A stretch of 64,000 nt of DNA, from the IMG/VR virus record IMGVR_UViG_3300021368_000006, positions 1 through 64,000 of that record. One strand, written 5' to 3'. The DNA comes from a virus. This document shows, piece by piece, positions 1-64,000 of this stretch. The notes beneath the pieces are model-generated. The model had not been told where the DNA came from. It saw only the letters and a list, made by a program, of their open reading frames with translations, and did no database searches. Both the position numbers and the translations under genes were made by a program. Numbering within the stretch: position 1 is the first letter of the stretch; the number at the start of each line of letters is the position of its first letter.

Positions 1-119
1 AGAAAGATTCTGAGATTGATTGGGATCGTGCCCCTAGTAAACTCAATTCAGTTTCTGATGGAAGTTTGCCGTTTGGATATCCTGCATTTCATGAAGATGA
101 ACAAATAAAGTATGAGTAA
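1..119 (+). CDS. C-terminal end of a truncated unknown protein
   Basis: The frame is open from the left edge to a TAA at 117-119 and gives 38 residues ending in DEQIKYE. The start lies outside the window. It is acidic and shows no motif I recognise. It is followed within 3 nt by another small gene on the same strand, so it probably belongs to the same operon. Confidence 0.5.
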   Translation, partial: KDSEIDWDRAPSKLNSVSDGSLPFGYPAFHEDEQIKYE

Positions 120-121
120 TC

Positions 122-193
122 ATGGAATTTATTTTTTTAATATTCGCACTCTTTATTGTTGCCTTCTGGTGGATTCTTAAAGGAGAAGATTGA
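122..193 (+). CDS. Predicted 23-residue single-span membrane peptide
   Basis: ATG at 122 opens a 23-codon frame (MEFIFLIFALFIVAFWWILK...) that is almost wholly hydrophobic with a charged tail, as in a single transmembrane helix. Its TGA overlaps the ATG of the next gene (TGATG), a typical translational-coupling arrangement. No family is recognised. Short length makes it uncertain, but the tight packing on both sides supports it. Confidence 0.4.
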   Translation: MEFIFLIFALFIVAFWWILKGED

Positions 194-435
194 TGAAGTG
201 GTTAATTTTATTTGTCATGATGAATACAGAACCATTTGTAGTAAAGAGTCTGCAATTCGATACACAGAACGAATGCAAGAGTTTCATTAATAACCCTGCA
301 AATAGTGATCGTCTTGCAATAGAGGTGATTTCGATTGCTGGATTTAATGATGAAATTGTCAATGTTGCATGTCTGCCTGCAAATAGAATTACGAAAGAGT
401 TATTGAATGAAGTTAAGACAAGTTACACTCGTTGA
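193..435 (+). CDS. Small exported or membrane-anchored protein, unknown function
   Basis: I chose ATG 193, coupled to the preceding stop and preceded by AAAGGAGAAG. The 80-residue product starts MKWLILFVMMN, a short hydrophobic N-terminus that could be a signal or anchor. It continues with a segment holding a Cys in a 'Q-N-E-C-K' context and a second Cys later (VACLP). The protein at 11629 has the same layout (hydrophobic start, Thr/Val-rich strand, then xxEC), so the two may be distant paralogues. No known family recognised. Confidence 0.6.
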   Translation: MKWLILFVMMNTEPFVVKSLQFDTQNECKSFINNPANSDRLAIEVISIAGFNDEIVNVACLPANRITKELLNEVKTSYTR

Positions 436-538
436 ATTGAGAAAGATTCTTACAGAGAATAATCTAGAATTCTTTATTAAGAAAGAAAAAGATAATATTG
501 TAAAAGTTAATTTTATCGTTAAGGAAGAGACTGAGTGA
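407..538 (+). CDS. Small lysine-rich hypothetical protein
   Basis: A 43-codon frame from ATG 407 (MKLRQVTLVELRKILTENN...) overlaps the preceding gene by 29 nt in another frame. It ends at TGA 536-538, which overlaps the GTG start of the next gene. The head-to-tail overlaps and amphipathic helical composition suggest a real small gene. No motif is recognised. Confidence 0.4.
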   Translation: MKLRQVTLVELRKILTENNLEFFIKKEKDNIVKVNFIVKEETE

Positions 539-708
539 AATTTCTAAAAGAGATTACAGAGTGGGAATATCCTAATCATATCTATGCTTTTGAGAATGGA
601 CAATGTGTAGGATATATTAAACAAGGTACAAAAGAATTACTGAGATTTAATAAACCCTCTAAGCAGTTCAGTAAGTCACGAAGAAAGTTCGTAGAAGTTA
701 CAATTTAA
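535..708 (+). CDS. Small basic phage protein starting with GTG
   Basis: The frame opens at GTG 535, overlapping the previous TGA (GTGA), and runs 57 codons to TAA 706-708. The sequence has a compact pattern (GQCVGYIKQGTKELLRFNKP followed by FSKSRRKFVE) that looks like a small beta protein with a basic C-terminus. I have an impression of similar short proteins in marine T4-like phages, but cannot name a family. It is the last gene of the leftmost operon. Confidence 0.5.
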   Translation: MKFLKEITEWEYPNHIYAFENGQCVGYIKQGTKELLRFNKPSKQFSKSRRKFVEVTI

Positions 709-768
709 CACAACTAAAATAAGAGTAATTTCGTAGTATACTCTATAGATAAACTAAGGAGAAATGCT

Positions 769-972
769 ATGAAAAAATTAATATTCTTTTTGCCATTCTT
801 GGTATCATGTACAGGTATAACAGAAACAAATTCTAATAGAGAATTACCAGAGTTTGACTGGATGCCAAATTCATTACAATGGGAACATAATATAAGAAAT
901 TGTAGGAGTCAGCCTCAGTGCAATCCTGCAGATTTATTTAATCGAACAGGGTATGTAAATACAATAGGATAA
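769..972 (+). CDS. Small predicted lipoprotein
   Basis: ATG 769 follows AAGGAG with good spacing. The 67-residue product begins MKKLIFFLPFLVSC, a basic n-region, hydrophobic core and an LVSC lipobox ending at Cys14. This predicts signal peptidase II processing and an envelope location. The mature part is short, polar and has two further cysteines (NCRSQPQC). Small phage lipoproteins can act in superinfection exclusion or lysis (Rz1-like), but nothing here decides between these. Confidence 0.6.
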   Translation: MKKLIFFLPFLVSCTGITETNSNRELPEFDWMPNSLQWEHNIRNCRSQPQCNPADLFNRTGYVNTIG

Positions 973-976
973 GGAG

Positions 977-1063
977 ATGTATCGAATCATTACAAAGACA
1001 GAATTACTGAGTATTCTGATAGTCGTTTTTAGTCTTTCATGGACATATATGCAATTAACCTGA
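977..1063 (+). CDS. Possible 28-residue membrane peptide
   Basis: A frame from ATG 977 to TGA 1061-1063 encodes MYRIITKTELLSILIVVFSL..., a short basic N-terminus and one hydrophobic stretch. AAGGAG lies directly against the ATG, too close for an ideal ribosome site, so I am unsure it is translated. It may be only 5' sequence of the next transcript. Confidence 0.3.
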   Translation: MYRIITKTELLSILIVVFSLSWTYMQLT

Positions 1064-1069
1064 AAGAGT

Positions 1070-1077
1070 TATAAATA
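1070..1077 (+). promoter_or_regulatory. T4-type late promoter element TATAAATA
   Basis: Exact match to the T4 late-promoter -10 element, located 20 nt upstream of the 41-codon gene at 1098. A gp33 co-activator gene is present in the window, which fits gp55/gp33-type late transcription. A single 8-mer in AT-rich DNA can arise by chance. Confidence 0.45.
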
Positions 1078-1097
1078 GGACTCAGAGGGGAAAAACC

Positions 1098-1223
1098 ATG
1101 GAAAAATTGTCAACGTTTTTAGGATACTGCAGTAGAGAAGAATGCTTTGCGTATGGAGTATTGATAGGACTACTTACACACTGTGTTATAATGAACTGCA
1201 TACCAAGAATTCTTGGAATATAA
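1098..1223 (+). CDS. Small cysteine-containing membrane protein
   Basis: ATG 1098 is preceded by GAGGGG. The 41-residue product has one hydrophobic helix (AYGVLIGLLTHCVIM) and four Cys residues. It lies alone behind a late-promoter match at 1070. No family is recognised. Small membrane proteins of this size in phages are often lysis or exclusion factors, but this is only a possibility. Confidence 0.45.
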   Translation: MEKLSTFLGYCSREECFAYGVLIGLLTHCVIMNCIPRILGI

Positions 1224-1454
1224 TAAGAAATTTATCCAAATCATCCCACGTTTTCCCACAAAGACCCACAAAAAACCATTGAATCTGTTGCAGAAACCAT
1301 AGAAATACGAGGGCTACAAGTTTTTACCCCCTTGGTCTAAATCTGCGGAGCAAATTTCTGCTCGCCGCTGAGGGGTTCGAAACAAATCATAGATAATATC
1401 GATGATATCTCAGAGAATTATCGAAAAAATCCATGAAAAAACCTTCGAAAATGC
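1224..1454 (+). other. Non-coding segment with a compound hairpin
   Basis: No convincing reading frame. Between about 1330 and 1380 there is an inner hairpin (GCGGAGCA paired with TGCT..CCGC across AAATTTC) enclosed by a CCCCT-rich and an AGGGG-rich strand. A TTCGAAA resembling a T-loop follows. It does not fold as a tRNA. It could be a regulatory or small RNA or part of an origin region; nothing decides this. Confidence 0.3.
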
Positions 1455-1483
1455 TTGACAGGGTCTCTAGGCCATGCGAAAAT
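1455..1483 (+). promoter_or_regulatory. Sigma-70-like promoter for the metalloprotease gene
   Basis: TTGACA at 1455-1460, a 17-bp spacer and GAAAAT at 1478-1483 as a weak -10. A perfect 12-bp palindrome (AATATGCATATT, 1481-1492) overlaps the start region and could be an operator. Confidence 0.45.
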
Positions 1484-1514
1484 ATGCATATTGTTTGGTT
1501 AGAGATATTACTGT

Positions 1515-1901
1515 ATGGCTACGATTGCACTGGGACGTATTAAAGACTCTGCAAAAGTATATCAATATGTAAAAGATCTAGAAAAAGATCTAGGTATTAA
1601 TCGATATTATTCCCGCCTTATTCAAATCCGTTTTCGAAAAGATTTAGATGATTGTCTTGGACTCTGTTGGGGTACTGAGAAACTTGTCTATATCGATATC
1701 TTAAAGACATCTGATATGAACCAGATGATGACTACACTTGCTCATGAAATGGTTCACGCAAAACAAATAATCAAGAAAGAATTGGTTGACGGATATATGT
1801 ATAAAGGCCGTAATTATTATGACTGTAATTACGAGACACAGCCTTGGGAGATATCTGCTTATGCTCAGGAAGAAAAATTATTTAAAAAAAATTGGAAATA
1901 A
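1515..1901 (+). CDS. SprT-like zinc metalloprotease-fold protein (paralogue 1)
   Basis: The 128-residue product has the zinc-protease signature HEMVH at residues 77-81 (two His ligands and catalytic Glu78), set in a helix 'TTLAHEMVHAKQ'. A downstream conserved 'PWEISA' with Glu112 may supply the third ligand. This resembles the small SprT-like/HExxH proteins of T4-like phages, whose substrate is unknown. The gene at 6174 has the same core (HEMVHVKQ ... RPWEIEA), so the two are paralogues. It stands alone behind its own promoter. Catalytic activity is inferred from the motif only. Confidence 0.7.
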   Translation: MATIALGRIKDSAKVYQYVKDLEKDLGINRYYSRLIQIRFRKDLDDCLGLCWGTEKLVYIDILKTSDMNQMMTTLAHEMVHAKQIIKKELVDGYMYKGRNYYDCNYETQPWEISAYAQEEKLFKKNWK

Positions 1902-1914
1902 TTTAAAAAAGTGC

Positions 1915-1943
1915 TTGACTTCTTCTTGACAAACTGTTATATT
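1915..1943 (+). promoter_or_regulatory. Sigma-70-like promoter
   Basis: TTGACT (1915-1920), 17-bp spacer, TATATT (1938-1943). It lies 52 nt before the ATG of the gene at 1996. A second TTGACA at 1926 has no matching -10 at proper distance. Confidence 0.7.
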
Positions 1944-1995
1944 AACTATGCTGATGATGATTCAGATAAATTTAAATATTCTATGGAGATTGTGA

Positions 1996-2244
1996 ATGAC
2001 TCATGAAGTTTGGATAGATGCAGAAGCTATGAAAGGTGTTCCTGATGCTTTCTCAGATGTTCTCTCAGAGAAGATTGAAGAAATCTTAGGGCCACTGAAT
2101 AAGAGATCATGTCCTTGTGATACTTGTCCTTTAGCTGCTTCATGTATGGTAAATGAAACTGAATGTTCAGCCTTTCGTAACTGGGCTAGTAAGGGAGACT
2201 TCTTAGACGGCCAAGTAGGTAAACATGTTCGTGCTATGAGTTAG
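1996..2244 (+). CDS. Cysteine-rich putative metal-binding protein
   Basis: An 82-residue protein with a cluster of six cysteines between residues 39 and 58 (SCPCDTCP, then C-x-V-N-E-T-E-C). This is followed by a conserved-looking 'FRNWASKGDF'. The spacing suggests a zinc or iron-sulfur site. I have an impression of similar 'C-x2-C...W...GD' proteins in other marine phages but cannot name a family. Start chosen at ATG 1996 behind GGAG. It is cotranscribed with the 2256 gene and shares its terminator at 2556. Confidence 0.55.
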   Translation: MTHEVWIDAEAMKGVPDAFSDVLSEKIEEILGPLNKRSCPCDTCPLAASCMVNETECSAFRNWASKGDFLDGQVGKHVRAMS

Positions 2245-2255
2245 GAGAGTTAGAT

Positions 2256-2495
2256 ATGAATACTGTTTTTGATATGCAAAGACAATCCATTCTAAATGAA
2301 GCCTTTGATGTTTTGACAGAAGGTATGGAGAATTGGAAAGATCCTATTGAGAATGTTAGAATATTCTCAAAGGATTTCGACATCATGAATGAAGCCTGTA
2401 TTCATTTTACAGGTAGTGAATTAAGAGTAATGAGTAGTGAAGATGAGTATGTGACTGTGAGTGCTGATGGCTATTATTTGACCATCGGTGCATGA
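2256..2495 (+). CDS. Hypothetical acidic protein
   Basis: 79 residues, acidic, starting at ATG 2256 behind TTAGGAGAG. The C-terminal half has alternating strand-like segments (HFTGSELRVMSS, YVTVSADGYYLTIG), suggesting a small beta domain. No family recognised. It closes a two-gene operon that ends in the terminator at 2556. Confidence 0.5.
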   Translation: MNTVFDMQRQSILNEAFDVLTEGMENWKDPIENVRIFSKDFDIMNEACIHFTGSELRVMSSEDEYVTVSADGYYLTIGA

Positions 2496-2555
2496 TATTT
2501 TACCTAAGTAGTATTAGGAACTGACTGAAATATCTCCTTAGATAATGGTAACTTG

Positions 2556-2594
2556 CCCTTAGGGAGTCTGCAAGGATTCTCTAAGGGTTTTTTT
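2556..2594 (+). terminator. Rho-independent terminator
   Basis: Stem CCCTTAG (2556-2562) with CTAAGGG (2581-2587), extended by weaker inner pairs, followed by seven T. The apical region holds AGTCTGCAAG, which recurs in the next hairpin at 2694. Confidence 0.8.
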
Positions 2595-2681
2595 ATTTGT
2601 CATCTTCGAAAATACTTAGAGTGTAACTTTAAATTTATGGGACTCCTAAAAAATATTGCGGAGATGATATAGTCACCCGAC

Positions 2682-2733
2682 ACGCCTCTAAAAAGTCTGC
2701 AAGTTTTCTAAAAGGTGTTTTTAAAAAATTTTT
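2682..2733 (+). terminator. Second terminator-like hairpin with a shared loop sequence
   Basis: ACGCCT (2682-2687) pairs with AGGTGT (2713-2718) with inner A/T pairing and T-rich tracts after it. The loop AGTCTGCAAG (2694-2703) is identical to that of the terminator at 2556. The stem is weak, so termination here is less certain. Confidence 0.45.
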
Positions 2734-2788
2734 TTTGGGGGGTAAAATCTCTAAATACCTTTAAGAGAGAAAAAGAAGGAATAACACA

Positions 2789-3355
2789 ATGCGAGAAAGT
2801 CTTGCAAGAAGTATGACAAAGTTTTTTAGGTTTTTTGCAGATACATTCTTTGCAAAGCGTTATGGACATCGTGCAGTAGTCTTAGAGACAATTGCAGGAG
2901 TCCCAGGCATGGTTGCAGGAATGTGGATTCATCTCAAGTCTCTAAGACAAGCAAAGACAGGTTACGGCCCTATGATTAGAGAACTTCTCGCAGAAGCAGA
3001 AAATGAACGTATGCATTTAATGTTCTTTATAGAGATTGCAAAACCTAATTGGTTAGAAAGACAGATTATTCTAATTGCACAGATACTCTTTTGGAATTTC
3101 TATTTCTTATTATACGTTCTCAGTCCAAAGACAGCACATCTTATGATACATTACTTCGAAGATGAAGCCGTCAAATCCTACACAGAATACCTAGCAATGA
3201 TAGAGAATAAACAAATAGAAAATGTTCCAGCACCACAATTAGCAATCGATTACTATGGTTTAAATCAGAATGCACGTTTATCGGATATGATAAAGTGTGT
3301 AAGAGAAGATGAAAGAAAACATTCAGAAGTGAATAAGAAGTTCTCTAATGTCTGA
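2789..3355 (+). CDS. aox: Alternative oxidase (ubiquinol/plastoquinol oxidase family)
   Basis: A membrane-associated diiron enzyme family that oxidises quinol and reduces oxygen to water without pumping protons. All six expected iron ligands can be placed: Glu33 (VLET), Glu73 and His76 (NERMHL), Glu124 (YFEDEA), Glu175 and His178 (REDERKH). The spacing matches the family closely. The sequence also has the LFWNFYF hydrophobic segment. At 188 residues it is a short, core-only version lacking an organellar N-terminal extension. Start ATG 2789 sits behind AAGGA. It overlaps the next gene by 8 nt and lies in a three-gene unit with a membrane protein and a hydrolase. Cyanophages carry the related PTOX gene; here the tmRNA argues for a non-cyanobacterial host. 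Function as a respiratory bypass during infection is an inference. Confidence 0.9.
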   Translation: MRESLARSMTKFFRFFADTFFAKRYGHRAVVLETIAGVPGMVAGMWIHLKSLRQAKTGYGPMIRELLAEAENERMHLMFFIEIAKPNWLERQIILIAQILFWNFYFLLYVLSPKTAHLMIHYFEDEAVKSYTEYLAMIENKQIENVPAPQLAIDYYGLNQNARLSDMIKCVREDERKHSEVNKKFSNV

Positions 3356-3650
3356 TATCCTAGTATTTCTAATTGTTTTTCTTCCTATCTGTTGGTGGGT
3401 TTGGTGGATGAATAAGGATACACCGAAAACAAAACTGGACTTTGGCCCAGAACGTCCGAAGTCTTTACGTTCCTTTGATGGATTTCTATACATTCTATGG
3501 AACTGGAAGTCTTATCTAGCAAAGACAGTCTGGATCGGCGCAATGCCATTTATTTGGTACTATGATGGATTCGGCGCCTTTACGACTTGGTTATTCTTTG
3601 GAGGCATTTTAATACTTCTTGGAAGATTTTGGGAGTTGTTTAAGAGATGA
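3348..3650 (+). CDS. Predicted membrane protein linked to the alternative oxidase
   Basis: 100 residues, Trp-rich, with an N-terminal hydrophobic helix (ILVFLIVFLPICWWVWW), a polar middle, and two further hydrophobic stretches near the C-terminus. It starts inside the oxidase gene (8-nt overlap) and overlaps the hydrolase by 4 nt, so the three are likely translationally coupled. No family recognised. It could help anchor or regulate the oxidase, but only the gene order suggests this. Confidence 0.65.
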   Translation: MSDILVFLIVFLPICWWVWWMNKDTPKTKLDFGPERPKSLRSFDGFLYILWNWKSYLAKTVWIGAMPFIWYYDGFGAFTTWLFFGGILILLGRFWELFKR

Positions 3651-4243
3651 GAATTGTTTACATTCACGGTGCAACCGCAACTGAAAGAACCTTTGCGTTT
3701 ATTCAAAAAAATATCAATGCAAAGAATCCAATATACCTTAACTATAATTCCAAAGATGCAACTGCGAAAGAGAACCTAGACTTTCTAAAGGAAACGTTGA
3801 GAGAACAAATGCGTCCTAATGACAAGTTATTTTATATTATGCATTCTCTAGGAGGCATCTACGGAATCTACTTGCAGGAAGAATTTGCATACAACTCTTC
3901 GTTTGCGGTTTCACTTGCAACTCCTTTCAATGGTTCTGAAGTAGCACAATGGGGAAGATGGGTTGCACCTCAATATCAATTGTTTGCAGATATCGTTCCT
4001 ACCAGTCGATTTATCACAGAGTCACGAAAGATTAGAATTGCAATTCCTTGGAAACAGGTGATTACAACAACTGGAGATATTCCTTTAATAGCAGGAAAGA
4101 ATGATGGCGTAGTCACAATGGAATCTATGATGAGTCGAGAGGATGTTGATTACTATGCAATTGACCGTAATCACTACGAGATTGTTCAATCAAAAAGAAC
4201 TGTCAGTTTGATTTCAGACTGTTTAAAGGGAATTCGGAAGTGA
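3647..4243 (+). CDS. Alpha/beta-hydrolase (lipase/esterase-like)
   Basis: 198 residues with the classical hydrolase layout. There is an N-terminal strand and oxyanion turn 'VYIHGAT', a nucleophile elbow 'HSLGG' with Ser67, an acid residue Asp153 in 'GKNDGVVT' and His176 in 'DRNHYEI'. This is a complete Ser-Asp-His triad in the right order, close to lipase/PGAP1-like esterases. The substrate is unknown; a lipid or ester in the host membrane is possible. Start ATG overlaps the preceding stop. Its end overlaps by 21 nt a convergent small gene on the minus strand. Confidence 0.75.
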   Translation: MRIVYIHGATATERTFAFIQKNINAKNPIYLNYNSKDATAKENLDFLKETLREQMRPNDKLFYIMHSLGGIYGIYLQEEFAYNSSFAVSLATPFNGSEVAQWGRWVAPQYQLFADIVPTSRFITESRKIRIAIPWKQVITTTGDIPLIAGKNDGVVTMESMMSREDVDYYAIDRNHYEIVQSKRTVSLISDCLKGIRK

Positions 4244-4414
4244 CGGTGGGAGTTTTCTCTCGTAGTTCAAAATCTTTTCTTTGAGTTCTTTCTCTTGTTT
4301 CTTTGCAAGATAGAGTGCCATCTCCAGTGAATTGATTTTATCGTGTGCAATATTGAGAGATTCTTCTAAGACTCGCATTCTTTCCATGGTTCTATTGGGG
4401 TTTCCTTCCGACAT
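4223..4414 (-). CDS. Small coiled-coil protein on the minus strand
   Basis: 63 residues with clear heptads from about residue 10 to 55 (MRVLEESLNIAHDKINSLEM..., KKQEKELKEKI), predicting a coiled coil. A good ribosome site (AGGAG, 11 nt upstream on the minus strand) precedes the ATG at 4414. A plausible minus-strand promoter lies at 4447-4475. It converges on the hydrolase with a short overlap. It is the only minus-strand gene in this part of the window. No function can be assigned. Confidence 0.55.
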   Translation of the reverse strand: MSEGNPNRTMERMRVLEESLNIAHDKINSLEMALYLAKKQEKELKEKILNYERKLPPSLPNSL

Positions 4415-4446
4415 TTTCTATTGACTCCTGTAAGACTTTCTGATAT

Positions 4447-4475
4447 AGTATATGTATAAATAGAAATGAGTCGAA
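4447..4475 (-). promoter_or_regulatory. Minus-strand sigma-70-like promoter
   Basis: Read on the minus strand: TTCGAC, 17 bp, TATACT, placed just upstream of the coiled-coil gene that starts at 4414. The -35 is imperfect. Confidence 0.45.
4455..4462 (+). promoter_or_regulatory. T4-type late promoter element TATAAATA
   Basis: Exact TATAAATA, followed by TAGAAATG. It points to the gene at 4524, about 60 nt downstream, and overlaps the divergent minus-strand promoter region. Confidence 0.4.
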
Positions 4476-4523
4476 AAATCGGTCAGGTCAAAGTCTTTAA
4501 TATAATATGAAAGGAACTGTGAA

Positions 4524-4775
4524 ATGGGATGGTGGAATAAACTAGCTCAAACTCAATTGAGTGAATGTGACTATGATAAACGTCATGGAGGCCCTTACGA
4601 TAGAGGAAGTGCGGATAGTTATTATAGACGAGCTTACAGTCCTCACTATTATAAAGGTGCGTCATACAATTCTGACCGTGTTGAAATGCAGGATATGACT
4701 GCTCAAGAAATTGTAGAGTACACTAAAGGTTATAATGACAACGAAGAACGTGGTGACTTCAAGGATTGGGGTTAA
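4524..4775 (+). CDS. Conserved-looking small phage protein rich in Tyr/Asp
   Basis: 83 residues. The central part (KRHGGPYDRGSADSYYRRAY followed by PHYY) and the end (EIVEYTKGY...GDFKDWG) look like a conserved small domain. I have an impression of similar short proteins in T4-like marine phages but cannot name the family or function. ATG 4524 follows AAGGAACTG. It is a single gene between a late-promoter match and the promoter at 4784. Confidence 0.6.
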   Translation: MGWWNKLAQTQLSECDYDKRHGGPYDRGSADSYYRRAYSPHYYKGASYNSDRVEMQDMTAQEIVEYTKGYNDNEERGDFKDWG

Positions 4776-4783
4776 AAAAGTAC

Positions 4784-4812
4784 TTGACAAGTTTCGTTCT
4801 TTCTGTCATAAT
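4784..4812 (+). promoter_or_regulatory. Sigma-70-like promoter
   Basis: TTGACA (4784-4789), 17-bp spacer, CATAAT (4807-4812), 30 nt before the ATG at 4843. It probably drives the short-gene operon to about 6107. Confidence 0.75.
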
Positions 4813-4842
4813 GTTATAGTGAAATAACGAAAGGATTAGATT

Positions 4843-5007
4843 ATGATTCGTTTTATGATTGGAATGTTGTTGGTTTTTGGTTCTGTTGGTGGACTTGAAC
4901 AGGATACTGCTACCTTTACGGAAGCAATTCTTGGTTCACTGCTTGGATTGACTCTTATGTTATGGGCAATTCCCAAACTTAATGCTCTTGCGGATGAAGA
5001 ATACTAG
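4843..5007 (+). CDS. Small two-helix membrane protein
   Basis: 54 residues from ATG 4843 (behind AAAGGA) to TAG 5005-5007. Two hydrophobic helices (IRFMIGMLLVFGSVGG and AILGSLLGLTLMLWAI) flank a short acidic turn 'LEQDTATFTE'. No specific function is known to me. First gene behind the promoter at 4784. Confidence 0.6.
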   Translation: MIRFMIGMLLVFGSVGGLEQDTATFTEAILGSLLGLTLMLWAIPKLNALADEEY

Positions 5008-5037
5008 ATTATATCGAAATCTTAAAGGAGACAAAAA

Positions 5038-5241
5038 ATGTCAATAGAAGCTTGGTTGTTAATTACTGCAGTCATTTTCACTGTGTTTGGTTTCATATGG
5101 GGCCGAGGAAACAAAAAAGAAAGTGATGTTGCAGCAATCGAAAACACTTTAGATCAACTCATCGATAATGGATACTTGCGTTTTCGTAAGGACAATGATG
5201 ATAACATTGAACTCTTAAAGTGGAATCATATCGGTGATTAG
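5038..5241 (+). CDS. Small N-terminally anchored membrane protein
   Basis: 67 residues. An N-terminal transmembrane helix (AWLLITAVIFTVFGFIWG) is followed by a basic stop-transfer 'GRGNKKE' and a soluble acidic domain. ATG 5038 follows AAAGGAG. Position and orientation indicate cotranscription with the neighbours. No function recognised. Confidence 0.55.
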   Translation: MSIEAWLLITAVIFTVFGFIWGRGNKKESDVAAIENTLDQLIDNGYLRFRKDNDDNIELLKWNHIGD

Positions 5242-5260
5242 TTTTTGAAAGGAACTAAAT

Positions 5261-5458
5261 ATGGATATACTATATGGAGTCCAAATCGAAATCGATGAGG
5301 GCGAATATGAATATGTTAGGAAACAAAAAGGAAATAGTTGGACGACAGCTGATTCCGTCTTAACGTTTGACAATAAAGAAGATGCTCTGATTGAAGCTAA
5401 AAAGTGGAACACTGGAGTTGTAGTAAATTTATCGAAACTTTCATCATGGAAAAGTTAG
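5261..5458 (+). CDS. Hypothetical protein
   Basis: 65 residues starting at ATG 5261 behind AAAGGAAC. Beta-strand-like N-terminal half (ILYGVQIEIDEGEYEYVR) and a helix with 'KEDALIEAKKW', giving a small alpha/beta appearance. No family recognised. It overlaps the next gene by 13 nt. Confidence 0.5.
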   Translation: MDILYGVQIEIDEGEYEYVRKQKGNSWTTADSVLTFDNKEDALIEAKKWNTGVVVNLSKLSSWKS

Positions 5459-5649
5459 AAGAAAATTTATTTCATAATAAAAGAACTATTGTGAAATACA
5501 GAGAAGCATTCCAACAAGGCGCATTAGCATGCCGTGAAGGACTTGGATTTGAACATTGTCCTTGGACGGATGATGATTTTCGAAAACAGGCATGGAGAGA
5601 TGGTTGGGAAACTGCAATGACTTGGGTTCTAGAGAAGGCATATTCTTAA
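5446..5649 (+). CDS. Ribosome modulation factor (RMF)-like protein
   Basis: I chose ATG 5446, 13 nt inside the previous gene, giving 67 residues. Residues 20-57 carry the RMF pattern: an 'A-x2-QG-x2-A-x3-G' helix, then 'CPW' in place of the usual 'CPY', then 'AW-x2-GW-x2-A'. In bacteria RMF binds 30S subunits and drives 70S dimerisation in stationary phase. Here it may act on host ribosomes or be a diverged relative with another role. The match is by motif only, so a structural or profile comparison is needed to be sure. Confidence 0.6.
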   Translation: MEKLEENLFHNKRTIVKYREAFQQGALACREGLGFEHCPWTDDDFRKQAWRDGWETAMTWVLEKAYS

Positions 5650-5678
5650 AAAATAAAAAATAAAAAATGGAGAATAAT

Positions 5679-5879
5679 ATGCATGAAGTACAGTTAGAAT
5701 TGTTTAGTGACCCACCATTGCCCCTTAAACATAACGAACACAATGAACGTATAGAGTATCTTGAATATATTATAACACAAATTGGTTTGAAAGTTAGAAC
5801 ATATCAAGAAACTAGAATAGATTCAGTTTTAGAAGTAATTCCATCATACATAGATGATTACTTTAGTAAATATAATTAA
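5679..5879 (+). CDS. Hypothetical helical protein
   Basis: ATG 5679 (MHEVQLELFSDPP...) is preferred over an in-frame ATG at 5667, because GGAG at 5670-5673 would serve 5679. 66 residues: a Pro-rich N-terminal segment, then a helical region and a Tyr-rich tail. No family recognised. Part of the operon starting at 4784. Confidence 0.5.
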   Translation: MHEVQLELFSDPPLPLKHNEHNERIEYLEYIITQIGLKVRTYQETRIDSVLEVIPSYIDDYFSKYN

Positions 5880-5891
5880 AAAGGATATCAA

Positions 5892-6107
5892 ATGTATCTA
5901 GAATGGTGGATGATTATCACCATCGGGATATTCTTTGTAGTCGCACTTACAAGAACTTGGAAAAAGGCACACTTTGAAGGTTTTTGTATGGGAGCAACCG
6001 TCTTATTAAACTCAATGGAAAAAGTAATTCCAGAAGATTCAGTCGAGTTTCATAAAATAGTTAAAGAATTAACAAATAACCCCGATAAAAAATATAAAAA
6101 ATCTTAA
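5892..6107 (+). CDS. Small membrane protein with one N-terminal helix
   Basis: 71 residues, ATG 5892 behind AAGGA. N-terminal helix (WWMIITIGIFFVVAL) then a basic, partly amphipathic domain. Resembles the layout of the protein at 5038 but without clear sequence identity. Last gene before the promoter at 6116. Confidence 0.5.
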   Translation: MYLEWWMIITIGIFFVVALTRTWKKAHFEGFCMGATVLLNSMEKVIPEDSVEFHKIVKELTNNPDKKYKKS

Positions 6108-6115
6108 AATAGAGC

Positions 6116-6144
6116 TTGACATTTGTATGTGGAGTACCTATATT
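6116..6144 (+). promoter_or_regulatory. Sigma-70-like promoter
   Basis: TTGACA (6116-6121), 17-bp spacer, TATATT (6139-6144), 29 nt before the ATG of the second metalloprotease paralogue. Confidence 0.8.
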
Positions 6145-6173
6145 AATAGTATAGGGAACAGTTAGAGGTTGTT

Positions 6174-6626
6174 ATGGTAGATTTTGAAGAACTCTATGTC
6201 AAAGGTTCCACTAAAAATAAAAGAAAACTGGCGGAGTTAGTAGTAACTTTCGCTAAAAGTATTTTATTTCCTCGACACAGAAACGTTGTTGTCGAAGTCG
6301 AACTCATTCCAAACTTAAATGGTAAAGAAGGTATCTGGGGCGATTGTATTGACGATGATGATCGTTGGTATATTGTTCGTGTTGATTCCAAATTGCCTGC
6401 AAAAGACTTTGTTGAGACAATTTTACATGAGATGGTTCATGTAAAACAGTATGTTCGTAAAGAATTAATACAACACTCAATCAAACATCAGTTGTGGAAG
6501 GGTGGTCAAATACCCTCAGAAACTAAATATGAAGAACGTCCATGGGAAATTGAAGCGTTTTCATTAGAAAAACAACTATCAGAATCATTTATTAATATTC
6601 ATGGATGGAAATTCTTAGGAGTCTAA
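6174..6626 (+). CDS. SprT-like zinc metalloprotease-fold protein (paralogue 2)
   Basis: 150 residues. HEMVH at residues 85-89 with catalytic-type Glu86 is followed by KQYVRKEL. A 'RPWEIEA' motif with Glu125 may hold a third ligand. The same core and spacing occur in the protein at 1515, so a duplication within this phage lineage is likely. This copy is 22 residues longer and has more sequence between the two motifs. Each copy sits directly behind its own sigma-70-type promoter. Substrate unknown. Proteolytic activity is inferred from the motif. Confidence 0.7.
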   Translation: MVDFEELYVKGSTKNKRKLAELVVTFAKSILFPRHRNVVVEVELIPNLNGKEGIWGDCIDDDDRWYIVRVDSKLPAKDFVETILHEMVHVKQYVRKELIQHSIKHQLWKGGQIPSETKYEERPWEIEAFSLEKQLSESFINIHGWKFLGV

Positions 6627-6630
6627 CCGA

Positions 6631-6840
6631 ATGTATTTGGCTGAACGTCAATGCCAGCAAGAAGAAGCGTTTGAAGAAATTGTAATTCAGACTGTACAGG
6701 AGTCTGAAAGTTTAGAACATGCAAAAAATGAGTGTATGAAATCTAAAGAACTTGTCGAACACTGGAGTCAAGAAGAAATTGATGACTTTATTGCAGACCT
6801 TTGGAGTGAACACTGGTCAAAATACTTGGCCGATTACTAA
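6631..6840 (+). CDS. Acidic hypothetical protein
   Basis: 69 residues, strongly acidic and helical, with 'EHWSQEEIDDFIADLW' near the end. ATG 6631 is 4 nt after the metalloprotease stop, with AGGAG inside that gene's end. The two are surely cotranscribed. No family recognised. Confidence 0.5.
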   Translation: MYLAERQCQQEEAFEEIVIQTVQESESLEHAKNECMKSKELVEHWSQEEIDDFIADLWSEHWSKYLADY

Positions 6841-6856
6841 AAATTGTAAAATATTC

Positions 6857-6885
6857 TTGACTTTATCGTAATTTTACTGTATTAT
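6857..6885 (+). promoter_or_regulatory. Sigma-70-like promoter
   Basis: TTGACT (6857-6862), 17-bp spacer, TATTAT (6880-6885), 31 nt before ATG 6917. Confidence 0.7.
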
Positions 6886-6916
6886 ATAAAATATAGTGAA
6901 CAGATGAGGTGAAAAA

Positions 6917-7255
6917 ATGTCGAAGATGGGTAATTATGTTGTTGGTTTGATGGAAGATGGACTTTGGGATGAGCCAGATTATCCAGAACCCGACATTGAA
7001 GCGTATTATGAAGAATATTATAAAGAAAAACTTAGTGCCTTCAAGTCTGCTCTAAAACAAGCTATGATGATTTACGATTGTAGTTGGATCCCCGCCCTCA
7101 GAACCATGTATCAAGTAGAAAAAAACGATGCGGAACCGTTTGATCTTCAATCGGATGCATATTGTTATAGAAAATTAGAGAATTATCTCTACGAATGGGA
7201 ATTGGGCAAGGAAAAAATTGACGAAATATGTAAAAAATTCTTCTTTAGGGCTTGA
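6917..7255 (+). CDS. Hypothetical protein
   Basis: 112 residues. Acidic N-terminal segment rich in Pro, Asp and Tyr (DEPDYPEPDIEAYYEEYY), then a mostly helical remainder. ATG 6917 follows GAGGTG. Single gene between two promoters; the promoter at 7252 overlaps its 3' end. No family recognised. Confidence 0.5.
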   Translation: MSKMGNYVVGLMEDGLWDEPDYPEPDIEAYYEEYYKEKLSAFKSALKQAMMIYDCSWIPALRTMYQVEKNDAEPFDLQSDAYCYRKLENYLYEWELGKEKIDEICKKFFFRA

Positions 7256-7280
7256 CAAACACCCCAAAAAGTATTATATT
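7252..7280 (+). promoter_or_regulatory. Sigma-70-like promoter
   Basis: TTGACA (7252-7257), 17-bp spacer, TATATT (7275-7280). It overlaps the last codons of the preceding gene and is 41 nt before ATG 7322. Probably drives the operon to about 9571. Confidence 0.8.
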
Positions 7281-7321
7281 ATATATGTAAGTTGATGAAA
7301 ACAGTGATGAGGATCTAAATT

Positions 7322-7744
7322 ATGGCATATGTTTCCCAAGAAATGAAAAAATCACTCGCCCCTGCGATCAAATCCGTTCTTAAGAAGTACGGTTATAAGG
7401 GTTCGATTGCAGTGGACAATCATAGTTCTCTTGTTGTGAACATTAAAGAAGGTGTTGCTGATTTTATTGGTATGGCAAATGCTAAAAACAAAGAGATCGC
7501 AGAACGCCGCAATGGCCGTTATTATCCAAGTGAAGGATATATTCAAGTCAATACCTACTATCCCGAACACTACGGTGAAGCGCAAGAGTTTCTAGAAGAA
7601 CTTATTGCTGCAATGAAAGGTACTGGTTGGTATAACAACACAGATGCCCAGATTGACTATTTTGATATTGCATACTACTTGGATATCAATGTGGGTAAGT
7701 GGGATAAACCTTATGTTTGCACGGCTCTAGAAGAGGCGGCATAA
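7322..7744 (+). CDS. Polyvalent-protein-type domain protein (LPD29-like)
   Basis: 140 residues. The N-terminal part (EMKKSLAPAIKSVLKKYG then GSIAVDNHSSLVVNIKEG) and the later 'GYIQVNTYYPEHY' look like the small alpha/beta domain seen in many phages and plasmids as LPD29. That domain is a component of proteins delivered with mobile DNA. The assignment rests on my recollection of the pattern and is tentative. First gene behind the promoter at 7252, followed at 4 nt by the next gene. Confidence 0.5.
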   Translation: MAYVSQEMKKSLAPAIKSVLKKYGYKGSIAVDNHSSLVVNIKEGVADFIGMANAKNKEIAERRNGRYYPSEGYIQVNTYYPEHYGEAQEFLEELIAAMKGTGWYNNTDAQIDYFDIAYYLDINVGKWDKPYVCTALEEAA

Positions 7745-7747
7745 TTC

Positions 7748-7996
7748 ATGGCAGTTCGTACAAAAAAATACAATGAAAAAATTCATATCGATTTGGATGG
7801 CCCCCAAGGGAATGCATTTGTTCTTTTTGGTATCGCAGAAAAACTTGCCTCTATATGTGGTGTAGATTCGGAGTCTATCATACAAGATATGAAATCTGGA
7901 GATTATCTCAATCTCCTTAAAGTATTTGAAGAGAATTTTGGACACATCGTAGTTTTGGAAACTAGTAATCAGGAGTACTTAGATGTTTTTTGTTGA
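7748..7996 (+). CDS. Hypothetical protein
   Basis: 82 residues, alpha/beta composition, starting at ATG 7748 directly after the 7322 gene. It overlaps the next gene by 14 nt. No recognisable motif. Confidence 0.5.
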   Translation: MAVRTKKYNEKIHIDLDGPQGNAFVLFGIAEKLASICGVDSESIIQDMKSGDYLNLLKVFEENFGHIVVLETSNQEYLDVFC

Positions 7997-8123
7997 AGTG
8001 AAAGAAAGATTCGGTGAAGAAAAATTCCGTTGGGAAGCACTAACGGAAGAACAGGCATTAGATGTTGTTGCAAAACTTAAATCTGATGGTAAATATTGGT
8101 CATTTGAAATTGGAGAAATGTAG
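7983..8123 (+). CDS. Small hypothetical protein
   Basis: 46 residues from ATG 7983 (AGGAG 6-10 nt upstream inside the previous gene) to TAG 8121-8123. Strand-helix-strand pattern (MFFVEVKERFGEEKFRWEAL, then TEEQALDVVAKL, ending WSFEIGEM) suggests a compact alpha/beta fold. The good ribosome site and coupled overlap support it. Confidence 0.5.
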   Translation: MFFVEVKERFGEEKFRWEALTEEQALDVVAKLKSDGKYWSFEIGEM

Positions 8124-8182
8124 AATGTTACTTTACATTTTTGGTTTTTTCGACTAAGTATTATAGTTAAGGAGAATTATAA

Positions 8183-8389
8183 ATGTCGAAAATACAAGAA
8201 AAAATAAAAACCCTCATGGATACTGTACAAGAGAGTTTAGAGAGTCAGAGACATATTGAGTCACCAGAAGAGTTTATGATTGAACTGGATAAAGTTGGAC
8301 TTTACTTCAGTCACATGAACGATGAAGATCGTGATTACTATCAAGCGGCACAAATCGCTTTTGAAGAACAAAGGAAGTGGACTATTTAA
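8183..8389 (+). CDS. Hypothetical helical protein
   Basis: 68 residues, ATG 8183 behind AAGGAG. Mostly helical and acidic, ending 'QAAQIAFEEQRKWTI'. Followed after one base by the next gene. No family recognised. Confidence 0.5.
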   Translation: MSKIQEKIKTLMDTVQESLESQRHIESPEEFMIELDKVGLYFSHMNDEDRDYYQAAQIAFEEQRKWTI

Positions 8390-8390
8390 A

Positions 8391-8690
8391 ATGAAACTTG
8401 CAGATTTTAAAATGATTGAAAAGGACTATATGCCTGGCGGTTTCCATTCATTATTGTCTTTTGGTGAGCATCATCAACTGAGTGTTGTCAGTGGTGAAGG
8501 TGCATATGGTTCCAAGAATGCCCCTTATGAAATCGCAGTATTCATCAATGGAGAATTTGCAAATTTGCCTGGCATTGTTGAAGATGATGTTAAGGGATAC
8601 TTGACAGAAGATGAAGTTGATACGATCATAAAAAAACTTCATACCATTACAAAAGAAATTCCTGTTCAAGTCAATTTGATGGAGAGTTAA
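8391..8690 (+). CDS. Hypothetical protein
   Basis: I take ATG 8391 as start rather than an upstream frame extension, because it follows the previous stop directly and has AAGGA within the end of that gene. 99 residues with strand-rich middle (HHQLSVVSGEG, YEIAVFINGEFANLPG). No family recognised. Confidence 0.5.
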   Translation: MKLADFKMIEKDYMPGGFHSLLSFGEHHQLSVVSGEGAYGSKNAPYEIAVFINGEFANLPGIVEDDVKGYLTEDEVDTIIKKLHTITKEIPVQVNLMES

Positions 8691-8691
8691 A

Positions 8692-8895
8692 ATGTCACAA
8701 ATTTCTGAAGTAAAAAATAATATAGGTAGACTGTATTCTGTTGGACTTGATTATGATTCTGCAAAGAAACAGTTTTTTGAGTCTGCATATGAAAAGATTT
8801 CTAGAGAAAAGTTGGAAACAATTTTTGATGAAGAGTGGAATAGGTATGAACATATGTATTTCGCCAATTTAAATTTCTTCAAGAAAGGAACTTAG
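8692..8895 (+). CDS. Hypothetical protein
   Basis: 67 residues, ATG 8692 one base after the previous stop and behind GGAGAG. Helical, with 'YDSAKKQFFESAYEKI'. Operon member. Confidence 0.5.
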   Translation: MSQISEVKNNIGRLYSVGLDYDSAKKQFFESAYEKISREKLETIFDEEWNRYEHMYFANLNFFKKGT

Positions 8896-9159
8896 ATGGA
8901 TTTGGATGAGTATGAGGAAGATATTAGATTAAATGCAGTAAGTTATAGTATTATAGCATTTAAACCTCAAACCTCAACAAAACAAGTCGGGGAAACAAAA
9001 ACTTTTGAAGATGCTATAAAAATGGCATATGAAATTCATAAAGAAAATAGTTTCCGCAGTGTATTGATTTATGCAGTTAATGAGACTGGACGATTTGTTT
9101 TAAATGCCTTCGTTAGAAGTGATGACATGAAACTCAAAATAATTGGGAGTAGAAAATGA
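8896..9159 (+). CDS. Hypothetical protein
   Basis: 87 residues, ATG 8896 immediately after the previous stop with AAAGGAAC upstream. The sequence reads as strand (YSIIAFKPQT), helix (FEDAIKMAYEIHKEN), strands, like a small alpha/beta sandwich. Overlaps the next gene by 4 nt. No family recognised. Confidence 0.5.
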   Translation: MDLDEYEEDIRLNAVSYSIIAFKPQTSTKQVGETKTFEDAIKMAYEIHKENSFRSVLIYAVNETGRFVLNAFVRSDDMKLKIIGSRK

Positions 9160-9380
9160 GTAATCAGCGAAGAGGAAACTGGAAACCAGCTGCAATGAAT
9201 GATAGTAGTAAAATAGATGCAATGTCTTTAACTACTTTCTGCAAAAATGCAAAGGTTCTTTTAGAAGAGCGTGGAGAAGAAGATGCTGCATTCTACTTTG
9301 GACAGGTAGAAGATTGGTTGCGTGATGGGGGAAGAATTCAAACTGGACACAATGATGTTGCCAGAATTCTTGGTGTGTAA
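9156..9380 (+). CDS. Hypothetical protein
   Basis: 74 residues starting with an ATGA overlap. Basic N-terminus (MSNQRRGNWKP) and a helical 'FCKNAKVLLEERGEEDAAFY' region. Overlaps the next gene by one base. No family recognised. Confidence 0.5.
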   Translation: MSNQRRGNWKPAAMNDSSKIDAMSLTTFCKNAKVLLEERGEEDAAFYFGQVEDWLRDGGRIQTGHNDVARILGV

Positions 9381-9571
9381 TGAATTTTTTAGAAAGTGAA
9401 GTTTCAGATATTCGTATTAACGATGATGAAGCAAAAATGTTTGGTATCTCTGATAGAGAACTTATTAAACATCTTTTTAAAAAGGTTGTTCTATTAGAAG
9501 AAACAGTTTATGAACTTGAGCATCAACTTAGAGTTCATGAAGAATGGATAAAGTTAAGGGAAAAAAATTAA
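9380..9571 (+). CDS. Small C-terminally coiled-coil protein
   Basis: 63 residues, start coupled to the previous stop (TAATG). The second half has heptad-like leucines (LIKHLFKKVVLLEETVYELE) and should form a coiled coil. Last gene before the tRNA region. Confidence 0.5.
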   Translation: MNFLESEVSDIRINDDEAKMFGISDRELIKHLFKKVVLLEETVYELEHQLRVHEEWIKLREKN

Positions 9572-9578
9572 AAATATA

Positions 9579-9607
9579 TTGACAATATGTTTCATATATG
9601 GTACATT
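9579..9607 (+). promoter_or_regulatory. Sigma-70-like promoter for tRNA-Arg
   Basis: TTGACA (9579-9584), 17-bp spacer, TACATT (9602-9607), 36 nt before the tRNA-Arg gene. Confidence 0.7.
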
Positions 9608-9643
9608 AATACTTGTAATGACTATTTTATGAAACATAGAAAT

Positions 9644-9720
9644 CTGCCCTTAGCTCAGCTGGATAGAGCAACAGCCTTCTAAGCTGTGGGTCGTAGGTTC
9701 GAATCCTACAGGGCAGGCCA
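9644..9720 (+). tRNA. tRNA-Arg (anticodon TCT)
   Basis: Acceptor CTGCCCT pairs with AGGGCAG. Anticodon stem ACAGC/GCTGT with loop CTTCTAA gives anticodon TCT (9678-9680), reading AGA/AGG. T-arm GTAGG-TTCGAAT-CCTAC. CCA is encoded. AGA is very common in the genes of this window. Confidence 0.95.
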
Positions 9721-9724
9721 ATTA

Positions 9725-9952
9725 ATATCGGGCGAGTCGGACGCTCGATTTGTCGAGTGAGTAAAAACACGGTTAAGCCTGAAAACGACACTAAATAGAA
9801 GACTCAGGTGGGAAGTTGGAAATCCCTCACTAGAAACCAACAAGATTAAACAGGGGCGGACAGTAGGAAGAGGCGACTAATGTATAAGAAAATAAAGCGG
9901 CCTGTAACCCCTCAAACTGCTAAAAGTAAAAACACCTACTGTCCCTTTTATT
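9725..9952 (+). ncRNA. Candidate structured RNA next to the tRNA-Arg gene
   Basis: No tRNA or long gene explains this 230-nt stretch, but it is rich in pairing. A 7-bp hairpin CGCTCGA-TTTG-TCGAGTG lies near 9740. A possible H-type pseudoknot lies near 9810-9850 (GTGGGA with TCCC.CAC, interlocked with GTTGG and CCAAC). A long-range 10-bp perfect stem GGACAGTAGG (9858-9867) pairs with CCTACTGTCC (9935-9944), and is followed by CTTTTATT. It is not tmRNA: there is no tag frame or tRNA-like end. A 28-codon frame (9880-9966) overlaps its 3' part. I cannot assign a known RNA family. Confidence 0.45.
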
Positions 9953-9966
9953 CGGAGTTACTATAA
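9880..9966 (+). CDS. Possible 28-residue basic peptide
   Basis: ATG 9880 follows GGAAGAGG with usable spacing. The frame ends in TAATG shared with the start of the next gene, which would couple them. The peptide is basic (MYKKIKRPVTPQTAKSK...). It lies inside the structured RNA candidate, so the ribosome site may be part of RNA folding instead. Confidence 0.3.
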   Translation: MYKKIKRPVTPQTAKSKNTYCPFYSELL

Positions 9967-10169
9967 TGCAAGTATCACCAGTACCACCAGTAAGAATTGT
10001 GAGTGAGTATGTTAGGCAACTAAATGTCGGTGATAAGATTCATAACATTGTAGTAACGCATAAAGACTTTGGAAACTCTGTTAGGGTTGAAGAAGTTTAT
10101 AGAACATACGACAAAACTGGAAAGATTAGAACAGTCGAACCAGTTAGTAAAGTTGATGTTGAAGTTTAG
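9966..10169 (+). CDS. Small beta-rich hypothetical protein
   Basis: 67 residues, ATG 9966 with TTCGGAG upstream. Strand-rich (DKIHNIVVTHKDFG, VRVEEVYRTYD, KIRTVEPVSKVDVEV), like a small beta barrel. Its TAG is immediately followed by the first base of tRNA-Gly, so processing of the tRNA would cut the mRNA right behind the stop. Confidence 0.5.
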   Translation: MQVSPVPPVRIVSEYVRQLNVGDKIHNIVVTHKDFGNSVRVEEVYRTYDKTGKIRTVEPVSKVDVEV

Positions 10170-10243
10170 GCGGATGTCGTATAATGGTATTACCTTAGCC
10201 TTCCAAGCTAATGACAGGGGTTCGATTCCCCTCATCCGCTCCA
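10170..10243 (+). tRNA. tRNA-Gly (anticodon TCC)
   Basis: Acceptor GCGGATG/CATCCGC, anticodon stem TTAGC/GCTAA with loop CTTCCAA giving TCC, T-arm with GGTTCGATTCC, encoded CCA. Starts on the base after the upstream stop codon. Confidence 0.95.
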
Positions 10244-10252
10244 AAAATTTAT

Positions 10253-10329
10253 CGGGGTATAGCGCAGTCTGGTAGCGCATCTGCTTTGGGAGCAGAGGGT
10301 CGTTGGTTCGAATCCAGCTACCCCGACCA
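10253..10329 (+). tRNA. tRNA-Pro (anticodon TGG)
   Basis: Acceptor CGGGGTA/TACCCCG, anticodon stem TCTGC/GCAGA with loop TTTGGGA giving TGG, T-arm around GGTTCGAATCC, encoded CCA. 9 nt after tRNA-Gly. Confidence 0.95.
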
Positions 10330-10341
10330 ATTTAGGAATAT

Positions 10342-10417
10342 TCCCAGATAGCTCAGTTGGTAGAGCAAATGACTGTTAATCATTGGGTCGGGGGTTCGAA
10401 CCCCTCTCTGGGAGCCA
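10342..10417 (+). tRNA. tRNA-Asn (anticodon GTT)
   Basis: Acceptor TCCCAGA/TCTGGGA, anticodon stem AATGA/TCATT with loop CTGTTAA giving GTT, T-arm GGGGG-TTCGAAC-CCCTC type, encoded CCA. Confidence 0.95.
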
Positions 10418-10438
10418 AATAAACAGTAAGGACACAAG

Positions 10439-10723
10439 ATGTATAAACCTCTACCAGAAGAAGTAACAATAAAAAAATCAGGTATACATGGACTTGGCCT
10501 TTGGTGTGTAAAACCGATCAAAGAAGGAACAGAGATCGGAATGTCACATTTTTATTGGGGAGAAGAATTGCAAAGAACTCCATTGGGTGCTTTTTATAAT
10601 CACTCTGATGAGCCGAATATAGTAAAGATTAGAAAAGATAGTAGGTTCTTTATTGTTGCCACTAGAGATATTTGGCCAGGCGAAGAACTTACATGTGAGT
10701 ATACATTATACGACATAAAATAA
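10439..10723 (+). CDS. SET-domain protein
   Basis: 94 residues that cover a compact SET domain. An N-terminal 'GIHGLGLWCVKPIKEGTEIG' is the cofactor-side motif. Then comes 'FYNHSDEPN' (the NHS motif) and a C-terminal 'VATRDIWPGEELTCEYTLY' (GEELT..Y motif). SET enzymes transfer methyl groups from S-adenosylmethionine to lysine in proteins. Pre- and post-SET parts are missing, as in many small bacterial and viral SET proteins. The target is unknown. It lies directly after the tRNA-Asn gene, with GTAAGGAC as ribosome site. Confidence 0.75.
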   Translation: MYKPLPEEVTIKKSGIHGLGLWCVKPIKEGTEIGMSHFYWGEELQRTPLGAFYNHSDEPNIVKIRKDSRFFIVATRDIWPGEELTCEYTLYDIK

Positions 10724-10760
10724 ACTTATACCCCATAAAAAATTTCTGTGCAAAAAAGTC

Positions 10761-10790
10761 TTGATTTCTTATACTTTTTTGATATATACT
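10761..10790 (+). promoter_or_regulatory. Sigma-70-like promoter
   Basis: TTGATT (10761-10766), 18-bp spacer, TATACT (10785-10790), 72 nt upstream of the exported-protein gene at 10862. Confidence 0.55.
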
Positions 10791-10835
10791 AGTATCTGTT
10801 AGTAATTAATCATTTACTAATATATTAGCACTACC

Positions 10836-10849
10836 GCACCAATTGGTGC
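10836..10849 (+). repeat. 14-bp perfect palindrome in the 5' leader
   Basis: GCACCAATTGGTGC lies between the promoter at 10761 and the ATG at 10862, just before the ribosome site AAGGA. It could be an operator or an RNA hairpin near the ribosome site. Confidence 0.5.
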
Positions 10850-10861
10850 AAGGAAAATACA

Positions 10862-11128
10862 ATGAAAACTTTAATCGCAATTTTGGCAATGACTTCGACT
10901 TCTGCATTTGCATTTATCAATGATGGTAATGGCAATTCGTCTGGTGGCGCATCATCTACAATGAACGGTGACGCAGAAGGCCGTGGTGTTGCAACCTTCT
11001 CTATGAACTTCTCTGCATCTGCAAACACCAAAGCAGACTTTGATGCAGATGGTGAAGGTTCGATGCAGAACATGTTCTCTGGTGAGGATACGTCATACTA
11101 CTATCGCCCAGAGGGTTACGGTAAATAA
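10862..11128 (+). CDS. Small secreted Gly/Asp/Ser-rich protein
   Basis: 88 residues. A clear signal peptide (MKTLIAILAMTSTSAFA, cleavage likely after AFA) is followed by a low-complexity mature part. That part is rich in Gly, Asp, Asn and Ser, with strand-like 'GVATFSMNFSASANTKADF' and a Tyr/Pro-rich tail. No catalytic motif and no cysteine. It has its own promoter and a leader with a perfect palindrome, suggesting regulated, perhaps strong expression. I do not recognise a family. Confidence 0.6.
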   Translation: MKTLIAILAMTSTSAFAFINDGNGNSSGGASSTMNGDAEGRGVATFSMNFSASANTKADFDADGEGSMQNMFSGEDTSYYYRPEGYGK

Positions 11129-11140
11129 TAAATTTACCTA

Positions 11141-11169
11141 TTGACAATCACTCCTCATTGAGTTACACT
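11141..11169 (+). promoter_or_regulatory. Sigma-70-like promoter
   Basis: TTGACA (11141-11146), 17-bp spacer, TACACT (11164-11169). Its core is flanked by the inverted repeat at 11148/11188. Confidence 0.75.
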
Positions 11170-11198
11170 GGCTATTAAGTGAATTTGATGAGGAGTGA
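11148..11198 (+). repeat. 11-bp inverted repeat flanking a promoter
   Basis: TCACTCCTCAT (11148-11158) and its exact complement ATGAGGAGTGA (11188-11198) lie on either side of the -10 box, centres 40 bp apart. This suggests paired binding sites for a dimeric regulator, or a hairpin in longer transcripts. Confidence 0.55.
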
Positions 11199-11269
11199 AA
11201 AAGGATTTATATATTATGAAAATGCATTCTAATTAAGTTGGAGTTAACTTTAAAAGAATAGGAACAGTT

Positions 11270-11467
11270 ATGTCACTTGGGTTTAGGGACAATTACCAAA
11301 ACATAATTAAGAATTTAGTTCAGAACGCCGATCAGTGCAGTCAACAATGGATACTTACTGGAGATGCAGAATGGTATGAAGCATACATGATGTATGTTGA
11401 AAAGGTATGTGAATTAAAGGAATGGATTAAAAAAAGAGAAAGTGAAATAGAAAATACGCCGCTGTAG
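11270..11467 (+). CDS. Hypothetical helical protein overlapping a tRNA gene
   Basis: 65 residues, helical, Trp/Lys-rich end (KEWIKKRESEIEN). ATG 11270 follows TAGGAACAG. The last codons and the TAG stop are formed by the first 10 nt of tRNA-Thr (from 11458), so maturation of the tRNA would destroy the end of this mRNA. No family recognised. Confidence 0.5.
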   Translation: MSLGFRDNYQNIIKNLVQNADQCSQQWILTGDAEWYEAYMMYVEKVCELKEWIKKRESEIENTPL

Positions 11468-11533
11468 CTCAGTTGGTAGAGCAACTGATTTGTAATCAGT
11501 AGGTCGGGAGTTCGAATCTCTCTAGCGGCACCA
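11458..11533 (+). tRNA. tRNA-Thr (anticodon TGT)
   Basis: Acceptor GCCGCTG pairs with TAGCGGC, anticodon stem ACTGA/TCAGT with loop TTTGTAA giving TGT, T-arm GGGAG-TTCGAAT-CTCTC, encoded CCA. Confidence 0.95.
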
Positions 11534-11538
11534 TTAAT

Positions 11539-11612
11539 ATGGGTGTGGTGTAGTGGCAACACATCAGTCTCCAAAACTGAAGATGGCAGTTCGATTCTGT
11601 CCGCCTGTGCCA
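11539..11612 (+). tRNA. tRNA-Trp (anticodon CCA)
   Basis: Anticodon stem TCAGT/ACTGA with loop CTCCAAA gives CCA. D-arm GTGT/ACAC, T-arm GGCAG-TTCGATT-CTGTC, encoded CCA end. The acceptor ATGGGTG/CGCCTGT pairs with three G-T wobbles, unusually weak, but the cloverleaf is complete. Confidence 0.88.
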
Positions 11613-11628
11613 ATTAGAGGAGAATCTT

Positions 11629-11817
11629 ATGTGGACTTTAGTTTTTATTGTCTTCATTCAAGGCGAACTAACGTCTACAGTGGAAGGAACATACCCAACA
11701 ATGTACGAATGCTTTGACAATAGAGAATTATTATCGTATAAAGTTGGCAGAGGTGATGGTTATTTTAAACCAGACAGTCAGGCAATTTGTATATATAGAG
11801 AAGATATTGAAGTATAG
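11629..11817 (+). CDS. Small exported or anchored hypothetical protein
   Basis: 62 residues starting at ATG 11629 behind AGAGGAG. Short hydrophobic N-terminus (MWTLVFIVFIQ) then 'YPTMYECFDNRELL', a layout similar to the protein at 193. Two Cys residues. It follows the tRNA-Trp gene closely and may be cotranscribed. Confidence 0.5.
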   Translation: MWTLVFIVFIQGELTSTVEGTYPTMYECFDNRELLSYKVGRGDGYFKPDSQAICIYREDIEV

Positions 11818-11830
11818 TTAGGAATTTAAT

Positions 11831-11932
11831 ATGTTTAATTGGATAATAAACTTCTTTAAAATGAAAGAACATCACGGCGATCTTTCAAAACATAGATTGC
11901 ATAGCGAAAGATACGAAGACTGTTGTATGTAA
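11831..11932 (+). CDS. Small hypothetical peptide, 33 residues
   Basis: ATG 11831 to TAA 11930-11932. Hydrophobic aromatic N-terminus (MFNWIINFFKMK) followed by a His/Arg-rich part and a CC pair near the end. The stop directly abuts the ATG at 11933. The ribosome site is weak (TTAGGAATTTAAT). Confidence 0.4.
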   Translation: MFNWIINFFKMKEHHGDLSKHRLHSERYEDCCM

Positions 11933-12202
11933 ATGGAAGACAAAGAAAGAAAAATAATTCTTCTAACTGATATAATAGAACAAAAGGTTCGAAAAGAAAA
12001 AGAGCTTGAATATTATCAACGAGAGTTAGAAAAATTAAATCATAAAATGTTTTTCATTCGCAAAGAAATCGACCTAACAAATCTTATAATAGATATGATT
12101 GGAAGAGAAAAAATTATGGACATTCGTGAAGTCATTGATGACAAGAGTGCAGAAAAATTGATTGGTAATGATAATGGTGAAGAAGACGGAAGCGAAACCT
12201 AA
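11933..12202 (+). CDS. Coiled-coil hypothetical protein
   Basis: 89 residues, nearly all helical and highly charged, with a long coiled-coil stretch (residues about 8-60: IIEQKVRKEKELEYYQRELE...). It overlaps the next gene in another frame. No family recognised. Confidence 0.5.
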   Translation: MEDKERKIILLTDIIEQKVRKEKELEYYQRELEKLNHKMFFIRKEIDLTNLIIDMIGREKIMDIREVIDDKSAEKLIGNDNGEEDGSET

Positions 12203-12839
12203 ACGGAAAAGAAGAACAAAGGCAGAAATGGAGGCCGCCCGAGCGGCCGAGTCTCAATCCTCAAAACCAAAACAAAAGAGGAAGCGCAGAACCAAAGCAG
12301 AGATGGAGGCCGCTCGGGCAGCATCATTACCACCAGAACCCAAGTGGTATGAGATTGGGTATAAGGGCCCAAAACCGTCCCCACCAAAATCAAAAAAGAA
12401 ACCTCGTTCATATCCCCCACCCCCACCAAGACAAAAGTTCGATACTAGTTTAATTGATGAACAAATAAAATTTCCAGGCAAAGATGGCGCCAAGTACGCA
12501 ATTACTAAGGAAACAAAACATGGTAGACATGTATTGTCTTGGGGAATGGGTGATTGGAGTATATTATATGATGCAAAATATAATGATACTGAAAAACATT
12601 GGAATTTTTATCTTGACTTATACAAAAAAACATGCGATACTGATAAAAATGTAAATGCAAAAAAGGTGAGAAATAATGGTAGAACAAATGCAACAACAAA
12701 GTCCAATATCAAATCTGGACGCACCAACACTAAGGGCAATACTACAGGAAAAGGCACAACGAGTAGTGTTCGAAAAGGCAGACGGAACTCTAAGAGTAAT
12801 GCATTGCACGACAAATCCGAAGATCGTGCCGTGGCCTGA
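12168..12839 (+). CDS. Basic protein with duplicated RRTKAEMEAARAA motif
   Basis: The frame could start at ATG 12168 or 12174 (no strong ribosome site). The N-terminal 55 residues contain the basic motif KRRTKAEMEAARAA twice, about 25 residues apart, then a Pro/Lys-rich linker. A folded-looking part follows (ETKHGRHVLSWGMGDWSILY ... HWNFYLDLYKK). The last 55 residues are low-complexity and run for 164 nt on top of the next gene in another frame. A single-base shift near 12660 (AAAAAAGG) would end it before that gene. So the true C-terminus is doubtful. The basic repeats suggest nucleic-acid binding. Confidence 0.5.
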   Translation: MIMVKKTEAKPKRKRRTKAEMEAARAAESQSSKPKQKRKRRTKAEMEAARAASLPPEPKWYEIGYKGPKPSPPKSKKKPRSYPPPPPRQKFDTSLIDEQIKFPGKDGAKYAITKETKHGRHVLSWGMGDWSILYDAKYNDTEKHWNFYLDLYKKTCDTDKNVNAKKVRNNGRTNATTKSNIKSGRTNTKGNTTGKGTTSSVRKGRRNSKSNALHDKSEDRAVA

Positions 12840-12972
12840 TAACCCAGTAGAGGTGGAAGGATCAGTTCAAAAAGAAAAAGACCCAAACCTTATTGTTGTT
12901 TGGGATTTGGAAAAAGAGGGATGGAGATCGTTTCGATTTGAAAGGCTTAAAGAGTATGGAGATTTAGATTAA
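12676..12972 (+). CDS. Conserved T4-like phage protein, DUF2693-like
   Basis: 98 residues with the pattern 'RAILQEKAQRVVFEKADGTL' then 'RVMHCT' and 'IVVWDLEKEGWRSFRFERLK'. It resembles a small SH3-like beta-barrel family found in T4-like phages (DUF2693-type). That family has no defined function. ATG 12676 has a good ribosome site (AAGGTGAG). It overlaps the end of the upstream open frame by 164 nt, and its own stop overlaps the next ATG. I judge this frame to be the real one in the overlap. Confidence 0.65.
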   Translation: MVEQMQQQSPISNLDAPTLRAILQEKAQRVVFEKADGTLRVMHCTTNPKIVPWPDNPVEVEGSVQKEKDPNLIVVWDLEKEGWRSFRFERLKEYGDLD

Positions 12973-13244
12973 TGGGTGGAAAATCAAAGGGAAAGAATTA
13001 CACATCTAAGGGCGAACGCCCTAGTGTATCACGGAAGAATAGAACTAAAAACCCAAAAGGAACTCTTGCACATGCAATTCGTCAACGAGAGGCATGGCAG
13101 CAAGGAAAGAATGTAGTTCTTACAATTCCAAACCCAAATACCTCAGAAACAAATAAACCTTTTATAAGAGTTAAGGCAAGTGAGGTTTGGGGCGATTTTA
13201 GAAAACAGAAAAAGTTTATGATGAGAGGAGAACCGGCTGTATGA
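12972..13244 (+). CDS. Basic conserved phage protein
   Basis: 90 residues, Lys/Arg-rich N-terminus (GGKSKGKNYTSKGERPSVSR), then 'GTLAHAIRQREAWQQGKNVV' and 'FIRVKASEVWGDFR'. No function known to me. Coupled to both neighbours (TAATG and ATGA overlaps). Confidence 0.55.
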   Translation: MGGKSKGKNYTSKGERPSVSRKNRTKNPKGTLAHAIRQREAWQQGKNVVLTIPNPNTSETNKPFIRVKASEVWGDFRKQKKFMMRGEPAV

Positions 13245-13828
13245 TAGAAGGATTTAGACCACCTTGTGTGGTATTCAGAACTAGGGTTAGAGATGAATCA
13301 ATCGAAGGCCCAAACCCATTTAGATGGGAAGATGTAACAAGTGATGAATTGTTTAAAGGTAAGAGAGTAGTTTTATTCAGTTTGCCCGGCGCATTTACGC
13401 CCACTTGTTCTACATACCAATTGCCAGGCTTTGAGAGTAATTATTCAAAGATTAAAGATTATGGTATTGACGAAGTATACTGCATTTCAGTTAACGATGC
13501 ATTTGTTATGAATGCATGGGCCAAGGCACAGAACATTCAAAATGTAAAAGTGATTCCAGATGGTTCTGGAAACTTTACTCGTTTCATGGGAATGTTGATT
13601 GGTAAAAACCACTTAGGTTTTGGTATGCGTAGTTGGAGATACATGTGTGTAATTAATGATGGGGTTGTTGAACATTGGTGGCAAGAGCCAGGCATCAATA
13701 ACGATGGTAGTGATGATGACCCATATGTTCAAACAACTCCAGAAAATATGATTAGTTATCTAGATCAGAAAAGTATGTGGAATGAAGTTGAACAACGAAC
13801 CACTATGGGCGATTATAAGGTTGTTTAA
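13241..13828 (+). CDS. Peroxiredoxin (Prx5-like)
   Basis: 195 residues. The peroxidatic motif PGAFTPTC is present with Cys56, followed by the conserved 'LPGFE' helix. Later come 'YCISVNDAFVMNAWAK' and 'RSWRYMCVINDG', giving the full thioredoxin-fold order of Prx5 enzymes. These reduce hydrogen peroxide and alkyl peroxides using thiols. No clear C-terminal resolving cysteine is seen, so it may act as a 1-Cys enzyme. Start overlaps the previous stop by 4 nt and the next gene starts at its own stop. As an auxiliary gene it could limit oxidative damage during infection, possibly together with the alternative oxidase. That link is inference. Confidence 0.85.
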   Translation: MIEGFRPPCVVFRTRVRDESIEGPNPFRWEDVTSDELFKGKRVVLFSLPGAFTPTCSTYQLPGFESNYSKIKDYGIDEVYCISVNDAFVMNAWAKAQNIQNVKVIPDGSGNFTRFMGMLIGKNHLGFGMRSWRYMCVINDGVVEHWWQEPGINNDGSDDDPYVQTTPENMISYLDQKSMWNEVEQRTTMGDYKVV

Positions 13829-14625
13829 TGTATGATATAAGGCCCCTTCACAAGAATAATGCTTCTGTATTTGTTGCAGAACGCCATTATTCTGCAGTTA
13901 TGCCTCGATTAACTAAACATTATCTAGGTTTTCACTTAGATGATAAGTTGGTTGGGGTTTTAACATTAGGATGGGGAACTAATCCGATGGGAACTATTAA
14001 AAAGATGTTTCCAGATTTGACTACATCCGATTACTTTGAGATCGGAAAGATGTGCATGGATGATTCTATGCCCAGAAACTCCGAATCCCAAATGTTATCT
14101 CAAACGGTAAAGTGGATGCGTGAAAATACAGATGCAAAATATCTGTATACTTGGGCAGATGGAATAGTTGGAAAGCCAGGATATGTTTACCAATCTGCAA
14201 ACTTTCTTTACGGCGGTTTTATATGGTCTGATGTATATGTCTCTGAGACAGGCGAGAAGGTGCATTTTAGGACTATACAGAGGAAGATGAAGAAAGAGAT
14301 GGGTAGACATGATACGAAGTATGGCCCTCGACCAAATGACGCCAAAATGGGTGATATGGGGTTTTCAAGAGTATGGGGTAAACAGTTCAGATATATCTAT
14401 CCATTGACAAAAACAGATAGAAAGTATATGAATAGATATTCAACTTGTTGTTGGACAAATCAGTATCCAAAAGATGATGATTTGCAGTGGAAAATTAAAC
14501 GGCCTGGCGAAACAGAATACGAATGGTGTGATGATATGCCATTCATTCACAGTAATGACATAAAACATAATAAGAGTAATATCGCAAGATACAAGGCAGA
14601 TATTACGATTGATAGTTTTTTTTGA
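13828..14625 (+). CDS. Mom-like acyltransferase (predicted DNA modification)
   Basis: 265 residues. Residues 15-130 have the layout of the phage Mu Mom/GNAT-like group. They include an N-terminal 'AERHYS' with His20, the strand 'LVGVLTLGWG', a 'YFEIGKMCMDD' segment, 'NSESQMLSQTVKWM', and the strongly conserved 'YTWADGIVGKPGYVYQSANF'. Mu Mom modifies adenines in DNA and protects it from restriction. The C-terminal half (RTIQRKMKKEMG..., Trp/Tyr-rich) is longer than in Mu Mom. If active, it would modify phage DNA, but the family also includes uncharacterised members with unknown substrates. It is coupled directly to the peroxiredoxin gene. Confidence 0.7.
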   Translation: MYDIRPLHKNNASVFVAERHYSAVMPRLTKHYLGFHLDDKLVGVLTLGWGTNPMGTIKKMFPDLTTSDYFEIGKMCMDDSMPRNSESQMLSQTVKWMRENTDAKYLYTWADGIVGKPGYVYQSANFLYGGFIWSDVYVSETGEKVHFRTIQRKMKKEMGRHDTKYGPRPNDAKMGDMGFSRVWGKQFRYIYPLTKTDRKYMNRYSTCCWTNQYPKDDDLQWKIKRPGETEYEWCDDMPFIHSNDIKHNKSNIARYKADITIDSFF

Positions 14626-14651
14626 TAACCTATATAATTGTGGAGTATATA

Positions 14652-14789
14652 ATGAAAAGATCAAATATAAATCAATTAAGGATTAGATTGCGAGACGCAA
14701 GGTCAAGGATGAGGCAATATTTACAACGACAGGCGTATATAAACAGACAGATGAAAATATCTCAGGAGATTAATAATGGAAGACTATAG
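14652..14789 (+). CDS. Small arginine-rich protein
   Basis: 45 residues, ATG 14652 behind GTGGAG. Highly basic and Gln-rich helix (RIRLRDARSRMRQYLQRQ), suggesting nucleic-acid or acidic-partner binding. Overlaps the next gene by 14 nt. No family recognised. Confidence 0.45.
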   Translation: MKRSNINQLRIRLRDARSRMRQYLQRQAYINRQMKISQEINNGRL

Positions 14790-15303
14790 TACAAAATACA
14801 CTTTTAGTAGTGTACACGATGACGGGGGCAAAGAAGATGTTGTTACTTATTCATTTGATGGGACAGATGCAACACTTGGTGAAGTGTTGGAGAAAATCGA
14901 AATCTTTTTGATCGCTGCAGGTTTTGATTGGATTAAGAAAGGTGAAATTCAACATATCGAAAGTGTTTCCGATGAAGACTATGACCTTGCTGCAGGAAAA
15001 GAATTATTTGATGAATATTCTGTAAGTGCAGAAGAAATGTATAATAGACTTAATGGTTTAGATACCACTGCCAAAATTGTTGAATTTCCTAAAAAAGAAG
15101 ATTCAGAAGATACCATAACATTAACTGGTAATGGGTTGGATGATTTGCTTTTTACTGGAGATTATGACATCGGTTCTGTCACCTTCGATAATATGGATGT
15201 CACACTAGATACTTCTGATATCACTTTTACAGACTCATATAATGTGTCACTTACTCCAAGTGATATTACAATTAATTTTGACAAAGACAAAGAAAAGGAT
15301 TAA
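14776..15303 (+). CDS. Acidic hypothetical protein with repetitive beta C-terminus
   Basis: 175 residues. An alpha/beta N-terminal domain (YTFSSVHDDGGKEDVVTYSF ... LEKIEIFLIAAGFDWI) is followed by an acidic, Thr/Asp-rich C-terminal part. There short strands repeat around 'DVTLDTSDITF' and 'VSLTPSDITINF'. No family recognised. ATG 14776 follows CAGGAG. It immediately precedes the lysis genes. Confidence 0.55.
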   Translation: MEDYSTKYTFSSVHDDGGKEDVVTYSFDGTDATLGEVLEKIEIFLIAAGFDWIKKGEIQHIESVSDEDYDLAAGKELFDEYSVSAEEMYNRLNGLDTTAKIVEFPKKEDSEDTITLTGNGLDDLLFTGDYDIGSVTFDNMDVTLDTSDITFTDSYNVSLTPSDITINFDKDKEKD

Positions 15304-15305
15304 AA

Positions 15306-15761
15306 ATGACTTTTAAATTATCAAACAGATCACTTTCTAAACTGGAAGGTGTTCATGATGACATGGTTAGAGTTGTCAGCCGTGCTATCGAATTGACTGA
15401 GGTCGACTTTGGAGTGATCCAAGGTTTAAGAACTCTTGAAGAACAAGAGGCTTTAGTTGCTAAGGGTGCAAGTCAAACAATGAAGAGTAAGCATCTTGAC
15501 GGACTTGCAGTAGACTTAATGGCTTATGTTGGAGGCCGTGGAGTCTGGGAACTCAATGTGTATGATGAAGTTGCAGACGCAATGAAGGCCGCTGCAATAG
15601 AAGAAGGTGTAGCAGTCCGCTGGGGCGCAGCCTGGCACATTGATGACATTAGAGAGTGGGATGGTTCCATGGAAGACGCCATGAACGCCTATGTTGATTT
15701 GAGGCGCTCTCAAGGAAGACGCCCATTTATTGACGCTCCACACTTTGAGCTGATGGTATGA
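15306..15761 (+). CDS. Endolysin, M15-family L-alanyl-D-glutamate peptidase type
   Basis: 151 residues. It shows the zinc ligands and fold order of M15C/CwlK-like peptidoglycan peptidases. His63 and Asp70 lie in 'KSKHLDGLAVDL', His146 in 'DAPHFEL', plus the 'VIQGLRTLEEQEAL' opening. T5 endolysin has the same layout. It would cut the peptide bridge of peptidoglycan at the end of infection. No signal peptide, so release needs the holin-like protein encoded next (4-nt overlap). Confidence 0.85.
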   Translation: MTFKLSNRSLSKLEGVHDDMVRVVSRAIELTEVDFGVIQGLRTLEEQEALVAKGASQTMKSKHLDGLAVDLMAYVGGRGVWELNVYDEVADAMKAAAIEEGVAVRWGAAWHIDDIREWDGSMEDAMNAYVDLRRSQGRRPFIDAPHFELMV

Positions 15762-15955
15762 AAATAAGTTGGGGGTACTTTGTGTGTATCCCCATAGTTT
15801 CTTACTTTATCCTTTTATTCCTTTTAGGTTTATTTGGAAAAAGTTTAATGGTATTTACACCAGAAGAAAATATCGTATTGTATGAATTTCTTGGTGTTGT
15901 ATTATTACACTATATTTTTTATATTATTTTTTGCTTGACAAAAATAAAAGAATAG
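15758..15955 (+). CDS. Candidate holin (two-helix membrane protein)
   Basis: 65 residues, start overlapping the endolysin stop (ATGA). Two long hydrophobic helices (GYFVCIPIVSYFILLFLLGL and FLGVVLLHYIFYIIFCL) with a short polar turn and a basic C-terminus, the usual class II holin layout. Position next to the endolysin is the main support. The tmRNA promoter lies within its last codons. Confidence 0.6.
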   Translation: MKISWGYFVCIPIVSYFILLFLLGLFGKSLMVFTPEENIVLYEFLGVVLLHYIFYIIFCLTKIKE

Positions 15956-15963
15956 TGTATAAA
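15935..15963 (+). promoter_or_regulatory. Strong sigma-70-like promoter for the tmRNA
   Basis: TTGACA (15935-15940), 17-bp spacer, TATAAA (15958-15963). The same bases include TATAAATA (15958-15965), a late-promoter match, so the tmRNA might be expressed both early and late. Confidence 0.75.
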
Positions 15964-15965
15964 TA

Positions 15966-16355
15966 AACTTGTAATTGTTGATACGATTCAACATGCATAC
16001 TGGACTTGGGGGCAGTACCCAACGCCTCCACCATAAACACATGAGGATATAATGAATTGGGATTGGCACTGGATTAGTTGGTTTAAAGGAACACCTTTTC
16101 AATGGGGCGAATTTAGATTTAACAGTGGGAATCCTTATAAAAGTTATAGATTTGGGCCATTACTTATTCGTGTGTTTATGATGGGGGCGAACTAGGATCG
16201 ACAGGTGTGTAGAGATGAGAGTAGATTACCGTGTTGACCTACGATATTCGGTCGAACAAAACTAAACGCAAACGATAACTTTGCACCTGAATTTGCTCTA
16301 GCAGCATAATCAGCGGGGTATGGGCTCCACCTTGTTACCAAACGGGCCCGCAGTC
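15966..16355 (+). ncRNA. ssrA: Circularly permuted two-piece tmRNA
   Basis: tmRNA rescues stalled ribosomes by acting first as tRNA-Ala, then as mRNA for a degradation tag. The acceptor piece comes first, ending ACGCCTCCACCA at 16033. It includes a T-arm TTGGG-GGCAGTA-CCCAA and an upstream hairpin GTTGA/TCAAC. The coding piece starts at 16183 with GGGGGCG, which pairs with CGCCTCC over all seven positions. Position 3 is the G-U pair used for alanine charging. GTGTGT after the D-loop-like part pairs with GCATAC of the acceptor piece. The tag frame (16268-16309) reads ANDNFAPEFALAA then TAA. A GCGGG/CCCGC helix closes the 3' part. The permuted order is typical of alphaproteobacteria, and the tag differs little from that of Caulobacter. 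The intervening segment carries a 47-codon frame. Confidence 0.92.
16052..16195 (+). CDS. Small protein encoded between the two tmRNA pieces
   Basis: ATG 16052 follows GAGGATAT, a usable ribosome site, and the 47-residue frame ends at TAG 16193-16195, 13 nt into the coding piece of the tmRNA. The product is Trp/Phe-rich and basic (MNWDWHWISWFKGTPFQWGE then YRFGPLLIRVF). Processing of the precursor at 16183 would cut off its last codons and stop. It may be a real gene in the processed-out spacer or a chance frame. No family recognised. Confidence 0.4.
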   Translation: MNWDWHWISWFKGTPFQWGEFRFNSGNPYKSYRFGPLLIRVFMMGAN

Positions 16356-16375
16356 ATAGTAAAAGGATTTAATAA

Positions 16376-16723
16376 ATGACAAAGTTTTTAGTTGGAGCCG
16401 CTTCGGCGGTTTTTTTATGCACATCTGCAATGGCAGAAGGCATTAGAGGCCATGTAGATGGTGAAGTTGAATATAGTTTGGAAAATGAAAAATTTACATC
16501 TGAATTAGGATACACAATGGCACTTCCACAAGGATTGGTGCTGCGCCCATGGGCAGATTTTTCATATGACCGTAACTTAGCATCTGATACAATTAATTTT
16601 GACGGTGTTAATTTGGGAGTTTCATATGCAGTATCTCCTGCACTTTCTCTTTACAGTGATATTAGTGCAGATCATGACTTTGAATATGAAGATACATCAG
16701 TTGGTGTTCGCTTTACATTCTGA
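16376..16723 (+). CDS. Small outer-membrane beta-barrel-like protein
   Basis: 115 residues with a signal peptide (MTKFLVGAASAVFLCTSAMA). The mature part has about six alternating-pattern strands (GHVDGEVEYSLE, FTSELGYTMAL, VLRPWADFSYD, VNLGVSYAVS, LSLYSDISAD, TSVGVRFTF). It ends in phenylalanine, the C-terminal signature recognised by the BAM machinery. It is shorter than a standard eight-stranded barrel. It directly follows the tmRNA, with AAAAGG as ribosome site, and may be read from the same transcript. A phage outer-membrane protein could alter receptors or block superinfection; this is inference. Confidence 0.6.
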   Translation: MTKFLVGAASAVFLCTSAMAEGIRGHVDGEVEYSLENEKFTSELGYTMALPQGLVLRPWADFSYDRNLASDTINFDGVNLGVSYAVSPALSLYSDISADHDFEYEDTSVGVRFTF

Positions 16724-16799
16724 GTTTCATACTATATAATAAAGGTGGCAACTTCCTATAAAGTTGCTAATTACACACATCACACAGAAAAGGAGAAAT

Positions 16800-17051
16800 A
16801 TGATGAGTAATAAAAATCCATTTGAAATTAGATTAGAAGTTTTAAAAATGGCAAAAGATATGTCTGAACAAAGTTACCATATGGCAATGGATACATATTG
16901 GCAAACTTTGAATGCGACTGCAGAGACATGGAATAAAAGTGTTGAGGAATTGGTTCAACATACACAACACTTGAAACCAGAAATGCCCGCCCCTCAAGAC
17001 ATTATGAAAAAGGCTCAAGAGTTGTATACTTTTATTTCAACTAAAGAGTAA
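16800..17051 (+). CDS. Helical hypothetical phage protein
   Basis: Two adjacent ATGs (16800 and 16803) follow AGGAG; 16803 has the better spacing, so the product is 82-83 residues. All-helical, beginning 'NKNPFEIRLEVLKMAKDMSE', with amphipathic repeats somewhat like phasin-type helices. Function unknown. It ends at the strong terminator at 17058. Confidence 0.6.
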   Translation: MMSNKNPFEIRLEVLKMAKDMSEQSYHMAMDTYWQTLNATAETWNKSVEELVQHTQHLKPEMPAPQDIMKKAQELYTFISTKE

Positions 17052-17057
17052 ATTTGA

Positions 17058-17083
17058 TGGGGGGTGCAATGCCCCCCATTTTT
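17058..17083 (+). terminator. Rho-independent terminator
   Basis: TGGGGGG (17058-17064) pairs with CCCCCCA (17072-17078) around TGCAATG, followed by TTTTT. One of the strongest terminators in the window. It closes the tmRNA/outer-membrane-protein unit. Confidence 0.85.
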
Positions 17084-17226
17084 AAAAATGCGTGAAACGC
17101 AAGGTTGTAGACATTGTTAGTGATATATAATGATAGAGGTAATTAAACCTCTAAAACCTTAACCAATGGAATACTATTGTGAAAAATAAATTCACGCAAG
17201 AACTTATTATGGAGAAACAATAAATT

Positions 17227-17496
17227 ATGCCAAGATATGATTTTAAATGTACTGATTGTGAACATGAATATGAAATTTGGTGTCGTATTGCTGAAAGAGA
17301 AGAACATTTAAATGGCTCTTGTCCCAACTGTAACGTTACAGGAAAAATCCAACAATTTCTTACTGGTGCTCCTTCTATTGGAGATCCTATTCGTATGGGC
17401 AGACAAAAGGTTCCACAATCATTTAAGGAGAATGTATTAGATAAAGTGGCAAAGGTGCCTGGAGCAGCTAAAACAGAGTCTAAATTTAATATGTAA
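17227..17496 (+). CDS. FmdB-type zinc-ribbon protein
   Basis: 89 residues. The N-terminal zinc ribbon has two CxxC pairs (Cys8/Cys11 in 'FKCTDCEHEYE', Cys32/Cys35 in 'SCPNCNVTG'), the FmdB-like layout. A linker ending 'KVPQSFKENVLDKVAKVPGA' follows. Such proteins are common in T4-like marine phages and bacteria without a clear role; some are thought to be regulators. It follows a leader with a small inverted repeat (AGAGGT/ACCTCT at 17135-17152). Confidence 0.7.
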   Translation: MPRYDFKCTDCEHEYEIWCRIAEREEHLNGSCPNCNVTGKIQQFLTGAPSIGDPIRMGRQKVPQSFKENVLDKVAKVPGAAKTESKFNM

Positions 17497-17536
17497 TTTT
17501 TCGCCGTAGATTCCAGCTTTCAGAGGAGTCTCATTA

Positions 17537-18253
17537 GTGAGTAGAAAAGCTAGAAAGACAAAATCAAACAATAATAGTAGATTAATAGGGATTGACGCAC
17601 GAACACAACTAAAAAAAATTACACCAATAACACCGGCACAAGAAGAAGTATTCGATGCCTTTTATGAAGATCATTTGTTTCTTCATGGAGTTGCAGGGAC
17701 AGGAAAAACATATATTTCTCTATACCTTGCACTAGATGAATTAATGAACAAATCTTCTAGTTATAGAGATATACAAATTATCAGAAGTGTTGTTCCGACA
17801 AGGGATATGGGTTTTCTGCCCGGCTCGGAAAAACAAAAACTTCAATCATACGAAACCCCATATAGAACCATAATAAACGAATTATTCGAATGCGGTAGTG
17901 CATACGAAAGTTTACGAAAAACTTCCCTCATAAATTTTAATTCAACATCTTACATAAGAGGTATGACCTTTTATGATAGTATTATTATTGTGGATGAATG
18001 CCAGAACATGAATTTTCATGAACTGGATTCTGTCATAACTAGAATAGGAGACAACTGTAAAATAATTTTCTGTGGAGACTTTAGACAGTCAGACTTTAAA
18101 TGGAAAGATGAAAAAGATGGAATACTTGACTTTATGAAAATCATAAAAAGTATGGATCGTTTTTCTTTCATTGAGTTTATGCAACAAGATATTGTCAGAA
18201 GTCCTTTGGTAAAATCCTACATAATTAATAAATTAGAATTGGGTTTTGCCTAA
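17537..18253 (+). CDS. phoH: PhoH-like ATPase
   Basis: 238 residues starting at GTG 17537 behind GAGGAG. Walker A is GVAGTGKT (residues 51-58) and Walker B is 'IIIVDECQ'. 'CGDFRQSD' and a 'RSVVPTRDMGFLPGS' motif follow, the standard PhoH order. PhoH-like genes are common in marine phages. They are related to superfamily I helicase cores and may act in RNA or phosphate-stress metabolism, though the role is unsettled. The N-terminal 25 residues are basic and probably disordered. It is followed by an ideal ribosome site for the next gene. Confidence 0.85.
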   Translation: MSRKARKTKSNNNSRLIGIDARTQLKKITPITPAQEEVFDAFYEDHLFLHGVAGTGKTYISLYLALDELMNKSSSYRDIQIIRSVVPTRDMGFLPGSEKQKLQSYETPYRTIINELFECGSAYESLRKTSLINFNSTSYIRGMTFYDSIIIVDECQNMNFHELDSVITRIGDNCKIIFCGDFRQSDFKWKDEKDGILDFMKIIKSMDRFSFIEFMQQDIVRSPLVKSYIINKLELGFA

Positions 18254-18265
18254 AGGAGGCTCAAA

Positions 18266-18613
18266 ATGAAAAACATAATCGAAGCAAAAGATATTTTTTC
18301 TGCTAAAACAAAATCTAAAAGTAATAACTTGGAAGATATAAAGTCGTTTATTAACTTAGGTGGTATGGATGAAGATTATGATGTGTCTATTGGAATGACA
18401 AATGAACTCCTTGATGAATTTGTTTATATTATGTCAGACGAGTATGGATTTGATTTAAGTAATAAAGTTCTTGTCGATGATTTAAGTTTCCTTGGGATTA
18501 TACTGCAGGCCATAATGGATAGACATTATGGTATTGAAAATGCAATGATACAGAATATTGATGAGGCGATAGAAGAACTTAAGTCGAGACACGAAAAGGA
18601 AGAAATTTCATAA
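18266..18613 (+). CDS. Hypothetical acidic protein
   Basis: 115 residues, ATG 18266 behind a perfect AAAGGAGG. Helical with acidic tail (DEAIEELKSRHEKEE). Cotranscribed with phoH. No family recognised. Confidence 0.55.
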   Translation: MKNIIEAKDIFSAKTKSKSNNLEDIKSFINLGGMDEDYDVSIGMTNELLDEFVYIMSDEYGFDLSNKVLVDDLSFLGIILQAIMDRHYGIENAMIQNIDEAIEELKSRHEKEEIS

Positions 18614-18619
18614 AACTGC

Positions 18620-18648
18620 TTGACATATCGAAGGATATTTGATATACT
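18620..18648 (+). promoter_or_regulatory. Sigma-70-like promoter
   Basis: TTGACA (18620-18625), 17-bp spacer, TATACT (18643-18648), 21 nt before the nuclease ATG. Confidence 0.8.
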
Positions 18649-18669
18649 TTAATAAATTTGGAGTAATTT

Positions 18670-19338
18670 ATGTTTAATCATGTTGAATTGGATCTGCCTG
18701 AAATTTCACTTAGAAGTGAAACCCTTAAGTCTGGTACTAGATATTACTATGATGAAAATGGCAACAAATATCCTTCGATAACAACTGTCATATCACATTT
18801 TTCTAAGAAGTCCATTATGGAATGGAGAAAGCGTGTAGGCGAAAAGGAAGCTAATAGAATTACCACCCAAGCTGCGAGAAGAGGAACTTCTGTTCATCAG
18901 TTGTGCGAAGATTATATAAATAACATAGAAATAGATTATAGTAAACTCATGCCGAATGATACAGAGATGTTTCTTACATTGAAAGAAACTCTTGATACTA
19001 GATTAGATGATGTGTATGTTCAAGAGTGGCCAATGTATTCTGAACATCTAGGAATTGCAGGAAAATGTGATTGTATTGCATATTTTGATGGTAAACTTTC
19101 TATTATTGATTTTAAAACATCAAGAAAGTCAATGCATCCAAATAAACTGGAAAACTACTTCAGACAAGCATCTGGTTATGCTGTTATGTTTGAAGAGAGG
19201 ACAAAAATTCCTATAAATAATCTAGTAATCATTGCGGCCATTGATGACCAAAAAGATGCGGAAGTTTATACTTCTAAACGTGATAGTCATATCAATGGAT
19301 TGATAGAAATGATAACAGAATATAAAGCACAATTGTAG
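18670..19338 (+). CDS. PD-(D/E)XK nuclease (RecB/Cas4-like exonuclease)
   Basis: 222 residues. The nuclease core can be seen: His76 in 'RGTSVHQLCEDYI', Asp134 in 'GKCDCIAYFDG', and Asp147-Phe-Lys149 in 'SIIDFKTSRK'. A helical 'YFRQASGYAVMFEE' follows (the RecB-family Q-x3-Y motif). This is the arrangement of small RecB-like and Cas4-like exonucleases, which are frequent in T4-like marine phages. They may act in recombination or in degrading host DNA. There are no cysteine clusters, so no Fe-S centre as in true Cas4. It sits before the replication genes. Confidence 0.8.
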   Translation: MFNHVELDLPEISLRSETLKSGTRYYYDENGNKYPSITTVISHFSKKSIMEWRKRVGEKEANRITTQAARRGTSVHQLCEDYINNIEIDYSKLMPNDTEMFLTLKETLDTRLDDVYVQEWPMYSEHLGIAGKCDCIAYFDGKLSIIDFKTSRKSMHPNKLENYFRQASGYAVMFEERTKIPINNLVIIAAIDDQKDAEVYTSKRDSHINGLIEMITEYKAQL

Positions 19339-19350
19339 GAAATAAAAAAC

Positions 19351-20142
19351 ATGGTTCAATATCTAAAAAGTAGTGCAAGAAGATATGTAGGAGTCCCAGA
19401 CTATTTGGGAGTGATGTATGATTACAACACAAGAACAAGAGCGGGACATTTGTTTGTCGGTGGTTTTAAAAGAAAGCCTGGCATTCGATCTAGTGATATT
19501 GTACTATTTGATGGAAACATTCTTTTGCCTGCTACTAACAATTACAGAGAAAAAATCTTTCGAGTAAACCCCGCTACTACTATTAAATTTGAATATGAAA
19601 AAACAAATACTTTAGATCGAGTTCAATGTGGTATCATTCCACTTGATGAACCAGAGATTGGTGAAAGTATTAGCACCGCAAACAATTCTACCCACATTTA
19701 TCAAAACAATACAGCACAAGAACAATCTATAAAAATATATTGTAATTATAAAGCATCAGTAGATTCTAAGTTGAGATTCAGAATTACAGAAGTAATCTCT
19801 GATAATACTCCTGTTCGTAGTACGGAACTTTATACTAAAGGAGATTTATGTCCAGGCGCTCCACTTGGATGGCAAAGAATTTTAAGATGGGATATAGATA
19901 AGATTCCAACCGTAGGATTTTCTTTGTCTGTGGGCAAGGAACTTGGCGAGAATGAGTTTATTTTTAGAGATTTTATAAATTCGCAGAATAGTTATTTTAA
20001 AGTTCTGCCCAATTATTTTTCAAAGCAGGGGTCTAAGGTAGACTGCAGGGCAGATATCACCTTCGAAACAGAAGATGTAAGTGCTATGAATTTAGACCCA
20101 GTGGCACAAGTTGAAATCACAAGCATTATAGGGAGAATGTAA
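19351..20142 (+). CDS. Unassigned protein, beta-rich
   Basis: 263 residues. Strand-rich throughout (HLFVGGFKRKPGIRSSDIVL, TTIKFEYEKTN, KIYCNYKASVDS), with a conserved-looking 'CPGAPLGWQRILRWDIDK' segment. No signal peptide, no catalytic motif known to me. It could be a virion protein in an early-gene block or a binding protein. It follows the nuclease at 12 nt. Confidence 0.5.
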   Translation: MVQYLKSSARRYVGVPDYLGVMYDYNTRTRAGHLFVGGFKRKPGIRSSDIVLFDGNILLPATNNYREKIFRVNPATTIKFEYEKTNTLDRVQCGIIPLDEPEIGESISTANNSTHIYQNNTAQEQSIKIYCNYKASVDSKLRFRITEVISDNTPVRSTELYTKGDLCPGAPLGWQRILRWDIDKIPTVGFSLSVGKELGENEFIFRDFINSQNSYFKVLPNYFSKQGSKVDCRADITFETEDVSAMNLDPVAQVEITSIIGRM

Positions 20143-20143
20143 T

Positions 20144-20305
20144 ATGGTAAATTGGATCAAAGCCAGATTGGCAGAAAGAACATCATGGGATGGCGGCGCA
20201 CTTATTGCGATGGGTGTTGTTGCACTTCTCTTTGATGGTTTAATTACATGGGCTGCATATGCAGCGATTGTTTATGGTCTTTGGACTATCTGGAAATCAG
20301 AATAA
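20144..20305 (+). CDS. Small membrane protein
   Basis: 53 residues from ATG 20144 (GGGAG upstream). An amphipathic N-terminal 'VNWIKARLAERTSWDG' is followed by two hydrophobic helices (ALIAMGVVALLFDGLITW, AYAAIVYGLWTIW). No function recognised. It directly precedes the promoter of the gp33-gp59 unit. Confidence 0.55.
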   Translation: MVNWIKARLAERTSWDGGALIAMGVVALLFDGLITWAAYAAIVYGLWTIWKSE

Positions 20306-20309
20306 TCTA

Positions 20310-20338
20310 TTGACAAAACGTGTGTTATAGCGTATTAT
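20310..20338 (+). promoter_or_regulatory. Sigma-70-like promoter of gp33-gp59
   Basis: TTGACA (20310-20315), 17-bp spacer, TATTAT (20333-20338). The -10 box is the centre of the palindrome at 20322-20350. Confidence 0.8.
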
Positions 20339-20350
20339 ACGCTGTAACAC
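20322..20350 (+). repeat. 29-bp operator-like palindrome over the gp33 promoter
   Basis: GTGTTATAGCG (20322-20332) and CGCTGTAACAC (20340-20350) are inverted copies with one mismatch, separated by 7 bp that hold most of the -10 box. A bound dimer here would block RNA polymerase. Confidence 0.6.
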
Positions 20351-20373
20351 ATATCTAAGGAGAATTTATTATA

Positions 20374-20598
20374 ATGTTGAAACTTAAGAGTTCGAAAGAA
20401 TTTAGTGATGAGATAGAAAAACAGGTTTCTAAATTAAACAGTTCGTATATCGACACAATCACATACTACTGTGAAAAGAATAATTTAGAAATAGAAAATG
20501 TAGTTTCTCTGTTGAGTCCTTTCATTAAAGAAAAAATTAAATACGAGGCAGAAGGACTGAACATGGTTCAGAAGTCTACAGAAAAATTGCCTCTATGA
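20374..20598 (+). CDS. gp33: Late transcription co-activator gp33
   Basis: 74 residues, all-helical (SSKEFSDEIEKQVSKLNSSY, IDTITYYCEKNNLEIENV). In T4, gp33 binds the RNA polymerase beta flap and connects it to the sliding clamp to activate late promoters. The assignment rests on the composition and especially the order 33-59-32, which is exactly that of T4. At 74 residues it is shorter than T4 gp33. It overlaps gp59 by 4 nt. Expression may be controlled by the palindrome over its promoter. Confidence 0.7.
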   Translation: MLKLKSSKEFSDEIEKQVSKLNSSYIDTITYYCEKNNLEIENVVSLLSPFIKEKIKYEAEGLNMVQKSTEKLPL

Positions 20599-21290
20599 TT
20601 ACCATGTCTGGAAAAAAGATAGATGACTTTGAAGCGTTTAAAATTTATCTTGCAATGAAAAGTCATTTTAATAGTGAGTATGATTTTATAAAGTATAAGG
20701 GGAAGGTTTCCCCAAAGAAAGAAACTTATTATAACAGGAGAGACAGAAGAACTTTTGAAGAACTTTCCAGAAGATTTGATAAAAAGAGTTTGGAAGAGTT
20801 TTTACTTGCCTTGTTCTTGAATGTAACAGAAAATGGTAATCTTGCAATTTCTCGCAATGAGTTTATGTGGACAGGAAATCTTTTAGATAAAGAATCCTAT
20901 GATACATATAAAAATTGGAAGAAAAGAATTCAAAGTATAAAGTATACTTTTACTAATGATTGTCATGTGTTGTTTACAAGGGCGTCTGAAGAAAATATGG
21001 AATTCAATTCTATATTTAAATCTATTGACAATGACTACCCATTTATTGTATTCTTAGAAAAACGTGGAGAACTTTCATTAGAAACGTTAATTATCTTTGA
21101 AAAGATTTTTGCTTTCATAGATAAGGTCAAAATAAATGATACAACTTATTGGCCTATATATACTAAGAAAGTAAAAGACTATATGTCTTTCTTGGACATA
21201 GATGTTAATTATTATGTTAATGTTCTTAGGGACATATTGATTGATGATTATTATGAAGATTATGGTCAATTAATTAAAAAAACTAGTTGA
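20595..21290 (+). CDS. gp59: Replicative helicase loader gp59
   Basis: 231 residues, close to the 217 of T4 gp59. Similar segments appear in the same order: 'GKKIDDFEAFKIYLAMKSHF', 'YDFIKYKGKVSPKKETYYNR', 'KSLEEFLLALFLNV', and a C-terminal helical domain. gp59 loads the gp41 helicase onto DNA coated with gp32. The downstream gene is gp32, its known partner. Start ATG 20595 overlaps gp33. The gp32 promoter begins inside its last codon. Confidence 0.85.
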   Translation: MITMSGKKIDDFEAFKIYLAMKSHFNSEYDFIKYKGKVSPKKETYYNRRDRRTFEELSRRFDKKSLEEFLLALFLNVTENGNLAISRNEFMWTGNLLDKESYDTYKNWKKRIQSIKYTFTNDCHVLFTRASEENMEFNSIFKSIDNDYPFIVFLEKRGELSLETLIIFEKIFAFIDKVKINDTTYWPIYTKKVKDYMSFLDIDVNYYVNVLRDILIDDYYEDYGQLIKKTS

Positions 21291-21315
21291 CAGCTCTTGG
21301 ATAATATAGTATATT
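21287..21315 (+). promoter_or_regulatory. Sigma-70-like promoter of gp32
   Basis: TTGACA (21287-21292), 17-bp spacer, TATATT (21310-21315), 44 nt before the gp32 ATG. Confidence 0.8.
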
Positions 21316-21358
21316 AGTAAAAATACAAAACGCATATAACGTATAAAGGAGAAAATTT

Positions 21359-22267
21359 ATGTCTTTTGCAAACCTTAAAAAAGGTCGCTCTAACTTTGCC
21401 CGTCTTGCGGAAGAGTTGGAAAAAACCCAATCCCCACAACAAACCACATCAAATATCGATGATCGATTTTGGAAACCAACTATTGGTAAGGATGGTAACA
21501 GTTATGCTGTAATTCGTTTCCTTCCCCCTGCAGATGGTGAAGATATTCCTTGGGTTCGTGTGTTTAATCATGGATTTAAAGGCCCAGGCGGTTGGTTGAT
21601 TGATAACTGCCTTACTACAATCAACAAACAGTGTCCTGTTTGTGAGTCTAACACTGAACTATGGAATACTGGTTCACAAGACAATCAAAACCTTGCTCGT
21701 GATCGTAAACGTAAACTCAAGTTTCTTTCGAACATTTATGTTGTAAAAGATCCTGCAAACCCAGATAATGAAGGAAAAGTTTTTCTTTACTCATACGGTA
21801 AGAAAATCTTTGACAAGTTGAACGAGGCAATGAATCCTCATTTTGAAGATGAAGCTCGTTACAACCCATTTGATTTTTGGGACGGTGCAAACTTTAAACT
21901 GAAGTATCGTACTGTTGATGGTTATGGTAACTATGATAAGTCTGAATTCGACTCTCAAGCACCACTTGCAGATGATGATTCAGAATTGGAAACAATCTAT
22001 AACCAACTATATTCATTGCAAGAGTTTGTAAGTGAAGAGAAGTTCAAGTCTTATGAACAACTCAAGGAACGCCTTGACCGTGTTCTTGGACTTCAACAGT
22101 CTGCAGTTTCAGTAGAAACAGATTTTGTTTCTGATGATTCTTCATACTATACTGAACCTACTCAGACTAAATCTGCGCCTGCGCCAGAACCAAAGTCTGT
22201 ATCTTATGATGAAGATGAAGAAGACGATTCAATCTCATACTTTGAACGTCTTGCAGATGAAAGTTAG
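21359..22267 (+). CDS. gp32: Single-stranded DNA-binding protein gp32
   Basis: 302 residues, same size as T4 gp32. It has a basic N-terminus (FANLKKGRSNFARLAEEL) for cooperative self-binding, then an OB-fold core. The zinc ligands are His71, Cys84, Cys92 and Cys95 (HGF...DNC...QCPVC). The C-terminal tail is strongly acidic (SYDEDEEDDSISYFERLADE) and in T4 recruits replication proteins. It coats ssDNA during replication and recombination. It has its own promoter and is followed by a strong terminator. Confidence 0.93.
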   Translation: MSFANLKKGRSNFARLAEELEKTQSPQQTTSNIDDRFWKPTIGKDGNSYAVIRFLPPADGEDIPWVRVFNHGFKGPGGWLIDNCLTTINKQCPVCESNTELWNTGSQDNQNLARDRKRKLKFLSNIYVVKDPANPDNEGKVFLYSYGKKIFDKLNEAMNPHFEDEARYNPFDFWDGANFKLKYRTVDGYGNYDKSEFDSQAPLADDDSELETIYNQLYSLQEFVSEEKFKSYEQLKERLDRVLGLQQSAVSVETDFVSDDSSYYTEPTQTKSAPAPEPKSVSYDEDEEDDSISYFERLADES

Positions 22268-22388
22268 ACAGTTGGTGGCACTGAAGTGTTAGTGTAAGAC
22301 ACGACACAGAGTCCATACAGGTAATAGAGGGTATACAACACACTCGACCGCCATCTATTATCGCATACAAAGAACTGAGTGTGGGAAA
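22268..22388 (+). other. gp32 3' untranslated region with pairing potential
   Basis: No reading frame. It has a GTGT...ACAC hairpin near 22298 and a perfect 7-bp long-range pair CACACTC (22339-22345) with GAGTGTG (22377-22383) just before the terminator. It could be a structured 3' end or a 3'-derived small RNA. Confidence 0.35.
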
Positions 22389-22417
22389 GGGCAGGGAGAA
22401 ATCCTTGCCCTTTTTTT
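22389..22417 (+). terminator. Rho-independent terminator after gp32
   Basis: GGGCAGG pairs with CCTTGCCC (one bulged base) and seven T follow. No other terminator lies between it and gp32. Confidence 0.85.
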
Positions 22418-22543
22418 GTCTTAGATATGTTTAGATTGCATAACGAACTTGCAATAATTACATGACAATTTTCTGCACTTGCGAAATAAATATTTTTGTC
22501 AGAATCGCTGACATTTCACACATATCATACACAGGAGAATAGA

Positions 22544-22645
22544 ATGAGTGTCGAAGAAATTATTAAAAGTTTGAGTGTTCTTACTGTATCACTTACTATT
22601 GTGGCTGCAGTTATGTTTATGTCTATTTTACCGTATGTTAATTAA
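22544..22645 (+). CDS. Small single-span membrane peptide
   Basis: 33 residues, ATG 22544 behind ACAGGAG. Short amphipathic start (MSVEEIIKSL) then one hydrophobic helix (VSLTIVAAVMFMSILPYV). The leader contains a TGTCAG/CTGACA hairpin (22497-22513). No family recognised. Confidence 0.5.
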   Translation: MSVEEIIKSLSVLTVSLTIVAAVMFMSILPYVN

Positions 22646-22656
22646 CGGAGAATTAG

Positions 22657-22872
22657 ATGACACAATTAGTATTAACAGCATCAGAATGGTTAAACATTTC
22701 TTCATTTTTAGATCTAATTGATGATTTAAAAAGAAGAATGAAATTGAGAAAACTTCAAAAAGAAACTATAAAAGAATTAAATTCACTATCCGATAGAGAT
22801 TTACATGATATTGGTATTGCTAGATCACAGATAAAATCTATTGCAATGGAATTGGATTTAAAAGATGTTTAA
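22657..22872 (+). CDS. DUF1127 protein
   Basis: 71 residues. The C-terminal half carries the DUF1127 pattern: 'KETIKELNSLSDRDLHDIGI' then 'ARSQIKSIA'. DUF1127 proteins are very common in alphaproteobacteria. The small ones have been implicated in RNA turnover and nutrient responses. Here it may interfere with host RNA metabolism, or be an acquired host gene. It overlaps by 8 nt a second small gene, so the two form a pair. Confidence 0.75.
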   Translation: MTQLVLTASEWLNISSFLDLIDDLKRRMKLRKLQKETIKELNSLSDRDLHDIGIARSQIKSIAMELDLKDV

Positions 22873-22978
22873 AAGAATTTTAGAAACTTTTGAACGTATT
22901 GGAAGAGCAAGAGCCGCACATGTTCTTGCACAACAGGGTTTATACGAAGAAGCAAAAAGAGTTATGTGTGGGAACTGA
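22865..22978 (+). CDS. Small helical partner of the DUF1127 gene
   Basis: 37 residues, ATG 22865 inside the end of the DUF1127 gene. Sequence 'RAAHVLAQQGLYEEAKRVM' resembles the short helical tails and companions seen next to DUF1127 genes in alphaproteobacteria (impression only). Convergent with the tape-measure-like gene that ends 8 nt further. Confidence 0.5.
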   Translation: MFKRILETFERIGRARAAHVLAQQGLYEEAKRVMCGN

Positions 22979-22985
22979 AAGGTTC

Positions 22986-25541
22986 CTACCATGCTCCCAC
23001 TAAAGATAACTTAGCATCCCTCACAGCACCATCAGTATGTCTTACTTCTGGTTTTTGTTTAGGCATAATTGTTGAATTGTTGGTTACATTATTCACAGTA
23101 TTTTGTTGCGGCGCATTTATAATGTTCGCAGCCTGTTTCGCTTCTGATGTAGATTTATCCATAGCAACACTGTCCATCATATTAGACGCTTCTAATTTTT
23201 TGTTAGGAACATCACTTGAGAATGATTCTTGTGCAGAAACACCAGAATCAGCATCCATCATTTCTTGTGCAGAAACACCAGAATCAAAATCCATCATTTT
23301 TGGAGTGATGTTCAATTTGTCTAATTCAGCTTGTAGTTTTTCTATTTCTGCTGCATCTTCTTCTCTGCCTTTAGAATCTCTGCCCCAATAAACATTTTCA
23401 CCACCTTCACTTCTGGTAATTCTATCTTTTGCCTCTGCAATTTTTGACTGAAGTTCTGCTTTTTGATCTTCTGGAGATATCTCTGGAACTGATGCACCTT
23501 CTTCTCCATCAAATGCACCCATATCCTTCGCCATGAGTCCAGCATCAATCGCCGTTGACGCAGCAGTACCAAGGCCTGGTATTATACTAGTAAGTCCAGA
23601 AAGTACCTCTAGGCCTGCACCAGAGAAGTCTCCACTAAATGCTCTTTGAGCACCAAATCCCAATCCTGCAATTAAACCAACGCCGGGGATTTTTTTCAAT
23701 AAAGATTTCCCAAGTCCCTTACTAGCAGTTTTACCAGCAGTTGCAGCCCCCTTTGTAGCGACACTTGCGGCGCCCTTTCCAGTTACTTTAGATGCAAGTC
23801 CACTTATTTTTGCACCAACTCCTTTTGCTGGTGCTGTTATTTTATCCATTACTGATGGCATTTTTGGGGGCACTGAAATACTTGGCGTTTTTGGAAGTTT
23901 GTCGGGTATTGCACTACCAACACCTTTTATTCTATCAGGCATCGAAGTCATTGTATTTTTTACATTACTCGCAACATTACTTGCAGCGTTTGCTGTTTTT
24001 ACCGCTCCAGTTGCAGCAAGTCCTGCTACTGCCCCGCCGCCAAGTTTTAGTGCATTCAATCCAACGTTTTTAATTCCCCCTAATACACCCCTTGCAGCAT
24101 TCAATCCACCACCAATAAAACTTCTTGCTCTTCCTGTAACCCCAGTTCCTACATTTCTTACAAAATTTCCAAGTCTGCCAAATCTTCCGCCGCTTGCCCT
24201 ATTCACTACTGAACCGACTCGGCCGACACCACTTCTTACCGCTCCTCCAACCCTTGAGAATGCACCTCTAATACCGCCTCTTCCTCTAACGTTACCTCGG
24301 CCTCTTCTACCTCTTCGTCCATCTCCAACGCCGTCTAATAGGCCACCTCCGATTCCACCTAACAATCCGTCCAAAAATCCACCCCCATCACCAGAGATTT
24401 CATCTAAGTTTCCAGTGTTTTCTACAATCTGTTCGAGAAGTTTGATTTGAGTTTTTTCTAAATCTTGTTCAATTTTTCTTTCTCTATTATTTTCTCTTTG
24501 ATTTTCTAAATCTAATGGAGATGGATTGTCAGAAGTATCCTGCAAGAATTTTAGAAGATTTACTACTTCTTCTAGATATGGACTGTTTTCTCCAAGTTGT
24601 TCTTTTACTTCATCTAATTTTGTTGCTGTGATTTGAGAAATTTCACTTGGAGCGGATGTCTCTTCTGTAGATAAACTTTGAACATTTTCAGATGGAGATG
24701 GTATTGTAATATTTTCTCTATCGTCTGATACTGAGGTTTCTGGTTGTGGAACAGATACTGGAGACTCTGACATATCAAGTCCATAACTTTTTCTAATGGA
24801 CTCAATTTCATCTTCTCTTGCCTTGTTTGCATCTTCTGTCTCTTTTGCAATCTTTGCCTGACGAATTATAGCATTCTTTTGTTCGTCAATAACCTCTTGT
24901 TCAGTAATACCTCTTGCAAGTGCTTGGTTCGCTACTTCTTCCGATGTTATATTTGCTCTTGAGATGGCTTCTTCATTTGATATTTGTGTTCTTAAAACAG
25001 AAAATTCTTCTTCTTCAATTTTTCTCTGTTCTATAATTCTTCTTTGTCTTTCTTCTTCCTCTGCCTTATTTGCTTTTCTTGTTTCTCTGAATTGTTTAAT
25101 TCTGTCACCAACAAATGATGCACCAAATGCTAATAGTGGACTACCACTCAATGCACCTGTAATAACTCCACCAATTCCACTAATTGAACTTTCTACTGTC
25201 TTTGTTGCAAGATCACCAATAGATTTTTTAAATGTAGTGTTTTGTTTGATACTTTCTTGGGACGCTCTTAATATCTCTTGAAGTGCTTTCTTTTCTTGGT
25301 CAGTAGCACCTTCTAGTTGTGCCAAATCAGCATCAAGAAGGTCAATCTTCTTTTTGGTTTCTTTGAATTCTTTTACAGACACACCTTCTTGCTGTCCAAG
25401 AATATCAGCAACTTCTGTAAGGGCCTGTCTAGCGGCGGCAGATTGCAACTGATCGGTTGCAGCGCTAAATGACGCAGACAATTCCTCTTGGTTTTGTCTG
25501 ATAAGTTTTTCTGTTACCGCTTTTAGATCAGGACTTGCCAT
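22986..25541 (-). CDS. Tape-measure-like tail protein
   Basis: 851 residues. N-terminal 300 residues are largely coiled coil, with a glycine-rich hydrophobic stretch (GIGGVITGALSGSPLLAFGA). The middle is Gly/Arg-rich (residues about 400-450) and then Ala/Gly/Lys-rich. A second hydrophobic part contains 'SIIPGLGTAASTAIDAGL'. The C-terminus holds a 12-residue tandem repeat. Long helical protein, hydrophobic patches and position downstream of gp26 and its frameshift partner fit a tail tape measure (T4 gp29 role). I see no direct sequence match to T4 gp29. Confidence 0.6.
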   Translation of the reverse strand: MASPDLKAVTEKLIRQNQEELSASFSAATDQLQSAAARQALTEVADILGQQEGVSVKEFKETKKKIDLLDADLAQLEGATDQEKKALQEILRASQESIKQNTTFKKSIGDLATKTVESSISGIGGVITGALSGSPLLAFGASFVGDRIKQFRETRKANKAEEEERQRRIIEQRKIEEEEFSVLRTQISNEEAISRANITSEEVANQALARGITEQEVIDEQKNAIIRQAKIAKETEDANKAREDEIESIRKSYGLDMSESPVSVPQPETSVSDDRENITIPSPSENVQSLSTEETSAPSEISQITATKLDEVKEQLGENSPYLEEVVNLLKFLQDTSDNPSPLDLENQRENNRERKIEQDLEKTQIKLLEQIVENTGNLDEISGDGGGFLDGLLGGIGGGLLDGVGDGRRGRRGRGNVRGRGGIRGAFSRVGGAVRSGVGRVGSVVNRASGGRFGRLGNFVRNVGTGVTGRARSFIGGGLNAARGVLGGIKNVGLNALKLGGGAVAGLAATGAVKTANAASNVASNVKNTMTSMPDRIKGVGSAIPDKLPKTPSISVPPKMPSVMDKITAPAKGVGAKISGLASKVTGKGAASVATKGAATAGKTASKGLGKSLLKKIPGVGLIAGLGFGAQRAFSGDFSGAGLEVLSGLTSIIPGLGTAASTAIDAGLMAKDMGAFDGEEGASVPEISPEDQKAELQSKIAEAKDRITRSEGGENVYWGRDSKGREEDAAEIEKLQAELDKLNITPKMMDFDSGVSAQEMMDADSGVSAQESFSSDVPNKKLEASNMMDSVAMDKSTSEAKQAANIINAPQQNTVNNVTNNSTIMPKQKPEVRHTDGAVRDAKLSLVGAW
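23226..23297 (-). repeat. 36-bp tandem repeat inside the tape-measure-like gene
   Basis: Two adjacent 36-bp units (23226-23261, 23262-23297), nearly identical at the DNA level, encode MMDFDSGVSAQE and MMDADSGVSAQE. In-frame copy-number change here would alter protein length by 12 residues. Confidence 0.85.
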
Positions 25542-25544
25542 TTA

Positions 25545-25874
25545 TTACTTCTTCTTATCTGAATATGCGTTGCCCGCAAAGAATGCGGCAACAATTGCAG
25601 CGACAGAAACGAAGTATGTTGCCGCCATGTCACCCAGAATCTTTGATGCTTGATCCAATCCTGCAACTACTGCAATCACTACTGCGAATGGATAGAGTAA
25701 CATACCGAATAAAGAGAACCAGGCCATTTGACGCATTGCATCTCTGCGAGCGTCAGCATCTTCTAGTTCTTTTCTTTTAAACTCAAGATACATCTTTTCT
25801 TCTTCTTTTGAAACCTTTCCATCTCCATTAGTATCGGCGGGGTGATGTCCAGATGCTTTAATTTCTTCTTCCAT
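25545..25874 (-). CDS. Membrane protein with an EF-hand calcium site
   Basis: 109 residues. Residues 14-25 form a canonical EF-hand loop, DTNGDGKVSKEE (Asp, Asn, Asp at the ligand positions and Glu at position 12). Two or three hydrophobic helices follow (WFSLFGMLLYPFAVVIAVV, TYFVSVAAIVAAFFAG). Lies between the gp26/gp51-like genes and the tape-measure-like gene, so it is probably a late or structural protein. Calcium could matter for tail function or for the infected-cell membrane. No family known to me. Confidence 0.6.
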   Translation of the reverse strand: MEEEIKASGHHPADTNGDGKVSKEEEKMYLEFKRKELEDADARRDAMRQMAWFSLFGMLLYPFAVVIAVVAGLDQASKILGDMAATYFVSVAAIVAAFFAGNAYSDKKK

Positions 25875-25875
25875 A

Positions 25876-26112
25876 TTAACTCCTCATTGCGTCTTTTCTA
25901 CGCTTTTCTTCTTCTTTAATATAGTTTATCAAAAGATTTAAATATATTTCTCTTTCCCACGGTATCATATCTTCTAATTCACTCAAACTATATTTATGGT
26001 GCTGCATCAACGCAAAATTATTTCGATACATCGATGCAAGGGACTCATGATTTAAACTTAGGAAAAAAAATCGGTAATTCCTTTTACTTTCATCGATTTT
26101 TTCCATCCACAT
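25876..26112 (-). CDS. gp51: gp51-like hub assembly protein, probably made by frameshift
   Basis: 78 residues in its own frame, helical, with 'YSLSELEDMIPWEREIYLNL'. It overlaps the end of gp26 by 55 nt and has only a weak ribosome site, so independent initiation is doubtful. In T4, gene 51 lies next to gene 26 and acts as a hub-assembly factor. A run of eight T at the gp26 end allows a -1 slip into this frame, giving a gp26-gp51 fusion of about 301 residues. The same logic is used for lambda G/GT tail chaperones upstream of the tape measure, as here. Confidence 0.55.
   Translation of the reverse strand: MWMEKIDESKRNYRFFFLSLNHESLASMYRNNFALMQHHKYSLSELEDMIPWEREIYLNLLINYIKEEEKRRKDAMRS
26058..26070 (-). 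other. Probable -1 ribosomal frameshift site at the end of gp26
   Basis: On the minus strand the bases read GAT TTT TTT TCC TAA in the gp26 frame. Slipping back one base on T-TTT-TTT reads TTC CTA AGT, which is the frame of the downstream ORF. The gp26 stop is two codons after the slip. Confidence 0.6.
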
Positions 26113-26780
26113 TTTCTACAAACAATATTTACATCACATGCAGTTTCTGGCATTGTATTAAAAAAATTGTTAATAGATTCAAACTGTTGCTGTGTTAAAT
26201 TCTCAACAAAAGTTTTTAATTCACTTTCTGAATAATCAGACGCATTATATACTTCACTTCCATCAACGATCATGTCAATACAAGTAGCAACAACATCAAT
26301 TACATCATCTACACTATCTGCAGTTAATACAGAATTTAAGATATTAAAATCTGGATACTTCATAATAATTTTAATATCTGACGTTAGATTCAATTCATTG
26401 GTGTGTCCTTCTTGATTTTCAATCTCTGCCTTTTCTAAGTCTAATGTGAAAGGAATTTGACAGCCCCCCTGCCCCGCTCCTTCTTCTGTACAATCTTCCC
26501 GATTGTAACTCAAACCAATTACGTTTCCAATAGACTTACTTCTAAGTTTGATGAAAATGTGTTCAATATCAAATGTAGAAAGTTTATCAACATCTACATC
26601 AGATACTAAACAGTTTCCAATAATTTGTTTTATCGCATCAATTTTTTCTTGTAACTCTTCTCCCTCTTGTGCCATCAGAAGAATTTTTTCTTCCTTGACC
26701 AAAAACGGACGAAATTTCACACTTTCATTTGTTGATGGTATAGTCAAATCATATGTTGGTGCATTAATTGTAGGTAACAT
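26058..26780 (-). CDS. gp26: Baseplate hub protein gp26
   Basis: 240 residues. The N-terminal 'FRPFLVKEEKILLMAQEG' and following 'AIKQIIGNCLV', 'FDIEHIFIKLRSKSIG' match the T4 gp26 family. There is a Cys pair (CRKCGWK) near the C-terminus. T4 gp26 takes part in baseplate hub assembly. The strand runs toward the gp51-like ORF, the EF-hand protein and the tape-measure-like gene. Ends at the probable frameshift site. Confidence 0.75.
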   Translation of the reverse strand: MLPTINAPTYDLTIPSTNESVKFRPFLVKEEKILLMAQEGEELQEKIDAIKQIIGNCLVSDVDVDKLSTFDIEHIFIKLRSKSIGNVIGLSYNREDCTEEGAGQGGCQIPFTLDLEKAEIENQEGHTNELNLTSDIKIIMKYPDFNILNSVLTADSVDDVIDVVATCIDMIVDGSEVYNASDYSESELKTFVENLTQQQFESINNFFNTMPETACDVNIVCRKCGWKKSMKVKGITDFFS

Positions 26781-26818
26781 ATTTTATCCTCTTCAAGTAT
26801 AATTTAAATTATTATATT

Positions 26819-27403
26819 CTAAATGTCTATATCTAGATTGCTAAGTTCATTTAGAAAATCACGAAACTCCGCTTCAGATTTGGCTGTTTCAGAACGATAT
26901 TTTCTATAGAACATCGTAATCTGACATTGCGCTGGTTCTTCGTTTGCATATGCATATTCAACTGGTCCTATAGATAATGGATATAGATTCTCAAACGTTA
27001 CGGAATGTCGTTTTACATCGTTTTTATCATATGTAATGAGTTCTGCCTGTGGCGCCACATAGTCGTTATAATATGAAATTTTATGTGTAGTAAAATCTAT
27101 AACTTGGTGAAACCAATCTTCAAACCAATCTCTTTCTTTTAAGTTATCACTCAAATATATATTAAACGTCAATTGATCGTATGTAGTTGTGTATGGTGCC
27201 ATTCTTACCGGCCCATAAATCTTGGTTTCTGTTGTTGCAATAGTTTTGCCTGGCAAAGTAATTGACGGAACACGAAATTTTAAGAAATTGTCTGGATTTG
27301 TTAGAAACGACTTCGGCGGCGGTTGAATTCTAAGTTCATACCGATTTACCTGAGTAAGGCCAGATTTTGAAATATTTCCAATGAAATCATCTATTGACGC
27401 CAT
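26819..27403 (-). CDS. Tail-tube-fold baseplate protein (gp19/gp54-like)
   Basis: 194 residues. 'NRYELRIQPP', 'LKFRVPSITLPGKTIATTET' and 'TYDQLTFNIYLSDN' are typical of the T4 gp19 tail-tube fold, which gp54 and gp48 share. 'FENLYPLSIGPVEYAY' is the usual gp19-type strand pair. It may be the tube-initiating protein under the tail tube (gp54 role). The size is that of gp19 itself. Coupled to its upstream gene by adjacency. Confidence 0.65.
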   Translation of the reverse strand: MASIDDFIGNISKSGLTQVNRYELRIQPPPKSFLTNPDNFLKFRVPSITLPGKTIATTETKIYGPVRMAPYTTTYDQLTFNIYLSDNLKERDWFEDWFHQVIDFTTHKISYYNDYVAPQAELITYDKNDVKRHSVTFENLYPLSIGPVEYAYANEEPAQCQITMFYRKYRSETAKSEAEFRDFLNELSNLDIDI

Positions 27404-27979
27404 TTATGATCTCCTAGCAGAATCTGACCAAACTTTTGAAGCAGCGGCCTTTTTGAATTTTTGTACTGGTAAAAACAATGCGATATCCCATTCATTTGCC
27501 TCAATTTTTACAAACTTTGATCTAACATGAGCAAACAGGTATTTTTTGAGACAAGGTTTTATGACATTATATTTAGACAGGCCTTTTAGAACATTATAAG
27601 ATAATCTGAGTCTTGTAGTTGAATCATATCTTTTGTTTGATGCAATTTCGGATAACGCATTCATCACAACAATTCTATTTCTTGGAGAAACATAGTGCAA
27701 GTTGATTCCAACAAATCCCCCAGAAATTCTTTCCACCATAAAAATAAGTGGAAATTCATCATAGTATGGTAATTTTTTTGCATACTTAGGGTCATATTGG
27801 TAACAATACATACTTCCAACATTGGGTGTTGCCGCAGAGCGATCTCCATCTCCCAATAGAGATGCTCTTGTGATTCTTGTTTCTCTTGCCTTTTTTCTAA
27901 ACCATTCCCTTGCCTTGTCGGTGTTTGGTCTAATATTTCGGGTAGCGAGTCTATTTAATAGTGGTGTAAAGTCTGTCAT
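27404..27979 (-). CDS. Unassigned virion-region protein
   Basis: 191 residues. The central 'GSMYCYQYDPKYAKKLPYYD' and 'GFVGINLHYVSPRNR' look conserved. The C-terminus is basic. In T4 the gene next to gene 4 is gene 2 (DNA end protector), so that role is possible by position, but I see no sequence proof. It lies directly behind a minus-strand late-promoter match (28000-28007). Confidence 0.55.
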   Translation of the reverse strand: MTDFTPLLNRLATRNIRPNTDKAREWFRKKARETRITRASLLGDGDRSAATPNVGSMYCYQYDPKYAKKLPYYDEFPLIFMVERISGGFVGINLHYVSPRNRIVVMNALSEIASNKRYDSTTRLRLSYNVLKGLSKYNVIKPCLKKYLFAHVRSKFVKIEANEWDIALFLPVQKFKKAAASKVWSDSARRS

Positions 27980-27999
27980 TAATTTATGCCGTTTTTTAC

Positions 28000-28007
28000 T
28001 ATTTATA
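28000..28007 (-). promoter_or_regulatory. T4-type late promoter element (minus strand)
   Basis: The plus strand reads TATTTATA, so the minus strand has TATAAATA, about 20 nt upstream of the gene that starts at 27979. It lies in the short gap after gp4. Confidence 0.6.
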
Positions 28008-28012
28008 TCGTT

Positions 28013-28456
28013 TTATTGAGCGAGTTGATCTTCTGTTAAAATTTTAAATTCCCATTTCCTATCTTCGCAGAATTCTTTTGCATATTTCCACTTGGCCTCA
28101 TTGATACTCCAAGTCTTCATTTCACTCAGATATCTTGGTGTAATCTTGGTACGCTTTCTTGGGGGTTTGGTTTCTTTTTTTGGTTTTACTTCGATAACAA
28201 TAGTTCGGGTTTTATTTTCTTCTTGGATCTTTATTACAAAGTCTGGATAGTATTTGTGTTGTCTTCTGTCTATTGGTGAAATGTAAGGTATTACTAATTC
28301 TTCGCTCGACCAGAAAGTGATTGCTTCGTTGTTGTCGCAATACACCATAAACCTTCTTTCCCACGAAGAACGATATACAATGTTATTCACATTGCCTGCA
28401 TATTTTTCTGGATTTGCTGGTTTGTATTTTCCTTTATAAGTAAATCTTTTTCTCAC
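28013..28456 (-). CDS. gp4: Head completion protein gp4
   Basis: 147 residues, T4 gp4 has 150. Similar segments: 'NVNNIVYRSSWERRFMVYCD', 'WSSEELVIPYISPID', 'HKYYPDFVIKI' and 'IVIEVKPKKETKPP'. The last two hold the Asp and E-x-K of a PD-(D/E)XK-like core. T4 gp4 completes filled heads before tails join. It starts at GTG (28456) with a weak AAAGG site. It is divergent from gp48. Confidence 0.85.
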   Translation of the reverse strand: MRKRFTYKGKYKPANPEKYAGNVNNIVYRSSWERRFMVYCDNNEAITFWSSEELVIPYISPIDRRQHKYYPDFVIKIQEENKTRTIVIEVKPKKETKPPRKRTKITPRYLSEMKTWSINEAKWKYAKEFCEDRKWEFKILTEDQLAQ

Positions 28457-28470
28457 TTCATAAAAACCTT

Positions 28471-28478
28471 TATAAATA
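28471..28478 (+). promoter_or_regulatory. T4-type late promoter element upstream of gp48
   Basis: TATAAATA, 30 nt before the gp48 ATG, in the divergent gap with gp4. It probably drives the long plus-strand structural block. Confidence 0.7.
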
Positions 28479-28507
28479 GTATCAAAATATTTAGGAGCAA
28501 GTATTTA

Positions 28508-29353
28508 ATGGCCGCAACAGACTTACCATCCACACTAACGCAACAGAGACAAACAGTTGCAGCGGGCGGAGAAACTTATATCTATCCAATGTCATTGCAT
28601 GAACATGCTGATGTAATTCCAATGCGAGATTTTGTTAGATTCACCGCATATAAAGGTGAGCAGCCTGGTTACACGACTATGCAGACAAGAGGAAGTGCAG
28701 TCGAACTTGAAAAGATCGGGAGTGTCACTCTTCATCTTCCAGAAAATATTGAAAATTCAACAAAGTCCCAATTTGAAGGCGCTGACAGTGGTGCATTGGG
28801 TATGCTGGGCAAGACTGGTGCAGTCGCAGGCGAAGATAATGGATTTCTCGACAAAGTACTTAATCTTGGTGGAGAACTTTCATTATCAGCAACTAAATTT
28901 GCAGGAGGTCTTGCATTTGGTGGTGATGGCAATTTGCAATCTCAAGTTATTGGTGGTAGAGTTTCTGGTGCGAATAAACATATGTTATTCAGAGGAATTG
29001 ATTTTAGGGCGTTCAATTATCAATATAGTATTCTTCCAAGGTCAGATAAAGAATCTATTGAAATTAATAACATGATAAAATTTTTAAGAAAGAATATGCT
29101 TCCTGAAATGGCAGGATTAAATTTTTTCCAAGTTCCTAATACATTTACTGTTGAATACTACTTAGGTGGTAGACCTGCCGAGTTTCTTCACAAAATCAAA
29201 CCATGTGTATTAACTGACTGTACTGTTAAATATGGTGGCAACGGTGCGTTTGCAACTTTCAATGAAACAGATGCTCCTGCAGTTATTGAGTTATCTCTGA
29301 CTTTCCAAGAGGTTCAGTTAGTAACATCTTCGGATGCAGCGGAGGGTTACTAA
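28508..29353 (+). CDS. gp48: Baseplate tail-tube protein gp48
   Basis: 281 residues. The segment 'FNYQYSILPRSDKESIEINN' then 'MIKFLRKNMLPEM' and 'FQVPNTFTVEYYLGG' match the gp48-type tube-cap domain of T4-like phages. T4 gp48 (364 residues) forms the platform on which the tail tube starts. A Gly/Ala-rich insert lies at residues about 85-155. Start ATG 28508 behind TTAGGAGC. It overlaps gp53 by one base. Confidence 0.7.
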   Translation: MAATDLPSTLTQQRQTVAAGGETYIYPMSLHEHADVIPMRDFVRFTAYKGEQPGYTTMQTRGSAVELEKIGSVTLHLPENIENSTKSQFEGADSGALGMLGKTGAVAGEDNGFLDKVLNLGGELSLSATKFAGGLAFGGDGNLQSQVIGGRVSGANKHMLFRGIDFRAFNYQYSILPRSDKESIEINNMIKFLRKNMLPEMAGLNFFQVPNTFTVEYYLGGRPAEFLHKIKPCVLTDCTVKYGGNGAFATFNETDAPAVIELSLTFQEVQLVTSSDAAEGY

Positions 29354-30021
29354 TGTTTAATTATCTAGAGAAAAAGAAATATGATTTAATACTGGACGGA
29401 AAACCAAAAAAGGTAACTAATATCTTTCAAAATGCATACATTATAGAACAATACAGAGAAAATCCTCTTTCGCATTATGAGTATACCGTAAGAGATGAAG
29501 ATACACCAGAAACAATTGCCCATTTATACTATGGCAGTCATACATATGGCTGGGTTGTTTTATGGATGAACGATATTGCAAATGTTTATGATGATTGGCC
29601 AATGACAAGTAGAACACTACAAACTCACATCGAAACCGTTTATGGGGCTCCTGCATATGAAGGGTCAAATTTCTATCCAAGAATATTTAAAACTGGTGAC
29701 TATATCTATGACACATTGGAACAAAAGGTTTTTGTTAGAAGAAATGACAGATGGGAAGTTGTGTTGAATGATTATTCCGCAAGCAATTTAAACGGATTAT
29801 CAATTGCAAGGAATATTCCTATCCATTATACTCACAATGTATTAGGACATAAAATCTCTCCAGACACATATAATCTTCTTACTCCACAAGATAAGAAAAA
29901 ATATACAATCTATAGTGCATATGATTATGAACACGAAAAGAACGAAAAAAACAGAGTAATTAAATTATTAAGAGCAAATTTACTGAATGATTTTCTTTTG
30001 AATTTTGAAGAGGTTATTTAA
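29353..30021 (+). CDS. gp53: Baseplate wedge protein gp53
   Basis: 222 residues (T4: 196). 'YEYTVRDEDTPETIAHLYYG' and 'YGWVVLWMNDIANVYDDWPM' are the LysM-like, Trp-rich core of gp53. gp53 connects baseplate wedges around the hub. Both boundaries are shared with neighbours (TAATG). Confidence 0.85.
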   Translation: MFNYLEKKKYDLILDGKPKKVTNIFQNAYIIEQYRENPLSHYEYTVRDEDTPETIAHLYYGSHTYGWVVLWMNDIANVYDDWPMTSRTLQTHIETVYGAPAYEGSNFYPRIFKTGDYIYDTLEQKVFVRRNDRWEVVLNDYSASNLNGLSIARNIPIHYTHNVLGHKISPDTYNLLTPQDKKKYTIYSAYDYEHEKNEKNRVIKLLRANLLNDFLLNFEEVI

Positions 30022-31301
30022 TGTCAGATACATTTAAGTTAGGTGATTACAATATTCGTAAATTCACTATTCGTTCACACAACGGATTTGAATTAGATCT
30101 TAAAAGATATTTTACATCAATTCGTATTTTCGAAGATATACTATCGTCTAGTATTACTGCGACAGTTAGTTTTATGGATGTAGAAGATATGCTAACTTTT
30201 ATGCCAATCGTGGGACAAGAAGAAGTTTCATTAGATTTTGAAGTTCCAGAGTGGAAAAATATTAATTTGGATTTTCTTGTTCATAAAATCTCTGAACTGA
30301 CAGATGAGGATGGAACTCAGACTTATAATTTAGAATTGATTTCAAAAGATTTTGCAAAAAATTTTGAAGAAAAGGTGTCGGAATATTTTCAAGGAAGTTC
30401 TACAGACATTGCACAAACTATTTTTTCGAGACTTGGTAGTTCAAAGAGTCTTTCTGTAGAATCGAGTAGTGACCAGTATAGTGGTGATAATGGATTAGTA
30501 ATTCCAAATTATACTCCAATGAAAAGTATTTCATTTTTATGTAATAAAGCGTTTAGTGAGACATATAAAAGTTCTTCCTACATGTTTTTTGAAACAACAA
30601 AAGAATATGTTATGAAACCGTTAGAAATGTTGACACAGGCAGAACCAAAGAATAAATTCATCGTTGGTGCATACAAAAGTGCTGGTGCAAAAGAACTTGA
30701 TGATATCTCAACAAATGTTGAAAATAAGAAAGTAATTAGTTTTAATTTTGATTCAAACTTCGATGTTCTTGGAAATATGACAAAGGGGTTTTATAATTCA
30801 GAAGTTTATGCTGTGGATTTACTAACACGACAGGTTAAGAATTATACACACTCATATTGGGAAAATTATGGAGACTATAAGTACTTGGACAGTAACACTT
30901 TTCAAGATACTACTGGCCAAGGAATGCAATATAAACCAAAAAACTTATATGTTGTTCCAGAAAGAGACTTACAGGGCGGAAACCCCACATTCAATCAGGA
31001 AAAACTTTTTCTTCCAAGATTATTTTATATGCAGTTGATGAAAAATATAAAAGTAACTATTACTGTTTTTGGAGATACTGATGTTTGTGCTGGGGATGTC
31101 TTAGAACTTGAAATGCCAATATACCAAAGAGATAATACAGGAACAAACAAATATTATAGTGGAAAGTATTTAGTGTTTGCAATTAGACATAGAATTGAGG
31201 GTGGGAGATATCAAACCGACATTGAGTTAGTTAGAGATAGTATTGGACTTCCGTTACCAGCGGAATCGCCGACACCTCCATCTGGTGGGAGTATACAATA
31301 A
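30021..31301 (+). CDS. gp27: Baseplate hub protein gp27
   Basis: 426 residues (T4: 391). N-terminal 'DLKRYFTSIRIFEDILSSSI', then 'VSFMDVEDMLTFMPIVGQEE' and 'LVHKISELTDEDGTQTYNLE', the phage hub-protein fold. A C-terminal 'YSGKYLVFAIRHRIEGG' ends the core, and a Pro-rich tail follows. gp27 forms the trimeric ring that carries the gp5 needle. It directly precedes gp5, as expected of partners. Confidence 0.85.
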   Translation: MSDTFKLGDYNIRKFTIRSHNGFELDLKRYFTSIRIFEDILSSSITATVSFMDVEDMLTFMPIVGQEEVSLDFEVPEWKNINLDFLVHKISELTDEDGTQTYNLELISKDFAKNFEEKVSEYFQGSSTDIAQTIFSRLGSSKSLSVESSSDQYSGDNGLVIPNYTPMKSISFLCNKAFSETYKSSSYMFFETTKEYVMKPLEMLTQAEPKNKFIVGAYKSAGAKELDDISTNVENKKVISFNFDSNFDVLGNMTKGFYNSEVYAVDLLTRQVKNYTHSYWENYGDYKYLDSNTFQDTTGQGMQYKPKNLYVVPERDLQGGNPTFNQEKLFLPRLFYMQLMKNIKVTITVFGDTDVCAGDVLELEMPIYQRDNTGTNKYYSGKYLVFAIRHRIEGGRYQTDIELVRDSIGLPLPAESPTPPSGGSIQ

Positions 31302-33601
31302 TGGATATGAATATGTTTTCGGGTAGAGAAGGAATGGTTTGGTGGCAAGGTGTCATCGAAGACGTAAAAGATCCAGAAGCTCTCGGCCGAGTAAAGGTTA
31401 GAATTATCGGATGGCATACTGCAGATAAGGCAATTCTGCCCACAGAAAAACTTCCATGGGCGTCCCCAATCATGCCTATTACTAGTTCATCTACTGGTGG
31501 CATCGGACAATCTCCAACAGGTGCATTGCCTGGTGCATGGGTTATGGGATTTTTTAGAGATGGTGAGCAAGGTCAAGACCCTATAATTTTTGGAACAGTT
31601 TATGGCCGTCCAACAGAGGGTTCCGAAACAAACGCAGATGGAACATATCCTTCAGATAGTGGATCAGTATTTGGTGGTTCTACTAAAGACGAATCTGATG
31701 TTAATAGACTTGCAAGAGGTGTAAAGGATAGTACATCCAATACAAACGGTGGTGATGAAAACACATCTTCTTCTGGAAATACAACCGAATGCGGAAAAGA
31801 AGTTAACCAAGATGGCGTTTCAAGTGATAAAGAAAATAGAAAAAGACTTAGTAAGATTACTACAAAGTCTGGAAAGAGTGCTTGGGTTGCTACAGTATTT
31901 AAAGATCAGTTCCAAGGATTTGTGAATGAACTTGAGGGTACAGGATATGTTATTAAAAGTATTGGTGGATATGCATATAGAAAAAATGTAAATAATCCAA
32001 GTAGATTTAGTTACCATGCCAGTGGTGCTGCTATTGATATTAATCCTGCCGAGAATCCTAATGGTAATACACTAATAACAGATATGCCAGATGGCGTATC
32101 ATCTATTGCCAGAAAGTATGGTCTAGGTTGGGGTGGCGATTGGAATAGTGTTAAGGATGCAATGCATTTTAGTGCTGCGTCTGGGGAAAGGGGTTCTACT
32201 CCCTTAAAAAGAAATGGTATTGTTCCTGACCCAGCATCAGGTAGTCAGGCTGAAAGTACGTCTGGTGGTGGTACTGAGAAGCCTGGAGAGAGTCAGGAGT
32301 GTGATACTGTAACGACTAGTGAATCTGGAGCAACTTCTAGTAGATCCGCAGACACTGCTGCACAACAACAAAGTCAGGCGCCTTCTGCAAGTGCAACGCA
32401 ATGGTCTGCTGGAAAATCTTATAATGAAGGTGATTTGGTGAAATCGCCGCCACTAGAAGAGGGAGAAGAGTCTAGTGGGCCTCCATATACAATGCGTTCT
32501 GGAACTTTGGCAGCTGCCGAAGCACTTGGAATCAGTGCGATTGATCTTGCAACAGTGATGTCATATGAAACTGGTGGCACACTCGATCCTCAGAAAAGAG
32601 GGCCCACCACTAAATGGGGTCAACACAGGGGACTTATTCAATTCGGAGAGCCACAGGCAAAACAATACGGTGTAGACTTCAGTACCCCACAAACAGCAAT
32701 AGACACTCAACTTGGCCCAAGTGGTGCGGTGGTTAAGTATTTACGAGATAAGGGTGTCAGGCCTGGCATGGGTAGACTAGAAGTTTATTCTGCAATCAAT
32801 GCTGGTGGTATCGGAGAAAAGTATTATAGTCGCTCAGATACCGCAGCTGGCGGGGCAGCAGGGACTGTAAGAGACAAAGTAAACAATCAGATGGAAGGAC
32901 ATGAAAGAAACGCCAAGCGTCTTCTAGCGGGTTCTAATGACAGTACATTTGTCCAACAAAAAACCTTTATTGCAAAAAACTCTGGAACATCTGATGTGGA
33001 AGGTAACGGCCCAACATCATCAAGTTTAAAAGATGGTGACATTCTTTGGGAAGTATATGAAGATCCATTACCAGTGATTGATGATGCAGTGGAAGAAGGT
33101 AGTGTGGTAGATGTGGATCAGTCTCCATCAACATTTAATGCAAACTCTGGCAACTCTTCATATGGACAGGACACATATAATCCACGTTCTATTGTCGAAA
33201 TGAAAAAGGAAAGCACTGAAAGTACAGAACTATTTGATGAACCACCAACTCCATACGCTGCAGAGTATCCACACAACAAAGTGTTATCTACTGAGTCTGG
33301 ACACCATCAAGAGTTTGATGACACGCCCGGCGCAGAAAGAATACATACATATCATAGGTCTGGAACATTTGAAGAAATACATCCAGATGGTTCTGTGGTC
33401 ACAAAAGTTGTTAAGGATAATTATGAAATTATCTTTGGTAATAATAATATTTACGTTAAGGGAACGATTAACGTTGTTGTAGATGCAGATGTAAATATTA
33501 GAGTGGGTGGCAATGTCGATGCGAAAGTCGGTGGAACAATTGATACCGAATCTGGTGGGAATACCACAATAAAAGCACCAAACATTCATTTAAATCCATA
33601 A
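31301..33601 (+). CDS. gp5: Tail spike/lysozyme gp5 with two different murein-hydrolase domains
   Basis: 766 residues (T4 gp5: 575). Residues 1-110 are the gp5 OB-fold (GVIEDVKDPEALGRVKVRII ... IIFGTVYG). Residues about 180-295 are an M15/VanY peptidase with His239, Asp246 (SYHASGAAIDI) and His289 (DAMHF). Residues about 400-540 look like a lytic-transglycosylase/lysozyme-type domain with Glu423 in 'VMSYETGG' and 'GLIQFG'. Residues about 690-766 are the beta-helix needle (IRVGGNVDAKVGGTIDTESG). T4 has one muramidase domain in the middle. Here the middle holds two enzymes, which could cut both peptides and glycan. Linkers are Ser/Gly/Glu-rich. Confidence 0.85.
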   Translation: MDMNMFSGREGMVWWQGVIEDVKDPEALGRVKVRIIGWHTADKAILPTEKLPWASPIMPITSSSTGGIGQSPTGALPGAWVMGFFRDGEQGQDPIIFGTVYGRPTEGSETNADGTYPSDSGSVFGGSTKDESDVNRLARGVKDSTSNTNGGDENTSSSGNTTECGKEVNQDGVSSDKENRKRLSKITTKSGKSAWVATVFKDQFQGFVNELEGTGYVIKSIGGYAYRKNVNNPSRFSYHASGAAIDINPAENPNGNTLITDMPDGVSSIARKYGLGWGGDWNSVKDAMHFSAASGERGSTPLKRNGIVPDPASGSQAESTSGGGTEKPGESQECDTVTTSESGATSSRSADTAAQQQSQAPSASATQWSAGKSYNEGDLVKSPPLEEGEESSGPPYTMRSGTLAAAEALGISAIDLATVMSYETGGTLDPQKRGPTTKWGQHRGLIQFGEPQAKQYGVDFSTPQTAIDTQLGPSGAVVKYLRDKGVRPGMGRLEVYSAINAGGIGEKYYSRSDTAAGGAAGTVRDKVNNQMEGHERNAKRLLAGSNDSTFVQQKTFIAKNSGTSDVEGNGPTSSSLKDGDILWEVYEDPLPVIDDAVEEGSVVDVDQSPSTFNANSGNSSYGQDTYNPRSIVEMKKESTESTELFDEPPTPYAAEYPHNKVLSTESGHHQEFDDTPGAERIHTYHRSGTFEEIHPDGSVVTKVVKDNYEIIFGNNNIYVKGTINVVVDADVNIRVGGNVDAKVGGTIDTESGGNTTIKAPNIHLNP

Positions 33602-33610
33602 GAGGAAGTC

Positions 33611-34126
33611 ATGTCAAATTTAAGTAGTGCAGAAGAAAAACTTGGGATATTACCATCTAAGAGAGATCAATATATTGATTTTGATCTAACGTTTAGACGA
33701 AATCCAGTCAGTGGAGATGTTTTAATCAAAAAAGATATTAGTTCAATAAATCAAAGTATTAAAAATATTTTATTGACTAATAAACTCGAAAAACCATTTA
33801 AACCAAGGTTCGGTGGAAATATTTACAACACTTTATTTGATTTAATGACGAATTGGGATTATAAGGGTTCGCCGCATGACATAAATATGCAAGAAGAGAT
33901 AAAACTTGCGTTAAAAATACATGAACCAAGAATAATAGTTTCTGATGTTAATTTTTTCTCTAGAGAAAGAGTTATGTCATCGTTGAAAGGAATAAAGACA
34001 GAAGACGAAAGAACCAGACAGGCACAGTTAGTAGATAATAATACCTTGGAAGTTAGTATAGTATACAATGTCCCTGCATCTGAAGAAGATATATCATTTC
34101 AATTTAGTATAAAAAGAGTACGATAA
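33611..34126 (+). CDS. gp25: Baseplate wedge protein gp25
   Basis: 171 residues (T4: 132). 'YIDFDLTFRRNPVSGDVLIK' then 'INQSIKNILLTNKLEKPFKP' and 'GGNIYNTLFD' are the GPW/gp25 family. gp25 is part of the inner wedge and shares the sheath-initiation role. ATG 33611 behind AGAGGAAG. The next gene starts at the following base. Confidence 0.88.
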   Translation: MSNLSSAEEKLGILPSKRDQYIDFDLTFRRNPVSGDVLIKKDISSINQSIKNILLTNKLEKPFKPRFGGNIYNTLFDLMTNWDYKGSPHDINMQEEIKLALKIHEPRIIVSDVNFFSRERVMSSLKGIKTEDERTRQAQLVDNNTLEVSIVYNVPASEEDISFQFSIKRVR

Positions 34127-36067
34127 ATGGCTAAAAACATAAACATATCAGATTTAAGTTTTGATGGAATAAAAGACAATATCAAAAAATACATGGAGAA
34201 TGATAAAGTTTTCAAAGACTATAACTTTGATGGCTCTGCACTGTCTAGTATACTCGACATACTATCATACAATACATATTATAACTCATATTATATGAAT
34301 ATGATTGCAAATGAAAGTTTTTTAGATACCGCAAGAATTCGTGAGAACGTTGTATCCAAAGCAAAGTTATTGGGTTATACCCCACGTTCTAATAAGTCTG
34401 CGACTGCATTGGTTGCAGTAACATTTAAGATTATTAGAAAGAATAGGCCCGAAAGAGATTATCAATACAACACATTAAGAATCGATAGACAACTTGCATT
34501 TTCTAGTTCGATTGATAACGAATCTTATATTTTTGTTCCGAAGGTTTCTAGATCGATTACAAGGTCACGCTCTGAAGCAGAAGGCGGGGCAAGAGCGCAC
34601 TACTATACTATAAACGATTTAGAATTGTTTCAAGGTCAACAGGTAGAAGAAAAGTTTGTTGTTGATATTAATAATCCAAACCAAAAATTTATTTTATCTA
34701 ACGAAACTGTAGATACTGACACTATTCAAGTTCTAGTACAGGCAAGTGCAGAAGATGATGTTGTCACTGAATTTAAATTGGCAACTGATACTACACAACT
34801 TTCAGATATTTCTAAAACATATTTTCTTCAAGAATCGAAAGATATGAAGTATGAAATATTTTTTGGAGATGGTGTTCTTGGTGACGAAGTAGAAAATGGT
34901 AATATCATTACGGTTCGTTATATTACAACAAAGGGCGCTGATGGAAATGGTATAACTGGAAGACTTACTGCAGTTGCATTACCTAAAGGTGTGATCGTTG
35001 ATACTGAAAATGTTCAGATTATTGGTGAAAGTTATGGTGGTGCTGACAGGGAAGATATTGAGTCTATTAAATTTTTTGCACCAAGAACATTCGAAAGTCA
35101 AAATAGAGCAGTTACTGCCAGAGACTATAAAGCGATTGTTCCACAAATTTATCCAGAGGTAGACACGATGAATGTTTGGGGTGGAGAAGATAATGACCCT
35201 CCTGCATATGGTTCTGTGTTTATGTCTATTAAACCAAATACTGGATTAATTCTTTCCACTCAAGAAAAACAATATATTTTAAATCAGTTAAAAAGTAATT
35301 ATTCGGTTCTTACTCTTTCGCCTCAAATTGTCGACCCTGATTATTTAAAATTGAAGATAACCACAAATGTAAAGTATAATGATGAGGCGACTTTATTAGA
35401 CGAATCGGCACTAAAAGAATCTGTAAGACAAAATATCATTTCTTACAATAACGAGTTTCTAAATGAATTTAATAGTTATTTTAGATATTCGCAGTTCTTG
35501 TCTGCCATTGATAAAACCGATGATTCTGTTACAAACAATATAACAGAAATTTTGATGATTAATGAAAAAACTCCAGTATATAATGGTGTTGCATCATATA
35601 CATTCAATTTTAATAATGCAATACGTCCTAATAGTTTGTATTCTAATGCATTTACTATTGCTGGATCAAGTGACCCTCATTATATTGAAGATGACGGATT
35701 GGGTGGATTGAGAATATACACATTAACTCCATTATTCGCTAGAAAATATAATAATGTTTTGGGCGGAACTATTAACTATGGAACTGGTAAAGTTGTTTTA
35801 AATGATATTCAGATTACAGGCATTGTTGGCTCAACCGTTTTAGGTTTGGTTGCAGAACCAGAATCTAATGATATATTTCCTGTTCGTAATCAAATTATCT
35901 TTATTGATTATGACGAACTTGATATTGTAATGATGCCTGATACAGATGAGTTTAATGAAAACTATGATATCTCTTCTCAAAGAGTGGTTGTTACTAGATC
36001 TCTTAGAACAACATATAATACATCACAGGCAAGTATTACAAATGTAATATCTGATACTACAACATAA
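34127..36067 (+). CDS. gp6: Baseplate wedge protein gp6
   Basis: 646 residues, near T4 gp6 (660). 'SILDILSYNTYYNSYYMNMI' then 'ANESFLDTARIRENVVSKAK' and 'LLGYTPRS' are the family signature, and a central '...EIFFGDGVLGDEVENGNIIT' follows. gp6 forms the ring linking wedges. It directly follows gp25. Confidence 0.9.
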   Translation: MAKNINISDLSFDGIKDNIKKYMENDKVFKDYNFDGSALSSILDILSYNTYYNSYYMNMIANESFLDTARIRENVVSKAKLLGYTPRSNKSATALVAVTFKIIRKNRPERDYQYNTLRIDRQLAFSSSIDNESYIFVPKVSRSITRSRSEAEGGARAHYYTINDLELFQGQQVEEKFVVDINNPNQKFILSNETVDTDTIQVLVQASAEDDVVTEFKLATDTTQLSDISKTYFLQESKDMKYEIFFGDGVLGDEVENGNIITVRYITTKGADGNGITGRLTAVALPKGVIVDTENVQIIGESYGGADREDIESIKFFAPRTFESQNRAVTARDYKAIVPQIYPEVDTMNVWGGEDNDPPAYGSVFMSIKPNTGLILSTQEKQYILNQLKSNYSVLTLSPQIVDPDYLKLKITTNVKYNDEATLLDESALKESVRQNIISYNNEFLNEFNSYFRYSQFLSAIDKTDDSVTNNITEILMINEKTPVYNGVASYTFNFNNAIRPNSLYSNAFTIAGSSDPHYIEDDGLGGLRIYTLTPLFARKYNNVLGGTINYGTGKVVLNDIQITGIVGSTVLGLVAEPESNDIFPVRNQIIFIDYDELDIVMMPDTDEFNENYDISSQRVVVTRSLRTTYNTSQASITNVISDTTT

Positions 36068-36085
36068 CAGCAGAAGTTAAATTAA

Positions 36086-39000
36086 ATGGATAAAACTAAT
36101 TTACAAAACATTGCATCTAGAATAAGAGAACAACTCCCTACTTACTTGAACAGTAGTGAGTATGATAACTTTGTTCGTTTTTTAGAATTATATTACGAAT
36201 GGTTGGCGTTAGATGACAATGTTAGTAATGTAACTGGAAAACTTACTTCTCTAACAGATTTAGACGAAACTTTTGATATATTTGTCCAAGAGTTTAAGTC
36301 TGAACTTGCTGGTGCATGGCCCACAATTACTAAGATTAAAACAAATAATCAAATTGCAACTGAAATCTTGCAAGAAGAAAACAATGGTGAGGATGCAGAA
36401 ACGTCTATAGATACTACTGCTGACCAAGAATTTTTTACCGATGGAGTTTCTGCAAAATATGTAATGGATTATTTCAATCCGTTTTATTATTTTTCAGATC
36501 AAAATGTAGATACAAAAGTTACTAAGATACGAGTCTTTATAAATGATGTTAATTTTGCTGGAAGGGTCGGTGAATCATTAAGTGAGGTTGTGGATAATTT
36601 AACACCCCCAAATGATGACCCAACAGCAAGCACTGGTGATTGGGTCGAGTTAATTGAGGGAATTGATTATAGACTTTTAGAAAATTCTATTATTTTTCAA
36701 GATGAAAATAACGATCCGATTGTTCACGATAATCGTGATATTATAAAAATCAGATTTTATTTAAGAACTTTTATAAATCCTGTTGCAGACGCAGATACTG
36801 AAGATACAATCCAAAAATTAGTTGAAGAAAGTGGAAAAGAAAAAACCAGATATACTAATGAAAGAAACTTTTTAAAATTAATTAACAAGTTCTACAAACA
36901 AAAGGGCAGCGAAGCTTCCTATAAGTTTTTGTTTAGGGCGTTGTTTAATGAAGATATAGAAATATATTATCCAAAAGAAAACTTGTTAAAACCAAGTTCT
37001 AATACTTGGCAAACACTAACAAGTCTTAGAACTGTTCCGTATGAAGGCCCAATTAAAATTAATCAACCACTATTTATTGAAGGTGTATCTAGTGGGGCCT
37101 CAGCGAACATCGAATATTTTAATGACTATACTTTAAGTGACTATAAAGTTCGTGAATATGTAATTAGTTCAATCAATGGTGAGTTTTCTAGTAAAGAAAC
37201 CGTAAGAATAAAACAAAACGATGCCTCCATTTATGAAGAAAGTTTATATGAATGTGTCGTAGGATTTGAAATAGAAAATCCTGGCGAAGATATGCCAAGA
37301 AATTTAACACTGCAAAATAACTTGTCTTCGAATGGAAGTGGTTATGGGTTTGCTGCAAAAATTGCACATACTTCTTATGGCCCAGTTGAAAATATCAAAA
37401 TTGTCAATAATGGAGATCAGTATATTACTGGGGAAACAATTGAGTTTCAAAATGGTAATACATTAGGTTCATATGCTATTGGACAAATTAGTTCGATTCA
37501 ATCTGTTAAAAATAATTTTAGTGTTTCATTTTTTCAAAACCCAGAAAGTTTGGAATATCCAGTCATGTCATTTGATATTGGACTGTCTGGTTATGATTTT
37601 GGCCCTAGAGCCCAAAACCCATCTGTTACGATTGAGAATATAGATTATCTCTATGATGATGTTTTTTATCTATATGACTATGAGGACATTTATAATAGAA
37701 AAATCACACACCAGGCCCAAACATTTTTTGCCGCTGTCAAAGATTATAAAACTGGGGAGTTGAGTTCGACTTATAGAAGTTCTATAACTCCAGTCGAAGA
37801 ACCACCATTCATAATTACAAATTTAAATGAAGGTGACCCTACAGAATATAGATTAAGAACAGACTTAGAATTTCAAGTTACATCTGTAAATGAATTTGGT
37901 GGTATTACTGGAGTTTCAATTACAAATAACTTAGCAAGTCCAACCAATGTTTTCCCACAAGTCGCAGATGTGAGAAATCAAACCGCAACTTATCATCAGG
38001 GTAGAGGTGTGGGTGCGTTGTTTGATGTTGCATATCTTGATAATGCAATAACTTCTGTTACTTTAGGAAGTCAAGATAATTCTAAACACTATGTTCCTGG
38101 CGATTTTATTAAAATTGATGGTGAACAATTTTATAATGGTGTGTCTGGTGTTCACGATATCTTTATAAAAGTATTAACAGTTACAGGTGGCGCAGCATAC
38201 TTAAATCTAGATTCATCTTCATATACTACAACCTCTAGAATTGGTTCGGGTGCTGTATGGGATATTGATACAGACGAACCAACATATCCTCAAAATCTTT
38301 CTGTTCTTTTGAGTGATGCAAATGCACAAGGAATTTTATCACCAACCACGAATTATATTGTCGGTGATAAATTTACAATTTTAGGTTCTGTTGTGGGTGG
38401 TACTGATGGAGAGAACGATATAACAATTACCGTCACACAAGTCAATGATGAAGGACGAATTGAAGATTTTGAAGTTTTTGCCGATCCAATAGGTGGACAT
38501 ATAGAAACATTTGAAGTTTTAAACCCAAATACTCCAATGCCGGATGGTTACTCATATTACTACGCACCACAATATACCGCCTCTACTCAAAATGGTGGAA
38601 CTTCTGGAACAGGTGCAATATTTAATTTCATTAGAAGAGATGGAACAACATATTATGTGACAAATCCTGCATCAAGATTTAATGGAATTAACTATTCTGT
38701 TGGAGATTCAATCACAATACTTGGTAGTGAATTGGGAGGTGTTGATGGAATTAACGATCTAGTTTTTGATGTAATTAAGATTGATGATAATGGTGGTATA
38801 TTACAGATTGGAAATATTACTGGTACGGCGATTAATTCATCACCAGAAAATCTAGACAAAAATGAAAATCTAGTTAGTGTTATGACCAATGGTTATGGTG
38901 CAACCTTTGATATCAATATTAATAACGGTGTATATAGTGTTACACCAAATCAACCAGGCGCTAATTATCTTGAAGGACAAAATTTTAAGATTAAAGGTTA

Positions 39001-42000
39001 TAAATTAGCACATCAATACTTAAAAGAAGGATTTAAGGCGGGACTTTCGAAAGTTGGAGAACACGCACTATACACAGATTATGGATGGTTAAGAAGTGAT
39101 AACATCGATCTAAAATTTGATAATGAGTTAACTAATAAAGAACTAACAATAGACTTTTGGTATTTCAGAAAATCTATCTCTATTACAGATATAGATTCGC
39201 CTGGCGGTGTTATCTTTGCAATCAATAGTGAAGATGGTGGAACTCAGCATTTAACTCTTTGGCAAAATTATGATGGTACAATTGATTTAATCGATTCTTC
39301 TGGTAATACCCTTGGTGCAAGATCAGTTCCATTTGGAGAATGGAACCATATTGCAATTTATTTCTCTAATGGTGGAACTTCTATCTATATGAATGGCCTA
39401 TTAGAAAACACTATCCCCGGCGTCAACATGTTGAATTATAGTACAAATTCAAATTTCTATATTGGCGCAAGACAGATTGTAGATGGAAATTCTTTAGTAA
39501 TTATGAATGATTATACTCTTGGTTTCTTTGGTGCATTCAGAATGACTAAAGGAGAGAGATACGTTGCCAGTTATGAATCTAATATCAATTTGCAAGGAGA
39601 TCCTGCAGCAATTGAGGCGGCATTTGATGCTTGGTATAGATTTTCACATTCTGGTGCATCATCATACCAAGCAATCCCCAGCGACTTGTCTGCATGGATT
39701 TATAACTCTAGTACAAATAGTATTGAATGTACCGCAAACACAGGTAGTTTTACTGGTTTTATTGGCCCAACTCCTGCAACAAACTTAGAATTTGAATCCG
39801 TCATGTCAAGTACTTCATCAGATGATGATACACTTGCGCTTATAATTGGATTTGTGACTAATGGATTACAACCTACAGACGCTGGATATAAAGAATATAC
39901 TTTAAGTGCGGTCAGAAATATGGGCGGAACTACTCCTAATGTTGGTTGGGGAATAGTATATAATTATCTACAAGATGATCAGATTGTTCTTCAAACATCT
40001 AATGTACCATTTATTTCTGGTGGTTGGAGTGCAAATGGCGCCACAAAAGTAAAAGTAATCAAAAATGGTGCAAATATATATGCAACTACTTCACAGAATG
40101 GATCAACTTCTTTAGATTCATCAACTACACTTTATGTCGATTTAAGTACAAATCCAGTCTTAAATAAATTTGAAGGTGCAATCCAGTGGGGATTTGGCGC
40201 ACATAGTCAAGATGCTGCAAACTTTTCATTGTTAGATGCATCGGGGTCATCTACTGGTGTTACAATTGAAGACAAAGGAACCCAGAATCCTGTTTCTGGT
40301 AATGGAATAAGTCCTGAACATGTCAATCCTATTCCTTTTAAACAAAATATTAGACAGTCATCTAGATATGTAGAAAGAGTGAATGCCGTTGGCGGAGAAA
40401 CGGAAATTGAGTTATTCTATGACGTTGATTCCGCATTGAGAATATTCAAAGTTACAGATAGTATTATCACTCCAGAAAACATTCCAGATGCATTCCCAAC
40501 AAATCCTATAGATCAGTTGATATGGGAATGGGCTGATAATTATTATATCTGGATTGATGGTTCGTGGAAAAATTATATTGAACTTGACCCAGCTGATTAT
40601 AATGCGACAACTGGTACTGCGATAACCTTTACTAATCCGTTGGCCGCTGGTGATATTATAATGATTAGATATTATGGTGCCTTATCAGACAAACTTGAAT
40701 ATGTGATATTCAATAGTGAATCTTTAGTAGAACCAAATAAAATCAGATTGAGAAGGTGGGTAGATAATCCTCAAACTCTTGATGACACTATGGCTCAATA
40801 TCAATTGCCTGATGCCCACACACTGACTGTTGAGTGGGAAGAAATTCCAAAATCTGGTATTGAGACTACTAGACTTATTACAGGTGGCGAAGGTTATGTT
40901 AGATATCCATATGGAAATGTGGCGAGAGAAACATTGTCATACACTTCTACAGGTAGAAATGGAGTTTTACGAGGACTTGGAAAAGATATTGGCAAGATTA
41001 ATAGATTGGAAATATACTCAAACCCATTTAGAGAAGATTTTGACGGTTTCGGGGTTGGATATGATACACCACCTGAAGTTGACTTGAGTGGTTATGGTAA
41101 CGGTCAGGCATCTATTAAAGTATTAACTGGGCCTCTATGTGTTCGTGAAGGTGTTTATGTCAATCAACAAGGATTTATTTCAGATGATAATCGTATTCAT
41201 GATGGATATCTATGGCAGGATTATTCTTATGTTGTAAAAGTAAACAGATATATTGATGAGTGGAGAAGAATAGTTAAGAAGATTATTCACCCCGCTGGTT
41301 TGATGATGTTTGGAGAATTTACTACTCTAACCAAGGCCTCTGTAAGAAAAGGACTTGGAGTTGTATATCGTGAACTCATGTATGAGATCATTAAAAATGT
41401 TAATTTGAGAATGCGTAATATGGATGGTAGTGGAAGTTGGACATATGCTACTGCCCAACAAACTGATATCAACGATTTGAATTCTCATGGTTATTATTTT
41501 GTGTATGATAATCGTCAACTTAGTATTGACAGTGAAATTGATGGTCTTTATCAGGGTGTAGGAACTGGAGAGATATCTGATGATACGGCCGGTGCAGCAA
41601 CAGTAGACAGTGGGTCTGGTAGATACGCATTATTGGATGAAAATGGAAACAATGCGTTGCGTTGGTCAGATGTAAAGAAAATCGCAATCAACTACAAAGA
41701 CGCATACGGAAAAGATTATGGACATTATTGGTCATCTAAAATCCTTGGTAACACATTTACAATATACGATACATCTGATGAGAGTATGACCAATGATGAA
41801 TGGATAAATGTAAGGCCTTGGGCAAAGTATGTTGTAGAGAGTGTGGAATTGGATCCTGACTATCTTGACAGAATTGCAGTTTTTGATGTGAAGATTATTC
41901 AGTCGTATAGAGAACTTCCTTCTACCGCTCCTCAGAATAGAGTTGAGTTTAGGTGGGACAACATTTGGCGTGGAAATGTAAACAGACAACCAAACTATTG

Positions 42001-42751
42001 GGTTGGTGCTATTGCAGATGGTGCAAATCCAAGAGATGAAAAAATGGTGATAAATATAACAGGTAAGTATATGTTCTATAAAAACTATACTGGCGACCTA
42101 CCTACATTGCACACTACATATAGGTCACTAGAAAGGTTTAAGTTTTACTTTACTTCCAGATTCCCTTGGGAAAGGTTGAGACCATTACTGTTTAGTCCTC
42201 AGAGAGAAATGGATAATTCTCCATATCTGATAAAACGACCAATTGTAAATGGAAATGGATTGACTCATATTCCTGCAAAGGCAGAAGGTCTTGGAATTTG
42301 GTATCACTTACCAGTGGATGCAACAGATAATGATTGGATTGCAAATACAGACGGAACAGATCATAATTGGAGAAATACTGTAATTGAAGACATTGTAAGA
42401 CTTGCAGATAACAAATATCGTGCAGTTTTAGATTCGTTTATTAATATTACACCTGTATTCTTGATAATGAGTGAGGAAGAACCAGATATCCCAACTAGAA
42501 AAAGACTGGGCCCTACAAATTTAACAATTGAGAGAATAAAATTTAATGATAGATTACAATCAGGACTTGATTATAACGTAGATAGAATTGACTATGACGA
42601 AAATTTATTAGACTTGAATACTTTTATAAAGTATCAGGCAGAACATATTCACGATAAGTCAAATGTCGCACCAGAATCGTCTATTGTACTGTATAATACG
42701 AATCCAACAACAATTGAAGAATTAAATGAACAGATTGTTCTGAAAGACTAA
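36086..42751 (+). CDS. gp7: Giant gp7-like baseplate wedge protein with LamG-type domain
   Basis: 2221 residues, twice T4 gp7 (1032). The N-terminal part has the usual features of marine T4-like gp7: 'YDNFVRFLELYYEWLALDDN' and 'LLKLINKFYKQKGSEASYKF'-type segments. Residues about 600-980 hold repeated 'YxxGDxxxIxG' units. Residues about 1015-1160 are a LamG/concanavalin-like jelly roll ('LTIDFWYFRK', 'PFGEWNHIAIYFSNGGTSIY', 'GAFRMTKGERY'), suggesting glycan binding. The C-terminal third carries wedge-like, helical segments. It was called gp7 by position between gp6 and gp8 and by the N-terminal match. Confidence 0.7.
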   Translation: MDKTNLQNIASRIREQLPTYLNSSEYDNFVRFLELYYEWLALDDNVSNVTGKLTSLTDLDETFDIFVQEFKSELAGAWPTITKIKTNNQIATEILQEENNGEDAETSIDTTADQEFFTDGVSAKYVMDYFNPFYYFSDQNVDTKVTKIRVFINDVNFAGRVGESLSEVVDNLTPPNDDPTASTGDWVELIEGIDYRLLENSIIFQDENNDPIVHDNRDIIKIRFYLRTFINPVADADTEDTIQKLVEESGKEKTRYTNERNFLKLINKFYKQKGSEASYKFLFRALFNEDIEIYYPKENLLKPSSNTWQTLTSLRTVPYEGPIKINQPLFIEGVSSGASANIEYFNDYTLSDYKVREYVISSINGEFSSKETVRIKQNDASIYEESLYECVVGFEIENPGEDMPRNLTLQNNLSSNGSGYGFAAKIAHTSYGPVENIKIVNNGDQYITGETIEFQNGNTLGSYAIGQISSIQSVKNNFSVSFFQNPESLEYPVMSFDIGLSGYDFGPRAQNPSVTIENIDYLYDDVFYLYDYEDIYNRKITHQAQTFFAAVKDYKTGELSSTYRSSITPVEEPPFIITNLNEGDPTEYRLRTDLEFQVTSVNEFGGITGVSITNNLASPTNVFPQVADVRNQTATYHQGRGVGALFDVAYLDNAITSVTLGSQDNSKHYVPGDFIKIDGEQFYNGVSGVHDIFIKVLTVTGGAAYLNLDSSSYTTTSRIGSGAVWDIDTDEPTYPQNLSVLLSDANAQGILSPTTNYIVGDKFTILGSVVGGTDGENDITITVTQVNDEGRIEDFEVFADPIGGHIETFEVLNPNTPMPDGYSYYYAPQYTASTQNGGTSGTGAIFNFIRRDGTTYYVTNPASRFNGINYSVGDSITILGSELGGVDGINDLVFDVIKIDDNGGILQIGNITGTAINSSPENLDKNENLVSVMTNGYGATFDININNGVYSVTPNQPGANYLEGQNFKIKGYKLAHQYLKEGFKAGLSKVGEHALYTDYGWLRSDNIDLKFDNELTNKELTIDFWYFRKSISITDIDSPGGVIFAINSEDGGTQHLTLWQNYDGTIDLIDSSGNTLGARSVPFGEWNHIAIYFSNGGTSIYMNGLLENTIPGVNMLNYSTNSNFYIGARQIVDGNSLVIMNDYTLGFFGAFRMTKGERYVASYESNINLQGDPAAIEAAFDAWYRFSHSGASSYQAIPSDLSAWIYNSSTNSIECTANTGSFTGFIGPTPATNLEFESVMSSTSSDDDTLALIIGFVTNGLQPTDAGYKEYTLSAVRNMGGTTPNVGWGIVYNYLQDDQIVLQTSNVPFISGGWSANGATKVKVIKNGANIYATTSQNGSTSLDSSTTLYVDLSTNPVLNKFEGAIQWGFGAHSQDAANFSLLDASGSSTGVTIEDKGTQNPVSGNGISPEHVNPIPFKQNIRQSSRYVERVNAVGGETEIELFYDVDSALRIFKVTDSIITPENIPDAFPTNPIDQLIWEWADNYYIWIDGSWKNYIELDPADYNATTGTAITFTNPLAAGDIIMIRYYGALSDKLEYVIFNSESLVEPNKIRLRRWVDNPQTLDDTMAQYQLPDAHTLTVEWEEIPKSGIETTRLITGGEGYVRYPYGNVARETLSYTSTGRNGVLRGLGKDIGKINRLEIYSNPFREDFDGFGVGYDTPPEVDLSGYGNGQASIKVLTGPLCVREGVYVNQQGFISDDNRIHDGYLWQDYSYVVKVNRYIDEWRRIVKKIIHPAGLMMFGEFTTLTKASVRKGLGVVYRELMYEIIKNVNLRMRNMDGSGSWTYATAQQTDINDLNSHGYYFVYDNRQLSIDSEIDGLYQGVGTGEISDDTAGAATVDSGSGRYALLDENGNNALRWSDVKKIAINYKDAYGKDYGHYWSSKILGNTFTIYDTSDESMTNDEWINVRPWAKYVVESVELDPDYLDRIAVFDVKIIQSYRELPSTAPQNRVEFRWDNIWRGNVNRQPNYWVGAIADGANPRDEKMVINITGKYMFYKNYTGDLPTLHTTYRSLERFKFYFTSRFPWERLRPLLFSPQREMDNSPYLIKRPIVNGNGLTHIPAKAEGLGIWYHLPVDATDNDWIANTDGTDHNWRNTVIEDIVRLADNKYRAVLDSFINITPVFLIMSEEEPDIPTRKRLGPTNLTIERIKFNDRLQSGLDYNVDRIDYDENLLDLNTFIKYQAEHIHDKSNVAPESSIVLYNTNPTTIEELNEQIVLKD

Positions 42752-42760
42752 AAAATAAAT

Positions 42761-42768
42761 TATAAATA
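42761..42768 (+). promoter_or_regulatory. T4-type late promoter element upstream of gp8
   Basis: TATAAATA, 34 nt before the gp8 ATG, in the gap after the gp7-like gene. Confidence 0.65.
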
Positions 42769-42801
42769 GTATAAAATTCATGACACTAAAAAGGTAAAAA
42801 A

Positions 42802-44496
42802 ATGGCAGCGATTATTACAAACAAATTAAGAATTTTCAATGCAATGGAATTCTTACAATCAATTAACAGATCCGCACCTAATTGGAAACCTAACTATACC
42901 TATGCAGAAGGCGATGTTGTGGTTAACAACCAGAACTCATTTATTGCACTAGGAAATATTAGTGGCGCTTCCACAAGTGGTGTTTCTGCTGGTGATGGGG
43001 ATGGCCCAACACCAGATACTCTCCAAGATGGCACTGTACAGTGGGCCCATCAAGGACAATCGGTTTACAATATGCTTTATATGGCAATCGGTAAACAAAC
43101 TCCTTGGTTAAATGATTCAAACCCACCAACACCAGAAGATTCTATTGGTTATTCGTATAGATTTAAATACGATACAATTGCACTTAAGAAAGTCAACTAC
43201 AGTGACATGACTCTTGCAATTCCAAGAATTAACTGGACTTCTGGAAGAGTGTACACTATGTACGAACACGACAACCCAGAAGAAATTATCCCAAATGGAT
43301 ATGTGATCGTTGCATCTGGAAATCAATTTAACGTTTATAAGTGTATTAATAACCAGAAATATGATGCTGCTGCCCAAACAGTGACTACAGTTGCTTCAAC
43401 AATTCAACCATCAACTACTGGAACTGAAATTGAAGAGACTGCAGATGGTTATAAGTGGAAGTTTATGTATGCAATCGACCTTCAAGATTCTCTTAAGTTC
43501 TTGACAAAAGATTACATTCCAGTTAAAAATCTTCTAGAAGATCCAGTTGCGCCTGGTACCGCTGCTCAGGTACAGTGGGATATTAAACAAGCTGCATCAC
43601 AACCAAATCCTGGCCAGATTGAACATGTAAAAATTATGCCAAACGAAGAGGGTGGTGTAATTGGTGGAGGATTGGGTTATCACCCAAACATCCAACAAAC
43701 TGCTTCTGTTACACTAACTGGTAATGTTGTCACAATTTCTGGTGTCGATGGTGCGACAGATTATACTGGTTATGATTTAGTTGACCTTGGCAACCAAGAA
43801 CAGTTTAGAATTACAAACTGGAGTCTTAATGGTAACACTGCAACTGCAACCGTAAATGGTTCATTTACTGGTGGTGCGGGCAGAGATATTCTTATTGCGC
43901 CTGGTATTAGTATTTCTGGTAATGGTTCTTCTTTCAGTGCGTATGGGCTTGTTGTAGATCAACGAATTGAAAAAATTGTCATCACAAATACTGGTGCAAA
44001 TTGGTCTGCTGTAGACAACGCAACTGTAGATGTTGATAATGTTCCAGCATACAATTTCGATGGGACGTTGAATGTTAATGCATGTAAAGTAAAACCAATT
44101 GTTTCTCCAGAAAATGGACATGGATTTAATCCTGTAGAAGAGTTGGGTGGTTATTATGTAATGACTGCAATTAAACTTGAATATGACGAACAGTCTACAA
44201 GAGAAAATTCTTTAGGGAATTTAGAAACTAAAATTATGTTCCCTGTCGAAAACTCAGAGGCGCAGTTTAGACAGATTGCTATTGTTGCTGACCCTGATGC
44301 ACAGACTCAGAGTGGTTCGACTCCTGCAAATGAAGAGTCATATAGAGGCCCACAACACCCAGATTTTGGTTCTGCTGATGAAGAAACATTTGATATTGTA
44401 ACTGGTACAGGTAAAGTTCTTTACATCGAAAACCGCCAGCCCGTTTCAAGGGCCATTGATCAAATTGAAGATATTAAAGTAGTATTTGAATTCTAA
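42802..44496 (+). CDS. gp8: Baseplate wedge protein gp8
   Basis: 564 residues (T4: 334). 'YNMLYMAIGKQTPWLNDSNP' and 'YRFKYDTIALKKVNYSDMTL' match gp8. Residues about 25-90 hold an insert 'WKPNYTYAEGDVV ... DGTVQWAHQG' resembling small carbohydrate-binding modules. A middle insert with strand-turn repeats (about 280-430) explains the extra length. gp8 dimers sit on the wedge with gp7. Confidence 0.8.
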   Translation: MAAIITNKLRIFNAMEFLQSINRSAPNWKPNYTYAEGDVVVNNQNSFIALGNISGASTSGVSAGDGDGPTPDTLQDGTVQWAHQGQSVYNMLYMAIGKQTPWLNDSNPPTPEDSIGYSYRFKYDTIALKKVNYSDMTLAIPRINWTSGRVYTMYEHDNPEEIIPNGYVIVASGNQFNVYKCINNQKYDAAAQTVTTVASTIQPSTTGTEIEETADGYKWKFMYAIDLQDSLKFLTKDYIPVKNLLEDPVAPGTAAQVQWDIKQAASQPNPGQIEHVKIMPNEEGGVIGGGLGYHPNIQQTASVTLTGNVVTISGVDGATDYTGYDLVDLGNQEQFRITNWSLNGNTATATVNGSFTGGAGRDILIAPGISISGNGSSFSAYGLVVDQRIEKIVITNTGANWSAVDNATVDVDNVPAYNFDGTLNVNACKVKPIVSPENGHGFNPVEELGGYYVMTAIKLEYDEQSTRENSLGNLETKIMFPVENSEAQFRQIAIVADPDAQTQSGSTPANEESYRGPQHPDFGSADEETFDIVTGTGKVLYIENRQPVSRAIDQIEDIKVVFEF

Positions 44497-44530
44497 TTAA
44501 AATAAAAAACCAGTTGAGAGAAAAAGACAC

Positions 44531-47500
44531 ATGGCAATAAATTTAAACGTCACTCCCTATCATGATGATTATGATATCGACAAAGGGTATTTGAGGGTAT
44601 TATATAAGCCTGGAAATTCTGTGCAGGCGAGAGAATTAACACAACAACAAACAATTTTACAACAACAAATTGCAAATATGGGAGACCACTTCTTTAAAGA
44701 AGGTTCCATGGTTATCCCTGGCAGTTCTGCTGTTGATGTTGCTGTTCCTTATATTAAAGTGACTCTTGCAGAAGGCCTTACTACCGCTGCAGAATTTGTT
44801 GGTAAAGTAATTCAAGGGGATAAGACAGGGATTCGTGCTATTGTCATTTCTTATGCTGATGCAGTTGATCTGAATCAAGATGCACAGATTGACAGTGATG
44901 ATGAACCAACAACCTTATTTGTAAAATATCTTGATGGTGTTGCTGGTGGACAAAGAGTGGTAGACGGCGTTACACTTGAAATTGACGATGAAAATGGAAT
45001 TGATTTTGTTGTTAACGGTAACACTATAAATTTAAAAGAGGGTGATACTTCTTCCTTTGTGGAAGGAGAGGTTCTTACTGCAACAAATGATGATGGTTTA
45101 AATTTAATCGCAACTGTTGCTCTTAGTGCTGATCACGCAAATCCTTTGGGTAAGGGTTCTATTGCATTTGTCGAAGAGGGAATTTATTATACTCAGGGGT
45201 TTATGGTCAAGAACCAATCGCAAAGTGTAATTCTAGACAAGTATGATGACACTCCTAGTTATAAAATTGGTTTTGAAATACAAGAAACCGTTGTAAGTGC
45301 AAATGAAGATCCATCTCTTTTTGATAACGCACAGGGAACAACAAACTATAACGCTCCTGGCGCCGATAGATATAGAATCAATCTCGTATGGTCTAAAAGA
45401 ACATTAGATACTCCAACAACAGATAACTTTATAGAAATTATTACCGTTCAAGACGGTATTATTAAAACACATGTTAGAAATACAGAATATTCAGTAATTA
45501 CAGATGTGCTTGCAAGACGAACATACGATGAGTCTGGTGATTACACAGTTCGTCCATTTAATTTAGACATTAGAGAATATTTCAAAGAAAATGGAAATGG
45601 TGGTGTATACACCATGAAAAACTTTGAATTTGATACCGAAGTCGCTGCGAAAGATTTCGCACTAAAGAATTTTGCAGATGAAGATGGAATGGTAGATCAG
45701 AACGGAAACGGCCTTGCACATACAGTAAGTGCATTGGAACTTATACAGTTTTCCGATCAAAATTTGGATTCGACTGGATTAAAATATTACCCAGGCTCTA
45801 GTCATCAGTTCTTGGTTGACGCAGTAAGAAATTATCTTGCACTAGGAGTCGAGAGTGGAAAGGCGTATGTAAGAGGTTATGAAATCACTAAGACGGCTAC
45901 CACATATATTCCTTATAAAAGATCAAGAGAAAATTATCAAGTAAACAACCATTACATTCCTGTCGATCTGGGCCCATACATCTACATTTCAGATGCAAAG
46001 GGACTTCCACTGATAGACGAAGAAGTTAAACTTGTCAATATGAACATTTCTCCAGTGATTAATGAAGACTATACAGTTGTAACATCAAATTTAGACGATG
46101 CTGATACTGCATATTTCCAACCAGTAACATATGATGAAGACTTGACATTTTTTGCTGGTGGTGGAACCAACTTGGGCGCAAACGCATACGGTATTGATGT
46201 AATCGCAACGGCAAAAGTTAAGGCAGTAGAATATTTCTCAGATTCTGATGATGATGCGATAGATGATAATTATGGAACTTCTACTTTTAGACCTTCAAAT
46301 ACTTCCGTTGAAACTGGTATATGGAAAATCTTTCTATATGATATCGAATATGAAGTTAACCCAAGAACAAATGTTCCCTATACCATGTTGGATGCAAGGT
46401 CTATTGTTTCGACTGAGAAAGTAGTTCCAACAACATTAGGTAGTTCAATTTATAGATTTGGCGCAAATGTATTAACGGTGATGTCGTTGTCAGATGTACA
46501 AGGACAATTTACGTTAAAATCTCTAATTTATGACAGATACGATAGAGATGTGAGAGCTATTAACTATTATTATAACTCTGCAGACCAATTCTTATTGGTA
46601 AAAAATCTCAATACTGGAAACGGATTGTCTACAGAGTCGGGAGTATTGCCTAGTGCAACCTTTGTTACAAACGAACTAATCAACGAGGCGATTGCTAGTG
46701 GTTCCGCTGGGACGGACACTACATCTTTTGATGGTAATGCATCTGCTGATATGACAGGAACTCAGGCAAGGATTACTGGTAAATTTGTACTTTTATCAGA
46801 TGGTGGTGCAAGTATTGTTGATACTGGTAAAAGATTTTTACAAACTGTTAGATTTGTTGATGATGAAAGTGGAAGAGAAACAGTAGATACTCAATACGAT
46901 GTTTTAAAAGTTTATGAAGACCAAGTAGTTACCGCCAACGGACAGATTGTTTTAACTGCAACAGATGATAACTCATTCTTCATTTCGACTCAAAGTTTAT
47001 ATTTGGCATTCGATAGAGCAGATTTAAATTCTTCTGTGGGTGAAATTGGTAGAATTACAAGTATTTCATTTTCTTCTGATAGAAGAACTGCCACTCTTAA
47101 TGTCACAAATTTGCCCGCAGGAACAACTGGTGTCACTGTATACGCACCAATCAAAAAGACTTCTTCCAGAGAAAAAATTAAAACTTTGAGAGAAAATCAG
47201 TTACATTTGCCTTACACCTTAGTGGATGCAATTGGACAAACAATTGGACAAACTGACTATGATAATGTAAACGATGCAAATAACGATACATCTCTAAGTT
47301 ATGATGTAGATTTATTAGGATCAAATTCTAGTGTTGCAACAGGAGTTGTGAATTCTTCAATTCCCACTGGCGCAAATAATGATCTTATTCTTAGTGTGTC
47401 TAATTTTCAATTACCACATTCAGATGTATATGAAATCAAAAAAATATATGACACTTGTAATGTAAACAATACTTCTTATAGAATTTCAATTGAATCAAAT

Positions 47501-50500
47501 GACAGAAAATTCCTACATGAAATGACAGAGGCAGATTTTGAATTTGCACTGAAAGCCTATACTTTTTATGAGGCGACTGGTGCCTCTCCATTTTCTGTTG
47601 ATTTAGACCATACCGTATATCCAACACTTGCGAGTATCCAATCGCAACTTACTGTTGACGGAACCGTAAACCCATTCAAGGAAGAAATCGAAGAATTGTG
47701 GTTGAGTAATGTTGGTATCGAAACTCCTGCAGAAGTTCCTGTTAAAATTAATGATATTACTGACAGATATACTTTATTTTCTGGACAAAGACATTCTATT
47801 ATTCAATTGGGCGAATTAGAACTAAAGGCTGGTACATTACCATGTGGCGGCCGCCCTATTATTATTTACTCATATTTTGAACATGGTGCAGGGGATTATG
47901 CATCCGTAGATTCATATGTTAATATACCATATCATAAAATCCCAAGTTTTGAGGGTGTTAGATTGCACAGCGCATTAGACTTTAGACCCGCTGCGGTTTA
48001 CCAACAGCTGTCTGGATATCCGTATGGTAAAGGTGTTGTTTCTGGAATTTCTGATTATCCAATCGATGCAAGTGCAATTAGTGCAGATATGCGTATTTAC
48101 TTTGGTAGAGCAGACAAACTTTATATGGATAAGTTTGGAAATATTAATGTAAAATATGGTGCTCCTTCCGAAACGCCAGTTTTTCCAACAGACCCAGAAG
48201 ACGGCATGGTATTATATACACTTGAAACGCTACCATATACTGGCGTTCCTAAAGATGTACGTGCCAAAATGATCGACAACAGAAGATATACCATGAGAGA
48301 TATTGGTAAACTTGATAAGAGGATTAGTAATTTAGAATATTATACTTCTTTAAATCTTTTAGAAAAAGAAACTAAAGATTTGTTGGTTACAGATGAAAAC
48401 GGACTTGATAGATTTAAGAATGGATTTGTAGTTGAAAACTTTACTGGTTTTGGAACTGCAAACGTTTACGATTCTGATTTCAATGCCTCTATGGATACTG
48501 GAAAAGGAGAACTGCGTCCATTTTTTACTACTAAGAACATTCCAATGCATTTGGATGTCATAAACTCTGAGGGTTTTGAAGTGTCGGGTAGATGGGCAAC
48601 ACTTCCATATACGAGTGAATTATTAATCGAACAGAGAAAATCTTCAAAAACTGTTAATGTAAACCCCTTTGCAATTTTTAGTTTTAAGGGTTCAATGGTG
48701 CTTGTACCTTCAACGGACAACTGGCACGATGATCCAAAGTATTTGGATACAATTACAATTAATGAACGAGGAAACACAGATAATTTTGAAGAACTTGCCC
48801 AAAGGTCGGGAATTCTTGGAACCGTATGGGGGTCTTGGGAAACCACATGGACTGGGGTATCTAACGAGACAACAAGCGGCCCAGTCAATACTACCGAATC
48901 TAGTGGTAATTTTGACCGTACCGTAACAACTACAACCAGAACTTGGAATGATACAGGAACCAGATCCAGAGCTGGTGTTACAACTTCCCTTAGTGAAAGT
49001 TGGACTCCAGTTACAACAGACAAACTAGTTAGTTCTGAACAAGTTCCATTCATTCGTACCAGAGATGTATACTTTAAAGCTACTGGAATGAAACCAAATA
49101 CAAAATTATTTGCATTCTTCGATAACACACCAGTTAGTGATTATGTTACTCCAATAAAAACATTAGATATTACAAATGTTCCACCGGCAACCGCACAATA
49201 TATTAAAAACAACAGAAATATATTTGCAGATCAATACGGTGAGTTGAAATTGCGAGGACAATCCACCGCACATGAAGTTTTTGTTGCGGATATTGATTAT
49301 TTGGATGCAACCTCTCTAAAAGTTTATGTATTAGAAAATGTGCCTGGCAAAAAGAATACTTCTTTTAGTTTAGGTGAGGTTTTATTCTTAGTTGAACGAG
49401 ATGGGAAATCTCATAACATGGGAAGCTTCCCAAATGAAGGTATTGTTGGTGGTTCGACTTTAAGATCAGATTCAGCTGGTACGGTTTACGGTAACTTTTC
49501 AATTCCAAACGATAACCAAACTCCAAATGATGATGATTTAAAATTCAGAACTGGAGAAAGAACATTTAAGTTGTGCGATCAGCAAAATGGTAATCTAGAT
49601 GATTCTGATACAGATACGAGTGCAACATATACTGCAAGAGGTATTATTGAAACTAGACAAAAAACAACCGTAAATACAAGAACAGTTGAAATTGTTGATA
49701 CTACAACCACTCAATCAGAAGATGTTGTTTCAGAATTACGTTCCGACCCAACTACTACTTTTGGAAATTGGAGACAAGTTCGTGGTTGGGGTGACCCACT
49801 CGCACAATCATTCCTAGTTGATGTAGAGGGAGGTGCCTTTATCACAAGTGCAGAAATTTTCTTCTCTACAAAAGATGAGGTTGTTCCAGTAACTTTACAA
49901 ATAAGAAATATGGTGAATGGTTATCCTGGCCAATATGTACTTGGTGAAAAGATGTTGGATCCAAGACAGGACTTAATTCAAATTTCAGATGATGGTTCTT
50001 TAGAAACAATATTTACCTTTGACGAACCAGTATATTTGGAAGAAGCAAAAGAGTATTGTCTCGTATTGATTGCAAATACGCAAGGATACAGAGTTCATGT
50101 TGCAACACTAGGACAAGAGGCACTTGATGGATCTGGAATTATTTCGGAACAACCTTACGCTGGTGTTTTCTTCAAATCGCAAAATGCTTCTACATGGACT
50201 GCAGAACAAATGGAAGATTTGAAATTCACAATTTCTAGGGCGAAATTTGATATTAATAGAGATAGTAGTCTATACTTTACAAATTCCGAAATTGATGTTG
50301 GAATGTCAGACATTAATGTTATGGAGAGAATATTCGATGATAATTCGATGTTTGTCCATAAAGATAGTTCTCTCATTACATTTAAAGTAAATGATAGTTC
50401 TGGGTGTGTTCCTACAAGTTTCTGGCAACCAAACGGATATAATTATGTCACTCTTAAAAATTTCCATGGAACTTACGACCAATACAGTGCAGCAGATTTA

Positions 50501-51469
50501 AATGGTTCGCATTTGGTTGTTGCAACAACATATAATTCGTTTACCATTGATATGAGAGGATTTTTCTATCCAGAAGGGGTACAAACACCAAGAATCGCTC
50601 ATGGTGGAACTATTCCATCAGTTGATTCTGTGTTTACTCCTGCATCAAATACATTTACGCAGTTTAGACAAAAGAAACCCGCCAGTTGGTGTACTAATGT
50701 TAAATATGATTTAATGAAACCCAATATTACATCTGTTGAACTTGCTGGTACTGGTATTTCGATGAAATTTAAGGCCCTAACAGGTACATCGCAAGATTCG
50801 ACTGAGGCGCCAGGAGTCAAAGATTTAAGTTTTAGAGGAATTACTCCAAACCAAAACTACACATTTAATAGACCAATGATGGTTGCAGATAATTACAATG
50901 AGACTCTTTTCGACACATCTTCGAATTCTCTTGATAAAAAGTCATTGATTTGGAAAGTAGATTTAGTTTCTAATAAAGATAATTTAAGTCCTATTATCGA
51001 CTTAGAAAGAATTGCAGCTGTCTTGGTATCCAATGTAACAAATAGTGCAGAAAGTGTTCCTGCTGGAGTACGAGGACATGTCAATACTGGATTTATTGAT
51101 GAAACGAATCCACACGGTGGTTCAGCAGCAACCAAGTATATAACTAGAGAAATTAAATTAGATCAATCATCGACATCTCTAAAGGTTTTAGGTTCAGTTT
51201 ATCGTCCAGATATGACAGATGTAGATTTTTATTATAAGATTAAAACATCACCAGACCAAAATTTTGAAAAACTTGATTATGTATTACTTGACCGTCCTAC
51301 CGTTTACGGTAAGGCATCTAAAGATGTTTCTGACTATAAAGAATTTGATTATGAAGTAAGAAATTTACCAGAATTTAATTCTGTATCAATCAAAATTGTT
51401 CTTAAGAGTAAAAACTCCAGTGTTGTACCAAAAGTCAGAGATTTTAGAGTTATTGCGTTGGCAACTTAA
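44531..51469 (+). CDS. Giant DUF4815/gp10-type baseplate or fibre-attachment protein
   Basis: 2312 residues. N-terminus 'MAINLNVTPYHDDYDIDKGY' followed by 'VLYKPGNSVQARELTQQQTI' is the DUF4815 signature of T4-like marine phages, where these proteins take the gp10/gp9 place at the baseplate edge. The rest is beta-rich, with many Asp/Asn turns. It includes a coiled-coil-like 'DIGKLDKRISNLEYYTSLNL' at about residue 1255. A C-terminal 'QSFLVDVEGGAFITSAEIFF' follows, a domain that occurs in many phage baseplate proteins. Function by family and position. Confidence 0.75.
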   Translation: MAINLNVTPYHDDYDIDKGYLRVLYKPGNSVQARELTQQQTILQQQIANMGDHFFKEGSMVIPGSSAVDVAVPYIKVTLAEGLTTAAEFVGKVIQGDKTGIRAIVISYADAVDLNQDAQIDSDDEPTTLFVKYLDGVAGGQRVVDGVTLEIDDENGIDFVVNGNTINLKEGDTSSFVEGEVLTATNDDGLNLIATVALSADHANPLGKGSIAFVEEGIYYTQGFMVKNQSQSVILDKYDDTPSYKIGFEIQETVVSANEDPSLFDNAQGTTNYNAPGADRYRINLVWSKRTLDTPTTDNFIEIITVQDGIIKTHVRNTEYSVITDVLARRTYDESGDYTVRPFNLDIREYFKENGNGGVYTMKNFEFDTEVAAKDFALKNFADEDGMVDQNGNGLAHTVSALELIQFSDQNLDSTGLKYYPGSSHQFLVDAVRNYLALGVESGKAYVRGYEITKTATTYIPYKRSRENYQVNNHYIPVDLGPYIYISDAKGLPLIDEEVKLVNMNISPVINEDYTVVTSNLDDADTAYFQPVTYDEDLTFFAGGGTNLGANAYGIDVIATAKVKAVEYFSDSDDDAIDDNYGTSTFRPSNTSVETGIWKIFLYDIEYEVNPRTNVPYTMLDARSIVSTEKVVPTTLGSSIYRFGANVLTVMSLSDVQGQFTLKSLIYDRYDRDVRAINYYYNSADQFLLVKNLNTGNGLSTESGVLPSATFVTNELINEAIASGSAGTDTTSFDGNASADMTGTQARITGKFVLLSDGGASIVDTGKRFLQTVRFVDDESGRETVDTQYDVLKVYEDQVVTANGQIVLTATDDNSFFISTQSLYLAFDRADLNSSVGEIGRITSISFSSDRRTATLNVTNLPAGTTGVTVYAPIKKTSSREKIKTLRENQLHLPYTLVDAIGQTIGQTDYDNVNDANNDTSLSYDVDLLGSNSSVATGVVNSSIPTGANNDLILSVSNFQLPHSDVYEIKKIYDTCNVNNTSYRISIESNDRKFLHEMTEADFEFALKAYTFYEATGASPFSVDLDHTVYPTLASIQSQLTVDGTVNPFKEEIEELWLSNVGIETPAEVPVKINDITDRYTLFSGQRHSIIQLGELELKAGTLPCGGRPIIIYSYFEHGAGDYASVDSYVNIPYHKIPSFEGVRLHSALDFRPAAVYQQLSGYPYGKGVVSGISDYPIDASAISADMRIYFGRADKLYMDKFGNINVKYGAPSETPVFPTDPEDGMVLYTLETLPYTGVPKDVRAKMIDNRRYTMRDIGKLDKRISNLEYYTSLNLLEKETKDLLVTDENGLDRFKNGFVVENFTGFGTANVYDSDFNASMDTGKGELRPFFTTKNIPMHLDVINSEGFEVSGRWATLPYTSELLIEQRKSSKTVNVNPFAIFSFKGSMVLVPSTDNWHDDPKYLDTITINERGNTDNFEELAQRSGILGTVWGSWETTWTGVSNETTSGPVNTTESSGNFDRTVTTTTRTWNDTGTRSRAGVTTSLSESWTPVTTDKLVSSEQVPFIRTRDVYFKATGMKPNTKLFAFFDNTPVSDYVTPIKTLDITNVPPATAQYIKNNRNIFADQYGELKLRGQSTAHEVFVADIDYLDATSLKVYVLENVPGKKNTSFSLGEVLFLVERDGKSHNMGSFPNEGIVGGSTLRSDSAGTVYGNFSIPNDNQTPNDDDLKFRTGERTFKLCDQQNGNLDDSDTDTSATYTARGIIETRQKTTVNTRTVEIVDTTTTQSEDVVSELRSDPTTTFGNWRQVRGWGDPLAQSFLVDVEGGAFITSAEIFFSTKDEVVPVTLQIRNMVNGYPGQYVLGEKMLDPRQDLIQISDDGSLETIFTFDEPVYLEEAKEYCLVLIANTQGYRVHVATLGQEALDGSGIISEQPYAGVFFKSQNASTWTAEQMEDLKFTISRAKFDINRDSSLYFTNSEIDVGMSDINVMERIFDDNSMFVHKDSSLITFKVNDSSGCVPTSFWQPNGYNYVTLKNFHGTYDQYSAADLNGSHLVVATTYNSFTIDMRGFFYPEGVQTPRIAHGGTIPSVDSVFTPASNTFTQFRQKKPASWCTNVKYDLMKPNITSVELAGTGISMKFKALTGTSQDSTEAPGVKDLSFRGITPNQNYTFNRPMMVADNYNETLFDTSSNSLDKKSLIWKVDLVSNKDNLSPIIDLERIAAVLVSNVTNSAESVPAGVRGHVNTGFIDETNPHGGSAATKYITREIKLDQSSTSLKVLGSVYRPDMTDVDFYYKIKTSPDQNFEKLDYVLLDRPTVYGKASKDVSDYKEFDYEVRNLPEFNSVSIKIVLKSKNSSVVPKVRDFRVIALAT

Positions 51470-51481
51470 TTGGAGAATATA

Positions 51482-51682
51482 ATGAGACTAAAAGTTAAAG
51501 GTAATAAAGACCTTGTCAGAGATACGAACACGCAAGCGATAATAAATACTGATAACAATGGTTATAATAATTTTATTAGAAGGTCTAATGCACTTAGAAG
51601 GCGTGACGAAGAAATAAGAGATTTACAACAAGAAATGAATGAAATTAAAAACACACTAAACTTAATATTGGAGAAACTTTAA
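51482..51682 (+). CDS. Small coiled-coil structural-region protein
   Basis: 66 residues from ATG 51482 behind TTGGAG (an in-frame TTG at 51470 is less likely). The N-terminal 'MRLKVKGNKDLVRDTNTQAI' and C-terminal coiled coil (REEIRDLQQEMNEIK-like heptads) are of a type often found next to fibre genes of T4-like phages. Its role is unknown. The next gene starts at the following base. Confidence 0.55.
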   Translation: MRLKVKGNKDLVRDTNTQAIINTDNNGYNNFIRRSNALRRRDEEIRDLQQEMNEIKNTLNLILEKL

Positions 51683-52882
51683 ATGGCCGTAGAATATCCA
51701 TCTATTGTAGATGTGTTGACAACAGATACTTTCGAAGAGTGGAGAGTCAAAACCAATAACTTGAAAGCATATGCGGAAGCAGCTGCTGCAAATATTGGTA
51801 ATCTTGCATTCTTAGAAACTGATGCACAGTCTACAATCGTTGATGCAATCAACGAAGTAAACACTCATACAGATATCAATACTAGAAATATTGGTAACAT
51901 GTCTACTCTTGACCCAGAAAATCGTGGGTGGAGAAGAGATAATCTTGTAGACACAATTAATGCAGAAAATCAATGGTCTGTAGAATATACAGATGATGAA
52001 GTAGAAAAAGAAAGAAATGCACGAATTGCAGCAGACAATGCCCTACAGGCAGAATTAGATGTAACCCAAAATGCTGCTGGATTAAACGCTGACGGAACAT
52101 ATTCATTACTTTCTACGGCAACATATGTTCCCGCTGCGACTAGTCTTAGACAGGGAATTAGTCTTTTAGATACCACTTTGAAAACTAAATCTGATTTATT
52201 AGACAGATTAAATCTTACAGTTGGTGGTGGAGCTCTTACAGGACAGTTTAACTATGAAGGTTTAGGTGTTAATTATCTTACTACAGATAGTGATAATAAT
52301 GCAGTAGTAAAAACAAATCTTGTTGAATTGGATAGTGCAGTAAAAATCAATGAAGACGATATTACCGCATTAGAATCTAGAGCAACTAGATTAGAAAATG
52401 TACAAAACTTTTTGAAAAACTCAGTAGGCACAAATAATGATGGTGTATATGTGTCAGTGCCGGCAAATGAGTTTGCTATTCATAATACCGTAAAAGAGAA
52501 TATAAACACTCTTGATTCTACATTAAAACTTTTAAGTGATGAAGTTTATGGCAGTCTTAAAGATAGAGTTGACAATATAGAAACGGATTTAGATACTAAA
52601 GAAGATAAGTTAATTGTAAGAGGGCCCGGCGCAACTGATGTAGACCCACTTGGCAATTTGAACAGTGGTGTTGGTGATACTACTTCGATTGTTGCCGCTA
52701 TTAATGCACTGTATCAACAAGTTCTTCCACTAATCCAAGATCATAATGCTGGGGGATATGTCAAGAAAACTGGCGACACCATGTCTGGAACATTGACAAT
52801 CGAAGGTGCAGACCTCAAAGTTACTGGAAATCAGTCACTGAAAATTGAATGTAGTGGTGATATTATTGCATTCCAAGTTTAA
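51683..52882 (+). CDS. Fibre protein with coiled coils
   Basis: 399 residues. Repeated 'AINEVNTHT/ LDSAVK/ NINTLDSTLK' segments give a mostly trimeric coiled-coil stalk. The C-terminal 'GGYVKKTGDTMSGTLTIEGA' is a very common tail-fibre motif, followed by a short beta end. Likely a fibre or short tail-fibre component (gp12-like role by position). It is not clear which. Confidence 0.6.
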   Translation: MAVEYPSIVDVLTTDTFEEWRVKTNNLKAYAEAAAANIGNLAFLETDAQSTIVDAINEVNTHTDINTRNIGNMSTLDPENRGWRRDNLVDTINAENQWSVEYTDDEVEKERNARIAADNALQAELDVTQNAAGLNADGTYSLLSTATYVPAATSLRQGISLLDTTLKTKSDLLDRLNLTVGGGALTGQFNYEGLGVNYLTTDSDNNAVVKTNLVELDSAVKINEDDITALESRATRLENVQNFLKNSVGTNNDGVYVSVPANEFAIHNTVKENINTLDSTLKLLSDEVYGSLKDRVDNIETDLDTKEDKLIVRGPGATDVDPLGNLNSGVGDTTSIVAAINALYQQVLPLIQDHNAGGYVKKTGDTMSGTLTIEGADLKVTGNQSLKIECSGDIIAFQV

Positions 52883-52910
52883 TTAATTAGTAAGAGAAGA
52901 GAATTCTAAC

Positions 52911-55900
52911 ATGGCAATACCAGCAGACGGCAGACTGAAAATGACGCACATTGTTGCGGAGTTTAAACCAGTAAATAACTCCGCACCCCATTCTCTGTCT
53001 GAATATTATAGAGGTGGTGGTAATGTTCCAGATCGATTTAATAATAGAAATATTCCTGTTGGGCCAAGAGGGCGCACAATAAAATATTCTGATTTTCGTG
53101 GAACATCAGATGCAACACTTCCTTATAATATTTTAATTCCTACTATTTGTGTTGAAGACGCATGGAAATTTATGCGTCTTAAAAATGGAACATTCATGAC
53201 TAGGTGGGATCAGATTAATGATAATAATACTGCCTATTTCACAAGAAATGAAGAACTTGGTTCTGTAAGAATTGATACTCCGCAGGATTGGGAATATGTT
53301 AAGTTAACTATTCCTGCAATGAGTTTCAAGATGGGAACTGAAGAAGGATTTGAACAAGTTGGGTATGAACAACACTGGTCTAACAAAGTAGATAATCAAC
53401 AAGTCTTTGAGGCGGGTGATTGGAAAATTAGAATTCCAAAGGGATACAGAAGACTTAGAATTTTAGCAACTGGTGCTGGTGGGTCTGGTTCTTCACAATA
53501 TATCCCTGGCCAACCTACTGTAGAAGATTATGTTCGTGAAGGATTGGTAGGTACAGAAGATCAAGGATTTGATGGTGAAGATACAACCATTACAATGCCA
53601 AATAATCAGAAGATTAAAATCTTTGGTGGCGTTGGTGGTAAACTTTCAAATGCAACAGGAGAATCTACAACAATTCCTGGCGAAACCACTGATACACTTC
53701 AGACGGAAACTGGAACAGTAACACTTGCAGGTGGGTTTTCAGAGACTGATTATGCAGAAGGTAAGTACAATGGTTCATATATTTTAGAAATTGATAACTC
53801 AAGTTATAAATTTTATTGGCAAAACCAACTTCTTGCAACATCAACCGATATTGCAGAAGATGTTAGAGATAGTTCTGGTTGGGTGTATACTTCGACTTCT
53901 GAAATAATTGACGAAAATTCTGAAGGTACATTAAAGTGGTATAAGATATCCAGAGTTAAAAGTTTAGAGGTCTCTGCAGAAGTTACGGATAGAATATACA
54001 ATAGTATGTTGGAAAGAAATGCTTCTACTACAGAGAAGTCTAGACATGTAAACGCAGACACTGTAGTAGATGTAATTCGTTACATACAGGGAAAGCCTGG
54101 CTTTGTTGATATCATCAATGCAAATACAGACTTTGGCCCAAATACATTTGGAACGCCAGACGGATTTAGATATTTACTTGCTCAGGCAAGCAATTTATCT
54201 ACAAGTACAACAACAAATATTCCAAACTATACTGGAACCGATACTGGTACTATCAATACTAATGGAAATCTCTATCAACACAGAGTTTATGCAGAAAACG
54301 GATCAACCGACAATAACAATCAAACAACAACTATAACTACATCAAATATAGTGGAAGATGCATTCGTTTCGTTTGAACACGTTGGTGACACTACTTATGT
54401 ATATAGTGCAACTTTCACGAATCCGATTACAAACATCCGAGGTACAGTTGCCGCTGGACTGCCTGCGACAGGAGAATATATATTTACTGGTACTAATAAT
54501 GTGAGGTATTACAGAGGTAATCAATTTGCCGGCAGGGACGGCAATGAAATATATCAACTTTGGACTGCATCGACAGCAACTACTGAAGTAACATCTACTA
54601 CTGCAAATACTCCTATTCCTGCAAATTCTGCCACAACAGATTCCGAATTTGTTGTTTCAAGTAGTGGAAATTTCTATTATGAATATAATGCATACTTACA
54701 AAATACTACACAGAGTGTTCGTCCAGAATTAGAAATTTATGTGGACGGTGTTCGTCAAGTTAATTTTACTGGTTCAAGTGCTCCTACTCTAACAGGAAAT
54801 CAAGGAGAAATTAGACTCGCATCTGGTAGATTGAATATTACGAATCCAGACTCCACAGTTAGAGTTATTACTGATTTAAAAACGATAACAACATCTACAA
54901 TTTTACCAGAAATTGATGGAGGTGCGTTTAGTACCCTTTCAAGGAGTGGAACACACGATTTACCACTTGGTGCAACTGGCCAACCAGCTGGGAAGGGCAT
55001 CTTTATTTGGGGTCATAATTTTTATAGATCTCAGAAACTATACACCGACACCAATGGAAATGTCAGTGTTGTACATCCAAGTAGTTCTGACCCAGAAACT
55101 TGGTTCTTTATGACAACAGAAGAAAAGGCTGGCCAGTTTAAAACTCCAGCAGGCACAGGTGGTAACCCGCACAGAGAACCTGTAGGTACTACAGATGCTG
55201 GGAAACCTGTATTTATTTGGGGAAAAAACTTTTTCCGATCATACACATCTATTGTTGAGTCTGATGGGCGTTTTGTTATGCCACATGGGTCGTCAAGTGA
55301 TGAGGAACAATGGTATTATGCAGTTGGTAAAAGGGGTGCTAATTTTACAACTCCAGCTGGATCTGGAACATATACATTAAACCTTGGCTCTGATTATGCA
55401 GGAATGGAACTTTTAATTTGGAGTCATAACAGATGGGTAATTAATGGCAGTGCCACGGCAACCTCAACGAACCCCGCTCCAAGACATCTTGTTTTTGATT
55501 CTGAGGGTAAGGTTGAATTTTATCATACTTCCTTGGGAGATCATGAAGAAGAATGGTACTGGTGTGTTACGGATGGTGGTACTGTGTCTCAACCAACAGG
55601 TGTTGGTGGAGTTTCAATGAATAGTTTCACATTAGAAACTTCACTAGATACAGAAACCATTGATAAAATTTATCAAAAATATGTTGGAAGAAACTCTAAT
55701 GTAATTGACAGAGACCTTTTCCGTCAACAAAATTATACAGTATTCCAAGGTATCAATTATGTTGTGGGTACTGCCGAATATGCAGCACAGTTTGGTTCTA
55801 CAATTACAGAGGAACCTGTTATCATACCTGGCCAGGGAACTATACCAACAAAGAATCAATTGGTTAGTGTTACTGGTGGAGTTGCAACCAATAGAACTTA

Positions 55901-58529
55901 CGCATTATCTACTTTACCAACAAACTCTTTGAAATATACAAGAGATAACTTACAAAGTACTCCATTATCATATCATGCAGACCTTCCATCAAGTGGTGCA
56001 AATATTGTAAGTGCATTGGTTGAAAAATTCCCAATTAATACTTACTGGTTTGAACGTTCAGGATTGGGGGAATTACATTTCTTTAATAATGATGGTGGAG
56101 ATGGTGGTTCTTCATGGCATGGTTCTGGTACAAGTGTTGCTAGTGAATTCCCAACCAATGGAAGTCCATCAGAACCAAATCCAGTATATGGGTCGGGTGG
56201 TGCAGCTGGACAACACGGTGGAAGATATTACAATAGTACATCGAAAAGCGCTACTATTGGTGGCCAGGCCGCTGCCAGTGGATTCTTTGGAGACTTCATG
56301 GTATCGCCCGGCGATATTGTTGATATTAAAGTTGGTAGAGGTGGACAATCAAATCAGACTTCATACTTAGATTTGGTGCCTGGCAGTCAAACTCAAGAAG
56401 GCACTTACGAATCTAACTCAGGAGATGGTGGAGATGGTGTAGTTGTTGTATTTGGTTCTAAAGGAAACGACTATACAAAAATTTCAAAACCTGGCATTGC
56501 ACTGATTGATGATAGGGGTGCGGTTGTTATGTACTCTGTTGCTAACGTGTCATGTGAAGGAAATCAAGAGTTAACTGGTTCGATTTCCTCAAAAGAAATT
56601 CTTTTATTTGGAAAGGGGAAACAGTATTACTTGGTTCATACTTTCCAATTACAAAAAAATGGTTCACAAAAATATCGTGTGTATTTTTGTCAAAATGGAG
56701 AACATTACGCAAAGGTAGAAAACAGTTTAAATGCGCCAGGCCCGTTCTTTAGTCCAGCGCCACCGGCTGGGTATCTACCATCTGTTAGTATATCCACAGA
56801 TCCCGTGAATGCACCAGATGAATATGTTGTCACAGGTGCAAAGAGAAGTGACATCGATAATGATATTCAAAGTCCAGACCCATGGCCGATTAGAAAATGT
56901 ACAGTTACATTTGATACTACTAGGTCAGCGGCGTATGAGAATACAATGACATTTACTAATATTGGTTCTGGTGGGATTGGCCCAGCATCAATTGTATTTG
57001 GTCCGAATGCAAGTACACAAACCATTAAAATGAGTGAAGACGATATCTATGTCTTAAATCCTTCTGGATTAAGAAGTAATGCATCCTCAAAAATGACAAC
57101 AAGAGTAATTGATGACGGAAGGCCTCATCAAACAACTACTGGAACTACAAGTTCTAGTTTAGGTGTGAGAGAATATCCAGAGTATTTCCATTCTGGTAAT
57201 TGTGATGAACCCGCTACAGGTGGTGCATCAGTTTGGGCTCAAGGTAGAGATCAAGACGGAAATACTAGGGTATTCATCAAATACGGAACTGAGGTGATTA
57301 AGGGCGATCAAAATGGTATATTTGGAACTGTTGCCAATGCAGATGGTAGTGGTAGTTGGTATGGATTTGGAGATAGTACTGGGTTTAATCCTTTAGGAAC
57401 TGCATGGTCATTCAATTATGATGATCAAAGGCATCAAACTATAGATTATAATGGGTATCGTTATTATAGAAATGATCGTGAAGAAGATGCTCTTGGTGTA
57501 TGTACCAAGAATGTCAATGATGATTTTACATTTGGTGGCGGCGGCCAATTCGAAATGAAATATACATTATATAAGGTCTTCAGAAGAAAGTTGGGTGGTG
57601 AACCGATAACTGAAGATAATAATAACAGTTGGACTACTCTTGAACTTGAAGACAAAACTGATAATGACTATACTGACTTAAGAGTTACACCTTCGTCAAT
57701 GGGTAACTTCTATGTAGAGGGTGGACTAACACGTTTCTCGTGTTTCTCTTTGGGGGGAACTGGTACTGGAACAACTTGGACTCGCCCACCGCCTGCAGAC
57801 ACAGGTGGCGGTGGCGGTGGTGGTTCTAATACCACTACAACCACTAGCACTGCACCTATAACAGTAGTTACGGATGGAAATGGCAATCCTGTTACAGATG
57901 GAAACGGAAATCCAGTATATTCTGGTGGTGGTGGAAATGATGATAATAATAATGAACCGACATTTTCATCTCACTATGAACCATCAACTGGCACTGTAAC
58001 ATATTTTGATAGTCCTATGACACATGATGAAATTCAATCCCTAAGAGCGGATCAACCAGATGGTGTGTTCTCTACTGGAACAGGACAGACAGGGACAATG
58101 ATTGGCCCAACTAGAGATGACAATATTAGTGATTCTGGAGGTAGTGGTACTTCTGGTCAGTCTGATAAAATTGTTTGTACAGAAATGTATAGACAAACAC
58201 AACTAGATGATTGGAAAATTGCAATGAAGATTTGGGGATTGCATACAAAGACTCATTTGACTCAGTATCATCAAAGAGGTTATCATTTCTTATTCATGCC
58301 TTGGGTTAAAGGAATGAGAAAGAGTACCACCTTAACTAAGTCTGGTGGATGGTTGGCGCAAAGAAGAACGCAACACTTAAAGTATATTTTAAGTAGAGAT
58401 GGTTATGCAGGACACTTAGGTATTGGTGAAAAAGAGAAAGACGATATTGTAGGAAGAATTTGGTGTACTGTGTGGCATCCAATTACTTTTGTAACAGGAA
58501 AAATTCTTTCAATATTTAGAGATAAATAG
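52911..58529 (+). CDS. Large fibre/adhesin-like structural protein
   Basis: 1872 residues. The N-terminus 'KMTHIVAEFKPVNNSAPHSL' then 'SEYYRGGGNVPD' looks like an attachment domain. There are DUF4214-like helical units near residues 345-405 (VTDRIYNSMLERNAS) and 910-955 (TIDKIYQKYVGRNSN). Three tandem beta units of about 75 residues lie near 690-900 ('HNFYRSQKLY', 'KNFFRSYTSI', 'HNRWVINGSA'). There is a Gly-rich part, a poly-Gly/Thr linker near 1625, and a conserved-looking C-terminus starting 'KIVCTEMYRQTQLDDWKIAM'. Likely receptor-binding or tail-fibre protein. Confidence 0.65.
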   Translation: MAIPADGRLKMTHIVAEFKPVNNSAPHSLSEYYRGGGNVPDRFNNRNIPVGPRGRTIKYSDFRGTSDATLPYNILIPTICVEDAWKFMRLKNGTFMTRWDQINDNNTAYFTRNEELGSVRIDTPQDWEYVKLTIPAMSFKMGTEEGFEQVGYEQHWSNKVDNQQVFEAGDWKIRIPKGYRRLRILATGAGGSGSSQYIPGQPTVEDYVREGLVGTEDQGFDGEDTTITMPNNQKIKIFGGVGGKLSNATGESTTIPGETTDTLQTETGTVTLAGGFSETDYAEGKYNGSYILEIDNSSYKFYWQNQLLATSTDIAEDVRDSSGWVYTSTSEIIDENSEGTLKWYKISRVKSLEVSAEVTDRIYNSMLERNASTTEKSRHVNADTVVDVIRYIQGKPGFVDIINANTDFGPNTFGTPDGFRYLLAQASNLSTSTTTNIPNYTGTDTGTINTNGNLYQHRVYAENGSTDNNNQTTTITTSNIVEDAFVSFEHVGDTTYVYSATFTNPITNIRGTVAAGLPATGEYIFTGTNNVRYYRGNQFAGRDGNEIYQLWTASTATTEVTSTTANTPIPANSATTDSEFVVSSSGNFYYEYNAYLQNTTQSVRPELEIYVDGVRQVNFTGSSAPTLTGNQGEIRLASGRLNITNPDSTVRVITDLKTITTSTILPEIDGGAFSTLSRSGTHDLPLGATGQPAGKGIFIWGHNFYRSQKLYTDTNGNVSVVHPSSSDPETWFFMTTEEKAGQFKTPAGTGGNPHREPVGTTDAGKPVFIWGKNFFRSYTSIVESDGRFVMPHGSSSDEEQWYYAVGKRGANFTTPAGSGTYTLNLGSDYAGMELLIWSHNRWVINGSATATSTNPAPRHLVFDSEGKVEFYHTSLGDHEEEWYWCVTDGGTVSQPTGVGGVSMNSFTLETSLDTETIDKIYQKYVGRNSNVIDRDLFRQQNYTVFQGINYVVGTAEYAAQFGSTITEEPVIIPGQGTIPTKNQLVSVTGGVATNRTYALSTLPTNSLKYTRDNLQSTPLSYHADLPSSGANIVSALVEKFPINTYWFERSGLGELHFFNNDGGDGGSSWHGSGTSVASEFPTNGSPSEPNPVYGSGGAAGQHGGRYYNSTSKSATIGGQAAASGFFGDFMVSPGDIVDIKVGRGGQSNQTSYLDLVPGSQTQEGTYESNSGDGGDGVVVVFGSKGNDYTKISKPGIALIDDRGAVVMYSVANVSCEGNQELTGSISSKEILLFGKGKQYYLVHTFQLQKNGSQKYRVYFCQNGEHYAKVENSLNAPGPFFSPAPPAGYLPSVSISTDPVNAPDEYVVTGAKRSDIDNDIQSPDPWPIRKCTVTFDTTRSAAYENTMTFTNIGSGGIGPASIVFGPNASTQTIKMSEDDIYVLNPSGLRSNASSKMTTRVIDDGRPHQTTTGTTSSSLGVREYPEYFHSGNCDEPATGGASVWAQGRDQDGNTRVFIKYGTEVIKGDQNGIFGTVANADGSGSWYGFGDSTGFNPLGTAWSFNYDDQRHQTIDYNGYRYYRNDREEDALGVCTKNVNDDFTFGGGGQFEMKYTLYKVFRRKLGGEPITEDNNNSWTTLELEDKTDNDYTDLRVTPSSMGNFYVEGGLTRFSCFSLGGTGTGTTWTRPPPADTGGGGGGGSNTTTTTSTAPITVVTDGNGNPVTDGNGNPVYSGGGGNDDNNNEPTFSSHYEPSTGTVTYFDSPMTHDEIQSLRADQPDGVFSTGTGQTGTMIGPTRDDNISDSGGSGTSGQSDKIVCTEMYRQTQLDDWKIAMKIWGLHTKTHLTQYHQRGYHFLFMPWVKGMRKSTTLTKSGGWLAQRRTQHLKYILSRDGYAGHLGIGEKEKDDIVGRIWCTVWHPITFVTGKILSIFRDK

Positions 58530-58557
58530 TTGATAAAGTAATGAGAGAAAAAAATTA

Positions 58558-60609
58558 ATGGCACAGAGAAATATAGACCCAAACTACTTTCCTAATTTTG
58601 GAATATCTCGTCAAAGAAATTCGTTTACTTCTGTAATCGGCAACGGCGGCGTAAATAGTAATGATGGTAGTATTAGTGGTGGATTTATGGGCGTTCTTGC
58701 TGAAGATTTGGCAAGAGAATGGCCATTATTTGCTGGTGAACCAATCGCTGGAAATGAATTAATTGATGAGACTCAAACTCTAGTTACAACTCAGGTAACA
58801 AAACAGTTTTTTAGTCAGATATCATTAAACCGCCCATCTTCTGCAAATGGTGGTGGTAGTGGTGTATACGCTGGTGTTGCAAACTTCAGTGAGGTTGGTG
58901 ATGGAACCAATCCAGAGCAACATGTTATGATTTTTCAGACTACAAATCAAATTCTGCCTAAGTCTGGTGCAGTTGCGAGAGGTATTGATCAAAATTATAG
59001 AATAAGATTTGAATTCGACCTTAGACCACGTTTAATGGGTGCTGGTGTTGGTACAACTGGTGATAGAGAATTTAATAATGAATTATATCAATTGAATCTT
59101 AGAATGGCATCACAAGGAAGACCACAATACCAAGAAGGAAATACTGTATTAGAAGCAGAGTATCAACCAGAATACCATCCAGGCTACAGTTATAATGGGA
59201 TTTTAAATAGTGGTTGGGAAAGTACAGTCGGTATTCCAAATCCCATGTATGGATGGTTTAAGGTAAATGTAGGCACATCTAATCAGATTAGTACAGATGG
59301 AACTATTTCAAATCCACAACTTACGACCGATGGATTAATTACATTAGAGAATGGTTCAACTGTTGATACTTCTATTATAAGAATGCCGGGAGAACTAGCA
59401 GACTTGCATTTTGATGATGTAACTATTACTGCAGATGTTGCAAATACAGGGCCGTATTTTGTCTTTGGACAAAACACAGATACTGGTACTTATGGTGTAA
59501 CTCAAGGTTATTACTATCCAGTATACTTGGACAAGGCTGCGGCAGATCAGGCAGATATTAGTGCTGGTGGAACAGGTTCTTCTACAGTTCATACTTTTTC
59601 GGAGTACCCACTTGCAACCTTCTATATGCCAGATACAGGTTCTTCTTTTAATCAGGCAGCTGCCCCTTCTGGAACAGATTATAAGAAATATATCAATAAC
59701 AGATCAATTAGATTTAGAAACAAAAGAAAGGGTTATGGTTGGTTCAAAAGATTTCCAAAAATGAATGCAGAACTGCAAGGAACATACCCATTTTCGTATA
59801 GACTCACTATGACAGAAAAAGGTATTGTTCTTTATATGTATGATGATGCTGCAGCAGATCAGGCAGATGATTATGCATGGTTCTGTATTCAAAGAACATC
59901 AAGTAATGAATCAGGACTTCCAAGAACTGACGAAGCGTCTAAATTCCCTGTTCACTGCATGTACTCTTGTTCTAGAGAAAGTTTTTATTCTTCTGATGCT
60001 GGAATTTACTTTTCCAATCAAGCAGCAAACCTACAGACTGCAGAAGATTTGGTAGACACAGTATTTGACGAAGCGGGAAATATATACAATTTATCAAACA
60101 TGGACAATTCAAAAACATTCTATATATTGAGTCCATACGATAGAGAAGACTATCTTGCGGATGAATGGCAAGCAAAAAATATTTGGAGATTTGTTGTAAG
60201 AGAATTTGATGTATTAAAACCAACTGATGTGCATAAATTTGCAACAAAACATCAGACAGATAGTAATGCAGTTATCAATCCATTAGAACAATTAGCCATC
60301 ACAGATGAAAATAGATTTATTATCACTTTCCCAACTGGACTTACGACACAAAGATATATGTATCCTAAAGAAGAGATGGATATGATTTGTTTTTCTTCTG
60401 CAGAAGTAGTAGCAGAATCCAGTAATGTGCCAATGACAACATATCTATACAATGGTACTAATGTAGATAAAAGAAGATACCAAGGAATGCGTTCAACCAT
60501 GGCGTTTGGAAATGGAATGAGATTACTAGTCTTAGTAAATGGACAATATATCTTTAATAGTGATATCAATCTTGACACATATGACCCTGTAGGAACACCA
60601 GCAGTATGA
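58558..60609 (+). CDS. Structural or fibre-associated protein, paralogue A
   Basis: 683 residues. The 'YPFSYRLTMTEKGIVLYMYD' then 'DYAWFCIQRTSSNESG' and 'FPVHCMYSC' segments recur in the next gene ('YPMSYRLTVTNHGLGLFLFD', 'DYAWLVVQRH', 'SPVHCVYSP'), so the two are paralogues. Such proteins occur in other T4-like phages as virion components. ATG 58558 has only a weak ribosome site (GAGAGAAA). Confidence 0.6.
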   Translation: MAQRNIDPNYFPNFGISRQRNSFTSVIGNGGVNSNDGSISGGFMGVLAEDLAREWPLFAGEPIAGNELIDETQTLVTTQVTKQFFSQISLNRPSSANGGGSGVYAGVANFSEVGDGTNPEQHVMIFQTTNQILPKSGAVARGIDQNYRIRFEFDLRPRLMGAGVGTTGDREFNNELYQLNLRMASQGRPQYQEGNTVLEAEYQPEYHPGYSYNGILNSGWESTVGIPNPMYGWFKVNVGTSNQISTDGTISNPQLTTDGLITLENGSTVDTSIIRMPGELADLHFDDVTITADVANTGPYFVFGQNTDTGTYGVTQGYYYPVYLDKAAADQADISAGGTGSSTVHTFSEYPLATFYMPDTGSSFNQAAAPSGTDYKKYINNRSIRFRNKRKGYGWFKRFPKMNAELQGTYPFSYRLTMTEKGIVLYMYDDAAADQADDYAWFCIQRTSSNESGLPRTDEASKFPVHCMYSCSRESFYSSDAGIYFSNQAANLQTAEDLVDTVFDEAGNIYNLSNMDNSKTFYILSPYDREDYLADEWQAKNIWRFVVREFDVLKPTDVHKFATKHQTDSNAVINPLEQLAITDENRFIITFPTGLTTQRYMYPKEEMDMICFSSAEVVAESSNVPMTTYLYNGTNVDKRRYQGMRSTMAFGNGMRLLVLVNGQYIFNSDINLDTYDPVGTPAV

Positions 60610-60648
60610 AGATAGTTTGAGAATTTAGTAAAACAACAAAAAAATTTT

Positions 60649-60656
60649 TATAAATA
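60649..60656 (+). promoter_or_regulatory. T4-type late promoter element
   Basis: TATAAATA, 27 nt before the ATG at 60683, in a 73-nt gap. Confidence 0.65.
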
Positions 60657-60682
60657 TAAAGAAAAATACAAAGGAGATATGA

Positions 60683-63600
60683 ATGTCTATTGCCAGTGGA
60701 TATAGCATACAAAGAAATGACATTATCGATGTCCCTCACCGCAGTCAAGTTGAAACACACAATGCACTGAGTGGGTCTAATACTTATTTTTTAAGATCAA
60801 AAGTTGATATTTCTGATAAGGATTGGGAGTGGGACATCAGAATTGGAGAAACACGTTTTTACCTTAACAGACGTTTTGGTAATAACTCCTTGGTGTCTGG
60901 AGTAACTGCAACTGATGCAGAATTATACAGAGATAAAGTTTATGTGGAAGGTAGTACTTCTGCAGGACAAGGTTCAATTAAATACGATTCTGCATTAGGA
61001 GAGTTCGGTGCAATTATTTTTGCCGACAACGTTAGTCCTATTTCTGGAGAAGTAATTGAAATCAAGTATATCGAACATGTTACACATTTCACAGGAAATG
61101 ATGGTGGACTTTTATTCCAACTGGCACACGATTTAACAGTTCATCCATTTGAATTCCCAGAAATATTTAATTTAAATTTAAGTAGAGATGTAACTTTTGA
61201 TACTGCTGCAGATGGTACTCCCGGCAATGAAATTACCAGTGATTTTACAACAAGTGAAATTCTTAATGAAATTGACGCAGGAACTGGAAATCTTACTGCG
61301 TATCAACAAGTATTACCAGTCCAGTATAATAGAGATTATTCCGAAGATGGTACACCAGCAGACCAATTAGTTGCTGGTAAACTTTGGAAAGTTGTAAGAG
61401 AACATAAAGTAGTTACAGAATTAAACTTAGGTTCGGGTGGTTCAACGCCTTTTGCAAATATTGACCCTACTGACTCAAACACATGGCCATCAATTATTGG
61501 TGATTTCCCACTTACAATTTCTGACCTTGGTTCTGGTGAATTTAGAGTTTCTTTGAATGGAAGAGTTTTGCCAGAAGAAGATTGGGTTGCGACTTCTAAT
61601 AATGTTTCAAGGTCAACTTTATTTAAATTTAAAAGAACAGAGGTAATGCCTTGGGTCGCAGACCTAAGTCAATGTGTGTTTACTATATCTTACCATTGGG
61701 GTAAGACAATTGATGTTCCATACGGTGCATTGGTGGGGCCTAACGGACTTGGCCCACAACAAGAGACACTTTCTGGTGGTGCAAATGATTATTCGTGGCC
61801 GAAAAACAATGGTTCCGACACCGATTACTGGGCGTATTCAAAAGCAACAACATCAGATGGAGAACCAACAGGTACTGCAGTAAATGGTTTTGTTGCAATT
61901 TTCTACGATCAAGCAAATAATACTCCAAATATTACATCTGCGATTACGGCATCTGGACAGAAAGATGAATTGGCAAGTACAGAAGAAGGCACATCTTGGA
62001 TGCTTACATTCCAAGAAAATGATAACTTCCAAAGACCATTCGATTTGATATATCCTACTCCAGTTAGTAACGATAAAGAAGATGTTAAAGATGCATTGAG
62101 AAGAATTACAAATGGATTCTTAGTTGAGTCTAACAAAGGTGTCGATTTATTATCAGATACAAACTTAAGTTTTGCATCAAGTCTCTCTCCTTCTGCAGTC
62201 AGAAAACCACAGAAGTGGAGAATGAGATTTGAGTGGAATGATGATGAAAAATACTTAAAAGTAAATGTTGCAACTGCTTATCAATTGCAAGATGACTTTA
62301 CGATTTCACAACCACAAGGCCGTGATGGTATTAAAAATCCTGTCTATAGAGAGCCCGGCGAATTGTGCGATGTATATACCTCTCCAATGGTCGGTAGAGG
62401 TGCAATCTTACAAATGAGTAAGGCAAAATCACAGTGGTTTAGAAAAACTCAAGTAGAAGACTCAATCTCAACAACATATCCAATGTCTTATAGACTTACG
62501 GTTACAAACCATGGTTTGGGACTTTTCTTATTTGACCATGCATCAGTAGATCAAGATGATGATTATGCATGGTTAGTAGTACAGAGACATGTTGACCAAA
62601 CAACTGGCCAACCAGAGTTTACAGAAAAATCTCCAGTGCATTGTGTATATTCACCATGCAAACGTCCTGTAGATGTTTCTAGTTTGACACCATATTTTGC
62701 ATCACAAGATTTGGATGATTTGAGTAAACCTGCCCCAATTCAAAACTCACTTGGACAAGTTTTCAGATCAGAAGCACCAACTATCTATGTTAACAGAGAT
62801 GGTGGACTATTCAATGGCATTGTCAATGCTATTGACTTTACTGCACTTGGATACGCAACTGGTGGTAATACACAAAACTCACTTGGACAATTATATCACA
62901 CCGATATAAGAGTAGATTTAACTAGAGGTTTTTCTAGTAATGCGATGTCAGAAAATCAAAATCTTTGGGGACAAACACTATACAGACTGCAAGTGGATGT
63001 TACAAACTCGCCTGGCGCAATCGCAGGGGAAACTTTGACGCCTGGTAAATATATTCTGGAATCTGATGCACAAACAGGTGGTGGACGTATTGTTTCATAC
63101 AATTCTTCAAATGGCGAACTACTTGTTAGTGGTTGGTCTGCTGCAAATATTGTTGGAACAACACAGACATATGCTGCTGGCCCTCCAATTGTCCCTGCAC
63201 AGGGAACCATTGAAGAAGGAACATCTAGTTCTGGTGATGTTATGGTAGACTTTACAGTAAATCCATCAGGATCACCACAGTGGATTATTGTACCAACCGA
63301 TGGACTTTCTGGTTCAACATGGGCAGAACAGATACTTGACCCAGTATTTGACCTTCAAATTCAAGGTTTTAACTCATTACCAAGAAGAAAAGATGTCTCA
63401 CTTGCTGCTGGGGCTTCCGCATCTCCCGCTGCTCTTGAACAAGTCACGGTTGGTGGAGGATCTCCAGTATTAGAACATTATGACAGAAGTGGTTCTTTGT
63501 TAACTGCAACTACTCCTATTTCGGCTAATTATGTTCTTGGAAACACTGCAGGAATTTCATTCTCCGAAAATATTGCGTTTCCACAAAACATTATTGAAAG

Positions 63601-64000
63601 AATGTCTACATTTAAAGATGCATCTCAAAGTGGAACAGGTGTTCCTGCTGCAACAGAATCTGTTGGTTTGGTTGATTATAAAGAAGCGGATTCTGCATTA
63701 CTTGATATTCTATTTGGCTCTCCTGTCGGGAATATGGACAAAGTTTTTGAATCTTTGGTTGTTGCATTGGATGATGTTGAGGTAATTAGAGATAGTAATG
63801 CATATATTTTAACGTATGAAGATTGGGTTAACAATGGCGACCCAAGTACAGTTCAAAGATTTATTGAATCTCTAGACGCCGCAGGGGTTGACACGCTTGG
63901 TACAGACTTTAAATTCCCATCTGTAGATGGTAACTCTGTTGAGTGGAATAATAGTCAAATTACGCTTACAACTCCATATACAATTGATTCGGGAACTTCA
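60683..64000 (+). CDS. Structural protein, paralogue B, cut by the window edge
   Basis: ATG 60683 follows AAGGAG; the frame stays open for 1106 codons to the right edge, so the C-terminus is missing. It begins MSIASGYSIQRND. N-terminal part beta-rich; the 'SYRLTVTNHGLGLFLFDHAS' region (about residues 600-660) is shared with the preceding gene. It may be a fibre or neck-decoration protein. Its own late-promoter match at 60649 supports late expression. Confidence 0.6.
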   Translation, partial: MSIASGYSIQRNDIIDVPHRSQVETHNALSGSNTYFLRSKVDISDKDWEWDIRIGETRFYLNRRFGNNSLVSGVTATDAELYRDKVYVEGSTSAGQGSIKYDSALGEFGAIIFADNVSPISGEVIEIKYIEHVTHFTGNDGGLLFQLAHDLTVHPFEFPEIFNLNLSRDVTFDTAADGTPGNEITSDFTTSEILNEIDAGTGNLTAYQQVLPVQYNRDYSEDGTPADQLVAGKLWKVVREHKVVTELNLGSGGSTPFANIDPTDSNTWPSIIGDFPLTISDLGSGEFRVSLNGRVLPEEDWVATSNNVSRSTLFKFKRTEVMPWVADLSQCVFTISYHWGKTIDVPYGALVGPNGLGPQQETLSGGANDYSWPKNNGSDTDYWAYSKATTSDGEPTGTAVNGFVAIFYDQANNTPNITSAITASGQKDELASTEEGTSWMLTFQENDNFQRPFDLIYPTPVSNDKEDVKDALRRITNGFLVESNKGVDLLSDTNLSFASSLSPSAVRKPQKWRMRFEWNDDEKYLKVNVATAYQLQDDFTISQPQGRDGIKNPVYREPGELCDVYTSPMVGRGAILQMSKAKSQWFRKTQVEDSISTTYPMSYRLTVTNHGLGLFLFDHASVDQDDDYAWLVVQRHVDQTTGQPEFTEKSPVHCVYSPCKRPVDVSSLTPYFASQDLDDLSKPAPIQNSLGQVFRSEAPTIYVNRDGGLFNGIVNAIDFTALGYATGGNTQNSLGQLYHTDIRVDLTRGFSSNAMSENQNLWGQTLYRLQVDVTNSPGAIAGETLTPGKYILESDAQTGGGRIVSYNSSNGELLVSGWSAANIVGTTQTYAAGPPIVPAQGTIEEGTSSSGDVMVDFTVNPSGSPQWIIVPTDGLSGSTWAEQILDPVFDLQIQGFNSLPRRKDVSLAAGASASPAALEQVTVGGGSPVLEHYDRSGSLLTATTPISANYVLGNTAGISFSENIAFPQNIIERMSTFKDASQSGTGVPAATESVGLVDYKEADSALLDILFGSPVGNMDKVFESLVVALDDVEVIRDSNAYILTYEDWVNNGDPSTVQRFIESLDAAGVDTLGTDFKFPSVDGNSVEWNNSQITLTTPYTIDSGTS

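Follow-up and report, generated by a model that had tools for sequence, protein, structure and literature searches.

The locus at positions 15966–16355 of the DNA analyzed here raises the question of what lies between the two halves of a phage-encoded, permuted tmRNA gene. The DNA is a stretch of 64,000 nucleotides (hereafter the window) from the IMG/VR virus record IMGVR_UViG_3300021368_000006. A preliminary description made from its letters alone had recognized a circularly permuted two-piece tmRNA but not what we regard as the most unusual part of the locus, a putative small gene in the spacer. Comparing this locus with several hundred relatives, we consider it quite probable that the spacer of phage tmRNA genes serves as a slot in which co-transcribed small genes can be exchanged.

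An alpha-type permuted tmRNA gene in a T4-like phage

The window contains an intact permuted (two-piece) tmRNA of alphaproteobacterial type with an encoded CCA, a G3–U70 pair and the tag ANDNFAPEFALAA. Rfam returned RF04321 (tmRNA_permuted) at 15971–16309 (123.2 bits, gathering threshold 47, E = 1.4e-23) and RF01849 (alpha_tmRNA), the model proposed earlier as a check, at 15916–16352 (114.6 bits, gathering threshold 50, E = 1.6e-30), while ARAGORN called a permuted tmRNA with the same tag. On the plus strand, the acceptor piece (15971–16033, 5′ limit set by the RF04321 start), representing the 3′ part of the tRNA-like domain, ends in the encoded CCA (16031–16033). It is followed by an intervening segment of 149 nt (16034–16182, plus strand), termed the spacer, and by the coding piece (16183–16352, plus strand, 3′ limit set by the RF01849 end) with the 5′ acceptor strand, the tag frame and downstream helices. 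This order, acceptor piece upstream of coding piece, together with the alanine G3–U70 pair, is that of alpha-type permuted tmRNAs. In the sequence, the acceptor strands GGGGGCG (16183–16189) and CGCCTCC form seven pairs including G3–U70. The tag frame assigned by ARAGORN (16268–16309, plus strand, GCA to TAA) terminates in small hydrophobic residues followed by a stop. For 15966–16355, RNAfold gave a z score of −2.99, and none of 100 shuffles was equally stable. Rfam, ARAGORN and the sequence thus agree with the preliminary description on the permuted two-piece gene, the CCA, the seven-pair helix and the tag frame with its stop, and its junctions near 16033 and 16183 proved exact.

Other parts of that description need revision. 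It knew of no permuted tmRNA in a T4-like phage; the accessible text of a report on Melnitz, a T4-like marine myophage, describes a two-piece tmRNA (PMC9004378), and SsrA genes are annotated in Melnitz-2 and Mosig. It also took the tmRNA type to support an alphaproteobacterial host. This argument is weak because, according to the same text, the Melnitz tmRNA is closer to alphaproteobacterial ones and the phage infects OM43, placed there in the Gammaproteobacteria (PMC9004378), so that host class cannot be read from tmRNA type. In the suggested comparison of tags, none of the ARAGORN tags in the Pelagibacterales and other loci examined (ANNKLALAA, ANDELALAA and others) equals ANDNFAPEFALAA. The closest relatives of a baseplate protein of the window were those of Melnitz and Pelagibacter phage HTVC008M (~38% identity).

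A role of the phage tmRNA in ribosome rescue or tagging, as proposed before, would be plausible. Together with SmpB, it would very likely release and tag stalled ribosomes like other alpha-type tmRNAs. SmpB was not found in the 72,790-base virus record containing the window, which is possibly a fragment, and we assume that the host supplies this partner.

Upstream of the gene, pattern matching located a promoter-like element, TTGACA–17 nt–TATAAATA, at 15935–15965 (plus strand), in which a −35 hexamer is combined with TATAAATA; it is the sole match of this pattern within the window with 0.03 expected. A generic promoter scan of the window did not list it because the scan rule calls for a second hexamer ending in T. 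We take TATAAATA to be a T4-type late motif. When 181 distinct upstream regions from relatives were compared, 121 contained it, 107 of these at 74–79 nt before the CCA end, and 97 showed the layout TTGACN + 15–19 + TAWAAW, 93 of these with a spacing of 17. The promoter of the Melnitz tmRNA is termed early in the accessible text of its report (PMC9004378). Two further features of the surroundings were recorded: a terminator-like hairpin with a T run (16391–16414) that falls in the beginning of the following ORF (16376) and would there encode residues resembling a signal peptide, and a PHROG match to a Mom-like DNA modification protein (13828–14625, E = 4e-38) with an endolysin-like gene (15306) close by.

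A reading frame nested in the spacer hairpin

The spacer contains an ORF of 47 codons (MNWDWHW...VFMMGAN; 16052–16195, plus strand), assigned to family A, which runs from an ATG at 16052 to a TAG at 16195 and is preceded at 5 nt by the Shine–Dalgarno (SD) word GAGG (16043–16046, plus strand). The spacer ends (16034–16045 and 16167–16178) pair to form a hairpin adjoining the acceptor stem, and in the RNAfold prediction they lengthen this stem and leave the ORF in the loop. The last residues and the stop of the ORF are encoded by the 3′ arm together with the conserved first nucleotides of the coding piece, the stop lying 13 nt inside that piece. Among relatives, at least eight of the first nine pairs are kept in 117 of 119 distinct arm pairs, and arm positions 8–11 swap among A–T, T–A, C–G and G–C; since one of the arms (5′ or 3′) was built into the search patterns and the offset had been fitted, these four positions are the informative ones on covariation. 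The hairpin would hold the tmRNA halves together beside the acceptor stem, and its loop would accommodate a gene for a small protein, equipped with an SD word and co-transcribed with the tmRNA. In the predicted fold of the window locus, part of the SD word and the start codon are paired, so unfolding may be needed for translation.

Pfam and PHROG scans with the window ORF gave no identification, and a tblastn search against isolate phages returned nothing useful. AlphaFold produced a four-strand model for family A (mean pLDDT 68.8, pTM 0.42), a confidence too weak for a fold search. Could the window simply harbor an ordinary phage two-piece tmRNA with an ORF arisen by chance? Such tmRNAs have been published, and the cluster containing the window's family reached only p = 0.11 by itself in a shuffle test. 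This explanation is contradicted by the conservation of family A in 48 loci, its dN/dS of 0.10 (nine distinct sequences) and its free-standing copies, and we consider it highly improbable. Family A combines purifying selection with a properly spaced ribosome-binding site, two of the properties that would define a proposed class of tmRNA spacers with a nested protein gene, the third being translation in infected cells.

Cargo families and their exchange among relatives

Relatives were collected by pattern scans of viral contigs and supplemented with Melnitz, Mosig and the window, giving 261 sources. The CCA–spacer junction gave 254 matches, of which six lay at contig ends and five were judged chance; both tmRNA pieces were present in 243, one of them (L050) an artefact. 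This row and a copy of the window (L001) were left out of counts, as were L004 and L372 in places. With the 34 window ORFs of at least 120 aa as queries, at least one further protein common to the window and the relative was detected in 145 of 241 relatives. Spacers of the 243 viral genes measured at most 50 nt in 55 cases, 51–99 nt in 45 and at least 100 nt in 143. Three scans had chosen by spacer length and one by hairpin arm; prevalence was therefore taken from the one unselected scan only. Among the matches listed there, a recognized ORF family occurred in 34 of 109 genes and 30 of 87 distinct spacers. The remaining 75 of the 109 listed genes, about two thirds, had spacers of at most 50 nt (54), 51–99 nt (19) or at least 100 nt (2).

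Long spacers of the 243 viral genes (one artefact) carry 19 unrelated small ORF families, A–S, 14 of them with at least two distinct members. Several lines of evidence make these ORFs look coding. All 12 families tested showed dN/dS values of 0.09–0.35, calculated by pooling related sequences and with two sequences each for K and L and three each for D and H. Strict SD words at spacer nucleotides 4–17 were found in 58 of 92 distinct cargo spacers versus 3 of 74 others (p = 7e-17). Spacers of at least 100 nt had longer ORFs than their dinucleotide shuffles (combined p = 5e-9 for 26 clusters, nine of which singly reached p ≤ 0.05), as opposed to spacers of 58–99 nt (p = 0.97, 14 clusters); clusters were defined crudely by shared 8-mers, with one representative each. 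Variable columns were distributed over the three codon positions as 139, 94 and 235 (p = 4e-14, an optimistic value given the pooling of related sequences). Starts were assigned in all but six of the 92 cargo spacers, which were left out of start and stop counts, and lay 18–20 nt past the CCA in 64 of the 86 ORFs. Family O, with an unassigned start in five of its seven distinct spacers, is doubtful. One cargo family corresponds to Pfam DUF6356 (43.3 bits, cut-off 24.4), and another scored 22.3 for DUF2061, just below the cut-off of 23.1. Pfam and PHROG scans of ten cargo representatives gave no match to endonuclease families and some weak matches below cut-off; cargo of families C, M, L and J had no match in isolate phages.

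The position of the stop codons bears on a further possibility, a self-limiting circuit in which cleavage at the junction of spacer and coding piece would strip the ORF of its stop, turn the excised spacer into a nonstop message and leave its product to be tagged by the tmRNA from the same transcript. The window ORF, with its stop in the coding piece, would suit such a circuit, as would the 37 of 86 start-assigned ORFs that extend past the spacer end into the coding piece. The other 49 of 86 terminate within the spacer, in many cases exactly 12 nt short of its end, so that stop removal cannot be the general purpose; as a universal principle, loss of the stop by processing is ruled out. We find the circuit unlikely. 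The same low probability applies to the extended proposal that phage two-piece tmRNA genes are cassette sites at which maturation of the window type would remove the cassette's stop and thereby link rescue and a small protein in feedback from one transcript.

An exchangeable slot agrees with pairs of loci that have nearly the same tmRNA body (62 + 175 nt compared) and different spacers. Bodies of L180 and L258 are 100% identical, with an ORF-less 106-nt spacer in one versus family J in the other; those of L021 and L048 (99.2%) accompany family D versus family H cargo; and those of L166 and L185 (98.7%) an ORF-less 74-nt spacer versus family A, the L185 spacer being an exact copy of the window's. 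Similarity in these alignments ends in the 5′ arm and returns in the 3′ arm. On a FastTree phylogeny of 169 tmRNA bodies, at least 85 changes were needed for 22 labels; as the tree has only some 237 columns, the argument for exchange leans on the near-identical pairs. Recombination through the conserved tmRNA halves would most likely be the route by which unrelated small genes are exchanged.

Cargo genes also occur outside spacers. Among the 48 family A loci, 39 have the ORF in a spacer flanked by the two pieces of the tmRNA gene and two (L460, L465) are truncated by contig ends. In three others, the ORF lies behind an acceptor half, intact in L451 and degenerate in L463 and L464, with no matching coding piece. 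The remaining four (L429, L441, L442, L450) are free-standing, and Rfam detected no tmRNA in these or in L464. In L429 and L442, the free-standing copies still carry the tail VFLRGSN, derived from the tmRNA, and are preceded by a new SD; L450 retains both hairpin arms. As a separate observation, the family A ORF of L451 (1110) is followed by a complete permuted tmRNA (1826–2047) that also matches the betaproteobacterial model. Seven loci have family M as a gene of its own, located in six of them within ~300 nt of the tmRNA. Family F stands alone in several loci including the window, where a gene for 33 aa with a DLSKHR..YED motif (11831–11932) is located just after tRNA genes. Family L and, in L214, DUF6356 were likewise found as separate genes, and a weak relative of family G (31% identity, E = 4.5e-4) immediately precedes the tmRNA in L138 and L145.

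Such copies, along with the existence of ORF-less inserts of 51–99 nt and a few above 100 nt, would also fit a spacer that is merely a permissive landing place, into which gene pieces drift without being translated and where signs of selection stem from the free-standing genes. However, comparisons among the spacer copies themselves, made for families A, C, E, F, G, L and others, gave dN/dS values of 0.09–0.35, it is chiefly the cargo spacers that contain SD words, and family A resides mostly in spacers (39 of 48 loci). We therefore hold the landing-place explanation to be improbable and retain the slot for a co-transcribed gene.

Some loci showed additional features. L112 has two complete tmRNA genes (8151–8446 and 9078–9439) at a distance of ~0.9 kb, the interval containing two tRNA genes, and L133 and L149 have two spacer candidates apiece. 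Directly upstream of the phage tmRNA in L030 is an abiF RNA (7820–7857; RF03085, 54.3 bits, gathering threshold 37), from which a 23-base pattern matched 38 stretches of viral contigs. By eye, the ORF-less 74-nt spacers of L166 and L030 share a UUCG hairpin with compensating changes, and spacers may thus carry structured RNA as well; in 16 loci with ORF-less or unassigned spacers, Rfam named nothing inside any spacer.

Bacterial genes provided a control. In the order of a Pelagibacterales genome, 176 of 197 genomes gave a match, with spans of 181–189 nt by eye among the matches listed, and spacers measured 5–12 nt in the 30 of these loci examined. Of 115 alphaproteobacterial genomes, 107 matched, 105 of them above cut-off and few with long matches, and the four longest matches contained no comparable cargo gene. 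These were L469, with a 232-nt spacer bearing two copies of an exact 28-nt repeat and a 66-codon ORF reaching into the coding piece, which indicates that ORFs this long can arise from repeats; L470 (115 nt, no ORF above 11 codons); L472 (81 nt, AT-rich); and L471 (44 nt). We reject spacer cargo as a general alphaproteobacterial trait on the basis of the Pelagibacterales and alphaproteobacterial spacers examined. A pattern for genome contigs proved loose, most of its matches looking like chance. One bacterial genome contig (L372/L389, genome G006) has a family C ORF in its tmRNA spacer and may be a phage contig binned with the bacterial genome. Among non-marine isolate phages, unannotated two-piece tmRNA genes were identified in Sinorhizobium phage Phosso (L004), Rhodobacter phage RcXuper (L474) and Mesorhizobium phage Cp1R7A-A1 (L475), whose spacers of 410, 109 and 93 nt, respectively, lack a convincing ORF.

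Meaning and comparison with known systems

From these features, we infer that either the precursor or the excised spacer, the part of the tmRNA transcript that would be discarded, serves as message for the spacer gene. As to its use, our guess is that the cargo, family A included, is an accessory protein for which the tmRNA promoter would secure strong expression. If spacer ORFs are translated, a split noncoding RNA gene would double as an expression slot for small phage proteins. This would point to overlooked phage proteins in tmRNA spacers, which escape notice where annotation labels the whole stretch as tmRNA, and the nested genes would suggest a reason why these phages keep long spacers.

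Phage two-piece tmRNAs are already known: in the accessible text of the Melnitz report, they account for 53 of 133 unique phage tmRNA structures (PMC9004378). The part for which we found no report in the open-access literature is an ORF, and hence a small gene, in the spacer of a permuted tmRNA. A review of permuted tRNA genes, as far as its accessible text goes, adds nothing further on spacers (PMC3978253). Extra sequence in the intervening segment has precedents, since a tRNA gene and a repeat have been described in permuted tmRNA spacers (PMC11915505), and L469 adds a further case with a repeat; unlike in the window, the accessible parts of that paper mention no swapped family of small-protein genes. 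They also describe a group I intron in the tmRNA T loop, with a homing endonuclease gene in 36 of 883 (PMC11915505). That system resembles the window in that a segment cut out of a tmRNA harbors a protein gene. It differs in that the insert of the window fills the gap between permuted halves and the cargo had no endonuclease match in the Pfam and PHROG scans of ten representatives. A group I intron is rejected for the window, as its insert lies between the CCA and the coding piece and the Rfam alignment shows an uninterrupted T arm. Alphaproteobacterial tmRNAs of the Caulobacter type share gene order, CCA, acceptor stem, tag frame and Rfam models with the window but not its cargo, given the 5–12-nt spacers of Pelagibacterales and the four longest alphaproteobacterial matches.

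The nearest counterparts are Methylophilales phage Melnitz and Pelagibacter phage Mosig, which share with the window the character of T4-like marine phages with an alpha-type permuted tmRNA and have the same spacer hairpin arms. Both have a different tag from that of the window, in which, unlike in the Melnitz/Mosig system, Rfam found no glutamine riboswitch above threshold. Mosig has a 44-nt spacer and no cargo. In two Melnitz records (L002, L473), locus tags 87 and 88 are absent after SsrA (86, then 89), which looks like a removal of features that overlapped the tmRNA, and the accessible text of the Melnitz paper does not mention a spacer ORF (PMC9004378). Like the window, Melnitz has TTGACA–17 nt–TATAAATA upstream of the gene and an ORF in the spacer, which belongs to family B instead of family A. 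As an isolate with a cultured host, it makes the idea of spacer-borne small genes directly testable.
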